A stretch of DNA of 64,000 nucleotides from Oscillospiraceae bacterium. Lineage in GTDB: Bacteria; Bacillota; Clostridia; Oscillospirales; Ruminococcaceae. The DNA is taken from contig JAFTXQ010000003.1 in the NCBI GenBank assembly GCA_017461565.1, positions 1-64,000 on the forward strand, given 5' to 3'. Shown here piece after piece: positions 1-64,000 of this stretch. The notes beneath the pieces are model-generated. The model worked only from the letters and a program-made list of their open reading frames with translations. It was not told the origin of the DNA and made no database searches. The translations under genes and the position numbers were made by a program. The stretch's first letter is position 1. Each line of letters begins with the position of its first letter.

Positions 1-50
1 CATTATAATAAGGCAGTACCCTGTGAACGTGAGCGTTTTTACGTTGCCAT

Positions 51-88
51 TTAATAAAGAGCGTTCCTTTCGGAACGCTCTTTATTAA
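51..88. terminator. hairpin terminator downstream of tRNA-Leu
   Basis: A perfect 17-bp stem (51-67 with 72-88) with a four-base loop and A/T-rich flanks lies just after the 3' end of the minus-strand tRNA. It can work in both directions. The first 50 bases of the window contain no feature I can support. Confidence 0.8.
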
Positions 89-91
89 ATA

Positions 92-174
92 TGGTACGGG
101 TGACAGGACTTGAACCTGCACGATTGCTCGCTAGAACCTAAATCTAGTGCGTCTGCCAATTTCGCCACACCCGC
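92..174 (-). tRNA. tRNA-Leu (anticodon TAG)
   Basis: On the minus strand the sequence folds as a class II tRNA. The acceptor arm GCGGGTG pairs with CACCCGT, discriminator A is followed by an encoded CCA, the T arm carries GGTTCAAGTCC, and there is a long variable arm. The anticodon loop reads TAG inside the stem CTAGA/TCTAG, so it decodes CUA-type leucine codons. A consensus promoter lies upstream and a strong hairpin terminator follows. Confidence 0.95.
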
Positions 175-184
175 ATATGTTAAT

Positions 185-213
185 ATTATAACAGAACTAT
201 CCCGAGATGTCAA
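185..213 (-). promoter_or_regulatory. consensus promoter of tRNA-Leu(TAG)
   Basis: On the minus strand TTGACA (208-213) and TATAAT (185-190) are separated by exactly 17 bp, a perfect sigma-A promoter. It places the start a few bases before the tRNA, as expected for a strong stable-RNA promoter. Confidence 0.9.
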
Positions 214-227
214 GCACTGAAAAGCAA

Positions 228-249
228 AGCGGCGAAAAATCTCGCCGCT
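228..249 (-). terminator. terminator of the patatin-like gene
   Basis: An 8-bp GC-rich stem (228-235 with 242-249), followed on the minus strand by a T-rich run, lies directly after the stop codon of the patatin-like gene and before the tRNA promoter. Confidence 0.65.
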
Positions 250-255
250 GTAAAG

Positions 256-1119
256 TCAGATATTAACAGGAATCGTCTCATTCCACTTAAGGAAATCTAT
301 AAATCTGCTGTCCATCAGGGTGTAGCCGTGTCTATAGAAATCCAGCACCTTTTTCATATCCTTTTCAAATTTAGAAACAGGAGTTGTTTCTGGACGGATG
401 ATATAAGCCGTTCCGTCACGCTGCATCTTCTCCATAAGCTGTTTGTTCTTTTCGTAACGCTCTACACGGGTCATGCACGCCTCAACGAAGGCGGGATAGT
501 CCTTGTACATCGCATTTATAACGCCCTTGAATTTTCGGTAGTCTGTAGGTGCTACGTTGCCTTCAGGCTTTGTCAACACGATGACCACCTTGTCGCAGCC
601 CATCTCCAGTGCTCTTTCTATCGGTATTGAGTCTGCAATGCTTCCGTCGAGATAGTGCTTTCCGTCAAACTCAACAGGCTCGCACAGCATGGGAATGGAG
701 CAGGTCGCTTTGCATATTGTAAGCAGACGACGTTCATCGCAGGGCTCGGAAAGGTATTCAGCTTCTCCCGTCTCGCAGCAGGTGCAGGCGTATTCTGTGA
801 CGATATCGCTACCGAAATATGTATTAAAGTCAAAAGGGAACTGCTTATATGGGTATTCGTAGCACATCTTATCTAGGTTGATTATCTTTTTGCTTTCCCA
901 GAATTGATGCAGACCGTAATAAGATTCTTCCTTTGGTGCGGTCATCAGGCGGCAGGTCCTTCCTGTCTGCCTTGAACGGTAGCTCATAGCGTTTCCGCCG
1001 CCAGCTGATACTCCTATAACATAGGGCAGATATATTCCGTTTTCCATCAAGCGGTCAAGCACGCCTGCGGTGAAAATGCCACGTATAGCGCCGCCCTCAA
1101 GGATCAGTCCTGTTTTCAT
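256..1119 (-). CDS. patatin-like phospholipase family protein
   Basis: The 287-residue cytoplasmic protein belongs to the patatin-like acyl hydrolases (bacterial YjjU/RssA-type). What shows it: an N-terminal glycine-rich oxyanion segment (EGGAIRGIFTAG, about 9-19), the nucleophile elbow GVSAG with Ser38, and the DGS motif with Asp158 that completes the Ser-Asp dyad. No signal peptide or membrane segment is visible. These enzymes hydrolyse acyl esters of lipids; the substrate here is unknown. It is a single gene with a Shine-Dalgarno-like AAAGGAG about 14 bases before the ATG and a hairpin terminator after it. I found no convincing promoter upstream. Confidence 0.88.
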   Translation of the reverse strand: MKTGLILEGGAIRGIFTAGVLDRLMENGIYLPYVIGVSAGGGNAMSYRSRQTGRTCRLMTAPKEESYYGLHQFWESKKIINLDKMCYEYPYKQFPFDFNTYFGSDIVTEYACTCCETGEAEYLSEPCDERRLLTICKATCSIPMLCEPVEFDGKHYLDGSIADSIPIERALEMGCDKVVIVLTKPEGNVAPTDYRKFKGVINAMYKDYPAFVEACMTRVERYEKNKQLMEKMQRDGTAYIIRPETTPVSKFEKDMKKVLDFYRHGYTLMDSRFIDFLKWNETIPVNI

Positions 1120-1266
1120 CGGCTTTATCCGCTCCTTTCTGCAAGAAACACTTTTTCATATTATCACAGATAATTATATCACCCTTAAATTAATTTTATG
1201 TTAACTTTGGATATGCCGTCTATATTGCATTCCTGATGCGTATACAAGCATTTGACAACACAAAAA

Positions 1267-1288
1267 CCCCCATCCGTCAGGATGGGGG
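1267..1288 (-). terminator. rho-independent terminator of the solute-binding protein gene
   Basis: A 9-bp perfect stem of C5/G5 type (1267-1275 with 1280-1288), GTCA loop, followed on the minus strand by TTTTTG. It lies 32 bases after the stop codon of the binding-protein gene. Confidence 0.9.
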
Positions 1289-1319
1289 TAAAGCTTATTC
1301 TGCTTTGTTAAGCTATTGA

Positions 1320-2837
1320 TTACATATTAGCGATGTACTCGTTGATCTCGTCAATAGCTGCCTGGATTGCAGGCTCATGCTCTGCACGGAGCTGTGTGTA
1401 GGACTGGTCGCCTGTCAGGTAAACCAGGTTTGTCAGAGACTGAACAGGGTTCTCTGTTGCGGATGCGTCGGAAACCTCACCGAGACCGCCCTTGAAGTCG
1501 AACTTGGGAGTCAGGGGGCTGGAGCCGTCCAGTGTTGTCCAAGCGAAGATATCCTCAAGGTTGTTGTTTGTCCAGTTGTACTTCTCCTTCTGCTGAGCGA
1601 GAGCAGCCTCTCTTACAGAGGGATCCTGAGAAGCGGTTACGCAGCAGTCAAGCCATGCTGCTACACCGGGCTCGTTTGTGGAACCCTTTACCCACATCAG
1701 GGAGTCCTGCTTAGCAGTTACATAGTGTGCGTCTGCCTGAGGATCTCTGGGGAAAGGAACAACGTTGATCTCGTCGTCTTCCCAAGCGTACTTCTTAGCG
1801 TACAGGCTGAGTGTGGACTCAAATACCCATGTGCCGCCGTCTGCATAGAACAGAACGCTACCGTCTGCCCAAGCCTTGGGGTTAACGTTCCAGCCGTTAA
1901 GCTCATGTCTGGGGTAACGCAGATTCTCCTTCTGGAGAACTGTCAGCATATTTTCCTCTGCACGCTCAACTGCGGGATCGTGCAGGTTGTTGATAACCTG
2001 TGTGCCATCGCTGCCTACCATGGGAACGCCTGTGGAGATCATAAAGTCATTCTCGGGGTTGTAGCCGTCGATAACGTATCTGCCCTCACCGCTGTCCTGG
2101 AAGGAGCGAGCCATCTCAAGGAATGTATCCCATGTCCACTCGCCGTTGTTGAACAGTGTTCTGGGATCGTCAAGACCAGCCTCTTCAATAACGCTCTTGC
2201 GGTAGTACATGATATTGTTCATGGAGATCTCATAGAATGCGCAGTAATACTTACCACCCAGCTTGAACTGCTCCATCATTTCCTTTGCGCCTTCCCACTT
2301 GCCGTTGTCAAGATTAACAACGGTGTCGATAGCCTGATATCTGCCCTTCAGCACGCCGTAGGGGAAGTCCAGGATCTCAAAGGGGAACAGGTCGGGAGAA
2401 TCACCCGAAGAAATAGCTGTTGCCAGCTTGTCGTAACGCTCCTGATAGCCAACGTTTGTGTAGTCGAAGATACGACCGTCACGCTCTGCGTACTTACCTG
2501 TGGTGGGAATACCGTATGTATTCTTGAACAGGATAGCTGCGGGAGTTGTCTCATCGATATCCCACCAAGCCATCCACTCGATTCTCTCGGTAACCTCGAG
2601 ATCGGGGTTGTCAAGCTTTGTGACATCGATCTGCTCTACTGCATTGTTAACATCCTCATCCTCGGAGAATGTGGTAGTGGTCTGGCTTGTCTGGGGAGCG
2701 CTTGCGCCGCCGTCAGAAGTGAGACCGCTGTTGTTGCCTGTGCTGCCGTTGTTAACTGTGCCCTCGTCACAAGCTGTCAGAGACAGGATGGACGCAGCCG
2801 CTAACACGCCGGCGAGAAGTGCTTTCATTTTTTTCAT
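1320..2837 (-). CDS. ABC transporter extracellular solute-binding lipoprotein (family 1, sugar-type)
   Basis: The mature product is a roughly 505-residue lipoprotein that should capture a carbohydrate outside the cell for an ABC importer. The start chosen is the ATG at 2837, preceded by GGAGGTACACC; longer in-frame starts lack a ribosome site and would bury the signal peptide. Residues 1-22 are a lipoprotein signal peptide (LSLTAC), followed by a Ser/Gly/Thr/Asn-rich linker and an extracellular solute-binding fold. The codons are strongly biased, suggesting high expression. No permease or ATPase gene lies next to it, so its transporter must be encoded elsewhere. The ligand cannot be told from the sequence. 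Confidence 0.85.
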   Translation of the reverse strand: MKKMKALLAGVLAAASILSLTACDEGTVNNGSTGNNSGLTSDGGASAPQTSQTTTTFSEDEDVNNAVEQIDVTKLDNPDLEVTERIEWMAWWDIDETTPAAILFKNTYGIPTTGKYAERDGRIFDYTNVGYQERYDKLATAISSGDSPDLFPFEILDFPYGVLKGRYQAIDTVVNLDNGKWEGAKEMMEQFKLGGKYYCAFYEISMNNIMYYRKSVIEEAGLDDPRTLFNNGEWTWDTFLEMARSFQDSGEGRYVIDGYNPENDFMISTGVPMVGSDGTQVINNLHDPAVERAEENMLTVLQKENLRYPRHELNGWNVNPKAWADGSVLFYADGGTWVFESTLSLYAKKYAWEDDEINVVPFPRDPQADAHYVTAKQDSLMWVKGSTNEPGVAAWLDCCVTASQDPSVREAALAQQKEKYNWTNNNLEDIFAWTTLDGSSPLTPKFDFKGGLGEVSDASATENPVQSLTNLVYLTGDQSYTQLRAEHEPAIQAAIDEINEYIANM

Positions 2838-2903
2838 GGTGTACCTCCATAAAGTAATTTTGTTGTTAACAAATGAAAACTTCCGATTTGTGTTATCATA
2901 TTT

Positions 2904-2932
2904 ATTATACAAGAATTCAGCCCTAATTTCAA
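2904..2932 (-). promoter_or_regulatory. promoter of the solute-binding protein gene
   Basis: TTGAAA (2927-2932) and TATAAT (2904-2909) on the minus strand, 17 bp apart, about 70 bases before the ATG at 2837. The leader between them contains the near-palindrome TTGTTAACAA, a possible operator. The rest of the 2838-3153 gap holds only the ychF promoter. Confidence 0.8.
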
Positions 2933-3082
2933 TATTTATTTTATACAATATTTACACTGCTTTTTGTGCAGTATCCCACAGAGTGGATGGCTTAATTTAC
3001 TTAAATTAGGCAACATTATTACTTGAACCTGTAACGAATTACCTAATTTCCGCCGATATTTGCTGTACATTAATAATAGGAC

Positions 3083-3111
3083 TTGAAAAAAAACTCAAAA
3101 AGTGATAGAAT
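3083..3111 (+). promoter_or_regulatory. promoter of ychF
   Basis: TTGAAA (3083-3088), a 17-bp spacer and TAGAAT (3106-3111). The ribosome site AAAGAGG lies further down, just before the ychF ATG. Confidence 0.75.
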
Positions 3112-3153
3112 AGATTTATAATTGTATTTTTATAAAAGAAAGAGGTTTACCGA

Positions 3154-4248
3154 ATGAAATTAGGAATGGTAGGTCTGCCGAATGTCGGCAAAAGCACACT
3201 GTTTAACGCACTCACAAACGCAGGTGCAGAGTCTGCGAATTATCCTTTCTGCACCATTGAGCCCAATGTCGGTATAGTTTCCGTCCCCGATGAGAGACTG
3301 GACGTTCTTGCAAAAATGTATGATCCTGAGAAATTCACTCCCGCAACGCTGGAGTTTGTTGATATCGCAGGTCTTGTAAAGGGCGCATCCAAGGGCGAGG
3401 GTCTCGGAAACAAGTTCCTTTCAAACATACGTGAGGTTGATGCTATTGTCCACGTTGTACGCTGCTTCAATGATGACAACATCATCCACGTTGACGGAAG
3501 CATCGGCGCAGCAAGAGATATAGAGACCATAAACCTTGAGCTGATATTTTCCGATATCGAGATACTGGAGCGCCGCCTTGACCGAACAAAGAAGCTGATG
3601 AAGGGCGACAAGAGCCTGCAGAAAGAGGTGGATTTCCTGGAGTCGCTCATTGAGCATCTCAGCAATGGCAAGTCCGCAAGAAGCTATGATTACAGTGATG
3701 ATGAAAGAGATATAATCAAAAGCTCCCCTCTGCTCTCCTACAAGCCTGTCATTTATGCGGCAAACCTGTCCGAAGCTGATTTTACGGGCGATATAAACAA
3801 CAACGAGCAATACAAGGCAGTATGTGCAATTGCAGCGGAGGAGCACGCAGAGGTGCTTCCTATCTGTGCACAGATAGAAGCGGAGATATCCGATATGGAT
3901 GATGAGGACAAGGCTATGTTCCTTTCAGACCTGAATCTTGAGTCCTCAGGTCTTGCGAGAATAATCAAGACGGGATACCGTCTGCTTGGTCTGATCTCCT
4001 ATCTTACCGCAGGACCTCAGGAGGTACGTGCCTGGACCATCACAAACGGCACAAAGGCTCCTCAGGCAGCCGGCAAGATCCACACAGATTTTGAAAAAGG
4101 CTTTATCCGTGCAGAGATAGTGGCGTTTGATGATCTTGTTTCCTGTGGCAGCATGGCTGCGGCAAAGGAAAAAGGTCTTGTTCGCCTTGAGGGCAAGGAG
4201 TATGTAATGAAGGACGGCGATGTAACGCTGTTCCGCTTCAATGTGTAA
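3154..4248 (+). CDS. ychF: redox-sensitive ribosome-binding ATPase YchF (Ola1 family)
   Basis: The 364-residue length matches the family (about 363). The P-loop GLPNVGKS is at residues 7-14. The G4 motif is NLSE instead of NKxD, the known signature that turns this Obg-family member into an ATPase. A TGS domain forms the C-terminus (from about 280, ending FRFNV). YchF binds ribosomes and modulates stress responses. It has its own promoter, and a NERD-domain gene follows after 29 bases, so the two are probably co-transcribed. Start supported by AAGAGG eight bases upstream. Confidence 0.97.
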   Translation: MKLGMVGLPNVGKSTLFNALTNAGAESANYPFCTIEPNVGIVSVPDERLDVLAKMYDPEKFTPATLEFVDIAGLVKGASKGEGLGNKFLSNIREVDAIVHVVRCFNDDNIIHVDGSIGAARDIETINLELIFSDIEILERRLDRTKKLMKGDKSLQKEVDFLESLIEHLSNGKSARSYDYSDDERDIIKSSPLLSYKPVIYAANLSEADFTGDINNNEQYKAVCAIAAEEHAEVLPICAQIEAEISDMDDEDKAMFLSDLNLESSGLARIIKTGYRLLGLISYLTAGPQEVRAWTITNGTKAPQAAGKIHTDFEKGFIRAEIVAFDDLVSCGSMAAAKEKGLVRLEGKEYVMKDGDVTLFRFNV

Positions 4249-4277
4249 AAGATCATCATTAAGTAAACGAGGTAGGC

Positions 4278-5018
4278 ATGAATAAAGTAATCAACGGGAG
4301 AAACGCAAACAACAAAAAAGTTATAGCGCTTTTTGTTGCGCAGGTAGTTATGGGTGTTATGCCCGTGCTGCTGCTTATTGCATTTGTATGGTTACAGCTG
4401 TACAACACTCCGCTGATCGCAGCAGTTTTTATTGTGCTTATCTTTCTTTGCAACGTTGCCTACATGATACTGGCACGCCATTACAGCGTGCTAAATTCGG
4501 GAATAAAGGGCGAAAAACGGCTGTATCGTGCAGTGAAAAAGCTCCGTGGAAACAATATAATCTTCCGTAATCTGCCTATCCGCTACAAGCGTGGACGTTC
4601 GGAGCTGGATCTTCTTATAATCAGCCACAAGGGCATAATCATCGTTGAGGTAAAAAACCACTCGGGTACTATATCTGGTGGCTGGAAATCAGATAAATGG
4701 GTACAGAAAAAGCACTACCGGGACGGTAAGACCACACAGCAGGAGATGGATAATCCAATAAAGCAGATGCGCCGTCAGCGTGACATCGTTAAGAGCATCC
4801 TCAACGCTTCGGGCGAAAATGTATGGATCGATACGGTGTTGTATTTCTCCTCGCCGAATGCGAAGCTGAAGCTCTCGCTGAGAGAAAGCGATTATGTCTG
4901 CTCCAGCGACGCCGAGCTGCTGAGCTTTCTTGAAGCGTACAGCGGCGGTGAAACTCTATCGATGTCCCGTATGCAGAAGATAGCCGAGATAATGAAGAAA
5001 GCCTCGGGCGAAATATGA
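4278..5018 (+). CDS. membrane-anchored NERD domain protein
   Basis: The 246-residue protein has two hydrophobic helices near the N-terminus (about 15-43 and 46-66). A NERD (nuclease-related) domain follows: an Asp in SELDLLI and the EVKN motif in IIIVEVKNHSG fit the metal-binding core of PD-(D/E)XK-like nucleases. The C-terminal 90 residues are helical and basic. Placement behind ychF and a hairpin terminator after it suggest a two-gene unit. NERD proteins are presumed to process nucleic acids, but few have been tested, so nuclease activity is an inference. Start: ATG after CGAGGTAGGC. Confidence 0.85.
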   Translation: MNKVINGRNANNKKVIALFVAQVVMGVMPVLLLIAFVWLQLYNTPLIAAVFIVLIFLCNVAYMILARHYSVLNSGIKGEKRLYRAVKKLRGNNIIFRNLPIRYKRGRSELDLLIISHKGIIIVEVKNHSGTISGGWKSDKWVQKKHYRDGKTTQQEMDNPIKQMRRQRDIVKSILNASGENVWIDTVLYFSSPNAKLKLSLRESDYVCSSDAELLSFLEAYSGGETLSMSRMQKIAEIMKKASGEI

Positions 5019-5033
5019 GTCTTATGTAAATAG

Positions 5034-5073
5034 AAAAGATCCGCTTCAGCGAAATGCAAGAAGCGGATCTTTT
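5034..5073. terminator. bidirectional terminator between NERD and HAD genes
   Basis: A 13-bp perfect stem (5034-5046 with 5061-5073), AAAAG at one end and CTTTT at the other, sits between two convergent genes and can end transcription from both sides. Confidence 0.85.
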
Positions 5074-5077
5074 ATGT

Positions 5078-5734
5078 TCATAAACATTCATCCAGTATTA
5101 TTTTTTTCAGCTCATCTGCACTGCCTGCGATGTGCGTCGGGCAACAAGCCGAAAGCTCTTCATAGCTGCGGAAGCCCCACAGCACTGCACAGCTATCCAG
5201 TCCTGCGCTTTTTGCTGTGTGCATATCCACGTTGCTGTCGCCCACATAGAGCGCTTGTGCCCTGTCAATATCAAAGCGGAGGCAAAGTTCAAGTGCAGCC
5301 TCGGGCGAAGGCTTTGCAGGAAATCCCGCTCCGTATCCGATAAGATCACGGACGCTGTCACCAAACGATGCTTTCAGCAGTTCAGCGGAAAACTCATGCG
5401 CTTTATTAGTATTTACAGCGCAGATCACGCCTGCTTCACCCAGTTGTGCAAGTAGCTCTCTCATACCTTCGTAAGGAACGGTCCTGTCGGATTTGTGTGC
5501 GGAGTAGTATTCGTTGAAAATTTCGTGCGCCTTTTCAAATTCCTGTTCAGTGTGTCCATCGGGAAGTATGCGGTGTATCAGCTTGGGGATTCCGTTTCCT
5601 ACGAAGAGCTTGTAGGCCTCTGTCTCGTGGACGGGCTTTCCCATCTGCGCAAGCGCATGATTTCCCGCAGCGGCAAGATCGCCGAGCGTGTTTAGAAGTG
5701 TACCGTCAAGATCGAATATAACTAATTTATACAT
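5078..5734 (-). CDS. HAD family hydrolase, phosphoglycolate phosphatase-like
   Basis: About 218 residues from the ATG at 5734, which is preceded by GGTGGAG; an in-frame ATG 18 bases upstream would overlap the previous gene. HAD motif I is FDLDGTLLNT near the N-terminus, with DLDGT carrying the nucleophile and acid/base aspartates. Motif II is the Asn/Thr of AVNTNK. Motifs III/IV are KPSPEAA and YVGDSNVDM. The helical cap between motifs I and II fits the Gph/PgpP subfamily. It removes phosphate from a small metabolite, possibly 2-phosphoglycolate; the substrate is not certain. It follows a small membrane protein gene after 10 bases. Confidence 0.85.
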   Translation of the reverse strand: MYKLVIFDLDGTLLNTLGDLAAAGNHALAQMGKPVHETEAYKLFVGNGIPKLIHRILPDGHTEQEFEKAHEIFNEYYSAHKSDRTVPYEGMRELLAQLGEAGVICAVNTNKAHEFSAELLKASFGDSVRDLIGYGAGFPAKPSPEAALELCLRFDIDRAQALYVGDSNVDMHTAKSAGLDSCAVLWGFRSYEELSACCPTHIAGSADELKKIILDECL

Positions 5735-5744
5735 TGCTCCACCA

Positions 5745-6044
5745 TCAGCCATTCAGATTCATATTGAAGAAAGTGCCTATTCCGAAGGTTATCACCCAAA
5801 GGGCGCCTGTAAGGTATGTAAGTCCTGCAAGCATCGGGCTTCCCGAGACCTCGGTACGGGTACCCTTTCCCTCGCCTGTTGCAAGGATATTCGTCAGCAG
5901 GCAACCTGCTACAGCAAGTACCAGTCCCACGGTAGTGAGCCATTGCGGACCTATACCGCAGAGATAGATTATGTTCAGCACTGTTGCCGCAATAAGCAGT
6001 ATATTGAACAACAGTTGTATACGGTCAAATTTTGTGAATTTCAT
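5745..6044 (-). CDS. small three-helix membrane protein, function unknown
   Basis: The start chosen is the ATG at 6044 (99 residues), because AAAGGAGAC lies immediately upstream; a longer in-frame ATG at 6119 has no ribosome site. The protein shows three hydrophobic segments (around residues 10-28, 34-50 and 72-94) with a short Gly/Thr-rich loop. I do not recognise a family. It is the first gene of a two-gene unit with the HAD phosphatase, and its promoter is back to back with that of the GH130 operon. Confidence 0.7.
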   Translation of the reverse strand: MKFTKFDRIQLLFNILLIAATVLNIIYLCGIGPQWLTTVGLVLAVAGCLLTNILATGEGKGTRTEVSGSPMLAGLTYLTGALWVITFGIGTFFNMNLNG

Positions 6045-6128
6045 TTTGTCTCCTTTTCTTTGCAGAAACTTTGATGCCTGTGTGAAACCAGGAATATATG
6101 TCCGCTTCTTCGTTTTCACAACACATAT

Positions 6129-6157
6129 ATTATACCCCTGAAAAATCCTGCTGTCAA
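6129..6157 (-). promoter_or_regulatory. consensus promoter for the small membrane protein/HAD unit
   Basis: On the minus strand TTGACA (6152-6157) and TATAAT (6129-6134) are separated by 17 bp. Its -35 box lies two bases from the -35 box of the oppositely directed GH130 promoter. Confidence 0.85.
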
Positions 6158-6159
6158 CC

Positions 6160-6188
6160 TTGAAATATATCTCAATATATGCTATAAT
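6160..6188 (+). promoter_or_regulatory. promoter of the GH130-to-GH26-like gene series
   Basis: TTGAAA (6160-6165), 17 bp, TATAAT (6183-6188). It is the only good promoter I can see for the eight genes packed behind GH130 up to 17087. Confidence 0.85.
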
Positions 6189-6228
6189 AATAAAGTATAT
6201 AGTTTATTAAGAAAGGAACATATTATTT

Positions 6229-7416
6229 ATGTTGACCAGAGAAGAATTTGACAGACAGCTTGCAAAGCTGTCAAACGAGCAGGAGCAGCTTATCCGCCGC
6301 CCCAACCCCAAGAGTGATTTTTACAACGGCATATATGACCGTTATGAAAACCCTGTACTTACAGCTGCGCACGCACCTATCATCTGGAGATATGATCTCT
6401 CTTACAATGATAATCCCAATCTTATGGAGCGCCTTGGGATCAATGCTGTGATGAACAGCGGCGCTATCTACCTCAACGGCAAGTACTGCCTTGTTGCAAG
6501 AGTAGAGGGCAACGATCGCAAGAGCTTCTTTGCTGTTGCGGAAAGCGACAAGCCCACAGAGGGCTTCCGCTTCAGAGATTATCCCGTGATACTTCCCGAC
6601 ACCTGCCCCGAAGAGACCAATGTATATGATATGCGCCTTACCCAGCACGAAGACGGCTGGATATACGGCGTGTTCTGTTCTGAGAGCAAGGATACAGAGT
6701 CCAACGACCTTTCCGCTGCCAATGCACAGGCAGGAATAGTGCGCACAAAGGATCTTGTGACATGGGAGCGTCTGCCCAACCTTATCTCAAAATCTCCCCA
6801 GCAGAGAAACGTGGTGCTTCATCCCGAATTCGTTGACGGAAAGTACGCATTCTATACCCGTCCGCAGGATGATTTTATCTCTACAGGTTCGGGCGGAGGC
6901 GTCTGCTTCGCACTGTGCGAGGATATAACAAATCCTGTTCTTTGTACAGAAGAAGTAGTGGTAAGCCCCAGAGTATATCATACTATTACCGAAGTCAAAA
7001 ATGGCGCAGGCGCCGTTCCGATAAAGACCCCCAAGGGCTGGATACACATTGCCCACGGCGTAAGAAATACCGCAGCAGGTCTGCGTTATGTTATCTATGT
7101 TTTCGCAACCGATCTGAACGATCCCAAGAAGCTTATCGCTTCCCCCTCAGGTCTGTTCATTGCGCCTCAGGGAGAGGAGCGTGTCGGAGACGTTTCCAAT
7201 GTTGCCTTCACAAACGGAGCCATTGTCCGTGAAAACGGCGAGGTATATATCTATTATGCTTCCTCCGACACAAGACTGCACGTTGCTTCCACTACTATTG
7301 AGAAGCTGATGGACTACACCTTCAACACGCCTTCAGACCCGCTTCGCTCCGCCGACTGCGTAAAGCAGCGCTGCGAGCTTATTTCAAAGAACCTTGGCGG
7401 GGAGAAGAAGATATGA
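6229..7416 (+). CDS. 4-O-beta-D-mannosyl-D-glucose phosphorylase (GH130)
   Basis: The 395-residue, signal-less protein matches GH130 subfamily 1, the mannosylglucose phosphorylases typified by RaMP1 of R. albus. They phosphorolyse Man-beta-1,4-Glc to mannose 1-phosphate and glucose in the cytoplasm, the last step of beta-mannan use after epimerisation of mannobiose. Visible features: the five-bladed beta-propeller pattern, the conserved NVYDMR segment with the presumed general acid Asp134, and basic phosphate-binding residues. AAAGGAAC precedes the ATG. The 3' end overlaps the NUDIX gene by four bases. No epimerase or permease is adjacent. Subfamily assignment is from memory of the family and needs alignment. 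Confidence 0.88.
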
Positions 7417-7943
7417 CGGAATATTTCGATCTTTATACCGCCGACCGAAAAGCGATCGGGAAAAAGATACAGCGAGGGGCGCCTATTCCTAAAGGCGAAT
7501 ATCACATCGTGGTGCAGATAATGACAGTAAATGACAACGGCGAGATACTGTTGACTCAACGTGTACCCGAAAAGACCAGTGGCGGCAGATGGGAATGCTC
7601 GGGAGGCTGTGCGGTCAGCGGAGAAACAAGTGTCGAAGCGGCTATCCGAGAGCTCCGTGAGGAAACGGGTATTTACGCATCTCCCGAGGAAGTGCGGCTG
7701 GAGTGGTCACTTACGACAGACAGTATGCTGAGGGACTTCTATGTCGTTAACAAAAATGTTCCGCTTGAAAGTATAAGACTGCAGTCGGCGGAGGTCTGCG
7801 CCGCAAAATGGGTGAGCCTTGAGCGTCTCGAAGAAATGATACGCTGCGGTCAGACTACACGCACTATTGCCAAATGGCTGGAGTCACGCCGTGAAAGCAT
7901 CTGCGACAGAATAACAAGTATAAAACAGCTCGCTGCAAAGTAA
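7413..7943 (+). CDS. NUDIX hydrolase
   Basis: The 176-residue protein has a full Nudix box starting at Gly65 (GCAVSGE, then RELREETGI), including the catalytic RExxEE core that binds Mg2+. The N-terminal part resembles the isopentenyl-diphosphate isomerase-like/YfcD branch. It cleaves a nucleoside diphosphate linked to another group, or a similar pyrophosphate; the substrate is unknown. The start overlaps the GH130 stop (ATGA), so it is translationally coupled, and the SecA-like gene follows after 15 bases. Confidence 0.85.
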
Positions 7944-7958
7944 ATATCGGAGGAAAAA

Positions 7959-10235
7959 TTGGACAAAAGAACGGCTATCGCAAAAATAAAAGCTCTCGCC
8001 GAAAGCGGCGACACGAGCGGAAGCAATATAGAAGCGGTGTTTGCCCGCTGTTACAATGCTATAAAGAAAACGCTGGATATGACTCCGTTTGATGAGCAGC
8101 TCTCTGCTGCCCTGTCGCTGAGTGACGGCAGGATGGTGCAGATGCAGACAGGAGAAGGCAAGACGCTTGCTGCCGTATTTGCAGCCTGTGCAGAGGCGTT
8201 GAACGGAGGGGGAGTTCACATCCTGACCTTTAACGATTATCTTGCAAAGCGTGATTATAACTGGATGAAGCCCGTTTATGACGAGATGGGCGTATCGGTC
8301 GGATATATAACAGAAAGCACCGACCGTGTACAGCGTAGGGAGCAATACAAGAAGCAGGTGGTATATCTCACAGCTAAGGAAGCGGGATTTGATTATCTTC
8401 GTGATTTTGTGTGCTTTGAGCCTGACGATATGGTCTTTCCCGAAGAGCTGAACCTGGCGATAGTGGACGAAGCCGATAGTATACTCATTGATGAAGCACG
8501 TATCCCTCTTGTTATTGCAGGAGACATCGCCGCACAGGATAGCAGCGACGTTGCCGAAGTATACGAAAAGCTCAGCGGTTTTGAGGAAGATTCTGAATTT
8601 GAGATAGATGAAGAAAGCCGCAACGTATACCTCACCGACGAGGGTGCCGATAAGGCCGAAAGCATCTTCAGCTGCAATGTTTACAGCTCAGAGGGCGCAC
8701 CGCTGCTTGCAAAGATATGCGCCTGCCTTAAGGCTGACGCTGTGCTGAAAGAGGATAAGGACTACATCGTAAAGGACAACAGCATAATCCTTGTAGATGA
8801 ATTCACGGGACGTGCTGCCGCAGGACGTGTCTTTCCCGGCGACCTGCAAGCTGCCGTAGAGGCAAAGCACGGTCTGAAAATAACCTCCCGTGGACGTATC
8901 ATGGGAAATATTGCGCTGCAATATTTTGCACGCCTTTACCCTAAGCTTGCCGGCATGACAGGTACAGCAGAGCTTGCACGTGAGGAATTTGAAAAACTGT
9001 ACGGACTCAGCACAGATATCATTCCCACCAGGCTTCCATGTCGCCGTACCGACCATCCGCTTGAGATGTATTTCGATGGTGCGGAAAAGCGCAGGGCTGT
9101 TTTGACCGCAATAAAAGAGGCAGCCGAAATACAGCGCCCTGTGTTGGTAGGTACGGAAAGCATAGAGGAGTCCGAAGAGCTTGCCGAGGCACTGCGTCAG
9201 AATGATATAAGCTGCGCTGTACTGAATGCAAAAAATGACGAGCAGGAGGCTGCGATAATTGCCCGTGCAGGAGAAAAGGGAGCTGTCACTATCTCTACAA
9301 ATATGGCAGGACGTGGCGTGGATATAAAGCTTGGCGGCGAGGACTGCCGTGACAAGGATTTCGTTACAGATGCCGGCGGATTGCTGGTGCTTGCCACATC
9401 CATGAGAGAAAGCAGCCGTATCACAAGACAGCTGCGTGGACGTGCAGGACGTCAGGGTGATATCGGAGAAAGCAGATTTTTTGCTGCGCTGGACGATGGA
9501 TTAATGACAAAGTTCGAGCTTAAAAAGCTTGCCGGTCGCCATTATCCTACCCAAAGGATCAGCGGTGCAATACAGGACAAGACCCTGCTTAAAGAAGCGG
9601 ACCGTGTCCAGCGTATTTCAGAGGGCGATACTTTTGATGAACGTATCAATCTTATGAAATACACCATGATCGGTGAAAAGCACCGTGAACAGACCTTCCG
9701 TCGCAGAAAAGCACTGTTGGAGGGCAGCTACAACTCCGATCAGTGGCAGACCCACGCACCTGATATGTACGAAGAGGCTGTAAAGAAATTCGGCGAGAAT
9801 CCCTTGCAGGAAAAGCAGAACCTTATCCTTGCGGCTCTTCTGAACGAATTCTGGTGTGATTATCTGGATTATACCGCATATCTGCGTGAGGGCATCCATC
9901 TGACTCAGGTTGCAGGAAGAAACCCTGCCGAGGAATACAACATTGCCTGTGAGGAGTATTATGACAGCGCTGCGGACAGTATTCCCGAGCGTATGGCAGA
10001 AAAGCTCGGGGAGCTTCTTGAATGCGACTCCATAGAGGAATATGAGGTGCAGATGCCTACAAGGACCTACACCTATCTTCTTGACGATATGGCAGAGGAG
10101 TTCAAAACAAAGCCCCTGCTGCTGAATATATTCGACGAAGAGGAGCCGGAGCCTGATAAAAAAACAACTCCCGAAAAAGCTCCCAAGGAAGAGAAAAAGG
10201 GATTTTTCGCATCCCTGTTCGGAAAAAAGAAATAA
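7959..10235 (+). CDS. SecA-like translocase ATPase paralogue (SecA2-type)
   Basis: The 758-residue protein begins with TTG behind CGGAGGAAAAA. It carries the SecA DEAD motor: Walker A TGEGKT (Lys68), Walker B VDEAD (Asp170-Asp173), the preprotein cross-linking domain, motif VI (RQLRGRAGRQGD) and a helical-wing region (LREGIHLTQVAGRNPAEEY). It is shorter than housekeeping SecA (about 840-900) and lacks the C-terminal CxCx8CH zinc finger; instead it ends in an acidic/basic linker and a Phe/Lys-rich amphipathic tail (GFFASLFGKKK). That suggests an accessory SecA with its own export clients. No secY2 or accessory Sec genes adjoin. A main SecA is presumably elsewhere. Confidence 0.85.
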   Translation: MDKRTAIAKIKALAESGDTSGSNIEAVFARCYNAIKKTLDMTPFDEQLSAALSLSDGRMVQMQTGEGKTLAAVFAACAEALNGGGVHILTFNDYLAKRDYNWMKPVYDEMGVSVGYITESTDRVQRREQYKKQVVYLTAKEAGFDYLRDFVCFEPDDMVFPEELNLAIVDEADSILIDEARIPLVIAGDIAAQDSSDVAEVYEKLSGFEEDSEFEIDEESRNVYLTDEGADKAESIFSCNVYSSEGAPLLAKICACLKADAVLKEDKDYIVKDNSIILVDEFTGRAAAGRVFPGDLQAAVEAKHGLKITSRGRIMGNIALQYFARLYPKLAGMTGTAELAREEFEKLYGLSTDIIPTRLPCRRTDHPLEMYFDGAEKRRAVLTAIKEAAEIQRPVLVGTESIEESEELAEALRQNDISCAVLNAKNDEQEAAIIARAGEKGAVTISTNMAGRGVDIKLGGEDCRDKDFVTDAGGLLVLATSMRESSRITRQLRGRAGRQGDIGESRFFAALDDGLMTKFELKKLAGRHYPTQRISGAIQDKTLLKEADRVQRISEGDTFDERINLMKYTMIGEKHREQTFRRRKALLEGSYNSDQWQTHAPDMYEEAVKKFGENPLQEKQNLILAALLNEFWCDYLDYTAYLREGIHLTQVAGRNPAEEYNIACEEYYDSAADSIPERMAEKLGELLECDSIEEYEVQMPTRTYTYLLDDMAEEFKTKPLLLNIFDEEEPEPDKKTTPEKAPKEEKKGFFASLFGKKK

Positions 10236-10268
10236 CACACGGCAGTTAAAACTGCCTGCGAGGTAATC

Positions 10269-11630
10269 ATGTCAACTGTTTGCGCTATTGCGACCCCTCC
10301 TGCCGCAGGAGGAATATCGGTGATAAGAATATCGGGAGAAAAAGCCGCAGAGATTGCGGATAAGGTATTCAGGACCGCTTCTGGCTCGCCTGTGACAGAG
10401 CTGAAAGGCTATCGTGCTGCCTACGGAAAGATATACGACGGAGAAGAACGTCTTGACGACGGAGTGGTACTGATGTTCCGTGCGCCGCACAGCTATACAG
10501 GCGAGGATGTTGCAGAGATATCGTGTCACGGTGGAATATACGTCACCCGAAGAGTGCTTGCCGCCTGCATAAAGGCAGGCGCAGAGCCTGCGGGCGCAGG
10601 CGAATTCACAAAGCGTGCGCTGCTTAACGGAAAGATGTCGCTCACCCAGGCGGAAGCTGTGACAGATATAATCAATGCGCAGAGCGGTCAACTCTTAAGC
10701 TGCTCCAATTCTCAGCGTGAGGGCGCACTGTACCGCCGTGCGGAAGCCATTGCAGATATGATAATGGAGGTATCAGCACAGATATCCGCATGGATAGACT
10801 ATCCCGAGGACGACACGCCTGTTGTCACAGAGGACTGGCTGAGAGAAAAGCTTTCCGCTGTAAAAGCTGAGTTTTCTGCGCTTCTTTCGGGCTATGACAA
10901 GGGGCGGCTGATACGTGAGGGAATATCCTGTGCAATAGTCGGCAAACCGAATGTCGGCAAATCAACGCTGATGAATCTGCTTTCTGGCGAGGAACGCAGT
11001 ATAGTTTCGGACATAGCAGGAACCACCCGTGATATAGTCGAGGAAACTATATCCATCGGCGATGTTGTGCTAAAGGTCGCAGACTGTGCAGGTATACGAG
11101 AAACCGACGACGCCATAGAAAAGATAGGCGTTGAGATAATGCTGAAAAAGCTGAATAATGCCGATCTTGTGCTGGCAGTGTTCGACAGCTCAAGACCTCT
11201 TGAAGAGGACGATATGACACTTATCGAACAGCTTTCGGGAAAGCTTGTGATACCCGTTGTAAACAAGTGCGATCTTCAGCTTACCCTCGATACGGTGACG
11301 CTTGAAAACAAGCTCGGCAGGGCTGTGTATATTTCGGCAAGGTTGGACAAGACCGCCGATATCCTTTCGGATGAGATAAAATCCAGACTTTCGCTAGATA
11401 AGCTCGATATGCAGGCAGGCGTACTCGCTAACGAGCGGCAGAGAAGCTGTATGCTACGCGCGGCAGACGCAGTGAATGAAGCCATAAACGCAGTGGAGCT
11501 GGGACTGACTCCCGACGCAGTTGGCGTGATGCTTGAACAGGCACTGGATGCGGTGTATGAGCTTTCGGGAAGAAAGGCAAGCGAGGAAGTCATTTCGGAA
11601 GTGTTCAAGAGATTCTGCGTGGGTAAGTAA
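10269..11630 (+). CDS. mnmE: tRNA uridine-5-carboxymethylaminomethyl modification GTPase MnmE
   Basis: 453 residues, the usual length. The N-terminal formyl-tetrahydrofolate-binding domain starts TVCAIATPPAAGGISVIRISG. The G domain is inserted in the helical domain, with the P-loop GKPNVGKS at 225-232 and the NKCD motif. The C-terminus FCVGK carries the catalytic Cys. With MnmG it modifies U34 of several tRNAs. In most Firmicutes it sits in the yidC-jag-mnmE-mnmG cluster near the origin; here it lies between a SecA paralogue and an Imm63-like gene, with no mnmG in sight. Start: ATG after GCGAGGTAATC. Confidence 0.97.
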   Translation: MSTVCAIATPPAAGGISVIRISGEKAAEIADKVFRTASGSPVTELKGYRAAYGKIYDGEERLDDGVVLMFRAPHSYTGEDVAEISCHGGIYVTRRVLAACIKAGAEPAGAGEFTKRALLNGKMSLTQAEAVTDIINAQSGQLLSCSNSQREGALYRRAEAIADMIMEVSAQISAWIDYPEDDTPVVTEDWLREKLSAVKAEFSALLSGYDKGRLIREGISCAIVGKPNVGKSTLMNLLSGEERSIVSDIAGTTRDIVEETISIGDVVLKVADCAGIRETDDAIEKIGVEIMLKKLNNADLVLAVFDSSRPLEEDDMTLIEQLSGKLVIPVVNKCDLQLTLDTVTLENKLGRAVYISARLDKTADILSDEIKSRLSLDKLDMQAGVLANERQRSCMLRAADAVNEAINAVELGLTPDAVGVMLEQALDAVYELSGRKASEEVISEVFKRFCVGK

Positions 11631-11631
11631 G

Positions 11632-12078
11632 ATGCTTAAAGATCTGATAGAACAGAATTCTGCCACGGAAGCTGTCATAGATGAATGCTTTCTTGCAGCG
11701 GCGGAGATCAAAAAGATAACCTGCTATGATATCCCGAAACCACAATTTGAAGATCCACGCACATTAAGATGGAGTGCTGATGTCGGCATTGTTACAGATA
11801 CTTTCAGATATGTACTGATAGACGGAAAATATTGCGAGCAGTGTGACACCTATGAACGAGGGATCTCATATCACTATATCGGAGATACCGCTGACGATAT
11901 GGTTGCGCATCTTATATTTGAAGCAGTTTGGCAATATGCTATTCACAATACTGTAACAAACAACGAAGCGGAGCTTGTTGCGGATAAGTGCTTTAGTCTG
12001 CTGGATGAAAAATACCGTCCCTACTACATCCGCAGAAAGACTGCTCTGCAAAAACTGAAAGAAAAAGGAATAATATGA
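11632..12078 (+). CDS. Imm63-like protein, function unknown
   Basis: The start chosen is the ATG at 11632, one base after the mnmE stop, giving 148 residues; the longer reading frame inside mnmE is not plausible. The core (YVLIDGKYCEQC, YERGISYHYIG, DDMVAHLIFEAVWQYA) resembles the Imm63 family of polymorphic-toxin immunity proteins as I remember it, with the aromatic/ERG pattern followed by a helix. No toxin gene is adjacent, so it could be an orphan immunity protein or a domesticated relative. The end overlaps the first trkA gene by four bases. Family match is tentative; that it is a real gene is well supported. Confidence 0.6.
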   Translation: MLKDLIEQNSATEAVIDECFLAAAEIKKITCYDIPKPQFEDPRTLRWSADVGIVTDTFRYVLIDGKYCEQCDTYERGISYHYIGDTADDMVAHLIFEAVWQYAIHNTVTNNEAELVADKCFSLLDEKYRPYYIRRKTALQKLKEKGII

Positions 12079-12695
12079 ACGTACTGATAATCGGATGTGG
12101 CATGGTGGGTGCCGAGCTTGCCCATACACTGGACAAACACGGTCACGATGTTTCAATAGTGGACAAGGACGAAAGCAGCTTCGACCTGCTTTCGGAGGAT
12201 TTCAGCGGTTTCACAACGCTTGGAGTCCCCATAGATCAGGAGATACTTCGTAGAGCAGGAATAAGCACCTGCGATGCGCTGTGCGCCGTGACCGACAACG
12301 ACAATATGAACGTCATGGCGGCACAGGTGGCGTCAAAGGTATTCGGTGTGCCTAAGGTATTTGCCAGGATTAGAGATGTCAGTAAGTGCAGGATTTGCGA
12401 GAGTATGGGAATAAGCACCGTCTGCCCTACCAGCCTTGTTGTAGAAGCCGCTTGCACAACGCTTGAAGATAATATAATAGATACAGATGTGCTGAACATT
12501 GATAATCACAGGGTCACATTCAACACTATAAATGTCCCTGACAGCTTTATCGGTCTTTCGCCCGAGAAGATAGAATACGAAGAAGGCGAGACCTTCTTTG
12601 CTGTGATACGCAACGGCGGAATGAAATTCAACGAGAAAAAAGGACAACTGATATTTAAAGCGGGCGATAAGCTTATATTTGCCAAAAAGAGCTGA
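12075..12695 (+). CDS. RCK/TrkA-type potassium channel regulatory protein
   Basis: The 206-residue protein has a Rossmann RCK_N domain (IIGCGMVGAEL at 4-14, acidic residue DKDE at the end of strand 2) and an RCK_C (TrkA_C) domain from about residue 125. Such single-unit proteins bind NAD(H) or nucleotides and gate a TrkH/KtrB-type K+ channel at the membrane. It pairs with a second copy nine bases downstream. No channel gene is in the window. Its start overlaps the preceding gene (ATGA). Confidence 0.9.
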   Translation: MNVLIIGCGMVGAELAHTLDKHGHDVSIVDKDESSFDLLSEDFSGFTTLGVPIDQEILRRAGISTCDALCAVTDNDNMNVMAAQVASKVFGVPKVFARIRDVSKCRICESMGISTVCPTSLVVEAACTTLEDNIIDTDVLNIDNHRVTFNTINVPDSFIGLSPEKIEYEEGETFFAVIRNGGMKFNEKKGQLIFKAGDKLIFAKKS

Positions 12696-12704
12696 GGAAC
12701 GAGC

Positions 12705-13364
12705 ATGAGAACTATAATAGTCGGAGGCGGCAAGGTTGGATTTTATCTTGCAAAAACACTCCTTGAGCAAGGTCATACTGTTACAATAATAGATCAGGAT
12801 AAGGAACAGTGCCGTTTCTGTGCCAACAACATCAGCGCCGAGATATGTTGCGGTGACGGTACGGATGACGATATACTGCGTGCGTGCAATGCCGATAAAG
12901 CGGACACTGTTATCGCAGTAATGGGACAGGACGAAAATAATCTTGTCTGCTGTCAGATAGCAAAGAATATATTCGGCGTAAAAAAGACTATCGCCAAAGT
13001 GAACAATCCCAAAAATGCCGAGGTGCTAAAACAGCTTGGCATAGATATAGTGATATCCGCAACAGAGAACATAATACATCTTCTGGAGCACGAAGTAGAT
13101 CTCAGTGCAGTTAAGGAGCTCATCTCTGTGGGAGAGGACGCCTCGCTGCTTGAAATAACACTGCCTCAGGATTATAAGCTTGACGGCACTCCGCTTATGG
13201 AGCTTTCGCTTCCGCAGAACTGTAATATCGTCTGCATAAAGCGTGGCGGAAAGACCATTATCCCACGAGGCAGGACAACACTAAAGAGCAGTGACATAAT
13301 GCTTGTTGTAACTCTTGGCAAAGAAGAAAAGGAACTGCGCAGGGCGCTGAAACTCAAAAACTGA
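12705..13364 (+). CDS. second RCK/TrkA-type potassium regulatory protein
   Basis: 219 residues with the same architecture as its upstream neighbour: a Rossmann motif GGGKVGFYLAKTL near the N-terminus, a conserved GDGTDDDIL segment, and a C-terminal RCK_C domain from about 130. Two adjacent single-unit TrkA proteins may form a mixed octameric ring on one channel, which is an inference. AGGAACGAGC precedes the ATG. The FtsA-like gene follows after 19 bases. Confidence 0.9.
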   Translation: MRTIIVGGGKVGFYLAKTLLEQGHTVTIIDQDKEQCRFCANNISAEICCGDGTDDDILRACNADKADTVIAVMGQDENNLVCCQIAKNIFGVKKTIAKVNNPKNAEVLKQLGIDIVISATENIIHLLEHEVDLSAVKELISVGEDASLLEITLPQDYKLDGTPLMELSLPQNCNIVCIKRGGKTIIPRGRTTLKSSDIMLVVTLGKEEKELRRALKLKN

Positions 13365-13383
13365 CGAAAAGGGGCGACACGAA

Positions 13384-15438
13384 ATGGAAGCACAACAGAA
13401 AAAACGCAGAAAAACATCACGTAAAAGCACCGCAAAAAAACCTGTACGCCGCACCAGAAAACAACAGGGCGACATAATTTTTGCACTGGATATCGGCACA
13501 CGTACCGTTGTGGGTATACTTGCCGAAAAGGTTGACAATGGCTATAAAATAATCGATATGGAGACCGCTGTACACGAAAAGCGCTCTATGACTGATGGTC
13601 AGATAGAGGATATAGAAGCAGTGGCGCAGGTGATCAAAAACGTAAAGACTGCACTTGAAAAGCGTCGCATGATAAAGCTTTCCCGTGTGTGCATTGCCGC
13701 TGCAGGACGTGCCTTAAGAACTATGCGCAATACCGCTGTGTGCGACATTTCCGGCAAGCGGTCTATTTCTGCGGAGGATCTGAAAAACGCAGAGCTTGAC
13801 GCTGTGCGTGAGACCGAGGAGAAGTTCTCTGAGGGACAGGAAAGAGCGGCATTCTATTGCGTTGGTCACAGTGTTATCGGACTTTCTCTTGACGGCTACA
13901 AGGTGCAGAAGCCCGAAGGGCACCGTGGCGAAAAGCTGGAGACCGAGATAATCGCAGCTTTCCTGCCTGCGTATGTAGTGGAGAGCCTTTGTGCTGCTGT
14001 TGACATTGCAGGGCTTGATGTTGCGGGACTCACTCTGGAGCCTATCGCAGCAATGAACATCGTTGTTCCGCAGGAGCTTCGCCTTATCAATATCGCACTG
14101 TGCGATATCGGCGCAGGTACATCGGACGTTGCGACCTCCCGTGATGGCAGTGTTGTTGCATACGGAATGGCAACCGTTGCCGGTGATGAGATCACTGAAG
14201 ACATCATGAAAAAGCTTCTCGTGGACTTCAATACAGCCGAAAAGATCAAGACCTGTACAGATCCTGAGATAGAATATACAGATATCCTGCTTATGAGCCA
14301 CACTATCACAGCAGAGCAGATCGCAGAGCTTCTGAAGCCTTCTGCGCAGAACCTGGCTACAACTATCTGCGAGGAGATAATGAGAGCGAACACCGAAGCC
14401 CCTCAGGTTGTCTTTCTTGTAGGCGGCGGCAGCAAGCTTGCAGGACTCCCCGAGCTTGTTGCAAAGGGTCTTGGAATGGACGTTTCACGTGTTATTATGG
14501 GCAGGAAAGAGCTTATGCGTGGCGTGACTGCACCTGCAAATATGCAGATCGGCACCGAACACGCAACGCCTCTCGGAATAGCTATAACCGCTTCCGAGGG
14601 TGTGAAATATGATTTCACGACCATCACTCTGAACGGCAGAAAGATACGCACACTTGACACCAACCGTCTCACTGTGTTCGAGCTTACCGCACTGGGTGGC
14701 ATAAAGCCCGATAAGCTTATGGGACGTTCAGGCAAGGCGCTCTCCTTTACCATCGACGGCCAGCGCACGCTGCTCCGTGGAACTCCGATGACGCCTGCTG
14801 AAATAACTGTTAACGGAAAGCCTGCGTCCCTAAATACTTCGGTTCGCAAGGGCGATGATGTGGTTATCGTCCCTGCAAAGGATGGTGAGGACGCTGTGGC
14901 TTATCTTTCCGACTATCTTGATACAGAGCTTTATTCTGCAGATATCATCTTCTGCGGTGAAAAGATGACAGCCGGTAAATATATACTGGTCAACGATAAG
15001 CCTGTCACGGCTGACGCTGAGATAGAAAACGGCAGCGTTATCACCACAGAAAGCTGCTGTACCTTTGGCGAGCTTTGTGCCCGTGAAGAGGTGCTGCCTG
15101 AATATATGCTTCTTAACGGCGCAAAAGCAGCCGCAGGAACTGCACTCAACGACGGCGACGAGATAACGATGATATCCGAGGGAAAGACTGAATTACCTCA
15201 GCCTCAGCCTGTTGCAGCAAAAACCGAAGCAGAGGAGATACATATCATATTCAATGGCGAGCCTGCGAAGTTCCCTGTTATTGATAGCAGCAGAGAGCCG
15301 ATATTCCTTGATCTTCTTGCTGCTTTCTCGGAAGATCCCACTTCGTTGCTTGCCCATGCAACAACCACTACCATCAACGGAAGGATCGCACGTCTTGGTG
15401 AGACTATCCACGACGGCGACGAAATTATTATCGAATAA
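13384..15438 (+). CDS. FtsA/actin-like ATPase with C-terminal beta-grasp repeats
   Basis: 684 residues. A very basic N-terminal tail (about 1-29, rich in Lys/Arg) leads into an FtsA-type actin fold: phosphate-1 loop ALDIGTRTVVG (about 36-46), SHS2-like insertion, phosphate-2 CDIGAGTSDVA and adenosine motif LVGGGSKLAGL. After about residue 410 there is an extension not found in classical FtsA: repeated beta-grasp-like units, each ending in a pattern of Val/Leu-Asn-Gly followed by Gly-Asp-(D/E)-(V/I)-x-(I/M), at about 473-497, 573-597 and 661-684, with a fourth weaker one near 532-556. The C-terminal amphipathic helix of true FtsA is absent. The stop overlaps the start of the pseudo-GH26 lipoprotein by one base. 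Confidence 0.75.
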   Translation: MEAQQKKRRKTSRKSTAKKPVRRTRKQQGDIIFALDIGTRTVVGILAEKVDNGYKIIDMETAVHEKRSMTDGQIEDIEAVAQVIKNVKTALEKRRMIKLSRVCIAAAGRALRTMRNTAVCDISGKRSISAEDLKNAELDAVRETEEKFSEGQERAAFYCVGHSVIGLSLDGYKVQKPEGHRGEKLETEIIAAFLPAYVVESLCAAVDIAGLDVAGLTLEPIAAMNIVVPQELRLINIALCDIGAGTSDVATSRDGSVVAYGMATVAGDEITEDIMKKLLVDFNTAEKIKTCTDPEIEYTDILLMSHTITAEQIAELLKPSAQNLATTICEEIMRANTEAPQVVFLVGGGSKLAGLPELVAKGLGMDVSRVIMGRKELMRGVTAPANMQIGTEHATPLGIAITASEGVKYDFTTITLNGRKIRTLDTNRLTVFELTALGGIKPDKLMGRSGKALSFTIDGQRTLLRGTPMTPAEITVNGKPASLNTSVRKGDDVVIVPAKDGEDAVAYLSDYLDTELYSADIIFCGEKMTAGKYILVNDKPVTADAEIENGSVITTESCCTFGELCAREEVLPEYMLLNGAKAAAGTALNDGDEITMISEGKTELPQPQPVAAKTEAEEIHIIFNGEPAKFPVIDSSREPIFLDLLAAFSEDPTSLLAHATTTTINGRIARLGETIHDGDEIIIE

Positions 15439-17087
15439 TGAAACGATATTTTAAAAAACTGATGCTGGTCATTCTTTCCGCTTCGCTACTAAGCGGATGT
15501 GCGACGATCCCTGACAAGGCTTCGTCCCTTGCACCTGCCGAAACGGCAGAAAGCGCCGAAAGCAGCGAGCAGACAGAAGAACCTGTCTTTTACAACGAGG
15601 CCTCACCGCAGGAATACTATATTTTTGAAACAGACGTTTCAATGAAGCTCAACGCCGAGGGCGGAGTGTTTGACAGCGCTATACGTACAGACGGAAGCTA
15701 TGACGGTAACGGCTATGTGCTGCTTGAGAATGAAGCAACACTTGTGCATATCGCAGAGATACCGTATACACAGCATTACCGTATCATGCTGGCAGCTTTC
15801 TCATACGACGGCGCAGCGATAAGCCTTTCCGCAGGAAAAACAAATATCGGCACGTATTATATTCCGCCATCCGAGGAGGCTGAGTTCACGCTCTTCTCGG
15901 TGGATAACCTGTTCTTTGAAAGCGACCCTGTCATGCTGACGCTTCAGATGATCTCAGGTACTGCTGCGATAGACTATATCCTTATCGAGGACAGCAAGCC
16001 TGTATCTGACGACTGCTACGATACACGTTCTCGTGTGGTAGGGAAAAATACGGGTATGCACACCATCAGTACAATGAAATATATGACGGATATCTACGGC
16101 GAGCGCATACTGACTGCACAGAATGTCACCCCCGGCACAAACGCCGAAATAGACGCTGTTTTTGATGTGACGGGAAGATACCCCGCTATCCGCTGCGGCG
16201 ACCTTATATATTCATCCACAAATTCTGACGAGGAATATGCAGAGACTGCCGAAAAGGAGATAGAGCTTGCTCTTGAATGGGGCAGAAACAACGGAATTGT
16301 GTCCTTTGGCTGGCATTGGTACTCGCCGCACAAATATGGTTCTCATTATTATACCGAGCTGACATTGTTCGAGCTTTCGGATGCGGTTACAGAACTTGAC
16401 CTCACTGAAGCCACTCCCGAAGAGCTGCAGAGCCTGTACGAAAACGAATCGATCACTGAGGATTGCTATCTGCTGATACAGGATATTGATAACATTGCAA
16501 AACAGCTTCTGCGCTTCAAGGATGAAGAGATAACCGTGCTTTGGCAGCCGCTGCCCGACGGAGAGACCGACCTTTATTGGTGGGGCGGTAGCGCCGATGA
16601 CTACAAATGGCTGTGGAGGTTTATGTTCGAGCGTATGAACACCTATCACAAGCTGAACAACCTTATTTGGGTATGGAACGGCAGCAGCGAGGAGTTTTAC
16701 CCCGGAGATTACTTCTGTGATATTATAGGGCAGGGAATGTTCCTGGATTCGGATGCGTCTTTTGCTGATAGATTTTCGGCGTTGAGCGCACTTCCGGATG
16801 CTGAGGCAAAACCGGTGGCGATAACAGCTTGTGATGTTTCGCCGTCCCCTGACCACATGAACAGAGACAACGCCATGTGGCTGTGGACCTCAATACAGAG
16901 CGGAGAGTATATCATAAACTCCGATGGCAGCTATACTGAAGCATTTACCGACAAAGAAATGCTGAACGCCATATATAATGCGAAGCTTACAGTTGCACGG
17001 GATGAGCTCCCCGATATTTATTCCTATGCTCTAAAAGTCGACGAGACAGTTGAGACATCAACGCACGAAACTGTTCAGACCGATTGA
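15438..17087 (+). CDS. lipoprotein with CBM35-like and degenerate GH26-like domains
   Basis: 549 residues: a lipoprotein signal peptide (LLSGC near residue 20), an acidic linker, a beta-sandwich domain resembling CBM35 (about 55-185), then a GH26 beta-mannanase-like barrel (about 195-540). The barrel keeps FGWHWYSP and the YWWGG segment, but aligning VLWQPLPDGETDLYWWG (367-383) with the family motif RPxHE puts Asp374 where the acid/base Glu belongs. KPVAITACD (458-466) has Ala464 where the nucleophile Glu belongs. It is therefore probably not a normal mannanase, perhaps a glycan-binding surface protein. The ATG overlaps the stop of the FtsA-like gene, with no clear ribosome site, so translation looks coupled. 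Confidence 0.75.
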   Translation: MKRYFKKLMLVILSASLLSGCATIPDKASSLAPAETAESAESSEQTEEPVFYNEASPQEYYIFETDVSMKLNAEGGVFDSAIRTDGSYDGNGYVLLENEATLVHIAEIPYTQHYRIMLAAFSYDGAAISLSAGKTNIGTYYIPPSEEAEFTLFSVDNLFFESDPVMLTLQMISGTAAIDYILIEDSKPVSDDCYDTRSRVVGKNTGMHTISTMKYMTDIYGERILTAQNVTPGTNAEIDAVFDVTGRYPAIRCGDLIYSSTNSDEEYAETAEKEIELALEWGRNNGIVSFGWHWYSPHKYGSHYYTELTLFELSDAVTELDLTEATPEELQSLYENESITEDCYLLIQDIDNIAKQLLRFKDEEITVLWQPLPDGETDLYWWGGSADDYKWLWRFMFERMNTYHKLNNLIWVWNGSSEEFYPGDYFCDIIGQGMFLDSDASFADRFSALSALPDAEAKPVAITACDVSPSPDHMNRDNAMWLWTSIQSGEYIINSDGSYTEAFTDKEMLNAIYNAKLTVARDELPDIYSYALKVDETVETSTHETVQTD

Positions 17088-17112
17088 CAAAACGGTTTTA
17101 AATTGGTATATT
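17084..17112 (+). promoter_or_regulatory. promoter of the SGNH esterase lipoprotein gene
   Basis: TTGACA (17084-17089), 17 bp, TATATT (17107-17112). The -35 box overlaps the stop codon of the upstream gene, and there is no terminator between them, so read-through may also contribute. Confidence 0.8.
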
Positions 17113-17146
17113 ATAATATGTAAAATAAATCAATAAGGAGATCCAA

Positions 17147-18490
17147 ATGAAAAAGTTTTTATCTGTAATGCTGGCAGCGGCAATGATAACCTCTATGACC
17201 GCCTGCAATCAGAACACCTCATCCGAAAGCGGAGCATCGTCCGATAACGGAAGCTCTGCCGTACAGGACAACAGCAGTGCTACATCAGACAACAGCTCTG
17301 ACAGTGGCACCTCCTCCGCTGAAAGCACCTCCACCGAAAGCAAGCCTGATGAGATTCCCGAAGTAGCATACGAGCTTGGCGGAGAGCTTACTCCCACAAT
17401 GATTGCAAATTCCGTACTCAACAAGGGCAATCAGGCACGTCTTGCCAAGGTGATCAAAAAGCTTCAGGCAGGCGAAAGCGTTACTGTGGCTTATCTTGGC
17501 GGCTCTATCACTCAGGGCAGCTCCGCAGGCAACGACCTTTGCTATGCACGTCTTACGACCGACTGGCTGATGGAGCAGTTTCCTGATGCAACTATCAACT
17601 ATGTCAACGCAGGCATAGGCGCAACAGGTTCTTATATTGGTATTCATCGTGCCGACCGGGATGTGCTGGCACACGATCCTGACCTTGTGTTTATTGATTT
17701 CACTGTAAACGATACAGGCGATCGCATGACTATCAACAAGGCAACATACGAAGGCCTTATCAGAAAGCTCTGGAGCCATGATACAGCACCTGCGATCATC
17801 ACGATAGCCATGACCCAGGAGGATGGCACCAGCGTCCAGAATGATCACAGCGAGATCGCAATTAAGTATGATATCCCCATGATCTCTTACCGCAATGCTA
17901 TACTGGATGTCATTGATAAGGGGTACATCGTATGGGATGATATCTCAGACGACAACATCCACCCCAATGTTCCGGGTCACGCAGTGCTGACACAGATGAT
18001 CACAAATTACATCCAGACTGTTATCGATGATATCGACAGCATAGACACCGCCGAACCTGAGCTTCCCGGTACTACCGACAGTGGCATGAAGTATCAGAAT
18101 GCCGAGATCGTTGTTCCTAATGATACACGCTGCACCGCAACAGGCAATTTTGAGGTTTACAACAACAATTTCGGCAACTTCGGCGATTCCTGGGTAGCAA
18201 AGATCAGCGCAGGCACTGAGATCACAGGAGGCCTTGAGTTCACCGTTACTGCTCAGAACATCGGTATTCTTTACGGAGAGCTTATCAAGAACGGCGGCAC
18301 GCTTGATATATATGTTGACGACGAGCTCAGAACAAGCATCGACTGCAACTTCCCCAATGGATGGGGCAACTACGTTGAGTTCCAGGAGATAGCAAGCTTT
18401 ATGGCACCGGGTGAGCATACAGTCAAGATCATCCCTCACGACAACACAAAGTCATTTATATATTACATTTCAGCGCTCACCATCAGCTAA
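17147..18490 (+). CDS. SGNH/GDSL-type esterase lipoprotein
   Basis: 447 residues: a lipoprotein signal peptide (ITSMTAC), a long Ser/Asp/Thr-rich linker, then an SGNH hydrolase domain. Block I is GGSITQG with Ser120, block II NAGIGATGS, block III VND with Asn188, and block V DNIHP with Asp269 and His272. A beta-rich C-terminal domain (about 320-447) follows and may bind carbohydrate. Enzymes of this type de-acetylate xylan or other acetylated polysaccharides at the cell surface; the exact carbohydrate-esterase family is not settled here. AAGGAG precedes the ATG, and a strong terminator follows. Confidence 0.85.
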   Translation: MKKFLSVMLAAAMITSMTACNQNTSSESGASSDNGSSAVQDNSSATSDNSSDSGTSSAESTSTESKPDEIPEVAYELGGELTPTMIANSVLNKGNQARLAKVIKKLQAGESVTVAYLGGSITQGSSAGNDLCYARLTTDWLMEQFPDATINYVNAGIGATGSYIGIHRADRDVLAHDPDLVFIDFTVNDTGDRMTINKATYEGLIRKLWSHDTAPAIITIAMTQEDGTSVQNDHSEIAIKYDIPMISYRNAILDVIDKGYIVWDDISDDNIHPNVPGHAVLTQMITNYIQTVIDDIDSIDTAEPELPGTTDSGMKYQNAEIVVPNDTRCTATGNFEVYNNNFGNFGDSWVAKISAGTEITGGLEFTVTAQNIGILYGELIKNGGTLDIYVDDELRTSIDCNFPNGWGNYVEFQEIASFMAPGEHTVKIIPHDNTKSFIYYISALTIS

Positions 18491-18503
18491 ACGACAGGCA
18501 TAA

Positions 18504-18537
18504 AAAATAACAGGCAGGATACCCTGCCTGTTATTTT
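18504..18537. terminator. bidirectional terminator after the SGNH esterase gene
   Basis: A 15-bp perfect stem (18504-18518 with 18523-18537), A-rich on the left arm and T-rich on the right, 13 bases after the stop codon. A second, GC-rich hairpin around 18560-18590 may end the opposing surface-protein gene. Confidence 0.85.
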
Positions 18538-18632
18538 ATTGTGATAAACGCAAAACAGAAGCCGCTTCCGACATCTTGTGTCGAAAGCGGCTGTGTTGTT
18601 TAATTCAGTTCACGCTTCACGTGCAGTTTGAA

Positions 18633-20261
18633 TTACTTTCTCTTGCGGGAGATAACTACTGCTGCACCTGCGAGAGCTACTACACCAGCGATAGCAGCGA
18701 TACCCTCAACGCCTGTGTCGGGGGACTGCTTGTCTGTTGTGGGAGCGTCTGTATCCTGAGAAGCATCGCCTGTCTCGGGAGTGGGGATAACAACGTCATC
18801 GTATGTGATCTCGCCGATTACATTGCCCTCTGCGTCATAAGCTTTGATAGCTGCGAGCTGAACGCCAGCCTCAACGCCGTTCCACCAGTTCTGGAGCTGG
18901 ATGTGAGCGAAGGAAACTGTGCCATCCTCTGCAACTGCTACGATGTCAGCAAGAGGTGTGTCAGTGATGTCGATGATTGTCTGTGTAGCTGTGCCATCGG
19001 GCTCAACTGCTGCGTTTGCATTAGCTGCACCGTACTCAGGACCAGCGATCCAGCTTGTGCCGTCCTCAAGAACTGCACCGTTGCCGAGGCCTGCGCCACC
19101 GCACCAGCCACCGAGACCGGGTGTCCATACGAATGTAGCGTCGATCTTAGCGAGGTCTGTCCAGTTATCGCCTACGAGAGCGTAGAGGTCGATAGCTGTA
19201 TCTGTACCGAATACGAAAGACTCGTTTGCTTCTGTTGCTGCATCGAGATCATAAGAATCCCAAGCATCTTCAGCGGAAGCGTCACCTGTTTCGCCAGCGT
19301 CGCCGCCAACTTCGCCCTCTTCGATCTCGAGAGAGGTGAATGCAAATGCGGACTCGCCTGTTGTGTCGTCTAACCAGCACTGAGCGATGATCTCAACAGT
19401 AACATCATCACCAGCAGAGATGTCAACGGGCATTTCAACTGCGATAGAGCCTTCGTCAGCCATAACTGCGAAATCAGCGGGAGAGATAACAACCTCGTCC
19501 TCTGTCTCAGCGTTGAGAGTTACATCCCAACCAACCTGTGTGCCTGCAAATACGTAGTACTCTGTAACATCGTTTACTGTAACAGCGATAGTGGAGTTGC
19601 ACCATGCGTTCCAGTTAACGTTTGCGTTATCTGTGATAAGATCGATATTAGCGGTGAGCTTTGTCATATCGATAGCAGCCTCGCCCTCCATGATTGTGTA
19701 GGGAGAGTTTGCAGCATTTATTGCGATTGCCTCTGTTGCTGTATCGCCGTCGTCTTCTGCGATATCAGAAATAAGAGCCTCGCCGTCAGCACCGAGAACG
19801 GACATAGCCTCAACTGTTACATCGAGACCCCAAGCCTGAAGCCAGAGCTGCATATATGTATCAGTAGAATCGAAAAGGGGCTCTTCCTGAAGAAGAGTGA
19901 TAACGCCATCCTCGCCGAGAACGATGGGCTTAGCGCCGGAAGCCTGACCCCACTCTGTGGAAGCCCAGCCTGTGGACTCAGAGTTTGTACCGATACCGCC
20001 ACCGATCCAAGCTTCGCCGTTTACATCCTCGGGAGTTACATCGAGAACTACCTCGAAACCGTAAACGTCATCAACTGTCAGACCGTATTCAGTCAGCATA
20101 TCAATGTTTTCGCCGAAAAGAGTTACAACTGCATCAGCAGTACCATCAGCAGCATCAATACCGCTGTTGGAAGTAACAGTAGCTGCACTTACGTTAAAAG
20201 CAGTAGCGGAAAGTGCAATAGCAGCTGCTGTGGAAGCAGCTAAAAGCTTTCTTAACTTCAT
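18633..20261 (-). CDS. surface protein with three CBM-like repeats and SPDTG sorting signal
   Basis: 542 residues from the ATG at 20261, preceded by AGGAGG; the longer frame is leader. Residues 1-27 are a Sec signal peptide ending AFNVSAA. Three related modules follow (about 58-165, 205-315, 355-485). The first and third share W-x-GG-x-G around residues 85-91 and 386-392, and a similar closing strand (QLWLQAW, HIQLQNWW, then an Asp-x-Glu-Gly turn). The C-terminus is a cell-wall sorting signal: SPDTG (513-517), a hydrophobic helix, and SRKRK. The modules may be carbohydrate-binding (family 37 modules of R. albus would be one candidate). Composition is very acidic. Codon bias suggests high expression. 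Confidence 0.75.
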   Translation of the reverse strand: MKLRKLLAASTAAAIALSATAFNVSAATVTSNSGIDAADGTADAVVTLFGENIDMLTEYGLTVDDVYGFEVVLDVTPEDVNGEAWIGGGIGTNSESTGWASTEWGQASGAKPIVLGEDGVITLLQEEPLFDSTDTYMQLWLQAWGLDVTVEAMSVLGADGEALISDIAEDDGDTATEAIAINAANSPYTIMEGEAAIDMTKLTANIDLITDNANVNWNAWCNSTIAVTVNDVTEYYVFAGTQVGWDVTLNAETEDEVVISPADFAVMADEGSIAVEMPVDISAGDDVTVEIIAQCWLDDTTGESAFAFTSLEIEEGEVGGDAGETGDASAEDAWDSYDLDAATEANESFVFGTDTAIDLYALVGDNWTDLAKIDATFVWTPGLGGWCGGAGLGNGAVLEDGTSWIAGPEYGAANANAAVEPDGTATQTIIDITDTPLADIVAVAEDGTVSFAHIQLQNWWNGVEAGVQLAAIKAYDAEGNVIGEITYDDVVIPTPETGDASQDTDAPTTDKQSPDTGVEGIAAIAGVVALAGAAVVISRKRK

Positions 20262-20319
20262 AAGAAACATCCTCCTAAAAATTAAATGTGGGATAGATAA
20301 TACTAAATCCTCATCATTA

Positions 20320-20348
20320 ATTATACAATATTCATGTCCAAATTGCAA
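20320..20348 (-). promoter_or_regulatory. promoter of the SPDTG surface protein gene
   Basis: On the minus strand TTGCAA (20343-20348), 17 bp, TATAAT (20320-20325). It gives a leader of about 50 bases before the AGGAGG site. Confidence 0.75.
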
Positions 20349-20420
20349 CTGTCATTTTTCACACAATTTTACATCTGTTTTAGTGAATTGCGATAAAGAA
20401 ACCTTGTAAATAACGCAAAC

Positions 20421-20446
20421 GCTCTCACATTTCATGCGAGAGCGCC
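20421..20446 (-). terminator. probable terminator of the NPVTG protein gene
   Basis: The inverted repeat CGCTCTC/GAGAGCG with an eight-to-ten base loop lies about 20-45 bases after the stop codon of the NPVTG gene. The T-run on the minus strand is interrupted, so efficiency is uncertain. Confidence 0.5.
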
Positions 20447-20466
20447 GTTTTATAACCTAATTTAGC

Positions 20467-20913
20467 TTAATCATCCTTGCGTGCAGATACTGCCATACCC
20501 ACACCGCCAAGTGCAAGTGCCGCTACCGCAGCGTAAGCAAAGGGCACACCTGTTACGGGGTTTGTCGGAGCGTTGTCAACAACGATATCAGATGTTTCGT
20601 CGTCTGTCACATCTGTTGTTGTGTCGGTTGTGTTTCCGCCTGTTGTATTATTGGTATCACCGTTGGGATTACCGTTTGTGTTACCATCTGCTGCACTACC
20701 GACATTTCCTCCTGTTGTACCGTTGTTGTCGCCTGTAACGGCGTCAGTCACGTCATCTACAACGCTTTCGCCTGCGTATACTACATCGTTGACTATATTT
20801 TCACCTGCATTGACCACATTTCCGACAGCGCCGCCGTTCGCCGCAAATGCCGAAACAGCGATCACTGATGCTGCCGCAAGTGCAGCCGACAGGGAGATCG
20901 ATCTTCTGAGCAT
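20467..20913 (-). CDS. small secreted protein with NPVTG sorting signal
   Basis: 148 residues: a signal peptide ending in AVSAFA, a Val/Asn/Asp-rich stretch, a low-complexity Gly/Asn/Thr/Asp linker (about 60-110), then NPVTG, a hydrophobic helix and a short charged tail (SARKDD). The middle has no recognisable domain, so it may be a spacer or a small wall-attached protein. It has a GGAGAA ribosome site. With its downstream neighbour it forms a pair of presumed sortase substrates; no sortase gene is in the window. Confidence 0.75.
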   Translation of the reverse strand: MLRRSISLSAALAAASVIAVSAFAANGGAVGNVVNAGENIVNDVVYAGESVVDDVTDAVTGDNNGTTGGNVGSAADGNTNGNPNGDTNNTTGGNTTDTTTDVTDDETSDIVVDNAPTNPVTGVPFAYAAVAALALGGVGMAVSARKDD

Positions 20914-21037
20914 AACTTTTCTCCTTACTGAATATATTGCGCATTAGCTGCGCAGCATTATTATTCACGGGTTTTCATGAGTTATGCTTTTGGATCATCG
21001 TCAACAATTTCCTGAAAAGACACCTTATAGCAGCGAT

Positions 21038-21493
21038 TTATCTGTTGCGTTCCTTCATCGCACGTTCTATTTCACGGCCTGCGTCACGCTTTGCCATATC
21101 TTCTCGCTTGTCGTGTAGTTTTTTACCCTTGCACAGACCTACCTGCACCTTGACCTTTGAGTCTTTGAAATAAAGCGAGATCGGAACTAGTGTATAGCCG
21201 CCCTGCTTTACCTGACCGAACAGGCGCATTATCTCTTTTTTGTGGAGAAGCAGCTTGCGCACACGATACGGATCTCTGTTAAAGATGTTTCCCTTTTCAT
21301 AAGGAGAAATATGCATATTTTTTATGAAAGCCTCTCCGTCATCGATAGATATCCATGAGTCCTTCAGATTGACACCGCCCGCACGGATGGATTTGACCTC
21401 CGTGCCGAACAACTCAATGCCTGCTTCAAGGCTTTCTACAATAAAATATTCGTGCCTTACCTTGCGGTTTTCGGCTATAGTTTTTGTGTTCAT
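21038..21493 (-). CDS. smpB: SsrA-binding protein SmpB
   Basis: 151 residues with typical SmpB landmarks: [10 protein letters not shown] near the N-terminus, [13 protein letters not shown], the oligonucleotide-binding beta-barrel, and the conserved tail [25 protein letters not shown] that reaches into the ribosomal A site. It delivers tmRNA to stalled ribosomes. CAGGAGGTACA lies before the ATG. It starts 30 bases after the stop of the LRR/dockerin gene, so it may be co-transcribed with it. No ssrA gene is seen nearby. Confidence 0.97.
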
Positions 21494-21523
21494 TGTACCT
21501 CCTGTCGGAGAAAAAATAGAGTA

Positions 21524-23644
21524 TCAGCTATTGGCAACATATTTAAGTATTTCTACTGCGTCATCAACACGTATCCAGCCGTCGCCGGTAATATCCAGCG
21601 ATGCTTTGGTATGATATCCCTCAAGTGTGACATCTCCCAGAATGGCACGGAGTATCAGTGCTGCGTCAAGGACTGTCGGCTTGCCGTCGCCGTCACCGTC
21701 GCCCGGAACCATAACGTGATAAAGGGTCTCGCCGTCAGATGACACCGTCATTCCGGTGGAGATAAGTTCGTCATCCGCTACTGCATTACCGTTTTTATCA
21801 CACACCTCGACATACTTTCCGTATTTCAGGGCGTTTTTCAGCTTGGATACGGTATATTTTTCCTTGAATTTGCAGGCTATCGTAAGCTTTTCGTGATTGA
21901 CTGTCAGCTTTTCGGACTGAAGCTCAAAATTCTGTATAACGGAGCTTATGAAGTAATCTCCGCCACGGTCGATCGTAAAAGAAGTCTTTCCGCCCTTTAC
22001 CGAAACCTTCTTTACAAGCTGAGACCTGTTTGCTGTTGCATCCCAGCGATAAAGATAATATATACCCTTTGTATATCTGTCTGAAACATCCACGGTAACA
22101 GCGGCTGTTCCCGGGAATTCTGTCTTACAGGCAAAGGAGATCAGCTGATAATCGCTTGCGCTTCCTACCTCAAAGCGGATAGCCTCTTCGTACTCTGAGG
22201 AACGTGTGATCTCAGGGTCAAAGTCGGCAGGCGCAGAAACATTCTTACCGTTGAATATCCACGAATACTCCTTGCCGTCACGGGTGACGCCCGAAGCGGT
22301 CACATCCTCATCCTCTCCGTAAATTGCATCAAAAGCGCTTTTGGGGATAATGTCGGGCTTGGTCCTCAGCGTGGGGGAGAGATTTGCCTGTGCTGTCTGA
22401 TATGAGCGGATAGCGGCATTGGCGTCCAAAATAGAAGTTTCAGCGTCATTGGCTGCCGCCTGCATAGCAGACACTGCATTTGCAAGATCGCTCCAGCTTT
22501 CGGTGGAATAGTCCTCCTCATTAAAGCTCTGTGATATTGTGATAAGCTCGTTCAGCAGCTTTTTTGTAGACTCGGAAACACCCTTGATCAGCTCGTTTGT
22601 CGCAGTCTGCAAGCTGTTGAGTGCATTGCGCAGCATAAGCGCATCTGCCGCTTCGTAAGCGATGACCGCTTTGGCAGATTTCAGTGCGGCGTCGAATTTA
22701 TTCCAGCTGCCTGCGGTATATTCGGATTGTACGAAAGCTTCGTTTTCTGCGATCATGGACTCAAGCTTTGCTTTTACCGAGGTGGCGTCGTTTCCGTCAA
22801 GGAAGTAGACCTTGAATGATGTTACCGCATTGTAATTCTCATAAGCAAGCGCAAGACCTGCGGTACCTGTTGCGGAGCCTGTTTTTGTAACTGTGCCATC
22901 CTCTCCGATGAAGCCCGAAAGGTCGATATCGACCATAACCTCTCTGTTTTTGGAATAGCTCGGATCATTCACAGATCCGACAGGGATATCATAAGTAGGA
23001 AGCGAGGGATCGTAGAAGAATTTGGGGAGCGCAGTCTCATCGCTGAGCTCAAGCGCAGACAGCACCTTGTCCTTAAAGGCATTTACATTCACAGGCTCTC
23101 CCAGCATAAAGTAGTAAGTGGGATTGGGCAATACTACCGAACGCTGATCCTCAATGCCTATGATGTTGTCGGATATATCCTTTTCGTCGATATCGAGGCC
23201 AACATACCATGAGGGGACTGATGTAAGATAGTTACCACTTATGTCCACCGATCTCAGTGCATAGCATTTTCTGAGATCAAGAGATTGTACTGCCGCACTT
23301 GTGAGGTTGTTGTCAGAAAGATCCAGCACACGTAGACGCGGCATATATTCTATGATCTGCGGTACGCCTTTTATTCCCAGATCGCTGAGGTCGAGCACGG
23401 TTATCTCCTCAAGGTCGCCAAAGGTTATCTTTTCGAGGTCTTTTCCCGCTGCTTTAGCGATTATGCTGAGTACTTTCTGATTTTTTACCGTACCTCCGAG
23501 GTAAAACAACGTGGGATCTGATTTATATACAAGGTCTTTCTCATTATATGTCGCAGCGCTTGCCGTGAATGTCATGGTCGGAACCGATGATGCTGCAATA
23601 CTTCCTGCAAGGAGCGCCGCAAGGAGTTTTCTCTTTAAAGTCAT
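21524..23644 (-). CDS. secreted leucine-rich repeat and dockerin protein
   Basis: About 706 residues from the ATG at 23644, seven bases after AAAGGATG; an ATG nine bases further up is possible. In order: signal peptide (1-30), leucine-rich repeats (about 60-150, with the L-x-x-L-x-L-S-x-N pattern), an extended linker, two FIVAR-like helical pairs (about 285-400), a beta-rich region, and a C-terminal type I dockerin. The dockerin has two Ca-binding loops, GDGDGDGKPTVLDAA and DITGDGWIRVDDA. It should attach to a cohesin-bearing surface protein; no cohesin is in the window. LRR plus dockerin suggests binding rather than catalysis, since I see no hydrolase domain. Confidence 0.82.
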   Translation of the reverse strand: MTLKRKLLAALLAGSIAASSVPTMTFTASAATYNEKDLVYKSDPTLFYLGGTVKNQKVLSIIAKAAGKDLEKITFGDLEEITVLDLSDLGIKGVPQIIEYMPRLRVLDLSDNNLTSAAVQSLDLRKCYALRSVDISGNYLTSVPSWYVGLDIDEKDISDNIIGIEDQRSVVLPNPTYYFMLGEPVNVNAFKDKVLSALELSDETALPKFFYDPSLPTYDIPVGSVNDPSYSKNREVMVDIDLSGFIGEDGTVTKTGSATGTAGLALAYENYNAVTSFKVYFLDGNDATSVKAKLESMIAENEAFVQSEYTAGSWNKFDAALKSAKAVIAYEAADALMLRNALNSLQTATNELIKGVSESTKKLLNELITISQSFNEEDYSTESWSDLANAVSAMQAAANDAETSILDANAAIRSYQTAQANLSPTLRTKPDIIPKSAFDAIYGEDEDVTASGVTRDGKEYSWIFNGKNVSAPADFDPEITRSSEYEEAIRFEVGSASDYQLISFACKTEFPGTAAVTVDVSDRYTKGIYYLYRWDATANRSQLVKKVSVKGGKTSFTIDRGGDYFISSVIQNFELQSEKLTVNHEKLTIACKFKEKYTVSKLKNALKYGKYVEVCDKNGNAVADDELISTGMTVSSDGETLYHVMVPGDGDGDGKPTVLDAALILRAILGDVTLEGYHTKASLDITGDGWIRVDDAVEILKYVANS

Positions 23645-23732
23645 TATTAACATCCTTTCTTAAAGGTTTCCCCGATCAATAAGCTTTTAAACGCAAAATG
23701 ACCATATATATTGATATTATTAAGAACCGCAC

Positions 23733-23763
23733 GCCGTTTCCCCAAATCAAAGATTTGGACGGC
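23733..23763 (-). repeat. nested hairpin in the dockerin gene leader
   Basis: Inner stem CCAAATC/GATTTGG (23742-23748 with 23752-23758) and outer stem GCCGT/ACGGC (23733-23737 with 23759-23763). It lies in the transcribed leader of the LRR/dockerin gene and may be part of the same inserted repeat as the triple hairpin next to it. Confidence 0.6.
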
Positions 23764-23778
23764 TGAGCGAACCTTTGA

Positions 23779-23848
23779 ATATATGTTTTGTTGCTTCGCA
23801 ACCGACAGCTTCGCTGTCATATCGGAATTTCATTCCGATAACATATAT
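23779..23848 (-). repeat. cloverleaf-like element: three triloop hairpins in an outer stem
   Basis: Three consecutive perfect hairpins, each with a three-base loop: 23790-23802 (5-bp stem), 23804-23818 (6-bp stem), 23821-23839 (8-bp stem). All loops read GAA on the transcribed minus strand (TTC on plus). A 9-bp outer stem (23779-23787 with 23840-23848) encloses them. It begins close to the expected transcription start of the LRR/dockerin gene. It may be a dispersed palindromic repeat or a leader element protecting the mRNA end. Confidence 0.75.
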
Positions 23849-23875
23849 TATAGCACAGGATAAAGCTTTTTGCAA
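23847..23875 (-). promoter_or_regulatory. promoter of the LRR/dockerin gene
   Basis: On the minus strand TTGCAA (23870-23875), 17 bp, TATAAT (23847-23852). The predicted start near 23840 gives a leader of almost 200 bases. The gap 23645-23981 holds this promoter, the leader hairpins and the rnpB promoter. Confidence 0.7.
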
Positions 23876-23945
23876 TAAAACAAAGGCAAAAACCTTAAAA
23901 AACGGTATGATATCGTTGTTTTACCTGCCTATAATGTCAAAGCTC

Positions 23946-23974
23946 TTGATTTTTTCGGGTTTTTGTGTTATACT
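23946..23974 (+). promoter_or_regulatory. promoter of rnpB
   Basis: TTGATT (23946-23951), 17 bp, TATACT (23969-23974), placing the start about eight bases later, at the first strand of helix P1. Confidence 0.75.
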
Positions 23975-23981
23975 TAGCTTC

Positions 23982-24338
23982 GTGACTTCATTATATGACC
24001 GCGGGACCCGCAAGGGTAATGAGGAAAGTCCGAGCATCACAGAGCAGGGTAGCTGATAACGTCAGCCGAGGGCGACCTTAGGGCTAGTGCAACAGAGATA
24101 TACCGCATTGCTGCAGGCTTCACCGCAGTGGTGTAAGGGTGGAAAGGCGAGGTAAGAGCTCACCGGGGTGCAGGAGACTGCACTGCCATGTAAACCCTAT
24201 CCGATGCAACACCGATTGGTGCGGGGGATAACACGTCTGCTCGGCGTGCCCCGTTGTAAGGTGGCTTGATCCTGTCGGCGACGGCAGGGCTAGATAGATG
24301 GTCATACACGACAGAACTCGGCTTATCGATGGAGTCAC
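23982..24338 (+). ncRNA. rnpB: RNase P RNA
   Basis: The catalytic RNA of RNase P, which trims tRNA 5' leaders. Conserved core strands are present: GAGGAAAGTCCGAGC (CR-I) around 24021-24035, and ACAGAACTCGGCTTAT (CR-V) around 24311-24326. Ends are set by helix P1, where GTGACTTCAT (23982-23991) pairs with ATGGAGTCAC (24329-24338). It has its own promoter and is followed by a strong terminator. The length of about 357 bases is normal. Confidence 0.97.
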
Positions 24339-24350
24339 TTTTTTTGAACA

Positions 24351-24386
24351 AAAAATCCGCACAGTTTTTCGGCTGTGCGGATTTTT
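24351..24386. terminator. bidirectional terminator between rnpB and the MazG-like gene
   Basis: A 14-bp perfect stem (24351-24364 with 24373-24386), AAAAA on the left arm and TTTTT on the right, between convergent genes. Confidence 0.9.
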
Positions 24387-24388
24387 AT

Positions 24389-24715
24389 TTACCATCTTTT
24401 CATATTTTTCTCATATTTTTCGGCATAGGTCTGCTTAAGTTCCTCTGCGGTGATTCCGTAGCAAAGCAGAACATCATTATAATACATAAGCGCATCCGCA
24501 AGCTCCTCAACAAGCTCTTTGCGTATCTTATCATTTTCACAGGCATTTGTGCTGCCGTTCTTTTTGATGATGTCTATAACCTCGCCAATTTCTCCTATCA
24601 TCCACAGCAGCTTGTTTTTTCCGACTTCGGGGGAGATATGTTCCCATTTGTCCTTGTATTTCTCCTGAAGCTGCATCTGCATGGTGAGCATTTCATTTAT
24701 GCTGAAATCACTCAT
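24389..24715 (-). CDS. MazG-like nucleotide pyrophosphohydrolase
   Basis: 108 residues from the ATG at 24715, preceded by AGGAGAAG; longer in-frame starts are inside the glycosyltransferase gene. The all-alpha NTP pyrophosphatase signature is present: GEIGEVIDII, then EELVEELADALMYY, supplying the ExxE and ExxxD Mg2+ ligands. It resembles the MazG/dimeric dUTPase superfamily; the nucleotide cleaved is unknown. It overlaps the end of the GT2 gene by eight bases and is the last gene of the glmU-to-MazG unit. Confidence 0.8.
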   Translation of the reverse strand: MSDFSINEMLTMQMQLQEKYKDKWEHISPEVGKNKLLWMIGEIGEVIDIIKKNGSTNACENDKIRKELVEELADALMYYNDVLLCYGITAEELKQTYAEKYEKNMKRW

Positions 24716-25700
24716 GGTTGCTCTTCTCCTGCCTTTCATAGGTACGCTCACTGATAATATATCTCGGACGTTGCTTGACCTCCATATACATCTTGCCAAT
24801 ATACTCTCCGATAACGCCGATGGAGATAAGCTGCACTCCGCTGAAAAAGCACAGTATACATACAGTAGACGCCCAACCGCTTACCGTATTTCCGATGATC
24901 TGTTCTATTATCGCCCAGATAACGCCGATAAAGCTCAGCACCGCAACGAACATTCCAAATGAGAATATCATCTTGATAGGCTTTATTGAAAGACTGGTTA
25001 TTCCGTCAAATGCTAGATTAAGCATCTTGCTCAGCGGATAATGGCTCTTGCCTGCAAGCCGCTCATTGCGCTCATAAGTGACGCTGGTGCTCTTGAATCC
25101 GACCAGCGGGAACATTCCACGCAGAAACAGATTTACTTCCTTGTAATTTGCAAATTCCTGAAGCACCCTGCTGCTGACAAGCCGATAGTCCGCATGGTTA
25201 TACACGACCTCTGCGCCCATTGCGTTGAGCAGCTTATAAAAGCCCTGTGCGGTGGTGCGTTTAAAGAATGTATCCGTTTTACGGCTTGAGCGCACGCCAT
25301 ACACTATTTCACAGCCGCCGAGGTACTCGTCTACCATCCTGTCCATGGCATTGATATCATCCTGCCCGTCGCAGTCGATACTTATAGTAATATCGCAGAT
25401 ATCCTTTGCCTCCATAAGTCCTGCAAGCACGGCGTTCTGATGTCCTCGGTTTCGGCTCTGGGATATGCCGATATAATGCTCATCCTCTTCTGACAGCCTT
25501 TCGATGATGCTCCATGTATCATCTTTACTGCCGTCGTTGACAAACATGACACGGCTGTTGTCGGTTATTTTACCTGCTTCTGAAAGCTGCTTAAGCTTTT
25601 CGAGGAACATGGGCGCTGTAACAGGGAGCACCTCCTGCTCGTTATAGCAAGGCACAACAATGATAAGTCTCGGTAACACAGCAACCCCTCCTTTTGTCAT
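24708..25700 (-). CDS. family 2 glycosyltransferase, GtrB/DPM1-like, membrane-bound
   Basis: 330 residues. The N-terminal GT-A domain has VVPCYNEQEVL, VNDGSKDDT and the DCDGQDD motif (DxD-type) for nucleotide-sugar and metal binding. Two transmembrane helices follow (about 235-260 and 272-295), and a basic cytoplasmic tail. The family transfers a sugar from UDP-sugar to polyprenyl phosphate, making a donor for surface glycan decoration. Its start overlaps the preceding unknown gene (ATGA). Being in one unit with glmU fits a role in the envelope. The exact sugar is unknown. Confidence 0.88.
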   Translation of the reverse strand: MTKGGVAVLPRLIIVVPCYNEQEVLPVTAPMFLEKLKQLSEAGKITDNSRVMFVNDGSKDDTWSIIERLSEEDEHYIGISQSRNRGHQNAVLAGLMEAKDICDITISIDCDGQDDINAMDRMVDEYLGGCEIVYGVRSSRKTDTFFKRTTAQGFYKLLNAMGAEVVYNHADYRLVSSRVLQEFANYKEVNLFLRGMFPLVGFKSTSVTYERNERLAGKSHYPLSKMLNLAFDGITSLSIKPIKMIFSFGMFVAVLSFIGVIWAIIEQIIGNTVSGWASTVCILCFFSGVQLISIGVIGEYIGKMYMEVKQRPRYIISERTYERQEKSNHE

Positions 25701-27013
25701 ATTCCACTGTCGATAAGAGACAGCGCCATGCCGGCAGGACCATAGCGACGGAAGAAGTCATTCAGGCGCTCCTTGGTCTCGGGCAGCTCTGCGATCCTGT
25801 CGGAATAGGAAAGCATCTGATACAGCATAAAGAACATGACTCTTGCCGCAATATCCTCTCCCATCGCAAAATACTCTGAAAGTCGGTCAGTGGCATTCTT
25901 CAGTGTCTCGGCACGTGCCGCAACTATCGCAGGCACTTCACCCTCTGCTGACAGCGCTGAATACATTTCCGCTACGCTGACCATATTTTCCTTGACTGCG
26001 TTTTCTATCTGCTCCATGGAAAGCCTGCCCTCATCGCAGAAGCTACGTAGCCTTCGGCTTGCTTTTATGTAGATATCATCAGACTCAGGCTCTGCTGTAA
26101 GGGACGAACCAGGTGACATCTCAACGGGCTGCTCTGAAGCTTCTGAGGCATTTTCACACTGGATCTCTTCGATCGCTGCAACTGTATTCTGTGCAGAAGC
26201 CTCTTCGTTTTCCGAGACATCTGTATCGATCATATCTTCGGTTTCGTGTGGAGATATCGGCTCATCAGAGTTTATCTCGTTTATCGAATCAAGCAGATAT
26301 GACATTGTTTCCTCACGGCTCATGTCATCGGGAAGCCGATCGTCATTATTGGTTATGGGCTCTTCTGACCGTGCGACGCTGTTATCTGCAACAGAGACTT
26401 CGGCGTCCGATGAAGGTAATACCATATTCTCTTCGGAATCGTTTTTGTCTTCACTTTTTTCGGCGGATATCCACTCTATCTTGCCGTCAGGTATCGAAAC
26501 GATCTGTGGTTCGGGCGCAGGCTCTTTCAATGGATTGGGTATCTTCTGTTCGGCAGGAACAGGCACTGTCACGGCAGGAATATCTCCCGCAAAGTGTTCC
26601 ATAGCTCGTGCTGTACATTCGGCATGAAGCTGAGTGAGCTTGTCCTCCCGCATCGTATAGTATATCCTGCACAGTGAGTTTATTAGCTGGCGCAGGAAAA
26701 ACTTGTTAAGCGAACAATCTGTTATCCTTATACAGCCTGTCGGGGAGTCTATCTGAAGCTCGTCGTCAAAGGTGGTCTCGTAGCTTTTGATGATAGTGAC
26801 AGAGCAGATCTGCTTATATCCGATACGGTACACCGTACCGCTGAAATTGGTGCGTATTTCATCGCAAAGAAACGCAATGCCACGGCTGCCATCTCTTGCA
26901 CCCGAGGTGTCGATAATTCCGAGCGTCTCCTCGGGGGGCGCAAAGGTGCAGTACTTCCCCGCCTCAAACAATGCGGTGACTTTTCTGCCGAAATCGTTCA
27001 CCGTTTCAAGCAT
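25697..27013 (-). CDS. unknown acidic cytoplasmic protein in the NAD-salvage unit
   Basis: About 438 residues from the ATG at 27013, one base after the pncB stop; an ATG nine codons earlier would overlap pncB. I do not recognise a family. The N-terminal 150 residues look like a compact alpha/beta domain with a PH-like or GRAM-like strand pattern (FEAGKYCTFAPPEETLGI, VYRIGYKQICSVTIIKSY), ending in a helix. Residues about 160-310 are disordered, rich in Glu, Ser, Asp and Pro. The last 120 residues form helices (SRRLRSFCDEGRLSM to ALSLIDSG). No signal peptide or catalytic motif is seen. Translation is coupled on both sides, to pncB and to GT2. Confidence 0.65.
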   Translation of the reverse strand: MLETVNDFGRKVTALFEAGKYCTFAPPEETLGIIDTSGARDGSRGIAFLCDEIRTNFSGTVYRIGYKQICSVTIIKSYETTFDDELQIDSPTGCIRITDCSLNKFFLRQLINSLCRIYYTMREDKLTQLHAECTARAMEHFAGDIPAVTVPVPAEQKIPNPLKEPAPEPQIVSIPDGKIEWISAEKSEDKNDSEENMVLPSSDAEVSVADNSVARSEEPITNNDDRLPDDMSREETMSYLLDSINEINSDEPISPHETEDMIDTDVSENEEASAQNTVAAIEEIQCENASEASEQPVEMSPGSSLTAEPESDDIYIKASRRLRSFCDEGRLSMEQIENAVKENMVSVAEMYSALSAEGEVPAIVAARAETLKNATDRLSEYFAMGEDIAARVMFFMLYQMLSYSDRIAELPETKERLNDFFRRYGPAGMALSLIDSGI

Positions 27014-27014
27014 A

Positions 27015-28463
27015 CTACCTTTCGCCTCCTTTGCTTTCAAGCAGGTCGTGCTTTATATCCCACAGCTTCCAGGAAAGGTCAACATAGTAGCTGTGCGGAT
27101 TGTCGAAACGTTTTATCTGATCCCACAGCATATCAAGCTGGTCTGCACAATATGTGCGGATATCCTCTATCGCGGGAAGCTGATATACCTGCTCTCCGTT
27201 TATGAATACAGGCACCTGCAAAGGCTTTGCTGTGAAATCCGTAAGAGTTTTCTTCTTCCATGTGAAGTGGGGATCGAATATCGTAAGCGGCTTGCTTTCA
27301 TCTATCTCCTCGTCCCATACGCACAGAAGATCCGCTGCCGCCTTGCCCGTTTCATTATCGAAAAGGCGGTACGGCTTTTTGAAATGCGGATTGGTTATCT
27401 TTTCAACGTTCTCGGATATCTTTATCTTGGGAGTTATTTTTCCGTCACGCTCTGTTGCGACAAGCTTATAAACTCCACCGAAAACAGGCTCGCTCTTTGC
27501 GGTTATCAACCGCTCGCCTACGCCGAAAATATCGATCCGGGCGCCCTGTCTGAGCAGATCGGTTATTATATATTCGTCAAGGCTGTTGGAGGCAACTATC
27601 TTACAATCGGGATAGCCTGCTTCGTCCAGCATCTTTCTTGCTTCTATCGAGAGATATGCGATATCGCCCGAGTCCAGTCGTATTCCCTTGGGTCTTGCGC
27701 CAAGCGGCTTGAGTACATTGTCGAACGCCTTTATCGCATTGGGTACACCGCTTTTAAGGACATTATAAGTGTCCACCAACAGCGTGGTGCTGTTCGGATA
27801 GGTGCGGCAGTATTCCTCAAAGGCCTCAAGCTCCGTGTCGAACATCTGCACCCATGAGTGAGCCATCGTGCCTGTCGCAGGTACGCCGTAAAGCTCGTCC
27901 GCCAGTACGCATGCAGTGCCTGCACAGCCTGCGATGTATGCCGCCCTTGCTCCGAGAACTGCGCCGCTTGCACCCTGCGCACGCCTTGAGCCAAACTCTG
28001 AAACGGCTCTGCCGTCTGCTGCCTGTACGATGCGGCTTGCCTTTGTTGCGATAAGCGACTGGTGGTTCACAAGCAGCAGCACCATAGTTTCGATAAGCTG
28101 CGCCTGAATGGCGGGAGCACGCACCGTAATTATCGGTTCGTGCGGAAATACGGGAGTTCCCTCGGGGATAGCCCAGATATCGCCTGTGAACTTAAAATTA
28201 CGGAGATATTCAAGAAATCCCTCTTCAAAGATATTCTTGCCACGCAGAAACTCTATATCCTCATCAGTGAAACGCAGGTTATTGATATACTCAACGACCT
28301 GCTCCAGACCTGCGCATATTGCATAGCCGCCTCCATCGGGGACACGGCGGAAAAACATATCAAAGTATGCGATACGCTGAGCGTACTCTGTCTTATAATA
28401 ACCGTTGCCCATTGTAAGCTGGTAGAAATCACACAGCATAGAGCAGTTCTGTTCATTGATCAT
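27015..28463 (-). CDS. pncB: nicotinate phosphoribosyltransferase
   Basis: 482 residues, the long Gram-positive form. It makes nicotinate mononucleotide from nicotinate and PRPP. Visible landmarks: the N-terminal LCDFYQLTMGNGYY typical of the family, the FGSRRAQG segment, the GTMAHSW motif and IRLDSGDIAYLS with the PRPP/carboxylate residues. GAGGTAAATT precedes the ATG. It follows the nicotinamidase gene after 37 bases, so the two make a complete nicotinamide-to-NaMN salvage route. Confidence 0.96.
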   Translation of the reverse strand: MINEQNCSMLCDFYQLTMGNGYYKTEYAQRIAYFDMFFRRVPDGGGYAICAGLEQVVEYINNLRFTDEDIEFLRGKNIFEEGFLEYLRNFKFTGDIWAIPEGTPVFPHEPIITVRAPAIQAQLIETMVLLLVNHQSLIATKASRIVQAADGRAVSEFGSRRAQGASGAVLGARAAYIAGCAGTACVLADELYGVPATGTMAHSWVQMFDTELEAFEEYCRTYPNSTTLLVDTYNVLKSGVPNAIKAFDNVLKPLGARPKGIRLDSGDIAYLSIEARKMLDEAGYPDCKIVASNSLDEYIITDLLRQGARIDIFGVGERLITAKSEPVFGGVYKLVATERDGKITPKIKISENVEKITNPHFKKPYRLFDNETGKAAADLLCVWDEEIDESKPLTIFDPHFTWKKKTLTDFTAKPLQVPVFINGEQVYQLPAIEDIRTYCADQLDMLWDQIKRFDNPHSYYVDLSWKLWDIKHDLLESKGGER

Positions 28464-28500
28464 AATTTACCTCAAAACCAAAGCTACATATAGTAAGAAT

Positions 28501-29019
28501 TCACAGCACCTCTATCTGCACCCCACGCATGCTGTCAAGCGCACGTTTGTGTGCCTCGGGGTCAGCTGTACCGCAGGCGTTTCCGTCTACGACTATCCTC
28601 GATTCGGGGAGTGCCGCCTTTGCTATCACGGCATTGGAGATAACGCATATATCCGTAACAAGACCGCAAAGCTCCACCTCATCGAAGCTGCACTTTTTCA
28701 GCAGGTCTGCAAGCTCCATTGAGCCAAAAGAGGGCTTCTTTATCACAATATCGCCCTCGCACACGGCGTCAGCGACCTTTCCGTAAATCTTATGTCCCTC
28801 CGTGCCGTCGATACAATGTACGATGGGGAGCTTTCTGCCCTCGGCAGTATCAAGGTAATTCTCACCGTGGGTATCCAGTGTGAATATCACCTGTCCGCCT
28901 TCCTTACGGCACTTGGTTATCTTTTCAAGGATAACAGGCTCCAGAAGCTCTGCACCGTCAAATCCCAGTGCGCCGTTAACGAAATCTATCTGATAATCCA
29001 CTACCACCAATGCTTTCAT
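28501..29019 (-). CDS. pncA: nicotinamidase (isochorismatase-like cysteine hydrolase)
   Basis: 172 residues. The catalytic triad is visible: Asp8 (VVDYQIDF), Lys95 (VIKKPSFG) and Cys125 (LVTDICVISNA). The metal site DTHGENY (Asp49, His51) is also there. It hydrolyses nicotinamide to nicotinate for the neighbouring PncB. AGAGGTAATGAT precedes the ATG. It lies 23 bases after glmU, in the same direction. Confidence 0.93.
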   Translation of the reverse strand: MKALVVVDYQIDFVNGALGFDGAELLEPVILEKITKCRKEGGQVIFTLDTHGENYLDTAEGRKLPIVHCIDGTEGHKIYGKVADAVCEGDIVIKKPSFGSMELADLLKKCSFDEVELCGLVTDICVISNAVIAKAALPESRIVVDGNACGTADPEAHKRALDSMRGVQIEVL

Positions 29020-29042
29020 ATCATTACCTCTTTACATCGCTT

Positions 29043-30407
29043 TTATTTCTTCTTACGCTTGAAGTTCTTGTCCCAGTTTTCCTTTGTGCGTGTAGTTCCA
29101 CGCTCAACAACCAGAGCATAAGCGGGTACATTCTTGGTGACTGTCGAGCCCGCCGCCGTTGCAGCACTGTCGCCTATCTCAACAGGGGCGATAAGGTTTG
29201 TGTTGCTTCCGATAAAGGCATGATCGCCTATCTTTGTACGGTACTTGTTTATTCCGTCGTAATTTGCTGTGATGCTGCCGCAGCCGAAGTTTACGCCTCT
29301 GCCTACATCGCTGTCTCCGACGTAGGTAAGGTGTCCGGCAGCCGTGTTCTCACCGATCTCGGAGTTCTTGATCTCTACAAAGTTTCCGATCTTTACGCCA
29401 CGGTGCAGTATGGTGCCGGGACGGAGCTGAGCAAAGGGTCCGACCTTTACATTTTCCTCTATAACCGAGCTGTACGCCTGTACGTTGTCCAGCCTTACAT
29501 TATTTCCTATATTACAGTTTTCGATGTGACAGTTTGCGCCGATCATACAGCCCTCGCCTATCTCGGTGTTGCCGAGAATGATCGTGTTGGGCATGACTGT
29601 TGTATCACAGCCTATTTTAACATCTGCACCGATGATTATGCCATCCGTTGCAACAAAGCTTACGCCGTTGTCCATGTGCTTTTCGATGATATCGTTTCTT
29701 GCTATCGTATTAAGCTCGTACAATGCCTTTCGTGTATTGGCGCCCAGTACGATCTTGGGGTTTGCGGATGTGTAAGCCGCACGTTTCTCCATAAACTCCA
29801 CGCAGTCGGTGAGGTAATATTCGCCCGCTGCATTGTTTGTCGAAAGCTTTGGAAGTGCCTCAAGCAGCTTTTTCGAGTCAAACCAGTATGCTCCGCTGTT
29901 TACCTCGGATATTTTTGCCTCATCCGGGGAACAATCCTTTTGTTCACGTATTGCGGAAAACTCGCCGTTATTTCGGATTATCCTGCCGTAGCCGGAAGGC
30001 TCTGCTATTTCTGCGGTGATTACTGTCACTTCTGCGCCCTTTTCAGTGTGACAGGCAAGAGCTGCCCTTATGGTATCGCTGTCGATAAAGGGAGCGTCAC
30101 CGTTGAGCACACATACGCAATCGGTTTCAGAGATGACTTCTGCGGCACACTTTACTGCATCGCCTGTACCCTTTTGCTCTTTCTGCAGACAGGTGACAAT
30201 ATCTCCGTCACGTGACGCAATATACGCCTCTGTCATTTCAGCTTTATAGCCTGTAACAACGGCGATCTTATCAAAGCCGAAATCCGTTGCCGTATCCAGT
30301 ACCCAGCCAAGCATAGGCTTACACAGCACCTCTGCCAGCACCTTAGGGCGTTCAGATTTCATGCGCTTTCCTGCGCCGCCTGCCAGAATAATACAACCTG
30401 TCGTCAT
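29043..30407 (-). CDS. glmU: bifunctional UDP-GlcNAc pyrophosphorylase / GlcN-1-P acetyltransferase
   Basis: 454 residues from the ATG at 30407; a TTG nine codons upstream is closer to the AAGGG sequence but would add residues before the usual start. The N-terminal uridyltransferase domain starts IILAGGAGKRMKS, with KPMLGW and LNGDAP. The C-terminal domain is a left-handed beta-helix built of hexapeptide repeats (from about 250), with HLTYVGDS and NYDG active-site segments. It produces UDP-GlcNAc for peptidoglycan and other glycans. It is the first gene of a six-gene unit ending in the MazG-like gene. Confidence 0.97.
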   Translation of the reverse strand: MTTGCIILAGGAGKRMKSERPKVLAEVLCKPMLGWVLDTATDFGFDKIAVVTGYKAEMTEAYIASRDGDIVTCLQKEQKGTGDAVKCAAEVISETDCVCVLNGDAPFIDSDTIRAALACHTEKGAEVTVITAEIAEPSGYGRIIRNNGEFSAIREQKDCSPDEAKISEVNSGAYWFDSKKLLEALPKLSTNNAAGEYYLTDCVEFMEKRAAYTSANPKIVLGANTRKALYELNTIARNDIIEKHMDNGVSFVATDGIIIGADVKIGCDTTVMPNTIILGNTEIGEGCMIGANCHIENCNIGNNVRLDNVQAYSSVIEENVKVGPFAQLRPGTILHRGVKIGNFVEIKNSEIGENTAAGHLTYVGDSDVGRGVNFGCGSITANYDGINKYRTKIGDHAFIGSNTNLIAPVEIGDSAATAAGSTVTKNVPAYALVVERGTTRTKENWDKNFKRKKK

Positions 30408-30442
30408 TATAACAAACCAACCCTTCTTAATCAATATATACT

Positions 30443-31645
30443 ATGGAATTTATACTATACTTTATACTGCGCCGTTTTTTTGTTTCTTTCCGTGAGGACA
30501 CAGACTGCTTCACCCTGCGTAAGGGGTTGATGCTGCGGCGTGTATACCACATCCCACGTAGCGCCGTGATCTGCGCCGAAACGAAACGAACACCGCTTCT
30601 GCGGCTTTTGAAAGGGCAAAAAGTGACTCTCTGTACGCTTTCGGGGCAGGTGTCGTTCTATCTGAGAAACAGCGAAAAATTTGAAATACGCATATCTCCG
30701 GTAATATACAAAACCATACGACCGAAATTCAGAACAGTCCTGCTGAGCTCGTTCAGCCGAACAAAAGCATTGGGCGGCACCGCAGTGTTTGCGGTCACAA
30801 TTTCACGCATAGGAAGCGTGTTTGGCAGTGATTATTATGACAAAATAATAATCACGATAAGTCAGACCGCAGAAGATCTGCGAGAGATGCTCGAAAGCCT
30901 GCGCATAGCTGTTCCCCAAATAGCAGCGATCGCCACTGTCTTTGTTGGCGTCGCCTGGATCTTTTCATTCATGCGCAGCATATTGCGGTTTTGTCGTTTC
31001 AGGATATCTTTGGGACGTGGGTATGCCTGTGTGCGTCACGGTTTTGTTACATTGTATGAGGAGGTGTTTGTACCTGATCACCTCGGCACAGTGATCGCCC
31101 GAGACACTCCATCAACGCTTCTATTCAAAGCGGCTCCGTTGTATTTGTACAACAGAATGATTCTTCCTGCCTTGTCAAAGAAAAAGCGAAGCAGCGTGCT
31201 TCGCACTTTTCTTGGAATTACACCGCCTGATAGTCTCAGCTTTTCTCCGCCGAAACGGGCGTTGTTGGGGCATATTGCTGTTCCGTCAGGATGGGGCGGC
31301 GCTGCCGCAGTGCTGTTAGTGCTGTGCTATCTGAATAACGCTGCACCGATACTCCGCACTGTTCTGTGGGGAGTTGTACTGCTGAGCCTGTGGCATTGTA
31401 TTACATTTGCAGCTTATATGAAGCGTACGGGCATAAGTAATGACAAGCATATTGCCGCCGCTTGTGCACGCAAATCAGGGGCGCTTCTGACGGTGTATAT
31501 CCACCCGGGATCCGAAGCATACAGACGCATCGACCGCAATCCGTTCCAAAAACGGTCCGGGATGTGTGATCTGCGGTTATTCTACCGCAGCGGATTTAAG
31601 CTCCGTCTGAGGAATATGCAAGCAAGCGATATCAGCGAACCTTAG
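30443..31645 (+). CDS. bacterial PH (bPH_2, YdbT-like) membrane protein
   Basis: 400 residues. Two bPH_2 (DUF304) units can be seen: one around residues 20-75 (LRKGLMLRRVYHIPRSAVI), and one around 190-245 (LGRGYACVRHGFVTLYEEVFVPDHLGTVIARDT). Four hydrophobic helices lie between and after them (about 108-125, 153-175, 283-300, 305-328). YdbS/YdbT-type proteins are membrane proteins, some linked to resistance to secreted antimicrobials; the role here is unknown. It diverges from glmU with only 35 bases between starts, and its 3' end overlaps the convergent decarboxylase gene by 14 bases. Confidence 0.75.
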   Translation: MEFILYFILRRFFVSFREDTDCFTLRKGLMLRRVYHIPRSAVICAETKRTPLLRLLKGQKVTLCTLSGQVSFYLRNSEKFEIRISPVIYKTIRPKFRTVLLSSFSRTKALGGTAVFAVTISRIGSVFGSDYYDKIIITISQTAEDLREMLESLRIAVPQIAAIATVFVGVAWIFSFMRSILRFCRFRISLGRGYACVRHGFVTLYEEVFVPDHLGTVIARDTPSTLLFKAAPLYLYNRMILPALSKKKRSSVLRTFLGITPPDSLSFSPPKRALLGHIAVPSGWGGAAAVLLVLCYLNNAAPILRTVLWGVVLLSLWHCITFAAYMKRTGISNDKHIAAACARKSGALLTVYIHPGSEAYRRIDRNPFQKRSGMCDLRLFYRSGFKLRLRNMQASDISEP

Positions 31646-32921
31646 TAATAACAGCAACTTCCTTCACATTGTAAAGACGCAGTGCCTCTGCTGCCTCATC
31701 GCTGATTATTTCACCGGGCATCACAAGAGGAACGCAGGGAGGACAGGGAGCGATAATTCCGCCGCACACAAATCCGATAGCCTTTGCAAGCGGAACCTTT
31801 TTCTGCGGCATGAACATAGCATCATAGGCAGGGAGCGCTGCTTTTGGCTTAAGTACGGGATACACTGCCTTGGGGATAGGCTTCTTTTGGGGGATGAGCG
31901 ACATAGCTGTGAGCGCACGCTGACAATCCCTGTGGGTAGTTGCGGCGGAGAACAGAAGCACCGCATGGTTGCGGTCTGACATCTCGCACTCAACTCCGTT
32001 CTGGCGCAGCTTGTCTGCATAATTGAAGCCGTTGTAGCCGTATTCGTATGCGTTTACAACAACACGGAGCGGATCGCTCTCTTTTATCGGTATCTCAAAG
32101 CCCTCAAGCTTTCTCTTGAGGTTAGCTACTGCCTCACAGGCAAAATTAACTGCATCGGGGCGCTCGGTTATGAATTTGTTGAACTTGTCAAGGCTCTCCA
32201 GCATAAGGTAGGAGGGACTGGAAGAACCGAAGGCCGCCATCATCTCCTTGGCACGTGTGAAGTCTGCGCCGCCTGCAAAATGCAGATATGCGCCGCCTGT
32301 AAGAACAGGGAGAGTCTTGTGGGCAGATTCCGCACTCATTACCGGGAAACCGAATTCTGTCGGATGGAGATATTTTTCGCCGAATTTTGTTTTGTCTACA
32401 AATTTCAGGTATGCTCCGTGTGCATTGTCGCAGACAACGGGAAGCTTTGTGTTGGGCAGACGGCATACTCCGCCGAGATAGTCGATATTTGTCATAAATA
32501 CAGCATCGCAGCCGTCAAGCGCACTGCCGCTGTAATCAACATCAGCGCTGAGATATTCCTCGGGATACAGCCACTTTACGTTCATGTGAAGCAATGCGGC
32601 TGCGGAAATAAGGCTCTTGTGAGAGTAACGTGAAGCGGCGATGGTCTTGCAGCCCTGAGATTTCAGTATAGCGAGAGCGGCCTGTATTGCAAGCGTACTG
32701 CCACCGCAGGAATAGCAGGTCCTGTCAGCGCCGAAAAGCTCTGCGGCGTTCTTTTCGCTTTCGCCGATAATGCTCTTGGTGCGGTCTGTTTCATAAAGAC
32801 TGTCCGCACCCTCGATCTCTGTGATGTCATGGGGGGTAGCGCCATTATGTCCGGGCATGTGCAGTCTGAGGGCGCCGCTGGTTGTGTATTTTTCTAAGAA
32901 GTCAGAAATAGGTGTGTTCAT
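31632..32921 (-). CDS. Orn/Lys/Arg-type PLP decarboxylase
   Basis: 429 residues, the short Gram-positive form of the fold-type I basic amino acid decarboxylases. The PLP lysine lies in ESAHKTLPVLTGG. LHMPGHNG near the N-terminus and the SCGGSTLAIQAA segment are typical. It lacks the large N-terminal wing domain of E. coli enzymes. It should make a polyamine or diamine (agmatine, cadaverine or putrescine); the substrate is not resolved. TGGAGTAATT precedes the ATG. Monocistronic, convergent with the bPH protein. Confidence 0.87.
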   Translation of the reverse strand: MNTPISDFLEKYTTSGALRLHMPGHNGATPHDITEIEGADSLYETDRTKSIIGESEKNAAELFGADRTCYSCGGSTLAIQAALAILKSQGCKTIAASRYSHKSLISAAALLHMNVKWLYPEEYLSADVDYSGSALDGCDAVFMTNIDYLGGVCRLPNTKLPVVCDNAHGAYLKFVDKTKFGEKYLHPTEFGFPVMSAESAHKTLPVLTGGAYLHFAGGADFTRAKEMMAAFGSSSPSYLMLESLDKFNKFITERPDAVNFACEAVANLKRKLEGFEIPIKESDPLRVVVNAYEYGYNGFNYADKLRQNGVECEMSDRNHAVLLFSAATTHRDCQRALTAMSLIPQKKPIPKAVYPVLKPKAALPAYDAMFMPQKKVPLAKAIGFVCGGIIAPCPPCVPLVMPGEIISDEAAEALRLYNVKEVAVITKVR

Positions 32922-32970
32922 ATAATTACTCCATTATCATTTTAATCGTTGGTTCTCAGGTAATACATTA

Positions 32971-34323
32971 TCATGCTTCGGATGATTCTTCCTCCGCAAG
33001 CATAAGGGTCTCTCGGTCGATGGTGAAACTGTATTCAGCACGCCATTCCTTCATGGCATTGCCGAAATTCTGCGATATATAAGCTTCTTCCAGATAGCTG
33101 TGCAGGGAATCGGTATATTCCTTGACATCCTCATCTGTTACGACGGCATCATCGATATATTTTATTATATGATATCCGTAATCTGTCACGCATACTTCCG
33201 TGCCGCCTGTTTCAGCTATCGCAAGAGCGGTCTCGGCAAAGCCACCGGCGTACATCTTGGTGCCGGGAGCTACTATGTAGGATGCCGTCGGGTCTGTATC
33301 GTCGCTGTATTCTTTCATAAGCGACTCAAACTCTTCACCCGAATCGATCTTGTTCTCAACTTCGGCTATTTTTTCCGAAAGAGCTTCGATCCCTTCTTCT
33401 CTCAGCTTGTCTGCGCCTTCGTCGTCGCCGTCATTTCTGAGAGAGGATATCTCGGCGGCAGTATCCGAATCAAAACCGATAAGTATATGCTTTATCTCTC
33501 GTGAGCCTTCGGGGATCCACAGACTTCTGAGAGAGTCGGGGTCATAGTCAGCGTTGTCAGCTTCATAGGCTTTTTTCGCTTCCTCGATGATAGTTGCCAC
33601 CTGTTTTTCGGTCTCAGAATATTCATAAGTGAAGTTCTTGTTTAGATGTTCGGTTATCTTGTTCTGCATTACAAGGCTCTTCTGCCAACTTTTGATATCA
33701 TCTTCAGAAAGTCCGCAGTCTGCCATCAATTTATTGTATTCCTCGTCCACCCGTGTGGCAAGCTCGGTGTCCGAAAGCGTTTCACCCTCTGCGAGGGAAG
33801 ACTGCACTCTTGTTTTGAGAGCCTCCTTCATATCTTCAATGCCTGCCAGTGCATCCGATTCGATCTGTGCATTGTCCTCGTCTGTAAGCACAAGACCAAG
33901 CTCGTTGAATTTTATCTCGATTATCTTGTCGTTGATAAGATAATTTGCGATATATTCACGCTGACCTGTAAGGGTAGATGCGTAAATGGAATTCACATCG
34001 TCTGTTATCTGGTATCCTGCAAGATAATATTTATACTCCTTGAGGAAATCACCGAAGGTGATATTCATTTCCTCGTGTCCGTCTACTGTCACGATCACCT
34101 TGTCAAGGGGCGTGTCGGAGGTAAGCACCGAAGTACCGGGAGCAGGAACCGTCTGAGAAGTGTCGCCTGAACCCGGGCTGCTTCCCGAGTCTGTTCCCGA
34201 TGAAGTGCCTGTATCGCTTACAGAGCTTCCGTCTGAGCTGTTTTCGCTACCGCCTGCACAGGCTGTGCAGGATATCAGCATGGCTGCCGCAGCCGCCATC
34301 GCCCATAATCTATTTTTAGCCAT
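32971..34323 (-). CDS. parvulin-type peptidyl-prolyl isomerase lipoprotein (PrsA-like), copy B
   Basis: 450 residues: a lipoprotein signal peptide (ISCTAC), a Ser/Gly/Thr linker, a SurA/trigger-like helical N-domain, and a PpiC rotamase domain (about 280-400) with the characteristic IKHILIGF and YGYHIIKY histidines. It should help exported proteins fold outside the membrane. It is a paralogue of the gene 15 bases upstream, with the same architecture, including an insertion after the first rotamase strand (DSDTAAEISSLRNDGDDEGA). The two are very likely co-transcribed. Confidence 0.87.
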   Translation of the reverse strand: MAKNRLWAMAAAAAMLISCTACAGGSENSSDGSSVSDTGTSSGTDSGSSPGSGDTSQTVPAPGTSVLTSDTPLDKVIVTVDGHEEMNITFGDFLKEYKYYLAGYQITDDVNSIYASTLTGQREYIANYLINDKIIEIKFNELGLVLTDEDNAQIESDALAGIEDMKEALKTRVQSSLAEGETLSDTELATRVDEEYNKLMADCGLSEDDIKSWQKSLVMQNKITEHLNKNFTYEYSETEKQVATIIEEAKKAYEADNADYDPDSLRSLWIPEGSREIKHILIGFDSDTAAEISSLRNDGDDEGADKLREEGIEALSEKIAEVENKIDSGEEFESLMKEYSDDTDPTASYIVAPGTKMYAGGFAETALAIAETGGTEVCVTDYGYHIIKYIDDAVVTDEDVKEYTDSLHSYLEEAYISQNFGNAMKEWRAEYSFTIDRETLMLAEEESSEA

Positions 34324-34338
34324 TTCGTTTCCTTTCTT

Positions 34339-35664
34339 TTAAGAAGCGGTGCTTTCTGCTTCCGCTGTCTCAACAGGCTCGGGGATATTAAGTGCTTTAT
34401 AGTCTATCTCGTAGGAATATGCTTCCATCCACTCGCCCATAAGCTCGTTATATTTATCGGATTTTGCGTTTGACTCGAGGGTCTCATGGATATATTCCAC
34501 AAACTCATCCAGTGTTTCCTGGGAGACCTTTGCGTCAGACGCATAAAGCATGATGTGCCAGCCAAAATCAGAGTACACCAGCTTATAATCGCCTACATTC
34601 TCCAGCTCGAAAGCGCCCTTTACAAATTCATCCACATAAGTGGTGCTGCCGGGGATCACAGTGTATCCGTTGGGATACATCATAGAGCCGTCTGCGTCAT
34701 CGCTGTATGCCTTGATAAGCTCATCGAAATCATCGCCTGCGTCAAGCATAGCCATTATCTCGTTAGCTTTCGGTTCAAGCTCTGCAAGCTTCTGGTCACG
34801 GAGTGCGTCAGCCTCCTCGTTCTCATCCAGTCCACGGAGAGCGGAGATCTCGTCGCCATCGGCTTCATCAAACATGATGAGGATGTGCTTTATGTTTCTC
34901 GCCTCTTCAGGGAGCCAGAAGGACGAGTACTGACCGCCTGTCTCGTATTTCTCAGGGTCCTCTTCATAAAGATCCTTTACTATCTGGATATAATCCTCAA
35001 GAACATCCTCCGCTTCGGAGCGCTCTATCGTGATATCCTTGGTGACCTCTTTCTGCACCTTTTCGATAAGCAGTGCGTTCTTCTGCCAGGTCAGCAGATC
35101 TTCCTTTGTAAGCATACAGTCGGCAAGATATTTGTCGAACTCTTCCTCTCCACGCTGAAGTAACTCTGCCTCGGATATGGTCTCGCCTTCGGCAAGCGTT
35201 CCATAGTCTGCGTTCTCGCCGAAATATTCATACTGCGTTTTCAGATTCTCCTGATAATCCGCATCCAGTGCATCCATTTCCTCTTGTGTCAGCACGTCAA
35301 GCCCAAGCTCATGCGCCTTATTGAGGATGACCCTCTCTTCGACCATATAGTTTATTATAGAAGCACGCTGCTGTGTGCAGTTTTCACCATACTTTTCGTC
35401 GGTGTCCGTTTCTATACCGTATCTCTGTTTATACGATTTCAGCCAGTAGAGGTATTCTTTTTTGAAGTCAAGATAATCGATGTCCAGCGTGTCTGATCCG
35501 GCGTAGCTTTCTCCTGTGGGAGAAGCGACCACATCTGTATCCTTAAGATCTACTGAAACGATGATAGATTCAAATTTACTTGTTCCTGTTCTTATGGAGC
35601 ATCCTGCCAGCGAAGCTGCGATGATACATGCCGCTGCGGCGCTCAGTATCCTTTTTGTTTTCAT
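34339..35664 (-). CDS. parvulin-type peptidyl-prolyl isomerase lipoprotein (PrsA-like), copy A
   Basis: 441 residues with lipobox LAGC near residue 22, a helical N-domain and a PpiC rotamase domain containing IKHILIMF and FGWHIMLY. The insertion found in its neighbour is also here (DEADGDEISALRGLDENEEA). The prolyl isomerase fold keeps both family histidines, although WHIML replaces the usual YHII. Ribosome site GAAAGGAC precedes the ATG. TATAAT-like boxes lie at about 35728-35745, but no good -35 was found. Confidence 0.87.
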   Translation of the reverse strand: MKTKRILSAAAACIIAASLAGCSIRTGTSKFESIIVSVDLKDTDVVASPTGESYAGSDTLDIDYLDFKKEYLYWLKSYKQRYGIETDTDEKYGENCTQQRASIINYMVEERVILNKAHELGLDVLTQEEMDALDADYQENLKTQYEYFGENADYGTLAEGETISEAELLQRGEEEFDKYLADCMLTKEDLLTWQKNALLIEKVQKEVTKDITIERSEAEDVLEDYIQIVKDLYEEDPEKYETGGQYSSFWLPEEARNIKHILIMFDEADGDEISALRGLDENEEADALRDQKLAELEPKANEIMAMLDAGDDFDELIKAYSDDADGSMMYPNGYTVIPGSTTYVDEFVKGAFELENVGDYKLVYSDFGWHIMLYASDAKVSQETLDEFVEYIHETLESNAKSDKYNELMGEWMEAYSYEIDYKALNIPEPVETAEAESTAS

Positions 35665-35834
35665 GGTTGTCCTTTCTGTGGGGATGAAATTCGGGCGGTG
35701 GTAGATGCATCGCTACACACTGACCCAATTATACATTATCATTATAGCACATAATTTCTAAAAAAGAAACAGGATTTTTTGAATATCCTATGAAATATTT
35801 CTGAAAAAGTGATGTTTTTTTCTTTAAAGTATGC

Positions 35835-35840
35835 TATAAT
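35835..35840 (+). promoter_or_regulatory. -10 box of the BMP-type lipoprotein gene
   Basis: A perfect TATAAT with TG one base upstream (ATGCTATAAT) lies about 100 bases before the ATG. The -35 region (T-rich, ATGTTT) is weak, so an activator may be needed. No known riboswitch consensus is seen in the leader. Confidence 0.5.
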
Positions 35841-35942
35841 ATTAAAAATAGGTGAATTTATGCTGTCTGTTCCGCCAAAGGAAAAGAGAGTTTTATATGC
35901 TGTGTGTATAAATTGATGATAGTTTTACCGGAGGTAATAAAA

Positions 35943-37145
35943 ATGACATTGAAATGGCTCAAAAAAATATCGGCGCTGTTAGCGCTCTGTCTTATGCTTG
36001 GCTGTTTTTCCGGCTGTAACGGAGGAGAAGGATCCTCAGGCGAAACTGCTGAAAGCAGCGAAACAGGGGAAACAGGAGAGACAGGCGAAAGCGGAGAGGC
36101 AAAGGATGAGATCGTTAAGGTCGGATACATATTCAAGGGTGATTGTTCTGCTGAAAGCTGCTCGTCAGACGCCTGCGTACAGCGTGTAGAGGCGTCGAAG
36201 TATTCCAATGTAGAGACATATTATATCGACAATGTAAATATCAGCGACTTTTCAACCGCCGTTCAAAAGCTCGTGGAAGCAGGCTGCACCTACATCGTCT
36301 CTGCAAATCCACGCTTTACAAATGCGCTGACAGATGTCGCAGGCAAGAACATGAACGTAAATTTCATAAGCTTCGGCGCACGCATCCGCACAGTAAACGT
36401 GTATGCCTACACCGCACAGATGTACGAGGCTTCTTATATAGCAGGAATGGCTGCGGCATTTAACTCCGAGACAGAAAAGATAGGTATTGTAGCAGATCCT
36501 GATCTTGTTTATAACATTCCCGTTATAAATGCTGCCGCACTCGGAACGCAGCTTGTTTATCAGAATGCCGAGCTTATCACTGCGCTGGCAGCTAAAGAAA
36601 ACGAGATACACAAAGCGGTAGACGCTCTTGCAGCCAAGGGCTGTGACGTTATCATCAGCTATACAGAGTCCGCAGAGACCGTAGCATACTGTGAAAGCAA
36701 GGGCATCAAGGTCATAGGCAACAAGGATTATACCGAGACTGCCGATCAGTACGATAACCTTCTCATGTATTTCTACACCGATCAGGACAGCTTCTATCTT
36801 GCTCAGTTCAAGCAGATGGATATGGATACATGGGAGCCTGACGAATACGTCGGAACCCTCGCAAACAGTGTTATCAATATATCACCTGCACAGGACTGTG
36901 CAAAGAAGGACACTCAGGCTATCGTTGATGCTCTTATACCTAAAGTAGCATGCGGCGACGCATACATTTTCAGCGGAGAGCTTAAGAACACCGCAGGAAA
37001 TATTGCGCTTCAGATGGGAAGCTCACTCGAGCCGGCAGAGGTGTATTCGATGGACTGGTACGTCCTCGGCGTAAACAATGAGCTTGGAACATTTATTGAG
37101 CCTACGCTTGATCTTGAGATCAACGATTTTGAGATACAGAGCTGA
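35943..37145 (+). CDS. BMP family ABC transporter substrate-binding lipoprotein
   Basis: 400 residues from the ATG at 35943, placed after CCGGAGGTAATAAAA. A lipoprotein signal peptide (GCFSGC) and a Gly/Glu/Ser/Thr linker come before a periplasmic-binding fold of the BmpA/Med type (VKVGYIFKG, then ISANPRFTNAL). This family mostly binds purine nucleosides, but other ligands are known. No permease or ATPase gene adjoins, so it is another orphan binding protein. A hairpin terminator follows 28 bases after the stop. Confidence 0.85.
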   Translation: MTLKWLKKISALLALCLMLGCFSGCNGGEGSSGETAESSETGETGETGESGEAKDEIVKVGYIFKGDCSAESCSSDACVQRVEASKYSNVETYYIDNVNISDFSTAVQKLVEAGCTYIVSANPRFTNALTDVAGKNMNVNFISFGARIRTVNVYAYTAQMYEASYIAGMAAAFNSETEKIGIVADPDLVYNIPVINAAALGTQLVYQNAELITALAAKENEIHKAVDALAAKGCDVIISYTESAETVAYCESKGIKVIGNKDYTETADQYDNLLMYFYTDQDSFYLAQFKQMDMDTWEPDEYVGTLANSVINISPAQDCAKKDTQAIVDALIPKVACGDAYIFSGELKNTAGNIALQMGSSLEPAEVYSMDWYVLGVNNELGTFIEPTLDLEINDFEIQS

Positions 37146-37173
37146 ATGTAAGTTTCTTAATATTTAATTATCA

Positions 37174-37211
37174 TAAAGCCGCTTTTGGATTTGATTTCAA
37201 ATGCGGCTTTT
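37174..37211 (+). terminator. terminator after the BMP-type gene
   Basis: An imperfect 14-bp stem (37174-37187 with 37198-37211), ending in CTTTTCGTTT. A second hairpin, ATGCCG/CGGCAT at about 37250-37275, may serve the opposing tetR gene. Confidence 0.7.
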
Positions 37212-37300
37212 CGTTTGCTTTGTGAAAGTGTTAATGTAAAGCAAAAATTATGCCGCTCCTTTTGGAAACGGCATATACTATATGTAATTTTTTGTGTTTG

Positions 37301-37906
37301 TTATACAGAACGAGATGTGTTTTCCGGCAGCTTTTCGGGCGGCACGATACCTGACAGACCGTCTCTCACCATCTGACAGGCGATTTCGGTAAGATCATCA
37401 AGGCTGCTGCGGCATCCGTTATCAAACCATTCGGAATACAGTGCCAACACGCCTGACACGGTATATTGCGACACCGCCGCCAATGTTTCACGATCGGTGG
37501 TTTTACCGTAGCTGCGGACTGATACTTCTACGGCACGGCGCAGCATGGCTTTTATGCGTCCTTTTGTAAACAGATCAGGGTTCAGCTTCATCATCTTTGA
37601 AAAATATTCTTTGCGTCTTAGTATAAGGGTGCTGATGTCTGTGATCACTCCGCTTACGTCAAGGCAGCTTCGGTTGGCACCGTTAAGAGCTTCAGCAAAT
37701 TCTGCGAGTATCTCGTTTTCCAGTTCCTTCACCACTTCGGTAACGCTGTTATAGTGACGATAGAAGGTCTTTCGGTTTATCATTGCCCTTTCTGAAAGCT
37801 CGGTTATAGTGATGGCGGAGACTTCTTTTTCTGCCATAAGGTCGATAAGTGAAGTGCGTATTATACGTTTTGTCTTTATTACACGCAGATCTTCTTTTTC
37901 AGCCAT
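37301..37906 (-). CDS. TetR/AcrR family transcriptional regulator
   Basis: 201 residues. The N-terminal helix-turn-helix is clear (ITITELSERAMINRKTFYRHYNSVTEV, about 32-57), followed by an all-helical ligand domain. AAGAGGTGGCG precedes the ATG. The neighbours are the BMP-type lipoprotein (convergent) and the SpoIIE-like gene (upstream on the same strand, 53 bases before its start), which does not point to one target. The ligand is unknown. Confidence 0.88.
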   Translation of the reverse strand: MAEKEDLRVIKTKRIIRTSLIDLMAEKEVSAITITELSERAMINRKTFYRHYNSVTEVVKELENEILAEFAEALNGANRSCLDVSGVITDISTLILRRKEYFSKMMKLNPDLFTKGRIKAMLRRAVEVSVRSYGKTTDRETLAAVSQYTVSGVLALYSEWFDNGCRSSLDDLTEIACQMVRDGLSGIVPPEKLPENTSRSV

Positions 37907-37959
37907 AACGCCACCTCTTTTCTAAGGACAGTATAACACTTTTGCCTGAGGATGTCAAA

Positions 37960-40203
37960 TCATCTGCCGACTGCTACTGTAATTACGCTGATGTCATCCT
38001 CTCTGCCGTTTTCGGCAGAGCGTGCGGTTCGGGCGATCTTTTCCGAAAGCTCTTTGGGATCCACCTTAGCCGACAATTCGTGCGATAGCCATTCTTCGTC
38101 AATTGCGGCGCCGTCAGTTGTCATGATTATCACATCTCCACTGCCTACTGTAAAGCGCTGTGCAGGTACAGTGAGCCTGCCGCCTGTACCTGCGGGAGGC
38201 GATGACAAGCTTGCACGCACTAGTTTGTCGGCACATTTGATATATGTGGTCGCCGCACCTGCTTTAAATACAGCGCACTCGCCTGTGTTGAGGTCGATAC
38301 GGCATATATCAAGTGTTGCGAAGCTCTCGTCGGCTGATTTTACCATCAGTGAGGTATTAACTGTTTCCAAAGCGGCGCCGAGTGAGAGTCCGCTTTTCAG
38401 TAGCTTGGAGGTCATAGAGCAGGCGAGAGCAGAGTCTATACGTGCTCTGCTTCCGCTGCCCATTCCATCGGAAAGGATTATATAAAGTAGTCCTGAAGGG
38501 TCGGTAAAACTGTCAAAACAATCGCCACAGACACGGTTTTTGCCTTTACACAACTGGAATGATCCTATCTCCGCTGAGAACTGCGTGCGTTCGGTCGTTG
38601 TGACGCGCACTCTTCCGCCGCTTGCGCTTACTTCCGGCAGCTCAAGCTCTCTGCCCAGTGCATTTATCAGCAATTCCCCGAGATATTCTTTTTCTGTGCG
38701 CAGCTCGCCGCTTCCGTAGGCTTCCAGAAGAAGCCGTCCTTTTCGGTCTTGACTGATAAAAGCGGCTGTATCCTTAAGACCACAATCGGAAAGAGCCTTT
38801 TCCGCACGTTTTTCGGCAGAGCGGTTTTTCCCGCCGCCTTTTCCTGCGGAATAACCCATATCTTCAAGGATATCATGCACCGAGGCTAGCTGCTCGGTGT
38901 AGATACGGCGCAGCTCTCTTACTCTACGTTCATCTGAGGCTGCGGACAGATATCGGTCGTATGCGGCTTTGATGGCTTTTAAAACTTCTGTACGCCTTAT
39001 GCACTCCTGTGCCACAAGCGGCGATAGCGATTGTTCGGTGAGTTCGGCACCGCATCTTTGCAGTTTTACCAGCCGATTGAATTCGGCATGGAAAAGCTCG
39101 TATTTCTGTCCCCAGCACATCATGTTGTTGGGGCAGTTTTTACACGCTTTATCAGCCGCATCCTCGCCGACCTGCTGAAGCGTTGCGGAGTATCTGCGTT
39201 CAAGGGTTTCGGCGGCAGCGTTAAGACCGCTGCTTACTCCCGATATAGCGTCTGCCGCAAAGCACAGACGCTCCCGGAGCATCATTGCGACGGTCTTGTC
39301 TGAAAAATCCGATTCCCCCATGCCTATATTTTCGACAGGAAGCAGTGCGAATAGAGCAGCGGATATTATCATTTCGGCAAACAGACTCCATGCGGAATCT
39401 GCTGCGGATGATATCAGTATCCCGACGCAGCCGAAGAATACATATCCAACAGCACGGGTAAGCTTTCCGTATTTTGAGAGACATATACTGAGCAGGGCTG
39501 CCAATATTACTGCGGCACTGCAGCCTGCCGTGTCTGCGGAACAGCTTAAGCCGTACAATGCAGGAATACCTATTACTGCCGCTGCTGCCAGTCCTCTTCG
39601 TGCGGATACAGTAAGCACCAGCAGCCCTGCGGTAAGTCTTCCCAGATTGAACACCGGGTAATCAAGAGCTGCCAGTGTCATAAACGACAGGGCTGATATC
39701 GCAGCGGCAACAGTACAGTCACGCATTTCGGATATATCAAAGCCACGCATCTTTACTGTGTCAACAAGAATATGTAAACACGCAGCAAATGCGCCTCCCG
39801 TAAGCGCCGCTATCAGTGTCATAAGCAGCTCGGATGGCTCGGCGGTGTCTGCTATACGTGAGAAGAACACAGCAAGCGCTGCTGAAAAGAAGCGTATGAT
39901 CGCACTTCCGATCACGTTTTTAAGATCCGGTATCAGCTGAGCTGCCAGTACTATACCGAGTCCTGCCAGACGGCTAAGCGCTGTCGGAAATCCGTGCAGC
40001 ACAGCGCCGAACAGAGCACCGCCCAAAGCGTAGAGCCTGCGTGAACCGCTAAGACCTGCCGCCATCGCCGCCCCGCCTACCGCAGCAGTCGTTCCGTCCG
40101 AAGCCAGCTCCAGCGCAAATCCCCCCATTGCCCACATAGCATTCTCGCAGCAGAATTCCCATATACGTGCCCATATCGTTTCTCTTTTTATCACCTTGTC
40201 CAT
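37960..40203 (-). CDS. spoIIE: SpoIIE-like membrane PP2C phosphatase
   Basis: 747 residues: about ten transmembrane helices in the N-terminal 300 residues, a cysteine-bearing linker (CKNCPNNMMCWGQ), and a C-terminal PP2C-type Ser/Thr phosphatase domain (about 540-747) with the metal-binding DGMGSG, TTDGA and REDDISVI motifs. In Bacillus SpoIIE dephosphorylates SpoIIAA to activate sigma-F in the forespore. The layout matches SpoIIE, including length, rather than RsbU-like proteins. R. albus-type cocci are considered non-sporulating, so its role here is open. AGAAAGGAAAT precedes the ATG. Confidence 0.85.
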   Translation of the reverse strand: MDKVIKRETIWARIWEFCCENAMWAMGGFALELASDGTTAAVGGAAMAAGLSGSRRLYALGGALFGAVLHGFPTALSRLAGLGIVLAAQLIPDLKNVIGSAIIRFFSAALAVFFSRIADTAEPSELLMTLIAALTGGAFAACLHILVDTVKMRGFDISEMRDCTVAAAISALSFMTLAALDYPVFNLGRLTAGLLVLTVSARRGLAAAAVIGIPALYGLSCSADTAGCSAAVILAALLSICLSKYGKLTRAVGYVFFGCVGILISSAADSAWSLFAEMIISAALFALLPVENIGMGESDFSDKTVAMMLRERLCFAADAISGVSSGLNAAAETLERRYSATLQQVGEDAADKACKNCPNNMMCWGQKYELFHAEFNRLVKLQRCGAELTEQSLSPLVAQECIRRTEVLKAIKAAYDRYLSAASDERRVRELRRIYTEQLASVHDILEDMGYSAGKGGGKNRSAEKRAEKALSDCGLKDTAAFISQDRKGRLLLEAYGSGELRTEKEYLGELLINALGRELELPEVSASGGRVRVTTTERTQFSAEIGSFQLCKGKNRVCGDCFDSFTDPSGLLYIILSDGMGSGSRARIDSALACSMTSKLLKSGLSLGAALETVNTSLMVKSADESFATLDICRIDLNTGECAVFKAGAATTYIKCADKLVRASLSSPPAGTGGRLTVPAQRFTVGSGDVIIMTTDGAAIDEEWLSHELSAKVDPKELSEKIARTARSAENGREDDISVITVAVGR

Positions 40204-40222
40204 TTTATATTTCCTTTCTGTG

Positions 40223-40236
40223 CGGCATATATGCCG
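40223..40236 (-). promoter_or_regulatory. perfect 14-bp palindrome upstream of spoIIE
   Basis: CGGCATATATGCCG lies 20 bases before the spoIIE start codon. It could be an operator or a small hairpin in the leader. Confidence 0.45.
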
Positions 40237-40359
40237 TTCCCCACCGTTTTATGCTATTATATGTTACCACTAACAAAGAAAAATATCGGTCGTATGATGC
40301 TGTAAAAAAACAGGTTTCAATAGGAAATATGGTCAATTACAGGAAAATACAAAAAAGTT

Positions 40360-40388
40360 TTGACAAAACTATATATTTATGATACAAT
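40360..40388 (+). promoter_or_regulatory. promoter of the TPR-dCMP deaminase-rsmA unit
   Basis: TTGACA (40360-40365), 17 bp, TACAAT (40383-40388). Confidence 0.85.
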
Positions 40389-40443
40389 AATGTTATATGG
40401 GCATGAATGTGCCTTAGTTTTAACGACCGAGAGGTATTTGATA

Positions 40444-40827
40444 ATGAATTTTGAATTACAGAAGGCGTTGCACTATATTGATCTTCAGGAGACTGAGAAG
40501 GCTATTTCCTGTCTCAAAACCGCTATACAGCAGGAGCTTGACAGCGGTAATGAAGCAGCTGCAACAGAATGTCGCTGTGTGCTTGGTGAGCTTTATGCAC
40601 TCGATCAGCAGAAGGATGAATCAAGAGAGCAGTTCGAGAAGGTCATGGAGTATTCCGTAAGGACCGGTGAGCTTATGAAGCAGCGTGAGATCGCTGTGAT
40701 GTATCTTGCAGCATTTGACGGAAAGCTTCCTGCACCCGGCCGCCGTCCCGGTGACGCTCCGCTGGTAGCAAAGCCCGTACAGAACAAAGGCTTTATCTCC
40801 AAACAGATGAATAAAAGGCACCGTTGA
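40444..40827 (+). CDS. small TPR-like helical protein
   Basis: 127 residues from the ATG at 40444, with CGAGAGG upstream; a longer in-frame start would lie inside the promoter. The N-terminal 100 residues are helix pairs with a tetratricopeptide-like pattern (ALHYIDLQETEKAISCLKTAIQ, then GELYALDQQKDESREQFEKVMEY). A short proline-rich tail with basic residues follows. It is probably a protein-binding module; I do not recognise a partner. First gene before dCMP deaminase, 34 bases away. Confidence 0.7.
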   Translation: MNFELQKALHYIDLQETEKAISCLKTAIQQELDSGNEAAATECRCVLGELYALDQQKDESREQFEKVMEYSVRTGELMKQREIAVMYLAAFDGKLPAPGRRPGDAPLVAKPVQNKGFISKQMNKRHR

Positions 40828-40861
40828 TTTTATTGTGATTTGCTGACGAAAGGCGGTAACT

Positions 40862-41350
40862 ATGGAAAGACGTGACAAGACCAATTATTATCTTGATATC
40901 TCCCAGACAGTTGCAGAGCGAGGAACTTGCCTGCGCCGCAATTTCGGCGCAATCATCGTACAGAACGACGAGATAATCGCCACAGGCTATAACGGTGCGC
41001 CCAGGGGCAGAAAAAACTGCTCGGATGTGGGCAGCTGCACCCGTGAGAAGCTGAATGTGCCAAAGGGTCAGCGCTATGAGCTGTGCCGTTCTGTCCATGC
41101 AGAGCAGAATTGCATAATCAGCGCACCACGCACAAGGATGATAGGTTCTACGCTGTATCTTGCTTGTCTTGACGCCAAAACAGGTGAGCTTTTCGGTGAT
41201 GTCGAGCCTTGCTCTATGTGCAAGCGCACTATAATAAATGCAGGTATCGAAAGCGTGGTTATCCGCACAGCAAAGGATGAGTTCAGGACTATGACAGTAA
41301 ACGACTGGGTAGAAAACGACGACAGCCTTTCGGGCAGCGAGGGGTATTGA
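40862..41350 (+). CDS. deoxycytidylate (dCMP) deaminase
   Basis: 162 residues. The zinc site of the cytidine-deaminase fold is complete: SVHAEQN (His and catalytic Glu) and PCSMC (two Cys). The N-terminal part (TCLRRNFGAIIV) and the insertion with CSDVGSC and CTREK match ComEB-type dCMP deaminases. It turns dCMP into dUMP for thymidylate synthesis. AAAGGCGG precedes the ATG; rsmA begins four bases after its stop. Confidence 0.93.
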   Translation: MERRDKTNYYLDISQTVAERGTCLRRNFGAIIVQNDEIIATGYNGAPRGRKNCSDVGSCTREKLNVPKGQRYELCRSVHAEQNCIISAPRTRMIGSTLYLACLDAKTGELFGDVEPCSMCKRTIINAGIESVVIRTAKDEFRTMTVNDWVENDDSLSGSEGY

Positions 41351-41354
41351 TCGG

Positions 41355-42215
41355 ATGCAGCTTACTAATATCGGCGTCATTAAGGAGCTTTTTGAGCGGC
41401 ATGGATTTTCGTTTACAAAGTCGCTTGGACAAAACTTTCTGATAAATCCTACCGTATGTCCGAAGATCGCAGAAATGGGCGGATGCGAAAGCGGCGTGTG
41501 TGCACTTGAAATAGGAACGGGCGTCGGCGTGCTTACGCAGGAGCTTGCCAGGCGCTGTGATAAGGTGGTCGCCGTAGAGATCGATACGGGACTTAAGCCT
41601 ATACTTGAGGAGACCCTTGCCGAATTTGATAATGTGGAAGTCGTTTTTGCTGACGTCATGGAAACCGACCTTAAATCGCTGATAGCCGAAAAATTCGGCG
41701 ACAGCGAGGTGGTCGTATGCGCAAATCTACCATATTATATAACCTCTCCTGTTATCATGCGTGTGCTGGAGGAAAAGTTGCCTGTAAAAGCTATGACGGT
41801 CATGGTTCAGAAGGAAGCGGCAGACAGGATCTGCGCAGCCCCCGGAACAAGGGATTGTGGAGCGCTCTCCTGCGGAGTGTCGTATTACAGCGAACCGAAA
41901 ATGCTGTTCAAGGTGAACAGGGGCAGCTTTATGCCTGCACCAAATGTAGACAGTGCGGTCATCAGGCTTGATATCAAAAGCGATAATGGATTGAATGTAA
42001 CTGATGAAAAACTGTTTTTCCGCATAATACGCTCAGCGTTTTCACAAAGAAGAAAGCAGATAATAAATCCACTTTCGGGAGAACTCGGAATAGCAAAACC
42101 CGAGCTTGCCGGGCTTTTTGCTGACAGTGGAATAAAACAGACTGCAAGAGCAGAGGAGCTTACGCTCAAAGATTACGCAGCACTTTGCGCAAGCATATCC
42201 AACAGAAACAAATAA
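41355..42215 (+). CDS. rsmA: 16S rRNA (adenine1518/1519-N6)-dimethyltransferase
   Basis: 286 residues. SAM-binding motif I is LEIGTGVGVLT; the catalytic NLPYYITSP (motif IV) is intact; KSLGQNFLI near the N-terminus is typical of KsgA/RsmA. It dimethylates two adjacent adenines in helix 45 of 16S rRNA. Co-transcribed with dCMP deaminase. In Bacillus the gene is next to rnmV; here rnmV is 10 kb away beside holA. Confidence 0.97.
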   Translation: MQLTNIGVIKELFERHGFSFTKSLGQNFLINPTVCPKIAEMGGCESGVCALEIGTGVGVLTQELARRCDKVVAVEIDTGLKPILEETLAEFDNVEVVFADVMETDLKSLIAEKFGDSEVVVCANLPYYITSPVIMRVLEEKLPVKAMTVMVQKEAADRICAAPGTRDCGALSCGVSYYSEPKMLFKVNRGSFMPAPNVDSAVIRLDIKSDNGLNVTDEKLFFRIIRSAFSQRRKQIINPLSGELGIAKPELAGLFADSGIKQTARAEELTLKDYAALCASISNRNK

Positions 42216-42220
42216 TTGAC

Positions 42221-42255
42221 AAAACTCCCCGAAAGTCATGCTCTCGGGGAGTTTT
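42221..42255. terminator. terminator after rsmA
   Basis: A 12-bp perfect stem (42221-42232 with 42244-42255) flanked by AAAA and TTTT. A second hairpin at 42271-42306 (AAACCGCTT/AAGCGGTTT) follows and fits the opposing htrA gene. Confidence 0.85.
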
Positions 42256-42320
42256 CACGTTCAAACATAAAAACCGCTTCTGAAACAAAGGTTCAAAAGC
42301 GGTTTTGTGGGTTTATATCA

Positions 42321-43658
42321 TCAGCTTCCGCTATACTCGGAAAGAATGATATCAAATTCTACTTCCTTGTTTCTGCCAAGTGAGTCAACTCTCACAACGG
42401 TTACAGAAACAGCGTCGCCGGGCTTCATATCAGCGAGTATCTTGCTCACTTCGCTTACAGAGGTGACCGAAATATCATCCACCTTGACGATAGTGTCGCC
42501 AACGACAAGCTCGCTGTCGGCAACGGCGAGGTCTCTATCGATATCTGTGATATACAGACCGGGAGTCATTCCCTGAATAGCACCTACATATTCCGACACT
42601 TCAAGGCAGGTTACGCCGAGGATAGGTCTGCCTGTAACATATCCGATGGAGATAAGGTCGTTGATTACTTCTTTCGCTTCGTTGATGGTGATAGCAAATC
42701 CGATACCCTCTGCGTAGTCATAAACAAGCTTGGAGTTTACAACGCCTACTACTTCACCGTACATATTGAACAATGCACCGCCCGAGTTGCCACTGTTTAT
42801 TGCGGCGTCGGTCTGGATGCTGGAGAGACCTCGCTCGCTGCTGGAATACTGCTCACGCTTTAGACCTGATACGATTCCCTTGGACACGGAGGACTCAAGT
42901 CCCATGGGGTTGCCTATGACTACTACATCGTCGCCGAGTCTCAGATCGTCCGAATCGCCCAGTACAGCTGACTGAAGACCTTCGGCCTTGACCTTAAGCA
43001 CTGCAAGGTCGGTATCGGTATCGCTTCCTATGAGTTCTGCCTCGTATTCGTCAACCACGCCGCTTCCTTCAACGGGATCGGTAGTTGTGACATGCACAAC
43101 GTATCTGTCCATTTTGTCTACTACGTGGGCGTTGGTGATGATGTAGCCGTCGCTTGAAATGATTATACCGCTGCCTGCGCCGTAAGGCTCTTCTGCGTTA
43201 TAATACTGACGGGTGTATACTTCAATGTAAACGATAGAGTCACGCACCGCAGCAACAAGATCACGTGTATAAGCGAATGATCCATCGGAATTGAATTCCG
43301 TTTCAGCAGGCACCTTGTGCGTTATCTGCACACCTGACTGGAGCTCGTCCAGTGTAGGTTTGTTTTCTGTCGAGCTGTTGTTGCTCTGAGACGAATTGCT
43401 GTTTTCGTTTTTCGAGGATGTACCGTCATTGGAGGCTGAGCCGCCGTTTTCAGTGACGCTGCTGCCCAGCAGCTTTGATGTAAGATAAGAGCTTCCAAAG
43501 CCTGCGCCTCCGCCTATTACCGCCACAGCTGCAATAAGTGCGATTACCTTTGCGGCGCTATGTTTTTTGCGTGGTTTTGCCATCTGAGGCTGTTCGGAAG
43601 GTTGCTGAGGATAAAACGCCTGATGCTCGTTATTGTTATTGAAATTATTATCGTACAT
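42321..43658 (-). CDS. htrA: HtrA/DegP-type membrane-anchored serine protease
   Basis: About 445 residues from the ATG at 43658; an ATG four codons earlier lies too close to AAAGGA to be a good start. A Gln/Pro/Asn-rich cytoplasmic tail, one transmembrane helix (about 40-60), a Ser/Asn linker, then a trypsin-like domain with His (TNAHVVD), Asp (TDTDLAVLKV) and Ser (GNSGGAL). A C-terminal PDZ domain begins at about 345. This layout matches Gram-positive HtrA, which degrades or refolds damaged proteins outside the membrane. All triad residues are intact. Confidence 0.95.
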   Translation of the reverse strand: MYDNNFNNNNEHQAFYPQQPSEQPQMAKPRKKHSAAKVIALIAAVAVIGGGAGFGSSYLTSKLLGSSVTENGGSASNDGTSSKNENSNSSQSNNSSTENKPTLDELQSGVQITHKVPAETEFNSDGSFAYTRDLVAAVRDSIVYIEVYTRQYYNAEEPYGAGSGIIISSDGYIITNAHVVDKMDRYVVHVTTTDPVEGSGVVDEYEAELIGSDTDTDLAVLKVKAEGLQSAVLGDSDDLRLGDDVVVIGNPMGLESSVSKGIVSGLKREQYSSSERGLSSIQTDAAINSGNSGGALFNMYGEVVGVVNSKLVYDYAEGIGFAITINEAKEVINDLISIGYVTGRPILGVTCLEVSEYVGAIQGMTPGLYITDIDRDLAVADSELVVGDTIVKVDDISVTSVSEVSKILADMKPGDAVSVTVVRVDSLGRNKEVEFDIILSEYSGS

Positions 43659-43793
43659 GATAAAGCTCATTCCTTTCGGTCGAGTTGGTTTGTTTCCTGT
43701 GATGATAAAAGTATAACCCCAAATTGTGTTAATAATGTGAAGTAAAATTGATTAAATTATAAATGTTTGTATCATGATGCGGTCATCATTCTA

Positions 43794-44477
43794 TCAGAAG
43801 CCGATCAATGCTTTAGCGGCAAACCATATCGGCGGAACCAAAAGCGCAGGCAGCATATTTATTGTCTTCATGTCCTTGAGACCAAGTATCGATATGCCGG
43901 AGGCTGCAATAAGAAATCCACCTACCAGAGATATTTCTGTCATAAGTCCGCCGCTCAGAACAGGCTCCAGCCATCCTGCGCACAGGAATATAGCGCCCTG
44001 CCACAGAAACAGTACGCCTGCGGCTATCATCATGCCGAAGCCATAAGTAGACGCAAGAGCCATTGAAGTGACAAAATCAAGCGTTGCATTGGTGAAAAGA
44101 TAGGTGTGATCACCGTAAAGTGCCGCATTTATCGGACCGAGGATGGAAAGTGTTCCGATACAGAACATCAGTATTCCGGTGGAGAGCCCCTGCCCGAGGT
44201 TTGATTTTGAGAATTTACCCACAAGCCCGTTGAATTTGCTGTCGAGATCTATTATGCTGCCCAAAAGGCTTCCGAGTGCAAGGCTGACTATGAAAAGTAC
44301 GGGATAAGCGCTTTGCGGCATATTAGTGCATATTGAATTTACGCCTATTCCTATGGCGGCGAGTCCCATGGCGTTATAGAGAGCGTCACGGTACTTGTCC
44401 TTTATTCCTTTTTTTAGCAGCCCGCCCAGAAGCGAACCGCAGATTATTGTTGCTGTATTGACCAGTGTTCCAATCAT
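43794..44477 (-). CDS. DUF554 (YqgA-like) membrane protein
   Basis: 227 residues with six to seven hydrophobic helices and small-residue motifs typical of DUF554 (GTLVNTATIICGSLLGGLLKK at the start, GILMFCIGTLSILGPI in the middle). The family is widespread and its function is not established; a transport role is likely. AGAGGAC precedes the ATG. It starts 15 bases after the stop of the DUF3810 gene, so both probably belong to one transcript. Confidence 0.85.
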   Translation of the reverse strand: MIGTLVNTATIICGSLLGGLLKKGIKDKYRDALYNAMGLAAIGIGVNSICTNMPQSAYPVLFIVSLALGSLLGSIIDLDSKFNGLVGKFSKSNLGQGLSTGILMFCIGTLSILGPINAALYGDHTYLFTNATLDFVTSMALASTYGFGMMIAAGVLFLWQGAIFLCAGWLEPVLSGGLMTEISLVGGFLIAASGISILGLKDMKTINMLPALLVPPIWFAAKALIGF

Positions 44478-44492
44478 GTTTTATGTCCTCTG

Positions 44493-45611
44493 TTATTCGG
44501 TGTAATAGTATGCGAGGATAAGCTCGGTTACCCTGTCGTAGCTGAGGTTTCCGTCTTCAACGCCCTGGATGGTTATGAATGTATTGTTGATATCACCCCC
44601 GACCTCCCAGGGGTTTATTTCGATATCTCCGGGGCCGTCTATAACATAACTCGCAAAGCGGTCTATGTAGTCGTTGTGTGACCGAAAATCTGCAAGCATA
44701 CCGTCAGTGACATTTTCCTGTGCCTGTTCCCAGAGCTCGGTATCATAATCAAAAAGAGCGTTTGAGCAATAGGTAAACGCTTGCATATAACCTGCATATC
44801 TGAATTCGGGATATTCGCTGTTTATACAGGAAAGGAATGCGAAAAAGTTACATTCGTCTTCAAAGGCTACGCCACGGGAATGGGCTGACTCGTGTGCTGC
44901 TGTGAACAGTTTTCCGTAGTCCGGTTGCTCGATATTGACGTTGCATTCGGCAAAGAAAGGGAAAAACATTCCTACGATCCCGGTATAAGACCAATAATAG
45001 GAGAGCTGCACAGGCTTCTGACGCCATACGGACGTCCACAGCCACGGGTACTCTTCTATCAACGGAGCGTAACCGTTGTTTACCCTTGTAAGCTCGGTAT
45101 AGATATCCTCGGGGAGCTTCATACACCCGTTTTCGTCAGTGATTATGTTTGCCCGTTCTGCTGCTGCATTTTCGCTTAGCCACAGGCAGACCTCTACCAG
45201 CTGCTCCGGACTTTTGGGCGATGTATCAAGCTCCATAAGCTCGGCTGCGGTGCGGCGATAGTAGTTTCCGCCATGGCATATCATATACATCAGCAGCGCA
45301 AATGAGATAAAACCACAGACACAGCGCATGGCTTTTATTGCTGTTTTTTTGCGGTTTTCGGACTTGCGCATCCTGCGCACAAAAAGTATTATTATCATAA
45401 CCAAGAGCGGCAGTGCCAGCACTACGAGAAGTTCTGTCAGCGATACAGGCAGAAGCGATGTGATAAATCCTATCGGTACTGTCACTATTTTGAACAAACC
45501 TCTGGACACTGCATACTCGGTGAAATCAGGGAATAAGGGAAGCAGCAGATACATAAGCAGCGCCGCAAGCATCGGATAAAATATCCATGTGATCCTAACG
45601 AAACGTTTCAT
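44493..45611 (-). CDS. DUF3810 membrane protein with a HExxH-like zinc motif
   Basis: 372 residues: three transmembrane helices near the N-terminus (about 12-28, 50-77, 92-112), then an extracellular domain containing AAHESAHSRG and a downstream EDECNFFAF. HESAH fits the HExxH zinc-peptidase motif, so the domain could be a metallopeptidase, which is an inference. I recognise the DUF3810 family from this arrangement. AAGGAGGTGCAGC precedes the ATG. Confidence 0.8.
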   Translation of the reverse strand: MKRFVRITWIFYPMLAALLMYLLLPLFPDFTEYAVSRGLFKIVTVPIGFITSLLPVSLTELLVVLALPLLVMIIILFVRRMRKSENRKKTAIKAMRCVCGFISFALLMYMICHGGNYYRRTAAELMELDTSPKSPEQLVEVCLWLSENAAAERANIITDENGCMKLPEDIYTELTRVNNGYAPLIEEYPWLWTSVWRQKPVQLSYYWSYTGIVGMFFPFFAECNVNIEQPDYGKLFTAAHESAHSRGVAFEDECNFFAFLSCINSEYPEFRYAGYMQAFTYCSNALFDYDTELWEQAQENVTDGMLADFRSHNDYIDRFASYVIDGPGDIEINPWEVGGDINNTFITIQGVEDGNLSYDRVTELILAYYYTE

Positions 45612-45639
45612 GCTGCACCTCCTTGCGTATTATATAATA

Positions 45640-45668
45640 ATTATACTGTATTAAAGAACAGCCGTCAA
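45640..45668 (-). promoter_or_regulatory. promoter of the DUF3810-DUF554 unit
   Basis: On the minus strand TTGACG (45663-45668), 17 bp, TATAAT (45640-45645), about 30 bases before the ATG. Confidence 0.8.
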
Positions 45669-45706
45669 CAAATTTCGAGAAATATTTAAAAAAATTCAAA
45701 AACCCC

Positions 45707-45735
45707 TTGACAAATGTACCATAACGTGATAAAAT
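45707..45735 (+). promoter_or_regulatory. promoter of tRNA-Leu(CAG)
   Basis: TTGACA (45707-45712), 17 bp, TAAAAT (45730-45735). The tRNA starts about 85 bases after the expected transcription start, so the precursor has a longer leader than usual. Confidence 0.8.
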
Positions 45736-45828
45736 ATATACGTTGTCAGAAACGGCAACACACGGAGTTACTTTAAAAAGTCCGTCTCGGTTTGATCTTG
45801 ACCGTGTAAAAATTCAAGATTTATATAT

Positions 45829-45915
45829 GCAGGTGTGGCGGAATCGGCAGACGCGCTAGCTTCAGGTGCTAGTGATCGCAAGGTCGTGGGGGTTCAAGTC
45901 CCTTCACCTGCACCA
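45829..45915 (+). tRNA. tRNA-Leu (anticodon CAG)
   Basis: A class II tRNA with acceptor GCAGGTG/CACCTGC, discriminator A and encoded CCA, the T arm GGTTCAAGTCC, and a long variable arm (TGATCGCAAGGTCG). The anticodon loop reads CAG between GCTAGC and GCTAG. It decodes CUG leucine codons. Confidence 0.95.
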
Positions 45916-45916
45916 T

Positions 45917-45949
45917 ATTAAAAACCCGTCCACTGGACGGGTTTTTAAT
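45917..45949 (+). terminator. terminator of tRNA-Leu(CAG)
   Basis: A 15-bp perfect stem (45917-45931 with 45935-45949), three-base loop and TTTTT in the right arm, two bases after the CCA. Confidence 0.9.
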
Positions 45950-46000
45950 TTCAAACGCTCGATTAAGTGTGAAATCTTTTTGATTCAACATAGATATATT

Positions 46001-46034
46001 TTAAAAATCCCACTCTCAAGAGTGGGATTTTTAA
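46001..46034. terminator. second, independent hairpin terminator
   Basis: A 16-bp inverted repeat (46001-46016 with 46019-46034) with A/T-rich ends, of the same design as the preceding tRNA terminator but with a different GC core. Nothing recognisable lies between the two. Confidence 0.7.
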
Positions 46035-46172
46035 ATGGCAAAAGTTCAGCTCGGCTTGTCTTATGAGGAATTTTGGCGTTTGATCACAATACAAGAAATT
46101 AATTATTTGGCAGAATATGTATGGTTTTTTTCAGAACGGATGTTCAAGTCTGAAGCATCAATGTTATTTTAA
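46035..46172 (+). CDS. possible 45-residue ORF, maybe a gene remnant
   Basis: An open frame of 45 codons (starts MAKVQLGLSYEEFWRL) begins on the end of the hairpin, with no ribosome site and no promoter that I can see. The segment LSYEEFWRLI recalls small phage-like proteins, but this is only an impression. It could be a chance frame or the relic of a gene deleted between the tRNA and the GH5 gene. Confidence 0.2.
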   Translation: MAKVQLGLSYEEFWRLITIQEINYLAEYVWFFSERMFKSEASMLF

Positions 46173-46189
46173 TTTAATCGGAGGGAACG

Positions 46190-47308
46190 ATGAAAAAAAT
46201 TATTGTTGCGATATCTTTGTCAGCACTGTTTGTAGTTATTTTGATTATACTGCTTTTACTGCATTCAGCTAAATTTGAAACCGCTTCACAGGCAGTTGAT
46301 AATATCAAGGTCGGCTGGAATTTAGGCAATACGCTTGAGAGCAACGGAGAGTGGATAGGTCTTTATACAGACGGTAAGCCCGAAAACTACGAAACAGCAT
46401 GGGGAAACCCTGTAACAACGTCTGAACTGATAGCTGCTGTAAAAGAATCAGGCTTTAATGCGGTACGTATCCCTGTTACATGGTATGAGCATATTGATGA
46501 AAACGGAAATATTGACCCTGAATGGCTTGCAAGAGTACAGCAGGTGGTTGATTATGTTATTCAGCAGGATATGTATTGCGTGATAAATGTTCATCATGAT
46601 GCTGGCGGGGGCTGGCTACGTGCAACGCCTGAGTGTTATGAAAAGTATCACGATAAAGTATCGGCACTGTGGCATAATATTGCTGTCCATTTTAAGGATT
46701 ACGGCGAAAAACTGATGTTTGAGGGATTCAACGAAATGCTGGACGGCGAAGGTCATTGGGGTGGCGCTGGCAGTGCTGAAGAATATAAAGCACACAATGA
46801 TTTTAACCAGCTTTTTGTTGATGCAGTCCGAGCAACAGGCGGGAATAATGCACAGAGAAATCTTATGGTGCAGATATATTCGGGTGTATGCGGCGACGGG
46901 GCTTTTGAGAACTTTGTACTTCCGACAGACAGTACGAAAGGGCATCTTATTATTCAGGTACACAATTATGACCCGCAGCCGTTTACATGGACTTCCGTTG
47001 ATTATACCGAACCGACTGATCAATGGGGAAGCGAAAGTGAAATGGAAGATATAAGGCACATATTCGGCAGGCTTCAGGAGTTTTCACAATCACACAATGT
47101 GCCTGTTGTTGTAGGAGAATGCGGCGCCGACTATAAAGGAAATGAGGACGCACGAAAAGCGTATGTGGAGCATTTTTTCAGCTGCGCTTCCGAATGCGGC
47201 ATAAAGTGTTTCTGGTGGGATACAGGCGCCATGGCTTTGCTGGACAGGAATTCATGTGACGAAAAATATCCTGTGATAATTGATGTTATAATGGATGCCT
47301 GCAGCTGA
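46190..47308 (+). CDS. GH5 endoglucanase-like enzyme, membrane-anchored
   Basis: 372 residues: an N-terminal hydrophobic helix (about 4-25, uncleaved anchor or signal), then a GH5 barrel starting VGWNLGNTLE. The acid/base is Glu182 (FEGFNEM) and the nucleophile Glu310 (VVVGECG). NVHHD supplies the usual active-site histidine. Cellulase-type GH5 (possibly subfamily 4) is most likely; it cleaves beta-1,4-glucan or a related glucan outside the cell. No binding module or dockerin is attached. CGGAGGGAACG precedes the ATG. Preceded by a 150-base region without a clear promoter. Confidence 0.9.
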   Translation: MKKIIVAISLSALFVVILIILLLLHSAKFETASQAVDNIKVGWNLGNTLESNGEWIGLYTDGKPENYETAWGNPVTTSELIAAVKESGFNAVRIPVTWYEHIDENGNIDPEWLARVQQVVDYVIQQDMYCVINVHHDAGGGWLRATPECYEKYHDKVSALWHNIAVHFKDYGEKLMFEGFNEMLDGEGHWGGAGSAEEYKAHNDFNQLFVDAVRATGGNNAQRNLMVQIYSGVCGDGAFENFVLPTDSTKGHLIIQVHNYDPQPFTWTSVDYTEPTDQWGSESEMEDIRHIFGRLQEFSQSHNVPVVVGECGADYKGNEDARKAYVEHFFSCASECGIKCFWWDTGAMALLDRNSCDEKYPVIIDVIMDACS

Positions 47309-47342
47309 GCGTGCAGAATTATTTTGTGTTATGCGTTAGACC

Positions 47343-47717
47343 TTATGTCTTAGATCCATTATTTTGTTTGCGGTCAACACAGATAAGCTCTCTTATTCCG
47401 ATAGCAAGCAAAAAGATCGCATACAGCTTTCTGAGAAGTTCGCCTGCCACTATCTGCGAGGCAAGCGTACCCAGAATCGCTCCTGCAATACCGCCGAAAA
47501 TATATTTTTTAACAAGCGTCTTGTTTACAAGACCGCCTTTTATATGCATTATCAGTGAGAGCAGGGCTATCGGCAGGAAGAATACAAGGTTTATTCCTTG
47601 TGCCGTTTTTTGCTGTACACCTGCGAAAAGGGTCAGCCAGATCATCAGAACAAATCCGCCTCCGAGACCCATTGAGGCTATGATGCCTGTGAGAAATCCA
47701 ACTATCGCTTCCGTCAT
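47343..47717 (-). CDS. TauE/SafE-type transporter, second half
   Basis: 124 residues from the ATG at 47717, overlapping the stop of the other half by four bases. Four hydrophobic helices with the glycine-rich FLTGIIASMGLGGGF motif at the start, as in one of the two pseudo-repeats of sulfite exporter TauE/SafE proteins. A full family member has both repeats in about 250 residues; here they are encoded separately. Confidence 0.8.
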   Translation of the reverse strand: MTEAIVGFLTGIIASMGLGGGFVLMIWLTLFAGVQQKTAQGINLVFFLPIALLSLIMHIKGGLVNKTLVKKYIFGGIAGAILGTLASQIVAGELLRKLYAIFLLAIGIRELICVDRKQNNGSKT

Positions 47718-48055
47718 GAAAATAAAGTCCTTATCGCAGCGGCTATGATAAGCGCCCCGAACACTCTGTGCAACCATACGGATTTGATTTTCCTCAGAAA
47801 CAGCGAGCCGGCAACAGCGCCGCCCAGCCCCCAGGGGATATATTGCCATGCTGCTTTGATGTCGATACCCTCTCCGAAGAGATAGGACACTGTGGTTACA
47901 AGGCTCAGCACGAATATCAGCGCTACCGAAGTAGCATGAGCCTGCTGAGGCGTGCAGCCGTCATTTTCCAGTATCGGCACTGCGATAACTCCGCCACCCG
48001 AGCCAAATAATCCGTTAAGTCCGCCGCACAGAAGTCCTTTGAAGAATTTTTTCAT
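47714..48055 (-). CDS. TauE/SafE-type transporter, first half
   Basis: 113 residues with four hydrophobic segments and LCGGLNGLFGSGGGVIAVPIL, the N-terminal repeat motif of TauE/SafE transporters. It ends where the other half starts (ATGA overlap), so the two products would be made in equal amounts and pair in the membrane. The family exports sulfite or organosulfur anions; the substrate here is unknown. Confidence 0.8.
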   Translation of the reverse strand: MKKFFKGLLCGGLNGLFGSGGGVIAVPILENDGCTPQQAHATSVALIFVLSLVTTVSYLFGEGIDIKAAWQYIPWGLGGAVAGSLFLRKIKSVWLHRVFGALIIAAAIRTLFS

Positions 48056-48117
48056 AGTATCACCGATATTAGTATGCGTATATCATATCGGGTCGAGTCG
48101 TGTAAATTGATGGAAAA

Positions 48118-48148
48118 AAAGCTCCTGCGTTATTAACGCAGGAGCTTT
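48118..48148. terminator. terminator of the holA-to-lipoprotein unit
   Basis: A nearly perfect stem of about 14 bp, AAAGCTCCTGCGTT with AACGCAGGAGCTTT, seven bases after the last stop codon; A-rich on the left, so it ends minus-strand transcription with a T run. Confidence 0.85.
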
Positions 48149-48155
48149 CATGCTG

Positions 48156-48785
48156 TTATGCGGTTTTCATATCTGTAAGGATCTGTACTGCGGTAGATGC
48201 GCTTTCCTGTTTGTAGTAGCATATCTGTATTGTATATACATTTATGTCCTGCTCGAAGTAGAATTCCGTAAAGCCCAGCAGGAACTCGTTGCCTTCGCCT
48301 GAAAACAGCTCGAAGTGGGAAAGGTATCCATCCTTGCCGCCGTACTGTGCTTCGCCGAAGCTGCTGTCATCGCCTGTCTTATATCCGCTTGCAAGGAAGT
48401 CGAATATAGAGCTATCGTGCACGCCACGTGCATAATCGGCAAGTGTGACCCTGTCCTCGCCATCTGCGGGAGTCATATCCTGAGCCGATACGGTAACAAA
48501 AGTAACATCTTTCATAGAATAAGCCGATGTAAGATAATACAGCCCGTTTGCTTCGAACTCCTCAATCATCTTATCAAGGTTGTCGCCGCTGCTTGCCTTC
48601 AGGATGTCTTTGTACATCTCCTCACCCGTAAGCACTGACCAGCCTTCGGGGAATTCAATGCTAGTCTTTGCGTCACTGAGAGTTATCGTATTGCCGTTGG
48701 CGTTGACTTTCGGTGAGTTGCTGCCACTGCAAGCCGTCAGCAGAAGTGATGAGCATAAGAAGATAGCTGTAAGTATTTTTTTCAT
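48156..48785 (-). CDS. small lipoprotein, function unknown
   Basis: 209 residues with a lipoprotein signal peptide (LLLTAC at about 14-19). The rest is a single alpha/beta domain starting with ISLEFPEGW-like SIEFPEGWSVLTGEE, a pattern common in secreted proteins of this group, with no catalytic motif. It is the last gene of the holA unit and overlaps rluA by four bases. A distant relationship to PsbP/DUF-type lipoproteins is possible, but I cannot name a family. Confidence 0.75.
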   Translation of the reverse strand: MKKILTAIFLCSSLLLTACSGSNSPKVNANGNTITLSDAKTSIEFPEGWSVLTGEEMYKDILKASSGDNLDKMIEEFEANGLYYLTSAYSMKDVTFVTVSAQDMTPADGEDRVTLADYARGVHDSSIFDFLASGYKTGDDSSFGEAQYGGKDGYLSHFELFSGEGNEFLLGFTEFYFEQDINVYTIQICYYKQESASTAVQILTDMKTA

Positions 48786-49639
48786 GTTGTACCTCTGTTT
48801 TCTAAAAGAGCCGCCATATCTTCGGGCAGTTCTGCGGTCAGCGTGATCTGCTTTCCGCTTACGGGGGAAGTAAAGCTTACCTCGCCGCAGTGCAGCGCCT
48901 GACGTTCTATATCGGTAAGATCTCCGCCGTACATCCCGTCACCGCAAAGCGGATGTCCGATATGTGCGAAATGAACACGTATCTGGTGCGTTCTTCCTGT
49001 TTTGAGTATCACCCTCAAAAGGGTGCGCTTATTGCTGTGTTTTACAGCATTGTACAGTGTAAGCGCATACTGACCGTCGGGGGTGACGTTGCGGTATATT
49101 ATACTGTCCTGCACTCTGCCGATAGGTACCTCTATCTGTCCTTCGGTAAGATCGGTGCCGTCTACGATAGCGTAGTATACCTTGCTGACATTCTTTGTGA
49201 GCGCTGCCGCCGCATAGCGGTTCTTTGCGCATACGCAAAGCCCCGAGGTGTTGCGGTCCAGCCTGTTTATCGCACGGAACGGAGTGTCGGGATACATTGC
49301 GGCAAACAGATTTCCGAGAGTGTCGTCGCTGTGCTTTATTGAGGGGTGCACTGCCATATAAGGCGGCTTGTTGAATACGATGACGTCATCGTCCTCGTAG
49401 GCGATATCCGATTTAAGGTCGGGATTAGGGATAAGTCCTCCCGCATCCTCCATCAGCACGCTTATCACATCGCCGCTGTTTACGGTATCAATCGTGCGGA
49501 TTATTTTTCCGTCCCGTGTGATACCGCCGGTGTGCTTAAGCTTTATGATAGTACGCTGGGAAACGCCGTGACCTTTCAGAAACTGCTGCATGGTCACGCC
49601 GTTTTCCGCTTCGCTTACTGTGAATTTCAGCTCTCTCAT
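48782..49639 (-). CDS. RluA family pseudouridine synthase
   Basis: 285 residues: an N-terminal S4 RNA-binding domain (about 12-62) and the RluA catalytic domain. The catalytic Asp128 is in NRLDRNTSG; GRTHQIRVH is present near the C-terminus. It isomerises uridine in rRNA or tRNA. It overlaps both the upstream DHHW gene and the downstream lipoprotein by four bases each, so it is translated in a chain with envelope proteins. The exact target is not clear (RluD-like). Confidence 0.92.
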   Translation of the reverse strand: MRELKFTVSEAENGVTMQQFLKGHGVSQRTIIKLKHTGGITRDGKIIRTIDTVNSGDVISVLMEDAGGLIPNPDLKSDIAYEDDDVIVFNKPPYMAVHPSIKHSDDTLGNLFAAMYPDTPFRAINRLDRNTSGLCVCAKNRYAAAALTKNVSKVYYAIVDGTDLTEGQIEVPIGRVQDSIIYRNVTPDGQYALTLYNAVKHSNKRTLLRVILKTGRTHQIRVHFAHIGHPLCGDGMYGGDLTDIERQALHCGEVSFTSPVSGKQITLTAELPEDMAALLENRGTT

Positions 49640-50847
49640 TTTGTGAGCTGGATCTTCTTGAGGGACTCGTCCTCTGCAAAGGAAACCGTGTTGAACATGA
49701 ACAGTGCCTGGGTGTATTCATCCACGTTGATGAAGTAGTTGAGGTCTGCGTTGATATATCTCATGTCTACCATGGTTATCTTGCTGTAGTGGTTTGCAAG
49801 GAAAGGCACAAGGCTGTGTGCGTAGCTGTCCTTCACAAGGAGCAGGCTCTTGCCGTTGTCGATATCGGTCTCGATAGTGATGATAGGCTGATTGCTGCCT
49901 GTGAAGGAGGAATACTTATCCTTTACATTGAGGTAATCACGGACATAAAGGCTGTCGTATACTGTTTCCTTTGCGCCGTCAAACACTGTCATAGTGATCT
50001 TCGGAGCGTTGTTCTTGAGGTGGTAGTAGTCGATAACATCGGGTGTTACACCGCTATCGAGGGTCTTGGAATACAGTGTACCGTGGAAATCGCTGCTTAC
50101 TGTTTCGATGTTGAAATCCTTGAGTCCGTAAGCACTGTAACCGAGAGCCTTTGCAGCGGCACAGTAGCCATAGTATGCACCGAGGCTGGTCCAGTGGTGG
50201 TCGGTACGATAGAACAGATAATCGTCCTTGTGCTCGGTCATAAAGCTCAGACCGTCGATGGTTGTAAAGCCCTGAAGCTGTTTGTATACATTGTCGATAA
50301 AGGTCTTCTGGCTGAGATAGCCGTTGTATTTGGGCATCTGAGAGAAATACATCTCCTGCGCTGTGGGAGAAAGCATGATGCTGCAGGGAAGGTCGCTGTG
50401 ATTTGCGGCAAATGTGTTCATGGCCTTGATCGAGGCGTCAACGGTAGCCTGATCGTATTCTTTGAATACCTGTATCATCTGATCGTTGATGGTGTATACA
50501 CCATTGATCTCCTGCTTGCCGATAAGGGCTTCCAGCTTGTTTTTGGTCTGTACCCATGTTTCTCTGCCTGCAAGATGGTCGGAGAAATATACTTCTATAT
50601 CATCCATGAAGCTGTTCTTGTCACGGATGGTTATATAATCCCACTTTACGGAATCAACATATTCTCCGAAGTTTTCAGCATTTTCAAGCTTGTCCTCGTT
50701 GATAAGCGTAGGGAATTTTGCAAGAGTACGGTTCTCGTTCTCGCTGCGTTCCAGCTTAGGGAGAGCGATAGTGGTTATGGGAAGTGCCAGTGTAACAGCA
50801 GCAAACAGGAATATCATCAGCTTGCTGGGGGTCATTTTGAATTTCAT
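49636..50847 (-). CDS. DHHW/AlgX-like polysaccharide O-acetylation protein
   Basis: 403 residues with one N-terminal membrane anchor (about 10-28). The extracytoplasmic SGNH-like domain contains YRTDHHWTSLGAYY, the motif that names the DHHW family and supplies the catalytic Asp/His of AlgJ/AlgX-type acetyltransferases. KDSYAHSLVPFL carries the likely nucleophile Ser. It works with the MBOAT protein encoded 18 bases upstream, which passes acetyl groups across the membrane. The modified glycan is unknown. Confidence 0.87.
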   Translation of the reverse strand: MKFKMTPSKLMIFLFAAVTLALPITTIALPKLERSENENRTLAKFPTLINEDKLENAENFGEYVDSVKWDYITIRDKNSFMDDIEVYFSDHLAGRETWVQTKNKLEALIGKQEINGVYTINDQMIQVFKEYDQATVDASIKAMNTFAANHSDLPCSIMLSPTAQEMYFSQMPKYNGYLSQKTFIDNVYKQLQGFTTIDGLSFMTEHKDDYLFYRTDHHWTSLGAYYGYCAAAKALGYSAYGLKDFNIETVSSDFHGTLYSKTLDSGVTPDVIDYYHLKNNAPKITMTVFDGAKETVYDSLYVRDYLNVKDKYSSFTGSNQPIITIETDIDNGKSLLLVKDSYAHSLVPFLANHYSKITMVDMRYINADLNYFINVDEYTQALFMFNTVSFAEDESLKKIQLTK

Positions 50848-50865
50848 ATCAGTTGCTCTCCTTTC

Positions 50866-52296
50866 TTAGAAGTTGAAATACAGGAACGGATTGTAGTTGG
50901 AGGTGGCAATATACGAGATAGCGGTAAGCATAATCACGAGGTTTACCACAGGCTCACCGTACTGCATCCACTTGGGTGCCTTTTCACGGATGAATGTTGC
51001 GAAGTTCTTGATAAGATCGGAGCTTCCGAGGATACATACAGCAAACATGATACCGTAGTTCATGATGGAGCTTGTAGCAAAGTTATCCATAAATACGCCG
51101 TTTGCGCCGAACATCGCACCGATATATGTGAACACCTCGCCGAACATCGCACCGATATCAACGATAGTGGTATCCACAGCATCGAACATTACCCAGCCGA
51201 ATACCACCAGCACAAAGGTGTAAAGCCAGCTGAAGAACGAGGGTATCTTTTCGAGCACCTTGCCCATGAACAGACGTTCCATTATGATAAGAACGCCGAA
51301 GTAAGCACCCCAGAGCATGAAATTCCAGCTTGCGCCATGCCATATACCTGTTACGGTCCATACTACCATAAGGTTGAACAGCGTGCGGGCTGTGCCCTTT
51401 CTGTTACCGCCGAGGGGAATATAGATATAGCTCTTGAACCAGCCACCGAGGGTCATGTGCCAGCGGCGCCAGAACTCGGAAATGCTGTGGCTCATATAGG
51501 GATAGTCGAAGTTTTCAGGGAAGTTGAAGCCCATCATTTTACCAAGACCTATCGCCATATCGGAGTAACCCGAGAAGTCGAAGAAGATCTGGAATGTGAA
51601 CGCAAGGATACCAAGCCACGCAGTTACAGCGGAAAGCTCGGAGTATTCCATTGCCTTTACTGTTGTCCACAGCATACCGATGTTGTTTGCGATAAGCACC
51701 TTTTTGCCGAGACCTGTGATGAAGCGGCAGATACCATCGCCTACCATCTTTTCGGTGATGGTACGGTTGTCGATCTCGTTCTGGATGTCCTCATAGCGAA
51801 CGATAGGACCTGCAACGAGCTGAGGGAACAGCGAAACGAAGCCTATGAAGCTGATAGGGTTCTTCTGTACCTTGATATTCCTGCGGTACAGGTCGATGGT
51901 ATAGGACATCGACTGGAACGTGAAGAAGCTGATACCGATAGGCAGCGGCAGGTTGGGGTTAGGGATATCCAGACCGAACCATGCATTAGCAGAGTTGATG
52001 ATAAATCCGAGATACTTGAATGTGCCGAGGAGTCCCAGATTCATTATCAGCGACACTAAAAGACAGGCAAGGCGCACCTTGGGCTTGTCGTCATATTTGT
52101 TGATGATGAGTCCCGCAAAGTAGTCGATGGCGGTGGACAGAAGCATCGCAAATACGTACAGCGGCTCGCCCCATGCATAGAACACGATACCACTCAGCAT
52201 GATGATGAGGTTTTTCGCTTTCAGCGGTACCGCATAATATATCACCAGTACCAGCGGGAGGAAAGCGAACAGGAATGTTAAGCTTGAAAAAACCAT
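50866..52296 (-). CDS. MBOAT family O-acyltransferase (AlgI/DltB-like)
   Basis: 476 residues with about ten transmembrane helices. The MBOAT signature is complete: SISEFWRRWHMTLGGWFKSY with conserved His, and WHGASWNFMLWG with the catalytic His. It transfers acyl groups across the membrane to an extracytoplasmic acceptor together with the DHHW protein. AAGGGGGAAAATC precedes the ATG. This pair could acetylate an exopolysaccharide or the cell wall, consistent with the strain's sugar-rich envelope; the acceptor is not known. Confidence 0.93.
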   Translation of the reverse strand: MVFSSLTFLFAFLPLVLVIYYAVPLKAKNLIIMLSGIVFYAWGEPLYVFAMLLSTAIDYFAGLIINKYDDKPKVRLACLLVSLIMNLGLLGTFKYLGFIINSANAWFGLDIPNPNLPLPIGISFFTFQSMSYTIDLYRRNIKVQKNPISFIGFVSLFPQLVAGPIVRYEDIQNEIDNRTITEKMVGDGICRFITGLGKKVLIANNIGMLWTTVKAMEYSELSAVTAWLGILAFTFQIFFDFSGYSDMAIGLGKMMGFNFPENFDYPYMSHSISEFWRRWHMTLGGWFKSYIYIPLGGNRKGTARTLFNLMVVWTVTGIWHGASWNFMLWGAYFGVLIIMERLFMGKVLEKIPSFFSWLYTFVLVVFGWVMFDAVDTTIVDIGAMFGEVFTYIGAMFGANGVFMDNFATSSIMNYGIMFAVCILGSSDLIKNFATFIREKAPKWMQYGEPVVNLVIMLTAISYIATSNYNPFLYFNF

Positions 52297-52324
52297 GATT
52301 TTCCCCCTTGATTTTAATTTGATT

Positions 52325-52897
52325 TTACGTCATGTCAAGGAACTTGTCCCGTGTCATCATGACGTTAAGTATTTCTATAAGCATATTTGCGGAAAGCAGC
52401 TCGGGCAGACCGAGTTTCTGCTGTAACTCAGCACGGCGCTGTGCCGAGTTTTCACCACCGACAAGTCCTTTTTCCAGCAGGTCGGCTTTGGTGATAGGAT
52501 CGCCTTTGGGTGGCGTGCTGTCGGCAGTGACGCCTGCCTTATGAAAAGCGGCAAGAAGTATCTCGTGACTCATGCCCTCAACTCCCAGTTTGCCTTGCTT
52601 TGACGGCTCGGCCTTGCGCTTTTCCTTGCCGAAGATATCGGGAATATAGACGTTGATGATCTCGCCTTTTTTTACGATATTACGGATGTGAGAGCGTATC
52701 CTGAAGCCTGCACTGTCGCTGTCTGTCAGGATGATTATTCCCGTTTTTTCGGCAAGGGAGCGGATGAGCTGTTTTTTCTCCTCGTCCTTATATATCCCGA
52801 AGCCGTTTGTGGGGATTATCACCGCATCAACGAGAGTGGATAGCTTTATTTTGTCATACTTGCCTTCAACTATTATAGCCTGTTTTACTTTTATCAT
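52325..52897 (-). CDS. rnmV: ribonuclease M5
   Basis: 190 residues. The N-terminal Toprim domain has IIVEGKYDKIKL (acidic Glu) and the LTDSDSAGF motif (DxD), which chelate Mg2+. The C-terminal DUF4093 region has GKLGVEGMSHE. It performs the final maturation of 5S rRNA. Its ATG overlaps the holA stop by four bases. In Bacillus rnmV is beside ksgA; here it sits beside holA and the acetylation genes. Confidence 0.93.
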   Translation of the reverse strand: MIKVKQAIIVEGKYDKIKLSTLVDAVIIPTNGFGIYKDEEKKQLIRSLAEKTGIIILTDSDSAGFRIRSHIRNIVKKGEIINVYIPDIFGKEKRKAEPSKQGKLGVEGMSHEILLAAFHKAGVTADSTPPKGDPITKADLLEKGLVGGENSAQRRAELQQKLGLPELLSANMLIEILNVMMTRDKFLDMT

Positions 52898-53937
52898 GTT
52901 CTTTTAAGCACGGATATCTCGGTGAGTGCCTGTTCTATAAGCGTTCTCCTGTCTGCCCTTGAGGAATTGAGCAGAAAGTTTGTGCGATACAGGATATCTA
53001 TGCACTGTTTTAGATAATCCACAGAAAGACGGCTGACGGAGTTGAATGCCTTTGATATGACAAATGTCCTGTTTCTTGGGTAGTTGAATGCCGCAGCGGC
53101 GTCGTTTGCGGTCTTTCGTGAAAGCTGCGCAAGCTTTGCACGGTAGCAGTCGACAAAATGACCCGACAGGGCACTGAGTATGATCACAGGCTCTATCCTC
53201 TGCAAAAACAGATCGTCAAGGATATGGAATGCGCCTGCGGTCCTGCCTGCGAATATCTCCGCCGCAAGCCCGTATATGCTTGTATCCACAAGCTTGGGCA
53301 CAAGTGCGTCTATCGCTTCACGGGTGATCTCTCCGTTTACTGTATAGTCGCACAGCTTCTGTACCTCTGTCGACAGTAAATTCATGTCTTTTCCGCATAG
53401 CTCTGCCAATAAAACTGCATTGGCGTCAGAAAGGTTGCAATTTAGCCTTGCAGCTTTTTTTACTGCCATTTTTGCAAGCTGATTTGCGCTCATATATTTC
53501 ATTTCGCACAGGACGCCACATTTTTCAGCGGCGGTCATCAGCTTTTTCATTTTCGCCTTTGGCTTTTTGGGATCGATCTCGATACCTGTCTGTGAGATTA
53601 TAAGCACTGTAGTATCGGGCAGGTCTTCTATTATGGAGAGATATGCATTCATCTCGGCGTTGTCCAGCTTGTCTGCATCAAGATCGGATATTACGATAAC
53701 TTTATATTCCGAAAAGAACGGCATACTGTCAGCAAAATCCGACAGGCTGTCCGAGGGCGGAGCCTCGTTGAAGCGAACAAAGTTGAGATCCGACGGCTCT
53801 TTTCCGAGTGCCGTTTCGATTATCTTGTTTTCGTAGGTCTTTGTGAGGAAATGTTCCTCCCCGAAAAGGAAATACACACGGGAAAGCTGACCGGCTTTGA
53901 GGTCGGCTTTAAGTCGTGCTTCTTCTATTTTAGCCAC
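52894..53937 (-). CDS. holA: DNA polymerase III subunit delta
   Basis: 347 residues, starting with GTG preceded by AAGGAGCACTAA. The N-terminus LSRVYFLFGEEHFLTKTY and the middle segment MAVKKAARLNCNLSDANA are typical of HolA. It opens the sliding clamp within the clamp loader complex. First gene of the chain holA-rnmV-MBOAT-DHHW-rluA-lipoprotein. Confidence 0.95.
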   Translation of the reverse strand: MAKIEEARLKADLKAGQLSRVYFLFGEEHFLTKTYENKIIETALGKEPSDLNFVRFNEAPPSDSLSDFADSMPFFSEYKVIVISDLDADKLDNAEMNAYLSIIEDLPDTTVLIISQTGIEIDPKKPKAKMKKLMTAAEKCGVLCEMKYMSANQLAKMAVKKAARLNCNLSDANAVLLAELCGKDMNLLSTEVQKLCDYTVNGEITREAIDALVPKLVDTSIYGLAAEIFAGRTAGAFHILDDLFLQRIEPVIILSALSGHFVDCYRAKLAQLSRKTANDAAAAFNYPRNRTFVISKAFNSVSRLSVDYLKQCIDILYRTNFLLNSSRADRRTLIEQALTEISVLKRT

Positions 53938-53973
53938 TTAGTGCTCCTTAAATACATTGGTTATGTTTGTTTT

Positions 53974-53997
53974 GCGGACACGGCAAGCCGTGTCCCT
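53974..53997. repeat. palindromic hairpin GGACACGGC-AA-GCCGTGTCC
   Basis: A 9-bp perfect GC-rich stem (53976-53984 with 53987-53995) between the HIT gene and holA. It has no T run, so it is a poor terminator, and may be a dispersed palindromic repeat. Confidence 0.5.
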
Positions 53998-54004
53998 ACT
54001 CGTG

Positions 54005-54346
54005 TTATGCCAGCTCGGTATTAAGCTTCTTGCCGCCGAGGATATGGAAATGCAGATGTCTTACGGTCTGACCGCCGTCCTCTCCTACGTTGGAGATCAC
54101 ACGGTAGCCGTTTGCAAGCCCCTCTTCCCTTGCTATCTGAGGGATAACGGAGAAGATGTGCGCTATAACAGCACTGTTGTCGGCTGTCAGCTCGTCAACG
54201 CCGCCGATGTGGTTCTTGGGAATAATGAGAATATGAGTGGGTGCCATAGGAGCAATGTCACGGAATGCGAGACACTTGTCGTCCTCATACACCTTTGTGG
54301 AGGGGATATCCCCTGCGATTATTTTACAGAATAAGCAGTTTTCCAT
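54005..54346 (-). CDS. HIT family (Hint-like) protein
   Basis: 113 residues. The histidine triad is VRHLHFHILGG near the C-terminus, and the N-terminal CLFCKIIAGDIPS has the family's CxFCxI start. It hydrolyses adenosine-5'-monophosphoramidate-like substrates. It is transcribed with, or just after, alaS (68 bases, with a hairpin between). Confidence 0.93.
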   Translation of the reverse strand: MENCLFCKIIAGDIPSTKVYEDDKCLAFRDIAPMAPTHILIIPKNHIGGVDELTADNSAVIAHIFSVIPQIAREEGLANGYRVISNVGEDGGQTVRHLHFHILGGKKLNTELA

Positions 54347-54370
54347 TTTGGTTTCCTCCTGTTATTGCAT

Positions 54371-54406
54371 AATACGGTCTTTACGCTTTCCCGCAAAGAC
54401 CGTATT
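54371..54406 (-). terminator. terminator after alaS
   Basis: A 12-bp perfect stem (54371-54382 with 54395-54406), followed on the minus strand by an interrupted T-rich stretch before the HIT gene. Partial read-through into HIT is likely. Confidence 0.75.
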
Positions 54407-54414
54407 GTTATTGA

Positions 54415-57045
54415 TTACTTGATGAACTTGGCTGCGATGTCAGCAGCAGCGCCGAATGCCTCGGAGAGCTTGGATACATCGGGGATGCCTGCCATAGCCT
54501 GGTCGGGCTTTCCGCCGCCCTTGCCGCCCATGAGAGCAGCCATCTCCTTGACGATCTGGCCTGCGTTTGCGCCCTTTTCGACAGCGGACTTTGAGCACTT
54601 GCACAGCATATTGCTCTTGCCGTCGTTAGTGCCGACGAGGACAGCCACGAAGCAATCGAACTTATCTGCAAGGCTGTCGCCGATCTTGCGGAGTCCGTCT
54701 GCGCCTGTGCCGTCGAGCGCCGCAGTGATGATCTTGACGCCGTTTACCTCGGGGCATCCCTCACCGAGATTGCCCATCTGTGCATTAGCCGCAGCCTGCT
54801 GCATAGCCTCGATCTTCTTGTCCTTTTCACGGAGCTCGCCCATTACGTTCTCACAGCGCTTTACAAGATCGTTTGTATTGGCGATCTTGAGTGTTTCTGC
54901 CGCCTTAACGACAGTATCCTTGTAGGAGTTCAGCAGCTCAAGTACGTTTGCGCCTGTTACAGCCTCGATACGTCTTACACCGCTTGCAACGGAAGTCTCG
55001 GAAACGATCTTGAACAGACCTGCGCACGCAGAGTTCTTAAGATGTGTACCGCCGCAGAACTCTGTGGAGTACTCACCGACTGTTACTACACGTACAACAT
55101 CGCCGTACTTCTCGCCGAAGAGAGCCATAGCGCCCTTCTTCTTTGCCTCCTCGATGGGAAGCTCCTCTGTAACAACGGGAACGCCCTCAAGGATGACCTT
55201 ATTTACATAAGCCTCGATCTTTGCAAGCTCCTCGGGAGTAACTGCGTTGAAATGGCTGAAGTCAAATCTGCATCTGTAAGGATCAACGTAAGAACCGCTC
55301 TGGTGAACGTGGTCGCCGAGGACCTCTCTCAGTGCGCTCTGGAGGATATGTGCGCAGGTGTGGTTGCGCTCTGTTGCTGAACGCTTTTCGCTGTCAACGG
55401 CAGCAGTCACCTTATCGCCGACGGAGAAGCCGCCTGCAAGCACCTTACCGCTGCAGATGTATGCGCCGCCTGTAAGCTTCTGGGTGTCCTCAACTTTGAT
55501 AACGCTTGTGCCGTTTGTGATTGTACCGCAGTCGCCGACCTGGCCACCCATTTCAGCGTAGAAAGGTGTATCCTCGATGATTACGCTTACCTTATCGCCT
55601 GCACCGCAAAGCTCGGCGATCTCACCGTCCTTGACGAGGGCGAGTATCTTTGTGTCGGAAGTGAGGCCTGTATAGCCCACGAAATTGGTCTTGTAGTTAT
55701 CGAGCTCGGAGTTCTTCGCATTGTCCCAGCCACCGCCGAGCTTCTTGTTTGCTCTTGCGGTGTCCTTCTGCTCCTGCATGAGTGCCTTGAAGCCATCCTC
55801 GTCAGCAGTAAGACCCTTTTCTTCAAGTATCTCCTTTGTAAGGTCGAGGGGGAAGCCGTAGGTGTCGTGCAGCTTGAATACATCTGCGCCTGCGAGAGTC
55901 TTTTCGCCCTTTGCGATAAGAGCATCGATCATCTCGTTAAGGATCTCGGTACCCTTGTCAACTGTCTTTGCGAAGCTTTCTTCCTCGGTCTTGATGACTT
56001 TCTTGATATAAGCACGCTTCTCGTCAAGCTCGGGGTATGCGGAAAGGTTCTCGTCGATAACGGTGTCGCACACTTCGTGCAGGAACGAGTTTGTATAGCC
56101 AAGCATACGTCCGTGTCTTGCGGCACGTCTGAGCAGTCTGCGCAGAACGTAGCCTCTGCCCTCATTGGAGGGAAGCACGCCGTCGCCTACCATGAAAGTG
56201 GTGGAACGGATGTGGTCGGTGATAACACGGATGGAGATATCCTTCTTTGCGTCTGCCTTATATTCAACTCCGATGATGGAGCAGATCTTCTTCATGATGT
56301 TCTGGACGGTATCTACCTCAAACAGGTTGTCAACGTCCTGCATCACGCAGGCGAGTCTTTCAAGGCCCATTCCTGTGTCGATGTTCTTGGTAGCAAGCTG
56401 TGTATAGTTGCCCTTGCCGTCGTTATCGAACTGGGTGAATACGTTGTTCCAGATCTCGATGATTCTGTCGCAGTCGGAAGCCTGTTCAAAGCTCTCAAAG
56501 GGGCCGTACTTCTCGCCACGGTCGAAATGGATCTCGGAGCAGGGACCGCAGGGACCGCTTCCGTGCTCCCAGAAGTTATCCTTCTTGCCGAGCTTGATGA
56601 TGCGGTCACGGGGAACGCCCACCTCATCTGCCCAGATATCGCCTGCCTCATCGTCCTGCTCGTAGATGGTCACCCAAAGTCTGTCAGCGGGGATCTCAAG
56701 GGTCTTTGTGAGGTATTCCCAAGCCCATGCGATAGCCTCGTGCTTGAAGTAATCGCCGAAAGAGAAGTTACCCAGCATCTCGAAGTAGGTGCCGTGACGT
56801 GCGGTCTTGCCTACGTTTTCGATATCAGGAGTACGGATGCACTTCTGGCAGGTGGTAACACGGTGGCAGGGAGGCTCCTCGATGCCCTGGAAGTACTTCT
56901 TCAGAGGTGTCATGCCTGCGTTGATGAGCAGGATGGAGTTATCGCCCTGAGGTACCAGCGGGAAAGAGTTCATACGGAGATGTCCCTTGGACTCAAAGAA
57001 TTTAAGATAGCTTTCTCTAAGGTCATTTAAGCCTGTCCATTTCAT
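54415..57045 (-). CDS. alaS: alanyl-tRNA synthetase
   Basis: 876 residues, full length. In order: class II catalytic core with motif 2 (ATCQKCIRTPDIENVG, TARHGTYFEMLGNFSFGDY), tRNA-recognition domain, editing domain with HTCAHILQSAL and CGGTHL (zinc ligands), and a C-Ala domain (KGGGKPDQAMAG). Both aminoacylation and editing sites look intact. CGAGGATAAAAACT precedes the ATG. No T-box leader is seen. Confidence 0.98.
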   Translation of the reverse strand: MKWTGLNDLRESYLKFFESKGHLRMNSFPLVPQGDNSILLINAGMTPLKKYFQGIEEPPCHRVTTCQKCIRTPDIENVGKTARHGTYFEMLGNFSFGDYFKHEAIAWAWEYLTKTLEIPADRLWVTIYEQDDEAGDIWADEVGVPRDRIIKLGKKDNFWEHGSGPCGPCSEIHFDRGEKYGPFESFEQASDCDRIIEIWNNVFTQFDNDGKGNYTQLATKNIDTGMGLERLACVMQDVDNLFEVDTVQNIMKKICSIIGVEYKADAKKDISIRVITDHIRSTTFMVGDGVLPSNEGRGYVLRRLLRRAARHGRMLGYTNSFLHEVCDTVIDENLSAYPELDEKRAYIKKVIKTEEESFAKTVDKGTEILNEMIDALIAKGEKTLAGADVFKLHDTYGFPLDLTKEILEEKGLTADEDGFKALMQEQKDTARANKKLGGGWDNAKNSELDNYKTNFVGYTGLTSDTKILALVKDGEIAELCGAGDKVSVIIEDTPFYAEMGGQVGDCGTITNGTSVIKVEDTQKLTGGAYICSGKVLAGGFSVGDKVTAAVDSEKRSATERNHTCAHILQSALREVLGDHVHQSGSYVDPYRCRFDFSHFNAVTPEELAKIEAYVNKVILEGVPVVTEELPIEEAKKKGAMALFGEKYGDVVRVVTVGEYSTEFCGGTHLKNSACAGLFKIVSETSVASGVRRIEAVTGANVLELLNSYKDTVVKAAETLKIANTNDLVKRCENVMGELREKDKKIEAMQQAAANAQMGNLGEGCPEVNGVKIITAALDGTGADGLRKIGDSLADKFDCFVAVLVGTNDGKSNMLCKCSKSAVEKGANAGQIVKEMAALMGGKGGGKPDQAMAGIPDVSKLSEAFGAAADIAAKFIK

Positions 57046-57117
57046 AGTTTTTATCCTCGATATAATTTAGATTTACAGTTATTTCTGCCACAACGGCATA
57101 ATAACGCATACATATTT

Positions 57118-57145
57118 ATTATAATACATTTTCGGGAAAAGTCAA
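57118..57145 (-). promoter_or_regulatory. promoter of alaS
   Basis: On the minus strand TTGACT (57140-57145), 16 bp, TATAAT (57118-57123). The leader of about 65 bases lacks any T-box motif. Confidence 0.7.
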
Positions 57146-57276
57146 TACAAAATCGCCCTGTCAGATGTTTTTTCAAGGGAATTAGTGTAAAATACCGAAA
57201 ACATACAGAAAAAAGCAACCGCCCTTTGTAAAAGGACGGTTACATATATGATCTGCGGGCGGAAAAGGTATGCGTG

Positions 57277-58230
57277 TCAGATATAGCTGAGAAGCTCGGT
57301 CCTTACATTGTCAAGTCTGCTGTCTGAGAGTCCGAAATCCATTTCCTTATAGCTCCATGCACATCTTGCGATCCCGTGTTTTTCAAACACCTTGTTGATC
57401 GTCCTGTACCATTTTACGGTATCCTCGGGAGATACTATGTCGATCACACCGAATTCCCCGCAGTAAAGAGCGGTGTTATTCTTCCTGGCTGCCTCGATAG
57501 CAGGAGCGAAAAGCTCCTCGAAGAAATCTTCTGTGACATCGCTTTCGTCGAAGGGTACACGTTCTTTCTGGTCTATGATATCAGTCCAGTATGCTCCCTG
57601 ATGCGTAAATCTGAGTGGCTCGTAACAGTGGAAATTGTATATTACTTTATCATCGTAAGGAGCAGTAAGCGCAGGCACTGCAGGTGCGCTGTTGTTGTGA
57701 TAGCTTCCTACCAGTATCAGCGTATTAGGAGCTATGACCCTGATCCTCTTTATACATTCGTTTGATATTCTGTTCCATGCATCGATGTAGCATTTATCCG
57801 TTACCTCGTTCAGAAGCTCGAAAACGACATGTTCATGATAACGTCCGTAGTGCCTTGCAAGCTCCTCCCACAGTCGATAAAAACGCTCCTGAAGGGCTGT
57901 ATTGTCAAAAAAGCCCATTTCGTTTTCACCATAGCTGTCAAAGGAAAAGCCTGCGGTCTTGTGCAGATCGAGCACAGTATTCAGACCATACTTGCGGCAC
58001 ATTTCCAGCGCCCGGTCTATCCTTTCAAAGCCTTTCGTACTGTAACTTCCGTCATCGTTTTCAAGGACGTTATAGTCAATAGGGATCCTGACGTGATCCA
58101 TTCCCCATGATGCGATCTTTTCGAAATCAGGCTCTGTTATGAAATTATAAAGCCTGTCATCGCTATAATCGCACTGGGAGAGCCAGCCGCCCAGATTAAC
58201 ACCTCTGTAAAATCCGTTTGTTTTCAGCAT
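57277..58230 (-). CDS. GH5 glycosidase without signal peptide
   Basis: 317 residues from the ATG at 58230, with AAAGGTGAAAT upstream; the longer frame runs into the divergent promoter region. Acid/base Glu142 (FELLNEV), nucleophile Glu259 (YCGEFG), plus RGVNLGGWLSQ at the N-terminus and LDLHKTAG. The fold is GH5, related to beta-glucan exo- and endoglucanases. With no export signal it probably cleaves imported oligosaccharides in the cytoplasm. It is divergent from the AraC regulator and near the GH31 gene, together forming a carbohydrate-use locus. Confidence 0.88.
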   Translation of the reverse strand: MLKTNGFYRGVNLGGWLSQCDYSDDRLYNFITEPDFEKIASWGMDHVRIPIDYNVLENDDGSYSTKGFERIDRALEMCRKYGLNTVLDLHKTAGFSFDSYGENEMGFFDNTALQERFYRLWEELARHYGRYHEHVVFELLNEVTDKCYIDAWNRISNECIKRIRVIAPNTLILVGSYHNNSAPAVPALTAPYDDKVIYNFHCYEPLRFTHQGAYWTDIIDQKERVPFDESDVTEDFFEELFAPAIEAARKNNTALYCGEFGVIDIVSPEDTVKWYRTINKVFEKHGIARCAWSYKEMDFGLSDSRLDNVRTELLSYI

Positions 58231-58329
58231 AATATATTTCACCTTTCTGTTGATTGCTATCTTATCGATATGATAGCATTTTTCTATTTGCATAAATATC
58301 ATTTTTTTGTTTTTTTTATAAAAATCTTG

Positions 58330-58358
58330 TTGTATTTATATTGTTAATGATATATAAT
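58330..58358 (+). promoter_or_regulatory. promoter of the AraC regulator gene
   Basis: TTGTAT (58330-58335), 17 bp, TATAAT (58353-58358). The start of the regulator lies 20 bases downstream. The AT-rich stretch between this and the GH5 start is a likely regulatory zone. Confidence 0.7.
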
Positions 58359-58379
58359 ATTCTTGAGAGGTGACACGAT

Positions 58380-59117
58380 ATGGATATTAAAAAGAACCTG
58401 TCGCACACAGAGTTCCTCAACAGGGAATACAGTATTTCACATATGTCCTATGAACGTGAGATGGCTTTCTTCAGGAGCATCAGATCAGGAGACATTATCG
58501 AAGCACACAGATTATTCAAGCCTCTTGACAGCGAAAAGCTCGGCAAGCTCAGTGATGATGACTTCCGCAATCTGAAATATCATCTTATAATAACTGTGGC
58601 ATTTATCACAAGATACTGCATCGAGGGCGGCATGGAGATGGAAACGGCATACAACCTCAGTGATATATATGTCCGCAGTATCGACAAGTGCAGATCGTCA
58701 GAGCAGTTACATTTGCTTCACCGTGAGCTGGTGGATGATTACACTCAGAGGATGCGGATGATACGCAAGGGAACGCTTTATCCTAAAGCTGTTATTCTTT
58801 GCCTTGACTATATTTACAACAATCTCCATACAAAGATCACACTGGAACAGCTTTCGGAGATCACAGGGCTGAGTCAGTCATATCTGTCTAAGCTTTTTCA
58901 TAAAGAGGTAGGTGTCACTATTTCTTGCTATGTGACGAAAAAGCGCATCGAAGCAGCAGAAAATATGCTAAGGTACTCGGATCATTCCATAATTGACATA
59001 TCTAATTATCTTTGCTTCAGTTCAGAGAGTCACTTTATTGATGTGTTCAGAAAGCATACAGGGTATACGCCAAGGAACTATCGCAATAATTTTTTCAGAA
59101 AGAGAACTGAAAAATGA
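58380..59117 (+). CDS. AraC family transcriptional regulator
   Basis: 245 residues. A helical N-terminal domain of about 140 residues with no recognised sugar-binding motif, then a double helix-turn-helix (ITLEQLSEITGLSQSYLSKLFHKEV, then SIIDISNYLCFSSESHFIDVFRKHTGYTPRNYR). The position between GH5 and GH31 suggests it controls both. GAGAGGTGACACGAT precedes the ATG. The stop lies about 200 bases before the GH31 gene. Confidence 0.9.
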   Translation: MDIKKNLSHTEFLNREYSISHMSYEREMAFFRSIRSGDIIEAHRLFKPLDSEKLGKLSDDDFRNLKYHLIITVAFITRYCIEGGMEMETAYNLSDIYVRSIDKCRSSEQLHLLHRELVDDYTQRMRMIRKGTLYPKAVILCLDYIYNNLHTKITLEQLSEITGLSQSYLSKLFHKEVGVTISCYVTKKRIEAAENMLRYSDHSIIDISNYLCFSSESHFIDVFRKHTGYTPRNYRNNFFRKRTEK

Positions 59118-59214
59118 AAGACTTCGGTACGATCCATTTATTCGATTTCAGAAGATATATCTGCTTGGTTTGTATGTATGGGCTAAAATATTCATAAAAA
59201 TTTCACTTACCCCC

Positions 59215-59243
59215 TTGAAATTTTATAAGAAGTATGTTACAAT
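59215..59243 (+). promoter_or_regulatory. promoter of the GH31 alpha-xylosidase gene
   Basis: TTGAAA (59215-59220), 17 bp, TACAAT (59238-59243). Confidence 0.8.
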
Positions 59244-59256
59244 GATAACAAGGTCG

Positions 59257-59270
59257 TGTAAACGATTACG
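59257..59270 (+). promoter_or_regulatory. cre-like (LacI/CcpA) operator
   Basis: TGTAAACGATTACG, centred on CG, matches the catabolite-responsive-element consensus TGWAANCGNTNWCA at all but the last base. It lies just after the expected transcription start of the GH31 gene, where a bound repressor would block elongation. Confidence 0.6.
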
Positions 59271-59321
59271 CAATTACAGGAATCAAATTAAAAAAATATA
59301 TTTCTACGGAGGACAAACACC

Positions 59322-61628
59322 ATGAAGTATGCAGACGGACTTTGGCTGAACAAGCCCGGCTACGGCGTTAACTACGCTACCCAGATGTACGAGGTGACAG
59401 CAGACGAAACTTCCATCAACGTGCTGGCTACCAACCAGTGGATCGGAAACCGTGGCATGACCCTCGGCGGCCCTGTGCTGGAGATCTCTTTCACATCCAC
59501 ACTGGAGAACACCATCAAGGTTACTATCGACCATTTCAAGGGCGCACTCAAGAAGGCTCCCAGCTTTGAGCTTTACGAGGACGCTTCCTTCAAGCCTGTT
59601 GTTAAGGAAACTGATAACGCTTACGAGCTTATTTCCGGCAAGACAAGGGTCGTTGTTGCTAAGGGCGGCGCATGGGATATCAAGTATTACTACGGCGACA
59701 AGCTGATGACAAAGCAGGGCTGGAGGACCACCTCCTACATCCTTGAGGAGCAGTGGAAGACCAACGAGCGTATGGCTAACGACGAGATGAAGCCTTTCTT
59801 CGCTCACGAGGACACTGCCGAGCAGGGCGTAATGCGTGAGATGATGAACATCAGCGTCGGTGAGAATATCTACGGCTTCGGCGAGAAGTTCTCCACATTT
59901 GTAAAGAATGGTCAGACAGTAGAGATCTGGAACAATGACGGCGGTACATCCTCCGAGCAGAGCTACAAGTCCATTCCTTTCTATGTATCCTCCAGAAACT
60001 ATGGTCTGTTTGTAAATCACCCCGAAAAGGTTACGTTTGAGGTTGCAAGCGAGACCGTTTCCAAGGTTGCTTTCTCCGTTCAGGGCGAGCATCTGGAGTA
60101 TTTCGTGATCGGCGGCGAGAAGATCACAGATGTTATCTCCACATATACAACACTGACAGGTAAGCCCGCACTGACTCCCGCTTACACCTTTGGTCTGTGG
60201 CTGACAACATCCTTTACAACAAACTATGACGAAAAGACCGTTTCCGGCTTTATCGACGGCATGGCAGAGCGCAACATTCCTCTGGAGGTGTTCCACTTCG
60301 ACTGCTTCTGGATGAAGGAGTTCAACTGGTGCGACCTTACATGGGACAAGAGAATGTTCCCCGATCCCAAGGCTATGCTTGAAAGACTCAAGGCAAAGGG
60401 TCTTGAGATCTGCGTATGGATCAACTCCTACATTGCTCAGCGCTCAACGATGTTTGACGAGGGCGTAAAGGGCGGCTACTTCATCAAGAACAAGGACGGC
60501 AGCGTATGGCAGGGCGATATGTGGCAGCCCGGTATGGCTATCGTTGACTTTACAAACCCCGCAGCCTGCGAGTGGTACAAGGGCAAGCTCCGTGCTCTTT
60601 GCGAGATGGGCGTTGACGCATTCAAGACAGACTTCGGCGAGAGAATCCCCACCAAGGATGTTGTTTACTACGACGGCAGCGATCCCTATAAGATGCACAA
60701 CTACTACACCTACCTGTACAACAAGACAGTATTTGAGGTGCTTGAGGAATACTACGGCAAGGACAAGGCTTGTCTGTTCGCACGTTCCGCAACAGTCGGC
60801 GGCCAGAAGTTCCCTGTACACTGGGGCGGCGACTGCTTCTCCAACTACGAGTCCATGTGGGAGACTCTCCGTGGCGGTCTGTCCCTGTGCCTGAGCGGCT
60901 TCGGCTACTTCAGCCACGATATCTCCGGCTTCGAGGCTCAGGGCACTCCCGATCTGTACAAGAGATGGTGTGCATTCGGTCTGATGAGCTCTCACTCCAG
61001 ACTGCACGGCAACAGCTCCTATCGTGTTCCGTGGAACTTCGACGAGGAGTCCTGCGATGTTCTCCGTCACTGGACAGTTCTCAAGGGCAAGCTGATGCCT
61101 TACATCTTCGCACAGGCTAACAAGACCCACGCAACAGGTATCCCCATGATGAGAGCTATGGTTATGGAATACTCCGATGATCCCGCAACTCTCGCACTGG
61201 ACAGACAGTACATGTTCGGTGACAACCTGCTGGTTGCTCCCGTATTCAACGAGGAGGGCATCGCTCAGTACTACGTTCCCGCAGGTAAGTGGACAGACAT
61301 CCAGACAGGCGAGGTATTCGAGGGCGGCAAGTGGTACGAGACAAAGCACGACTACTACTCCATGCCCGTACTGGCTAAGCCCAACAGCATCGTAGCTTAC
61401 GGCGACTTCAAGCGTGCGTTCACATACGACTATGCTGAGAATGCAGACATCGTTATCTATCAGCTTGAGGACGGCAAGACTGCTGAAGCTACCATCTATG
61501 ATAGCGAGTCCAATGTTGTTCTGACCGTTTCAGCTACAAGAAACGGCGATACCATCAAGGTTACAACAACAGGCACAGCAAAGAACTTCAAGGTTCGTTC
61601 CGCTGAGGGTCTGACTGTTGAGATGTAA
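59322..61628 (+). CDS. alpha-xylosidase (GH31, YicI-like)
   Basis: 768 residues without signal peptide. The nucleophile is Asp437 in KTDFGERIP, the signature of the YicI/xylosidase branch; the acid/base is Asp504 (HWGGD), 67 residues later as in YicI. N-terminal beta-sandwich (1-250), barrel (about 260-600), C-terminal beta domains. It removes alpha-1,6-xylose from xyloglucan oligosaccharides such as isoprimeverose. The codons are strongly biased (mostly AAG, CTG, TTC, AAC), unlike many neighbours, which points to very high expression. CGGAGGACAAACACC precedes the ATG. Confidence 0.95.
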   Translation: MKYADGLWLNKPGYGVNYATQMYEVTADETSINVLATNQWIGNRGMTLGGPVLEISFTSTLENTIKVTIDHFKGALKKAPSFELYEDASFKPVVKETDNAYELISGKTRVVVAKGGAWDIKYYYGDKLMTKQGWRTTSYILEEQWKTNERMANDEMKPFFAHEDTAEQGVMREMMNISVGENIYGFGEKFSTFVKNGQTVEIWNNDGGTSSEQSYKSIPFYVSSRNYGLFVNHPEKVTFEVASETVSKVAFSVQGEHLEYFVIGGEKITDVISTYTTLTGKPALTPAYTFGLWLTTSFTTNYDEKTVSGFIDGMAERNIPLEVFHFDCFWMKEFNWCDLTWDKRMFPDPKAMLERLKAKGLEICVWINSYIAQRSTMFDEGVKGGYFIKNKDGSVWQGDMWQPGMAIVDFTNPAACEWYKGKLRALCEMGVDAFKTDFGERIPTKDVVYYDGSDPYKMHNYYTYLYNKTVFEVLEEYYGKDKACLFARSATVGGQKFPVHWGGDCFSNYESMWETLRGGLSLCLSGFGYFSHDISGFEAQGTPDLYKRWCAFGLMSSHSRLHGNSSYRVPWNFDEESCDVLRHWTVLKGKLMPYIFAQANKTHATGIPMMRAMVMEYSDDPATLALDRQYMFGDNLLVAPVFNEEGIAQYYVPAGKWTDIQTGEVFEGGKWYETKHDYYSMPVLAKPNSIVAYGDFKRAFTYDYAENADIVIYQLEDGKTAEATIYDSESNVVLTVSATRNGDTIKVTTTGTAKNFKVRSAEGLTVEM

Positions 61629-61646
61629 TTGAAATTGCATAACATT

Positions 61647-61674
61647 GAGGGCTGTACGGTTTCGTACAGCCCTC
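61647..61674 (+). terminator. terminator of the GH31 gene
   Basis: A 12-bp perfect stem (61647-61658 with 61663-61674), followed by TTATCT, 18 bases after the stop. A second hairpin (TCCCCG/CGGGGA, about 61706-61728) may serve the opposing antiporter gene. Confidence 0.85.
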
Positions 61675-61779
61675 TTATCTGTCGCTGTCTTAATAGAACA
61701 AAGTCATCCCCGAGGACGACCACGGGGATAGCTTGGTTAACAATAATGCCGTGCCGCTTCTGCGCAGCAGCGGTTCAGA

Positions 61780-62766
61780 TCAGGCAAACATCGCCTGTAT
61801 CGTAGGCTCACGCAGGATAGCATAAGCCATATATGCAACATACATAACTACCAGCGCAACGCCCTCAACACGGTTGATCTTCTTATTAAGGCAGAAGATG
61901 TAACCGATTATTGCAACAACGATGAATACTATAATATCAACAATGATATTGGTGAAGGATGCTGCATCGATAGCGATGGGCGAGATCAGTCCCGATATAC
62001 CGAGAATACATACAACATTGAAGATGTTGGAGCCCACAACGTTACCGATAGCCATATCGCTCTCGCCCTTACGTGCAGCAACAACGGATGTAACAAGCTC
62101 GGGGAGAGAGGTTCCGATAGCACAGATGGTAAGTCCCACAAGGGTCTCGCTCATGCCGATCGCAAGGCCCAGTGCCTTTGCGTTGTCAACAACGAGTGTA
62201 CCGCCGAATACGATAGCAGCAACGCCACCAAGAATGAACAATGCGCATTTCCACCAGACGAATTTCTGCTCGGTTTCTTCTTCAGCTGCGTTCTTTCTTC
62301 CCTTGAGCGCAGAAACTACTGTCCAGATCATGTATCCGATCAACAGCGCAATGAGGATAACAGATTCTATTCTGTCGAGGGTGTTGCTCTGTGTACCCGT
62401 AAAGAGAAGCGCACCGAATATCAGCATTACTCCGATAGACACAGGGAAATCACGTTTGATAACATCCTTGTTAACGATAACGGGTGTGATTGCAGCGCAT
62501 ACGCCCAGAACCACAAGCAGATTGAACAGGTTTGAACCCACAACGTTACCTACTGCCATTGAGTTGGAGTTTGTCAGCGAGGACGAAACGCTTACTGCAA
62601 GCTCGGGTGCGCTGGTACCCATCGCAACGATCGTAAGGCCTACAACAAGGGATGGAACCTTAAGCTTTCTCGCAAGGGAAGCAGCGCCGTCAACAAAGAA
62701 ATCTGCGCCCTTTATCAGCAATACAAATCCGACAAGGACAAGCACGATATTAAGTAATATCTCCAT
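61780..62766 (-). CDS. calcium/sodium antiporter (CaCA family, YrbG-like)
   Basis: 328 residues with ten transmembrane helices in two inverted repeats. Each repeat has the ion-binding alpha motif: [10 protein letters not shown] with NVVGSNLFN, and [10 protein letters not shown] with [10 protein letters not shown] hydrophilic loop (about 163-180) separates the two. It exchanges Ca2+ or another cation for Na+. CAGAGGTGTAAAAA precedes the ATG. Last gene of a small minus-strand unit. Confidence 0.93.
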
Positions 62767-62808
62767 TTTTTACACCTCTGAAATAATTAATTGTTTATAT
62801 AGGAATGA

Positions 62809-62976
62809 TCAGTGCCAGCCGCACTCATCATAGTCCTTCCACTTTTCGTTGTACTTCAACTCGTCAGCCAGCTTGAGGCAGATGTAGGCGATAGCGCCTG
62901 CCACAACAAGCACCGCACCGATTATCGGTAGGAGCGTTTGTACAAACTGCAGATTGCTGTTTTTCTTTTCGTTCAT
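62809..62976 (-). CDS. 55-residue single-helix membrane protein
   Basis: A short gene with a good ribosome site (GAAAGGAAGTAATACC). A charged N-terminus (MNEKKNSN), one hydrophobic helix (about 15-35, LLPIIGAVLVVAGAIAYICL), and a charged C-terminal tail rich in Lys, Asp and Trp ending DECGWH. It lies 17 bases after the lipoprotein gene and 42 before the antiporter. It could be an accessory subunit of the antiporter, which is an inference. No homologue is recalled. Confidence 0.7.
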   Translation of the reverse strand: MNEKKNSNLQFVQTLLPIIGAVLVVAGAIAYICLKLADELKYNEKWKDYDECGWH

Positions 62977-62993
62977 GGTATTACTTCCTTTCG

Positions 62994-63569
62994 TTATGCG
63001 GCGGTGCCGCTGTTAATTTGTATATTTTCGTACATCAAAGCTGCACGATCTTTTACCTCTTGGATGCCCTCGTTGTCGTGTTCAGGGTCGTAATTGTATT
63101 CAATATCGTCAAGCATAGTGTCGTAAACATATCTGATACCGTATAGTTCATCGCCAAGCTCCAATCGGACCTCTTCAACATAATAACGGGAGCATCCGAC
63201 TTCGGGACGATACAGCGATATTTCCAGGCACTTCGCTTCTGCTGGGATGCCGTCTATAGTGACTGTTTTTTCATCCATGCAGTAGTCTGCTGCCCAACCG
63301 TCTGACAGTTTATCCATTGACATATATTGATCTATCAAGCCTTGGTAACACTCTTCAAAGGATGGGATGTTTTCAGACGATCGCTCACAGAAGATCGAAA
63401 AAACTCCGTCATACGCTTCGTCTTTTGCATGGATACTATCAACGTTTTCTGTGGCTTCGAGCTCAGTCCTGAACGATAATGAATTTAATGTATATACTCT
63501 ACTGTTATCGACAGCGGAACATCCTGAAAGCAACACTGTTACAGCCGCTGCAATGAACAATCGCTTCAT
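62994..63569 (-). CDS. small lipoprotein, function unknown
   Basis: 191 residues with a lipoprotein signal peptide (VLLSGC). The rest is one alpha/beta domain, acidic, with conserved-looking Tyr/Asp pairs (YRPEVGCSRYYVEEVRL, VYDTMLDDIEYNYD), not assignable to a family by eye. It follows the gene cut by the window edge and precedes the 55-residue membrane protein. AAAGGAGCACAGAA precedes the ATG. Confidence 0.75.
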   Translation of the reverse strand: MKRLFIAAAVTVLLSGCSAVDNSRVYTLNSLSFRTELEATENVDSIHAKDEAYDGVFSIFCERSSENIPSFEECYQGLIDQYMSMDKLSDGWAADYCMDEKTVTIDGIPAEAKCLEISLYRPEVGCSRYYVEEVRLELGDELYGIRYVYDTMLDDIEYNYDPEHDNEGIQEVKDRAALMYENIQINSGTAA

Positions 63570-63582
63570 TTCTGTGCTCCTT

Positions 63583-64000
63583 TCACTTGTCCAGTATATC
63601 TATGCTGCTTATGAACCATTTCAGGTTGTAGGTATAGTCGTCAGTGATGCCATCGAGAATTTCGCTCCATGTTTCAAGATATTCTACACGTTCATCAGCG
63701 TCATACCAGACCTCAACGGAATAGTATTCGCTGTCGCTAAGGCGTATGATAAGACGGACAAGGTAATGTGACGCTATCTCAAGCATAAGAGCGTCGTAGC
63801 CATCCACCTTTACACGGCGGAAATCCGTATATTCCACAAATGGACGGCTGAAGTCCTCCTTGTTCATGTGGTAGAAGTCACATGGGAATTCAGCAGAGCT
63901 GAGTTTAGTAATGGTACAGCGTGCTGTTGTCCTGAAGTTTGACCGTTCCTTGCAGGTAAGGGATCGCTGATCGTACCCCGTCGAAAATTCAAAATATTCG
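63583..64000 (-). CDS. hypothetical protein, 5' part cut off by the window edge
   Basis: The frame stays open from the stop at 63583 to the end of the window (139 codons visible) and continues beyond, so an ATG at 63867 is probably internal. The visible part is an alpha/beta domain with acidic and aromatic residues (YYSVEVWYDADERVEYLETW), similar in style to the lipoprotein encoded 13 bases downstream. The start, and any signal peptide, are outside the window. Function unknown. Confidence 0.6.
   Translation of the reverse strand, partial: EYFEFSTGYDQRSLTCKERSNFRTTARCTITKLSSAEFPCDFYHMNKEDFSRPFVEYTDFRRVKVDGYDALMLEIASHYLVRLIIRLSDSEYYSVEVWYDADERVEYLETWSEILDGITDDYTYNLKWFISSIDILDK

Follow-up and report, generated by a model that had tools for sequence, protein, structure and literature searches.

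Pseudoglycosidases are known from a few families, with YKL-39 (GH18), klotho (GH1), and CyRPA (GH33) among the examples given in PMC7828330, and a search of the open-licence PMC literature found no GH26 pseudoenzyme. In active GH26 proteins, the two catalytic glutamates sit at the ends of strands beta4 (acid/base) and beta7 (nucleophile), and five further residues are found family-wide, namely His125, His187, Trp193, Tyr259, and Trp323 in BoMan26A (as presented in PMC5217682). The GH26-CBM35 beta-mannanase of Podospora anserina (3zm8) carries His-Glu at the first site and Glu at the second. The protein described here has Pro-Asp and Ala at these places and, unlike 3zm8, is a bacterial lipoprotein. 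Its close kin include CBM35-GH26 proteins from the same bacterial family (such as L164 and L080), aligned with it over 477 columns. These relatives are unlinked, as an FtsA-like gene was not found ahead of them. They retain WRPLHEASGGWFWWG and MSECATMPD, and in L164 Pfam detects CBM_35 as well as GH26.

The gene lies in a window (the whole stretch of DNA analysed) of 64,000 nucleotides, with the following features:

13384..15438, + strand: FtsA/PilM-like gene (TIGR01174 at 102.6 bits, short of the 175.85 cut-off)
15438..17087, + strand: GH26-like pseudoglycosidase lipoprotein of 549 aa (PF02156, E 4.1e-41; orthologue in 43/43 genomes of the genus)
15489..15500, + strand: predicted lipobox L-S-G-C with lipidated Cys21
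15633..16004, + strand: CBM35-type module, residues 66-189
16020..17030, + strand: GH26 barrel, residues 195-531
16554..16559, + strand: P373-D374, at the site of the His and acid/base Glu of GH26 mannanases (gapless alignment; Pro373 in 43/43 genus sequences)
16827..16829, + strand: A464, at the site of the GH26 nucleophile Glu (gapless alignment; Glu in 1/43 genus sequences)
17147..18490, + strand: SGNH lipoprotein like a CE17 mannan acetylesterase (6hfz, E 9.5e-51 over residues 87-439)

The protein belongs to the GH26 fold family, as its PF02156 match lies above the curated cut-off and its predicted structure is a (beta/alpha)8 barrel. The model of the N-terminal module matches a CBM35-type beta-sandwich, though the Pfam CBM_35 profile finds nothing in the window's protein at E 0.01 (it matches 20 of the 79 members of the alignment). 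Searched against PDB sequences, a profile of the module alone had no convincing match: the first hit was an Fc receptor-like protein (E 0.001, but no individual stretch passed), ahead of CBM6 chains at 0.017. The CBM35-type assignment is thus based on the fold match together with 3zm8. The lipobox points to a lipid anchor, and its Cys21 is kept in at least 90% of 42 aligned sequences. A GH26 fold, a retained CBM35-like module, and a lipid anchor had all been put forward in the original prediction, and all three are borne out, the anchor as a signal in the sequence.

The same prediction held that both catalytic glutamates are gone, and this also proved correct. Pro373-Asp374 replace His-Glu and Ala464 replaces Glu, in gapless blocks on which three alignments agree (single sequence, profile, and profile-profile, the last over 477 columns with 22 relatives whose motifs are intact). 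Intact glutamates were sought at the catalytic positions of these alignments, and none is present there in the window's protein. In the predicted model, strand beta4 ends at residue 371 and beta7 at 465, in agreement with the known sites of the GH26 catalytic glutamates; Asp374 occupies the acid/base position of a GH26 beta-mannanase and Ala464 that of the nucleophile. At the sites equivalent to the five further BoMan26A residues, only His293 is kept, the other four being Pro373, Leu379, Phe435, and Gln487 (the last paired with Trp323 by sequence alignment). Among the seven GH26-wide residues, counting the two glutamates, His293 is thus the sole survivor. Most of the residues expected to hold mannose in subsite -1 are replaced. 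The protein also lacks the equivalents of R208, H211, W217, D283, Y285 (Phe instead), and W360 (CjMan26A numbers, used here as labels; nine positions were chosen as active-site).

This loss of residues is a trait of the whole genus, not a quirk of a single genome. All 43 genus genomes analysed carry the gene (some copies are truncated at contig ends, and the copy in G023 is split), and in none of the 43 sequences do both glutamates occur together. Position 374 is Asp in 27, Asn in 12, and Ser, His, Tyr, or Glu in one each. Position 464 is Ala in 20, Ser in 16, Phe in two, and Glu, Asn, Arg, Thr, or Gly in one each, the Ala of the split sequence (L058) being an alignment artefact, as its second piece reads Ser. 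The single-glutamate exceptions are L071, at the nucleophile, and L074, at the acid/base. The genus sequences retain one, two, or three of the seven GH26-wide residues (22, 20, and 1 of 43, respectively), against four to seven in 45 unlinked relatives, 34 of which have all seven. Out of 63 positions conserved in at least 90% of the unlinked relatives, 11 are lost in the genus, and the losses cluster in the active site, with six of the eight named active-site positions among them (hypergeometric 1.6e-4).

Free variation at the catalytic positions and the one orthologue broken into two frames (L058) are what would be expected if a mannanase gene were drifting neutrally toward a pseudogene. However, the gene is kept in every genome, new residues have become conserved, and across the 16 closest pairs within the genus the GH26 domain shows dN/dS values of 0.05-0.22, which indicates purifying selection. 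Neutral decay was set aside on the dN/dS values and is highly improbable. A glycosidase fold without its catalytic residues, under selection, is one mark of a pseudoglycosidase, and the protein shows it; the other mark, glycan binding without cleavage, is predicted. The newly conserved residues include Pro373 (43/43) and Gln432 (42/43), both seldom or never seen in the 45 unlinked relatives, and an Asp or Glu at position 376 in all 43 (acidic in 4/45 unlinked relatives). Asp466 is found in 39/43 and is likewise rare or absent in the unlinked set. The acidic pair could in principle signify a surviving enzyme whose active site has been displaced by two residues, with D/E376 and D466 substituting for the missing glutamates. 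Yet in L051, L070, and L073 positions 464 and 466 are both Ala, an acidic residue at +2 is already present in a characterised GH26 (HEAEGG in 3zm8), and the equivalents of His211, Arg208, Trp217, and Asp283 are also gone. With three orthologues lacking the dyad and 3zm8 sharing the acidic +2, a shifted active site was set aside as improbable.

In trees built with the active-site columns masked, the genus sequences form one clade together with their relatives in a second genus (g16) of that family, with support of 99-100. A branch with 100/99 support separates 39 sequences from 22 unlinked ones; these 39 comprise 17 of the 43 genus sequences (one of them, L076, without an FtsA-like neighbour), 20 sequences from elsewhere that are linked to an FtsA-like gene, and L094 and L185. 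The same clade is recovered at SH-aLRT 99 with 71 and with 88 sequences. The linked sequences from elsewhere belong to g16, two being identical to sequences in g16 genomes, and g16 loci occupy that part of the 88-sequence tree; the nearness of the two genera is taken from the tree of this protein only. On the same tree, the fewest state changes are six at E374 and five at E464 (losses and regains not distinguished), and the catalytic residues, so reconstructed, changed repeatedly within the clade.

Matches occur in 61 of the 71 g16 genomes, at 64 loci that were all read (taken at E 1e-80 or better, in searches with a genus profile that favour near relatives); three loci had no flank. The 48 loci linked to an FtsA-like gene fall into several states: 22 keep both glutamates without the His; eight (L234, L252, L255, L259, L265, L271, L281, and L288) keep the His and an intact nucleophile with Gln at the acid/base; nine keep the nucleophile alone; and nine have neither glutamate. 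Of the 13 g16 loci without the FtsA-like gene, three are intact and ten degenerate. The complete triad of His-Glu and Glu occurs in none of the 84 linked copies (0/48 in g16, 0/36 in the window's genus). Judged from their residues, the 22 copies in which the preceding His alone is missing may remain active as enzymes. Loss of catalytic residues can therefore be claimed for the window's genus and for part of the second genus, but not clade-wide. Loss of the His alone was rejected as a clade marker, as eight of 14 unlinked sequences also lack it (Pro or Asn instead) with both glutamates kept.

The stop codon of the FtsA-like gene overlaps the start of the pseudoglycosidase gene (TAATG), and where flanks are long enough, most genus loci show the order mnmE, trkA, trkA, FtsA-like, with the pseudoglycosidase last. 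Of the 42 genus loci having upstream sequence, 36 have the FtsA-like gene ahead of the pseudoglycosidase in the same orientation; in four of the six exceptions it is absent and trkA directly precedes the pseudoglycosidase. It was also not found beside the clade members L094 and L185, so the link is not obligatory, and a strict dependence on the FtsA-like protein was rejected. Nor is the FtsA-like gene a general marker for GH26: in 40 loci containing it, drawn from 36 genera (some with short downstream sequence), a GH26 gene adjoins only in the three g16 loci. By eye, a "VRQPILD"-type protein follows in about a dozen of the 40 loci, in other genera. A downstream partner common to the whole genus was sought among the genus loci and not found. 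In the window's genome, which is 93% complete, the FtsA-like protein is the best match to the FtsA model, with no match passing the cut-off. Its C-terminus has ThiS/MoaD-like (ubiquitin-fold) stretches. A second SecA, resembling SecA2, is encoded at 7959-10235 (+) before mnmE and lies near it in many genus loci; no NCBIfam SecA model scores above its cut-off.

The original prediction went on to suggest a pseudo-enzyme that binds or senses mannan. The pseudo-enzyme part stands, with both glutamates and further active-site residues gone and their loss fixed throughout the genus, but the mannan part is less well supported. The pseudoglycosidase is the only PF02156 match in 20 of the 43 genus genomes (14 of the 20 have completeness of 90% or more and contamination of 5% or less), and GH130 is missing in 19 of these 20 against 2 of the 23 others (Fisher 5e-9); absence of the mannan pathway was judged here by GH26 and GH130 alone (GH5 and GH113 are other mannanase families). 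Given this pattern, the protein is unlikely to serve mannan catabolism in general, and a GH26 annotation need not imply mannan use.

The window's own genome is of the other kind, with four GH26 paralogues having intact motifs and two GH130 genes, and by this measure it is a mannan user. The pseudoglycosidase might then be an accessory protein whose task is to capture surface beta-mannan for the active GH26, CE17-like, and GH130 enzymes of the genome. Its retained CBM35-type fold fits such a task, as does the CE17-like gene (6HFZ is RiCE17; PMC9487903), which directly follows the pseudoglycosidase here and, on the same strand, in seven other genus loci, with one more locus having it on the opposite strand. 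A divergent GH130-like protein at 6229-7416 (+) in the window's own neighbourhood fits as well. It scores 82 bits, with the NCBIfam mannobiose phosphorylases far below their cut-off, and is 84-92% identical across the five genus loci where it was seen; a second such divergent GH130 occurs in mannan-using members of the genus. On the other side are the 20 genomes in which the protein has no other GH26 match beside it, 19 of which lack GH130 too, and a subsite -1 that is largely replaced. The CE17-like gene, moreover, has its own promoter-like site by consensus scan (17084-17112) and was unseen beside most orthologues, some with short flanks. A mannan-capturing accessory is thus possible but rather unlikely. 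Mannan may still be the ligand in the window's own species, where the gene for the CE17-like mannan esterase adjoins. Farther downstream, two apparently secreted proteins (18633-20348 and 20467-20913, both on the - strand) end in an anchor-like C-terminus and match nothing in Pfam, and a leucine-rich repeat protein with a C-terminal dockerin (21524-23653, - strand) hints at a cellulosome-type surface complex.

We favor, at a probability of about 0.6, a CBM35-GH26 mannanase scaffold held by its lipid anchor on the outer face of the membrane, which does not hydrolyze and acts by binding. The data directly support its fold, anchor signal, and loss of both glutamates; its conservation across the genus under purifying selection; its place in a single clade; and its persistence in genomes that have no other GH26 match and lack GH130. 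A different, non-cutting job is probable because the genus keeps the gene even where there is no sign of a matching mannan pathway; the protein is most likely an exapted, non-hydrolytic surface glycan-binding protein whose core role is other than mannan use. A mannanase copy would have come to lie behind the FtsA-like gene in the common ancestor of the two genera, and catalysis would then have been lost stepwise. In the window's genus, the pocket would have been rebuilt for a new ligand through the conserved P373, D/E376, Q432, and mostly D466. The rebuilt protein would bind a glycan, perhaps one of the envelope or otherwise not mannan, and might have a working link with the FtsA-like protein; a functional tie between the two is speculation. 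The job common to the genus may concern the cell's own envelope. In its fullest and rather doubtful form, this idea makes the former mannanase a core envelope protein whose pocket would bind an endogenous surface glycan, and which would act on the outer side in concert with the FtsA-like protein, a member of the actin family whose gene directly precedes it, with a parallel and unfinished conversion in the second genus.

Comparison with known systems helps to place this clade. The deposited structure 6hpf, of a fungal GH26 mutated in the laboratory, is entered as "inactive E165Q," and its Gln falls in the acid/base column. The eight second-genus relatives with Gln there carry the same substitution naturally; the window's protein differs, with Asp at the acid/base site and Pro before it. 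Several stages of a putative enzyme-to-binder conversion are displayed side by side in the clade: loss of the His, loss of the acid/base (including the natural Glu-to-Gln change), loss of the nucleophile, and a rebuilt pocket. YKL-39, klotho, and CyRPA likewise have a glycosidase fold, have lost catalysis, and are thought to act by binding, as described in PMC7828330. Unlike in those proteins, the loss seen here is in GH26, is bacterial, and recurs within one largely syntenic clade.
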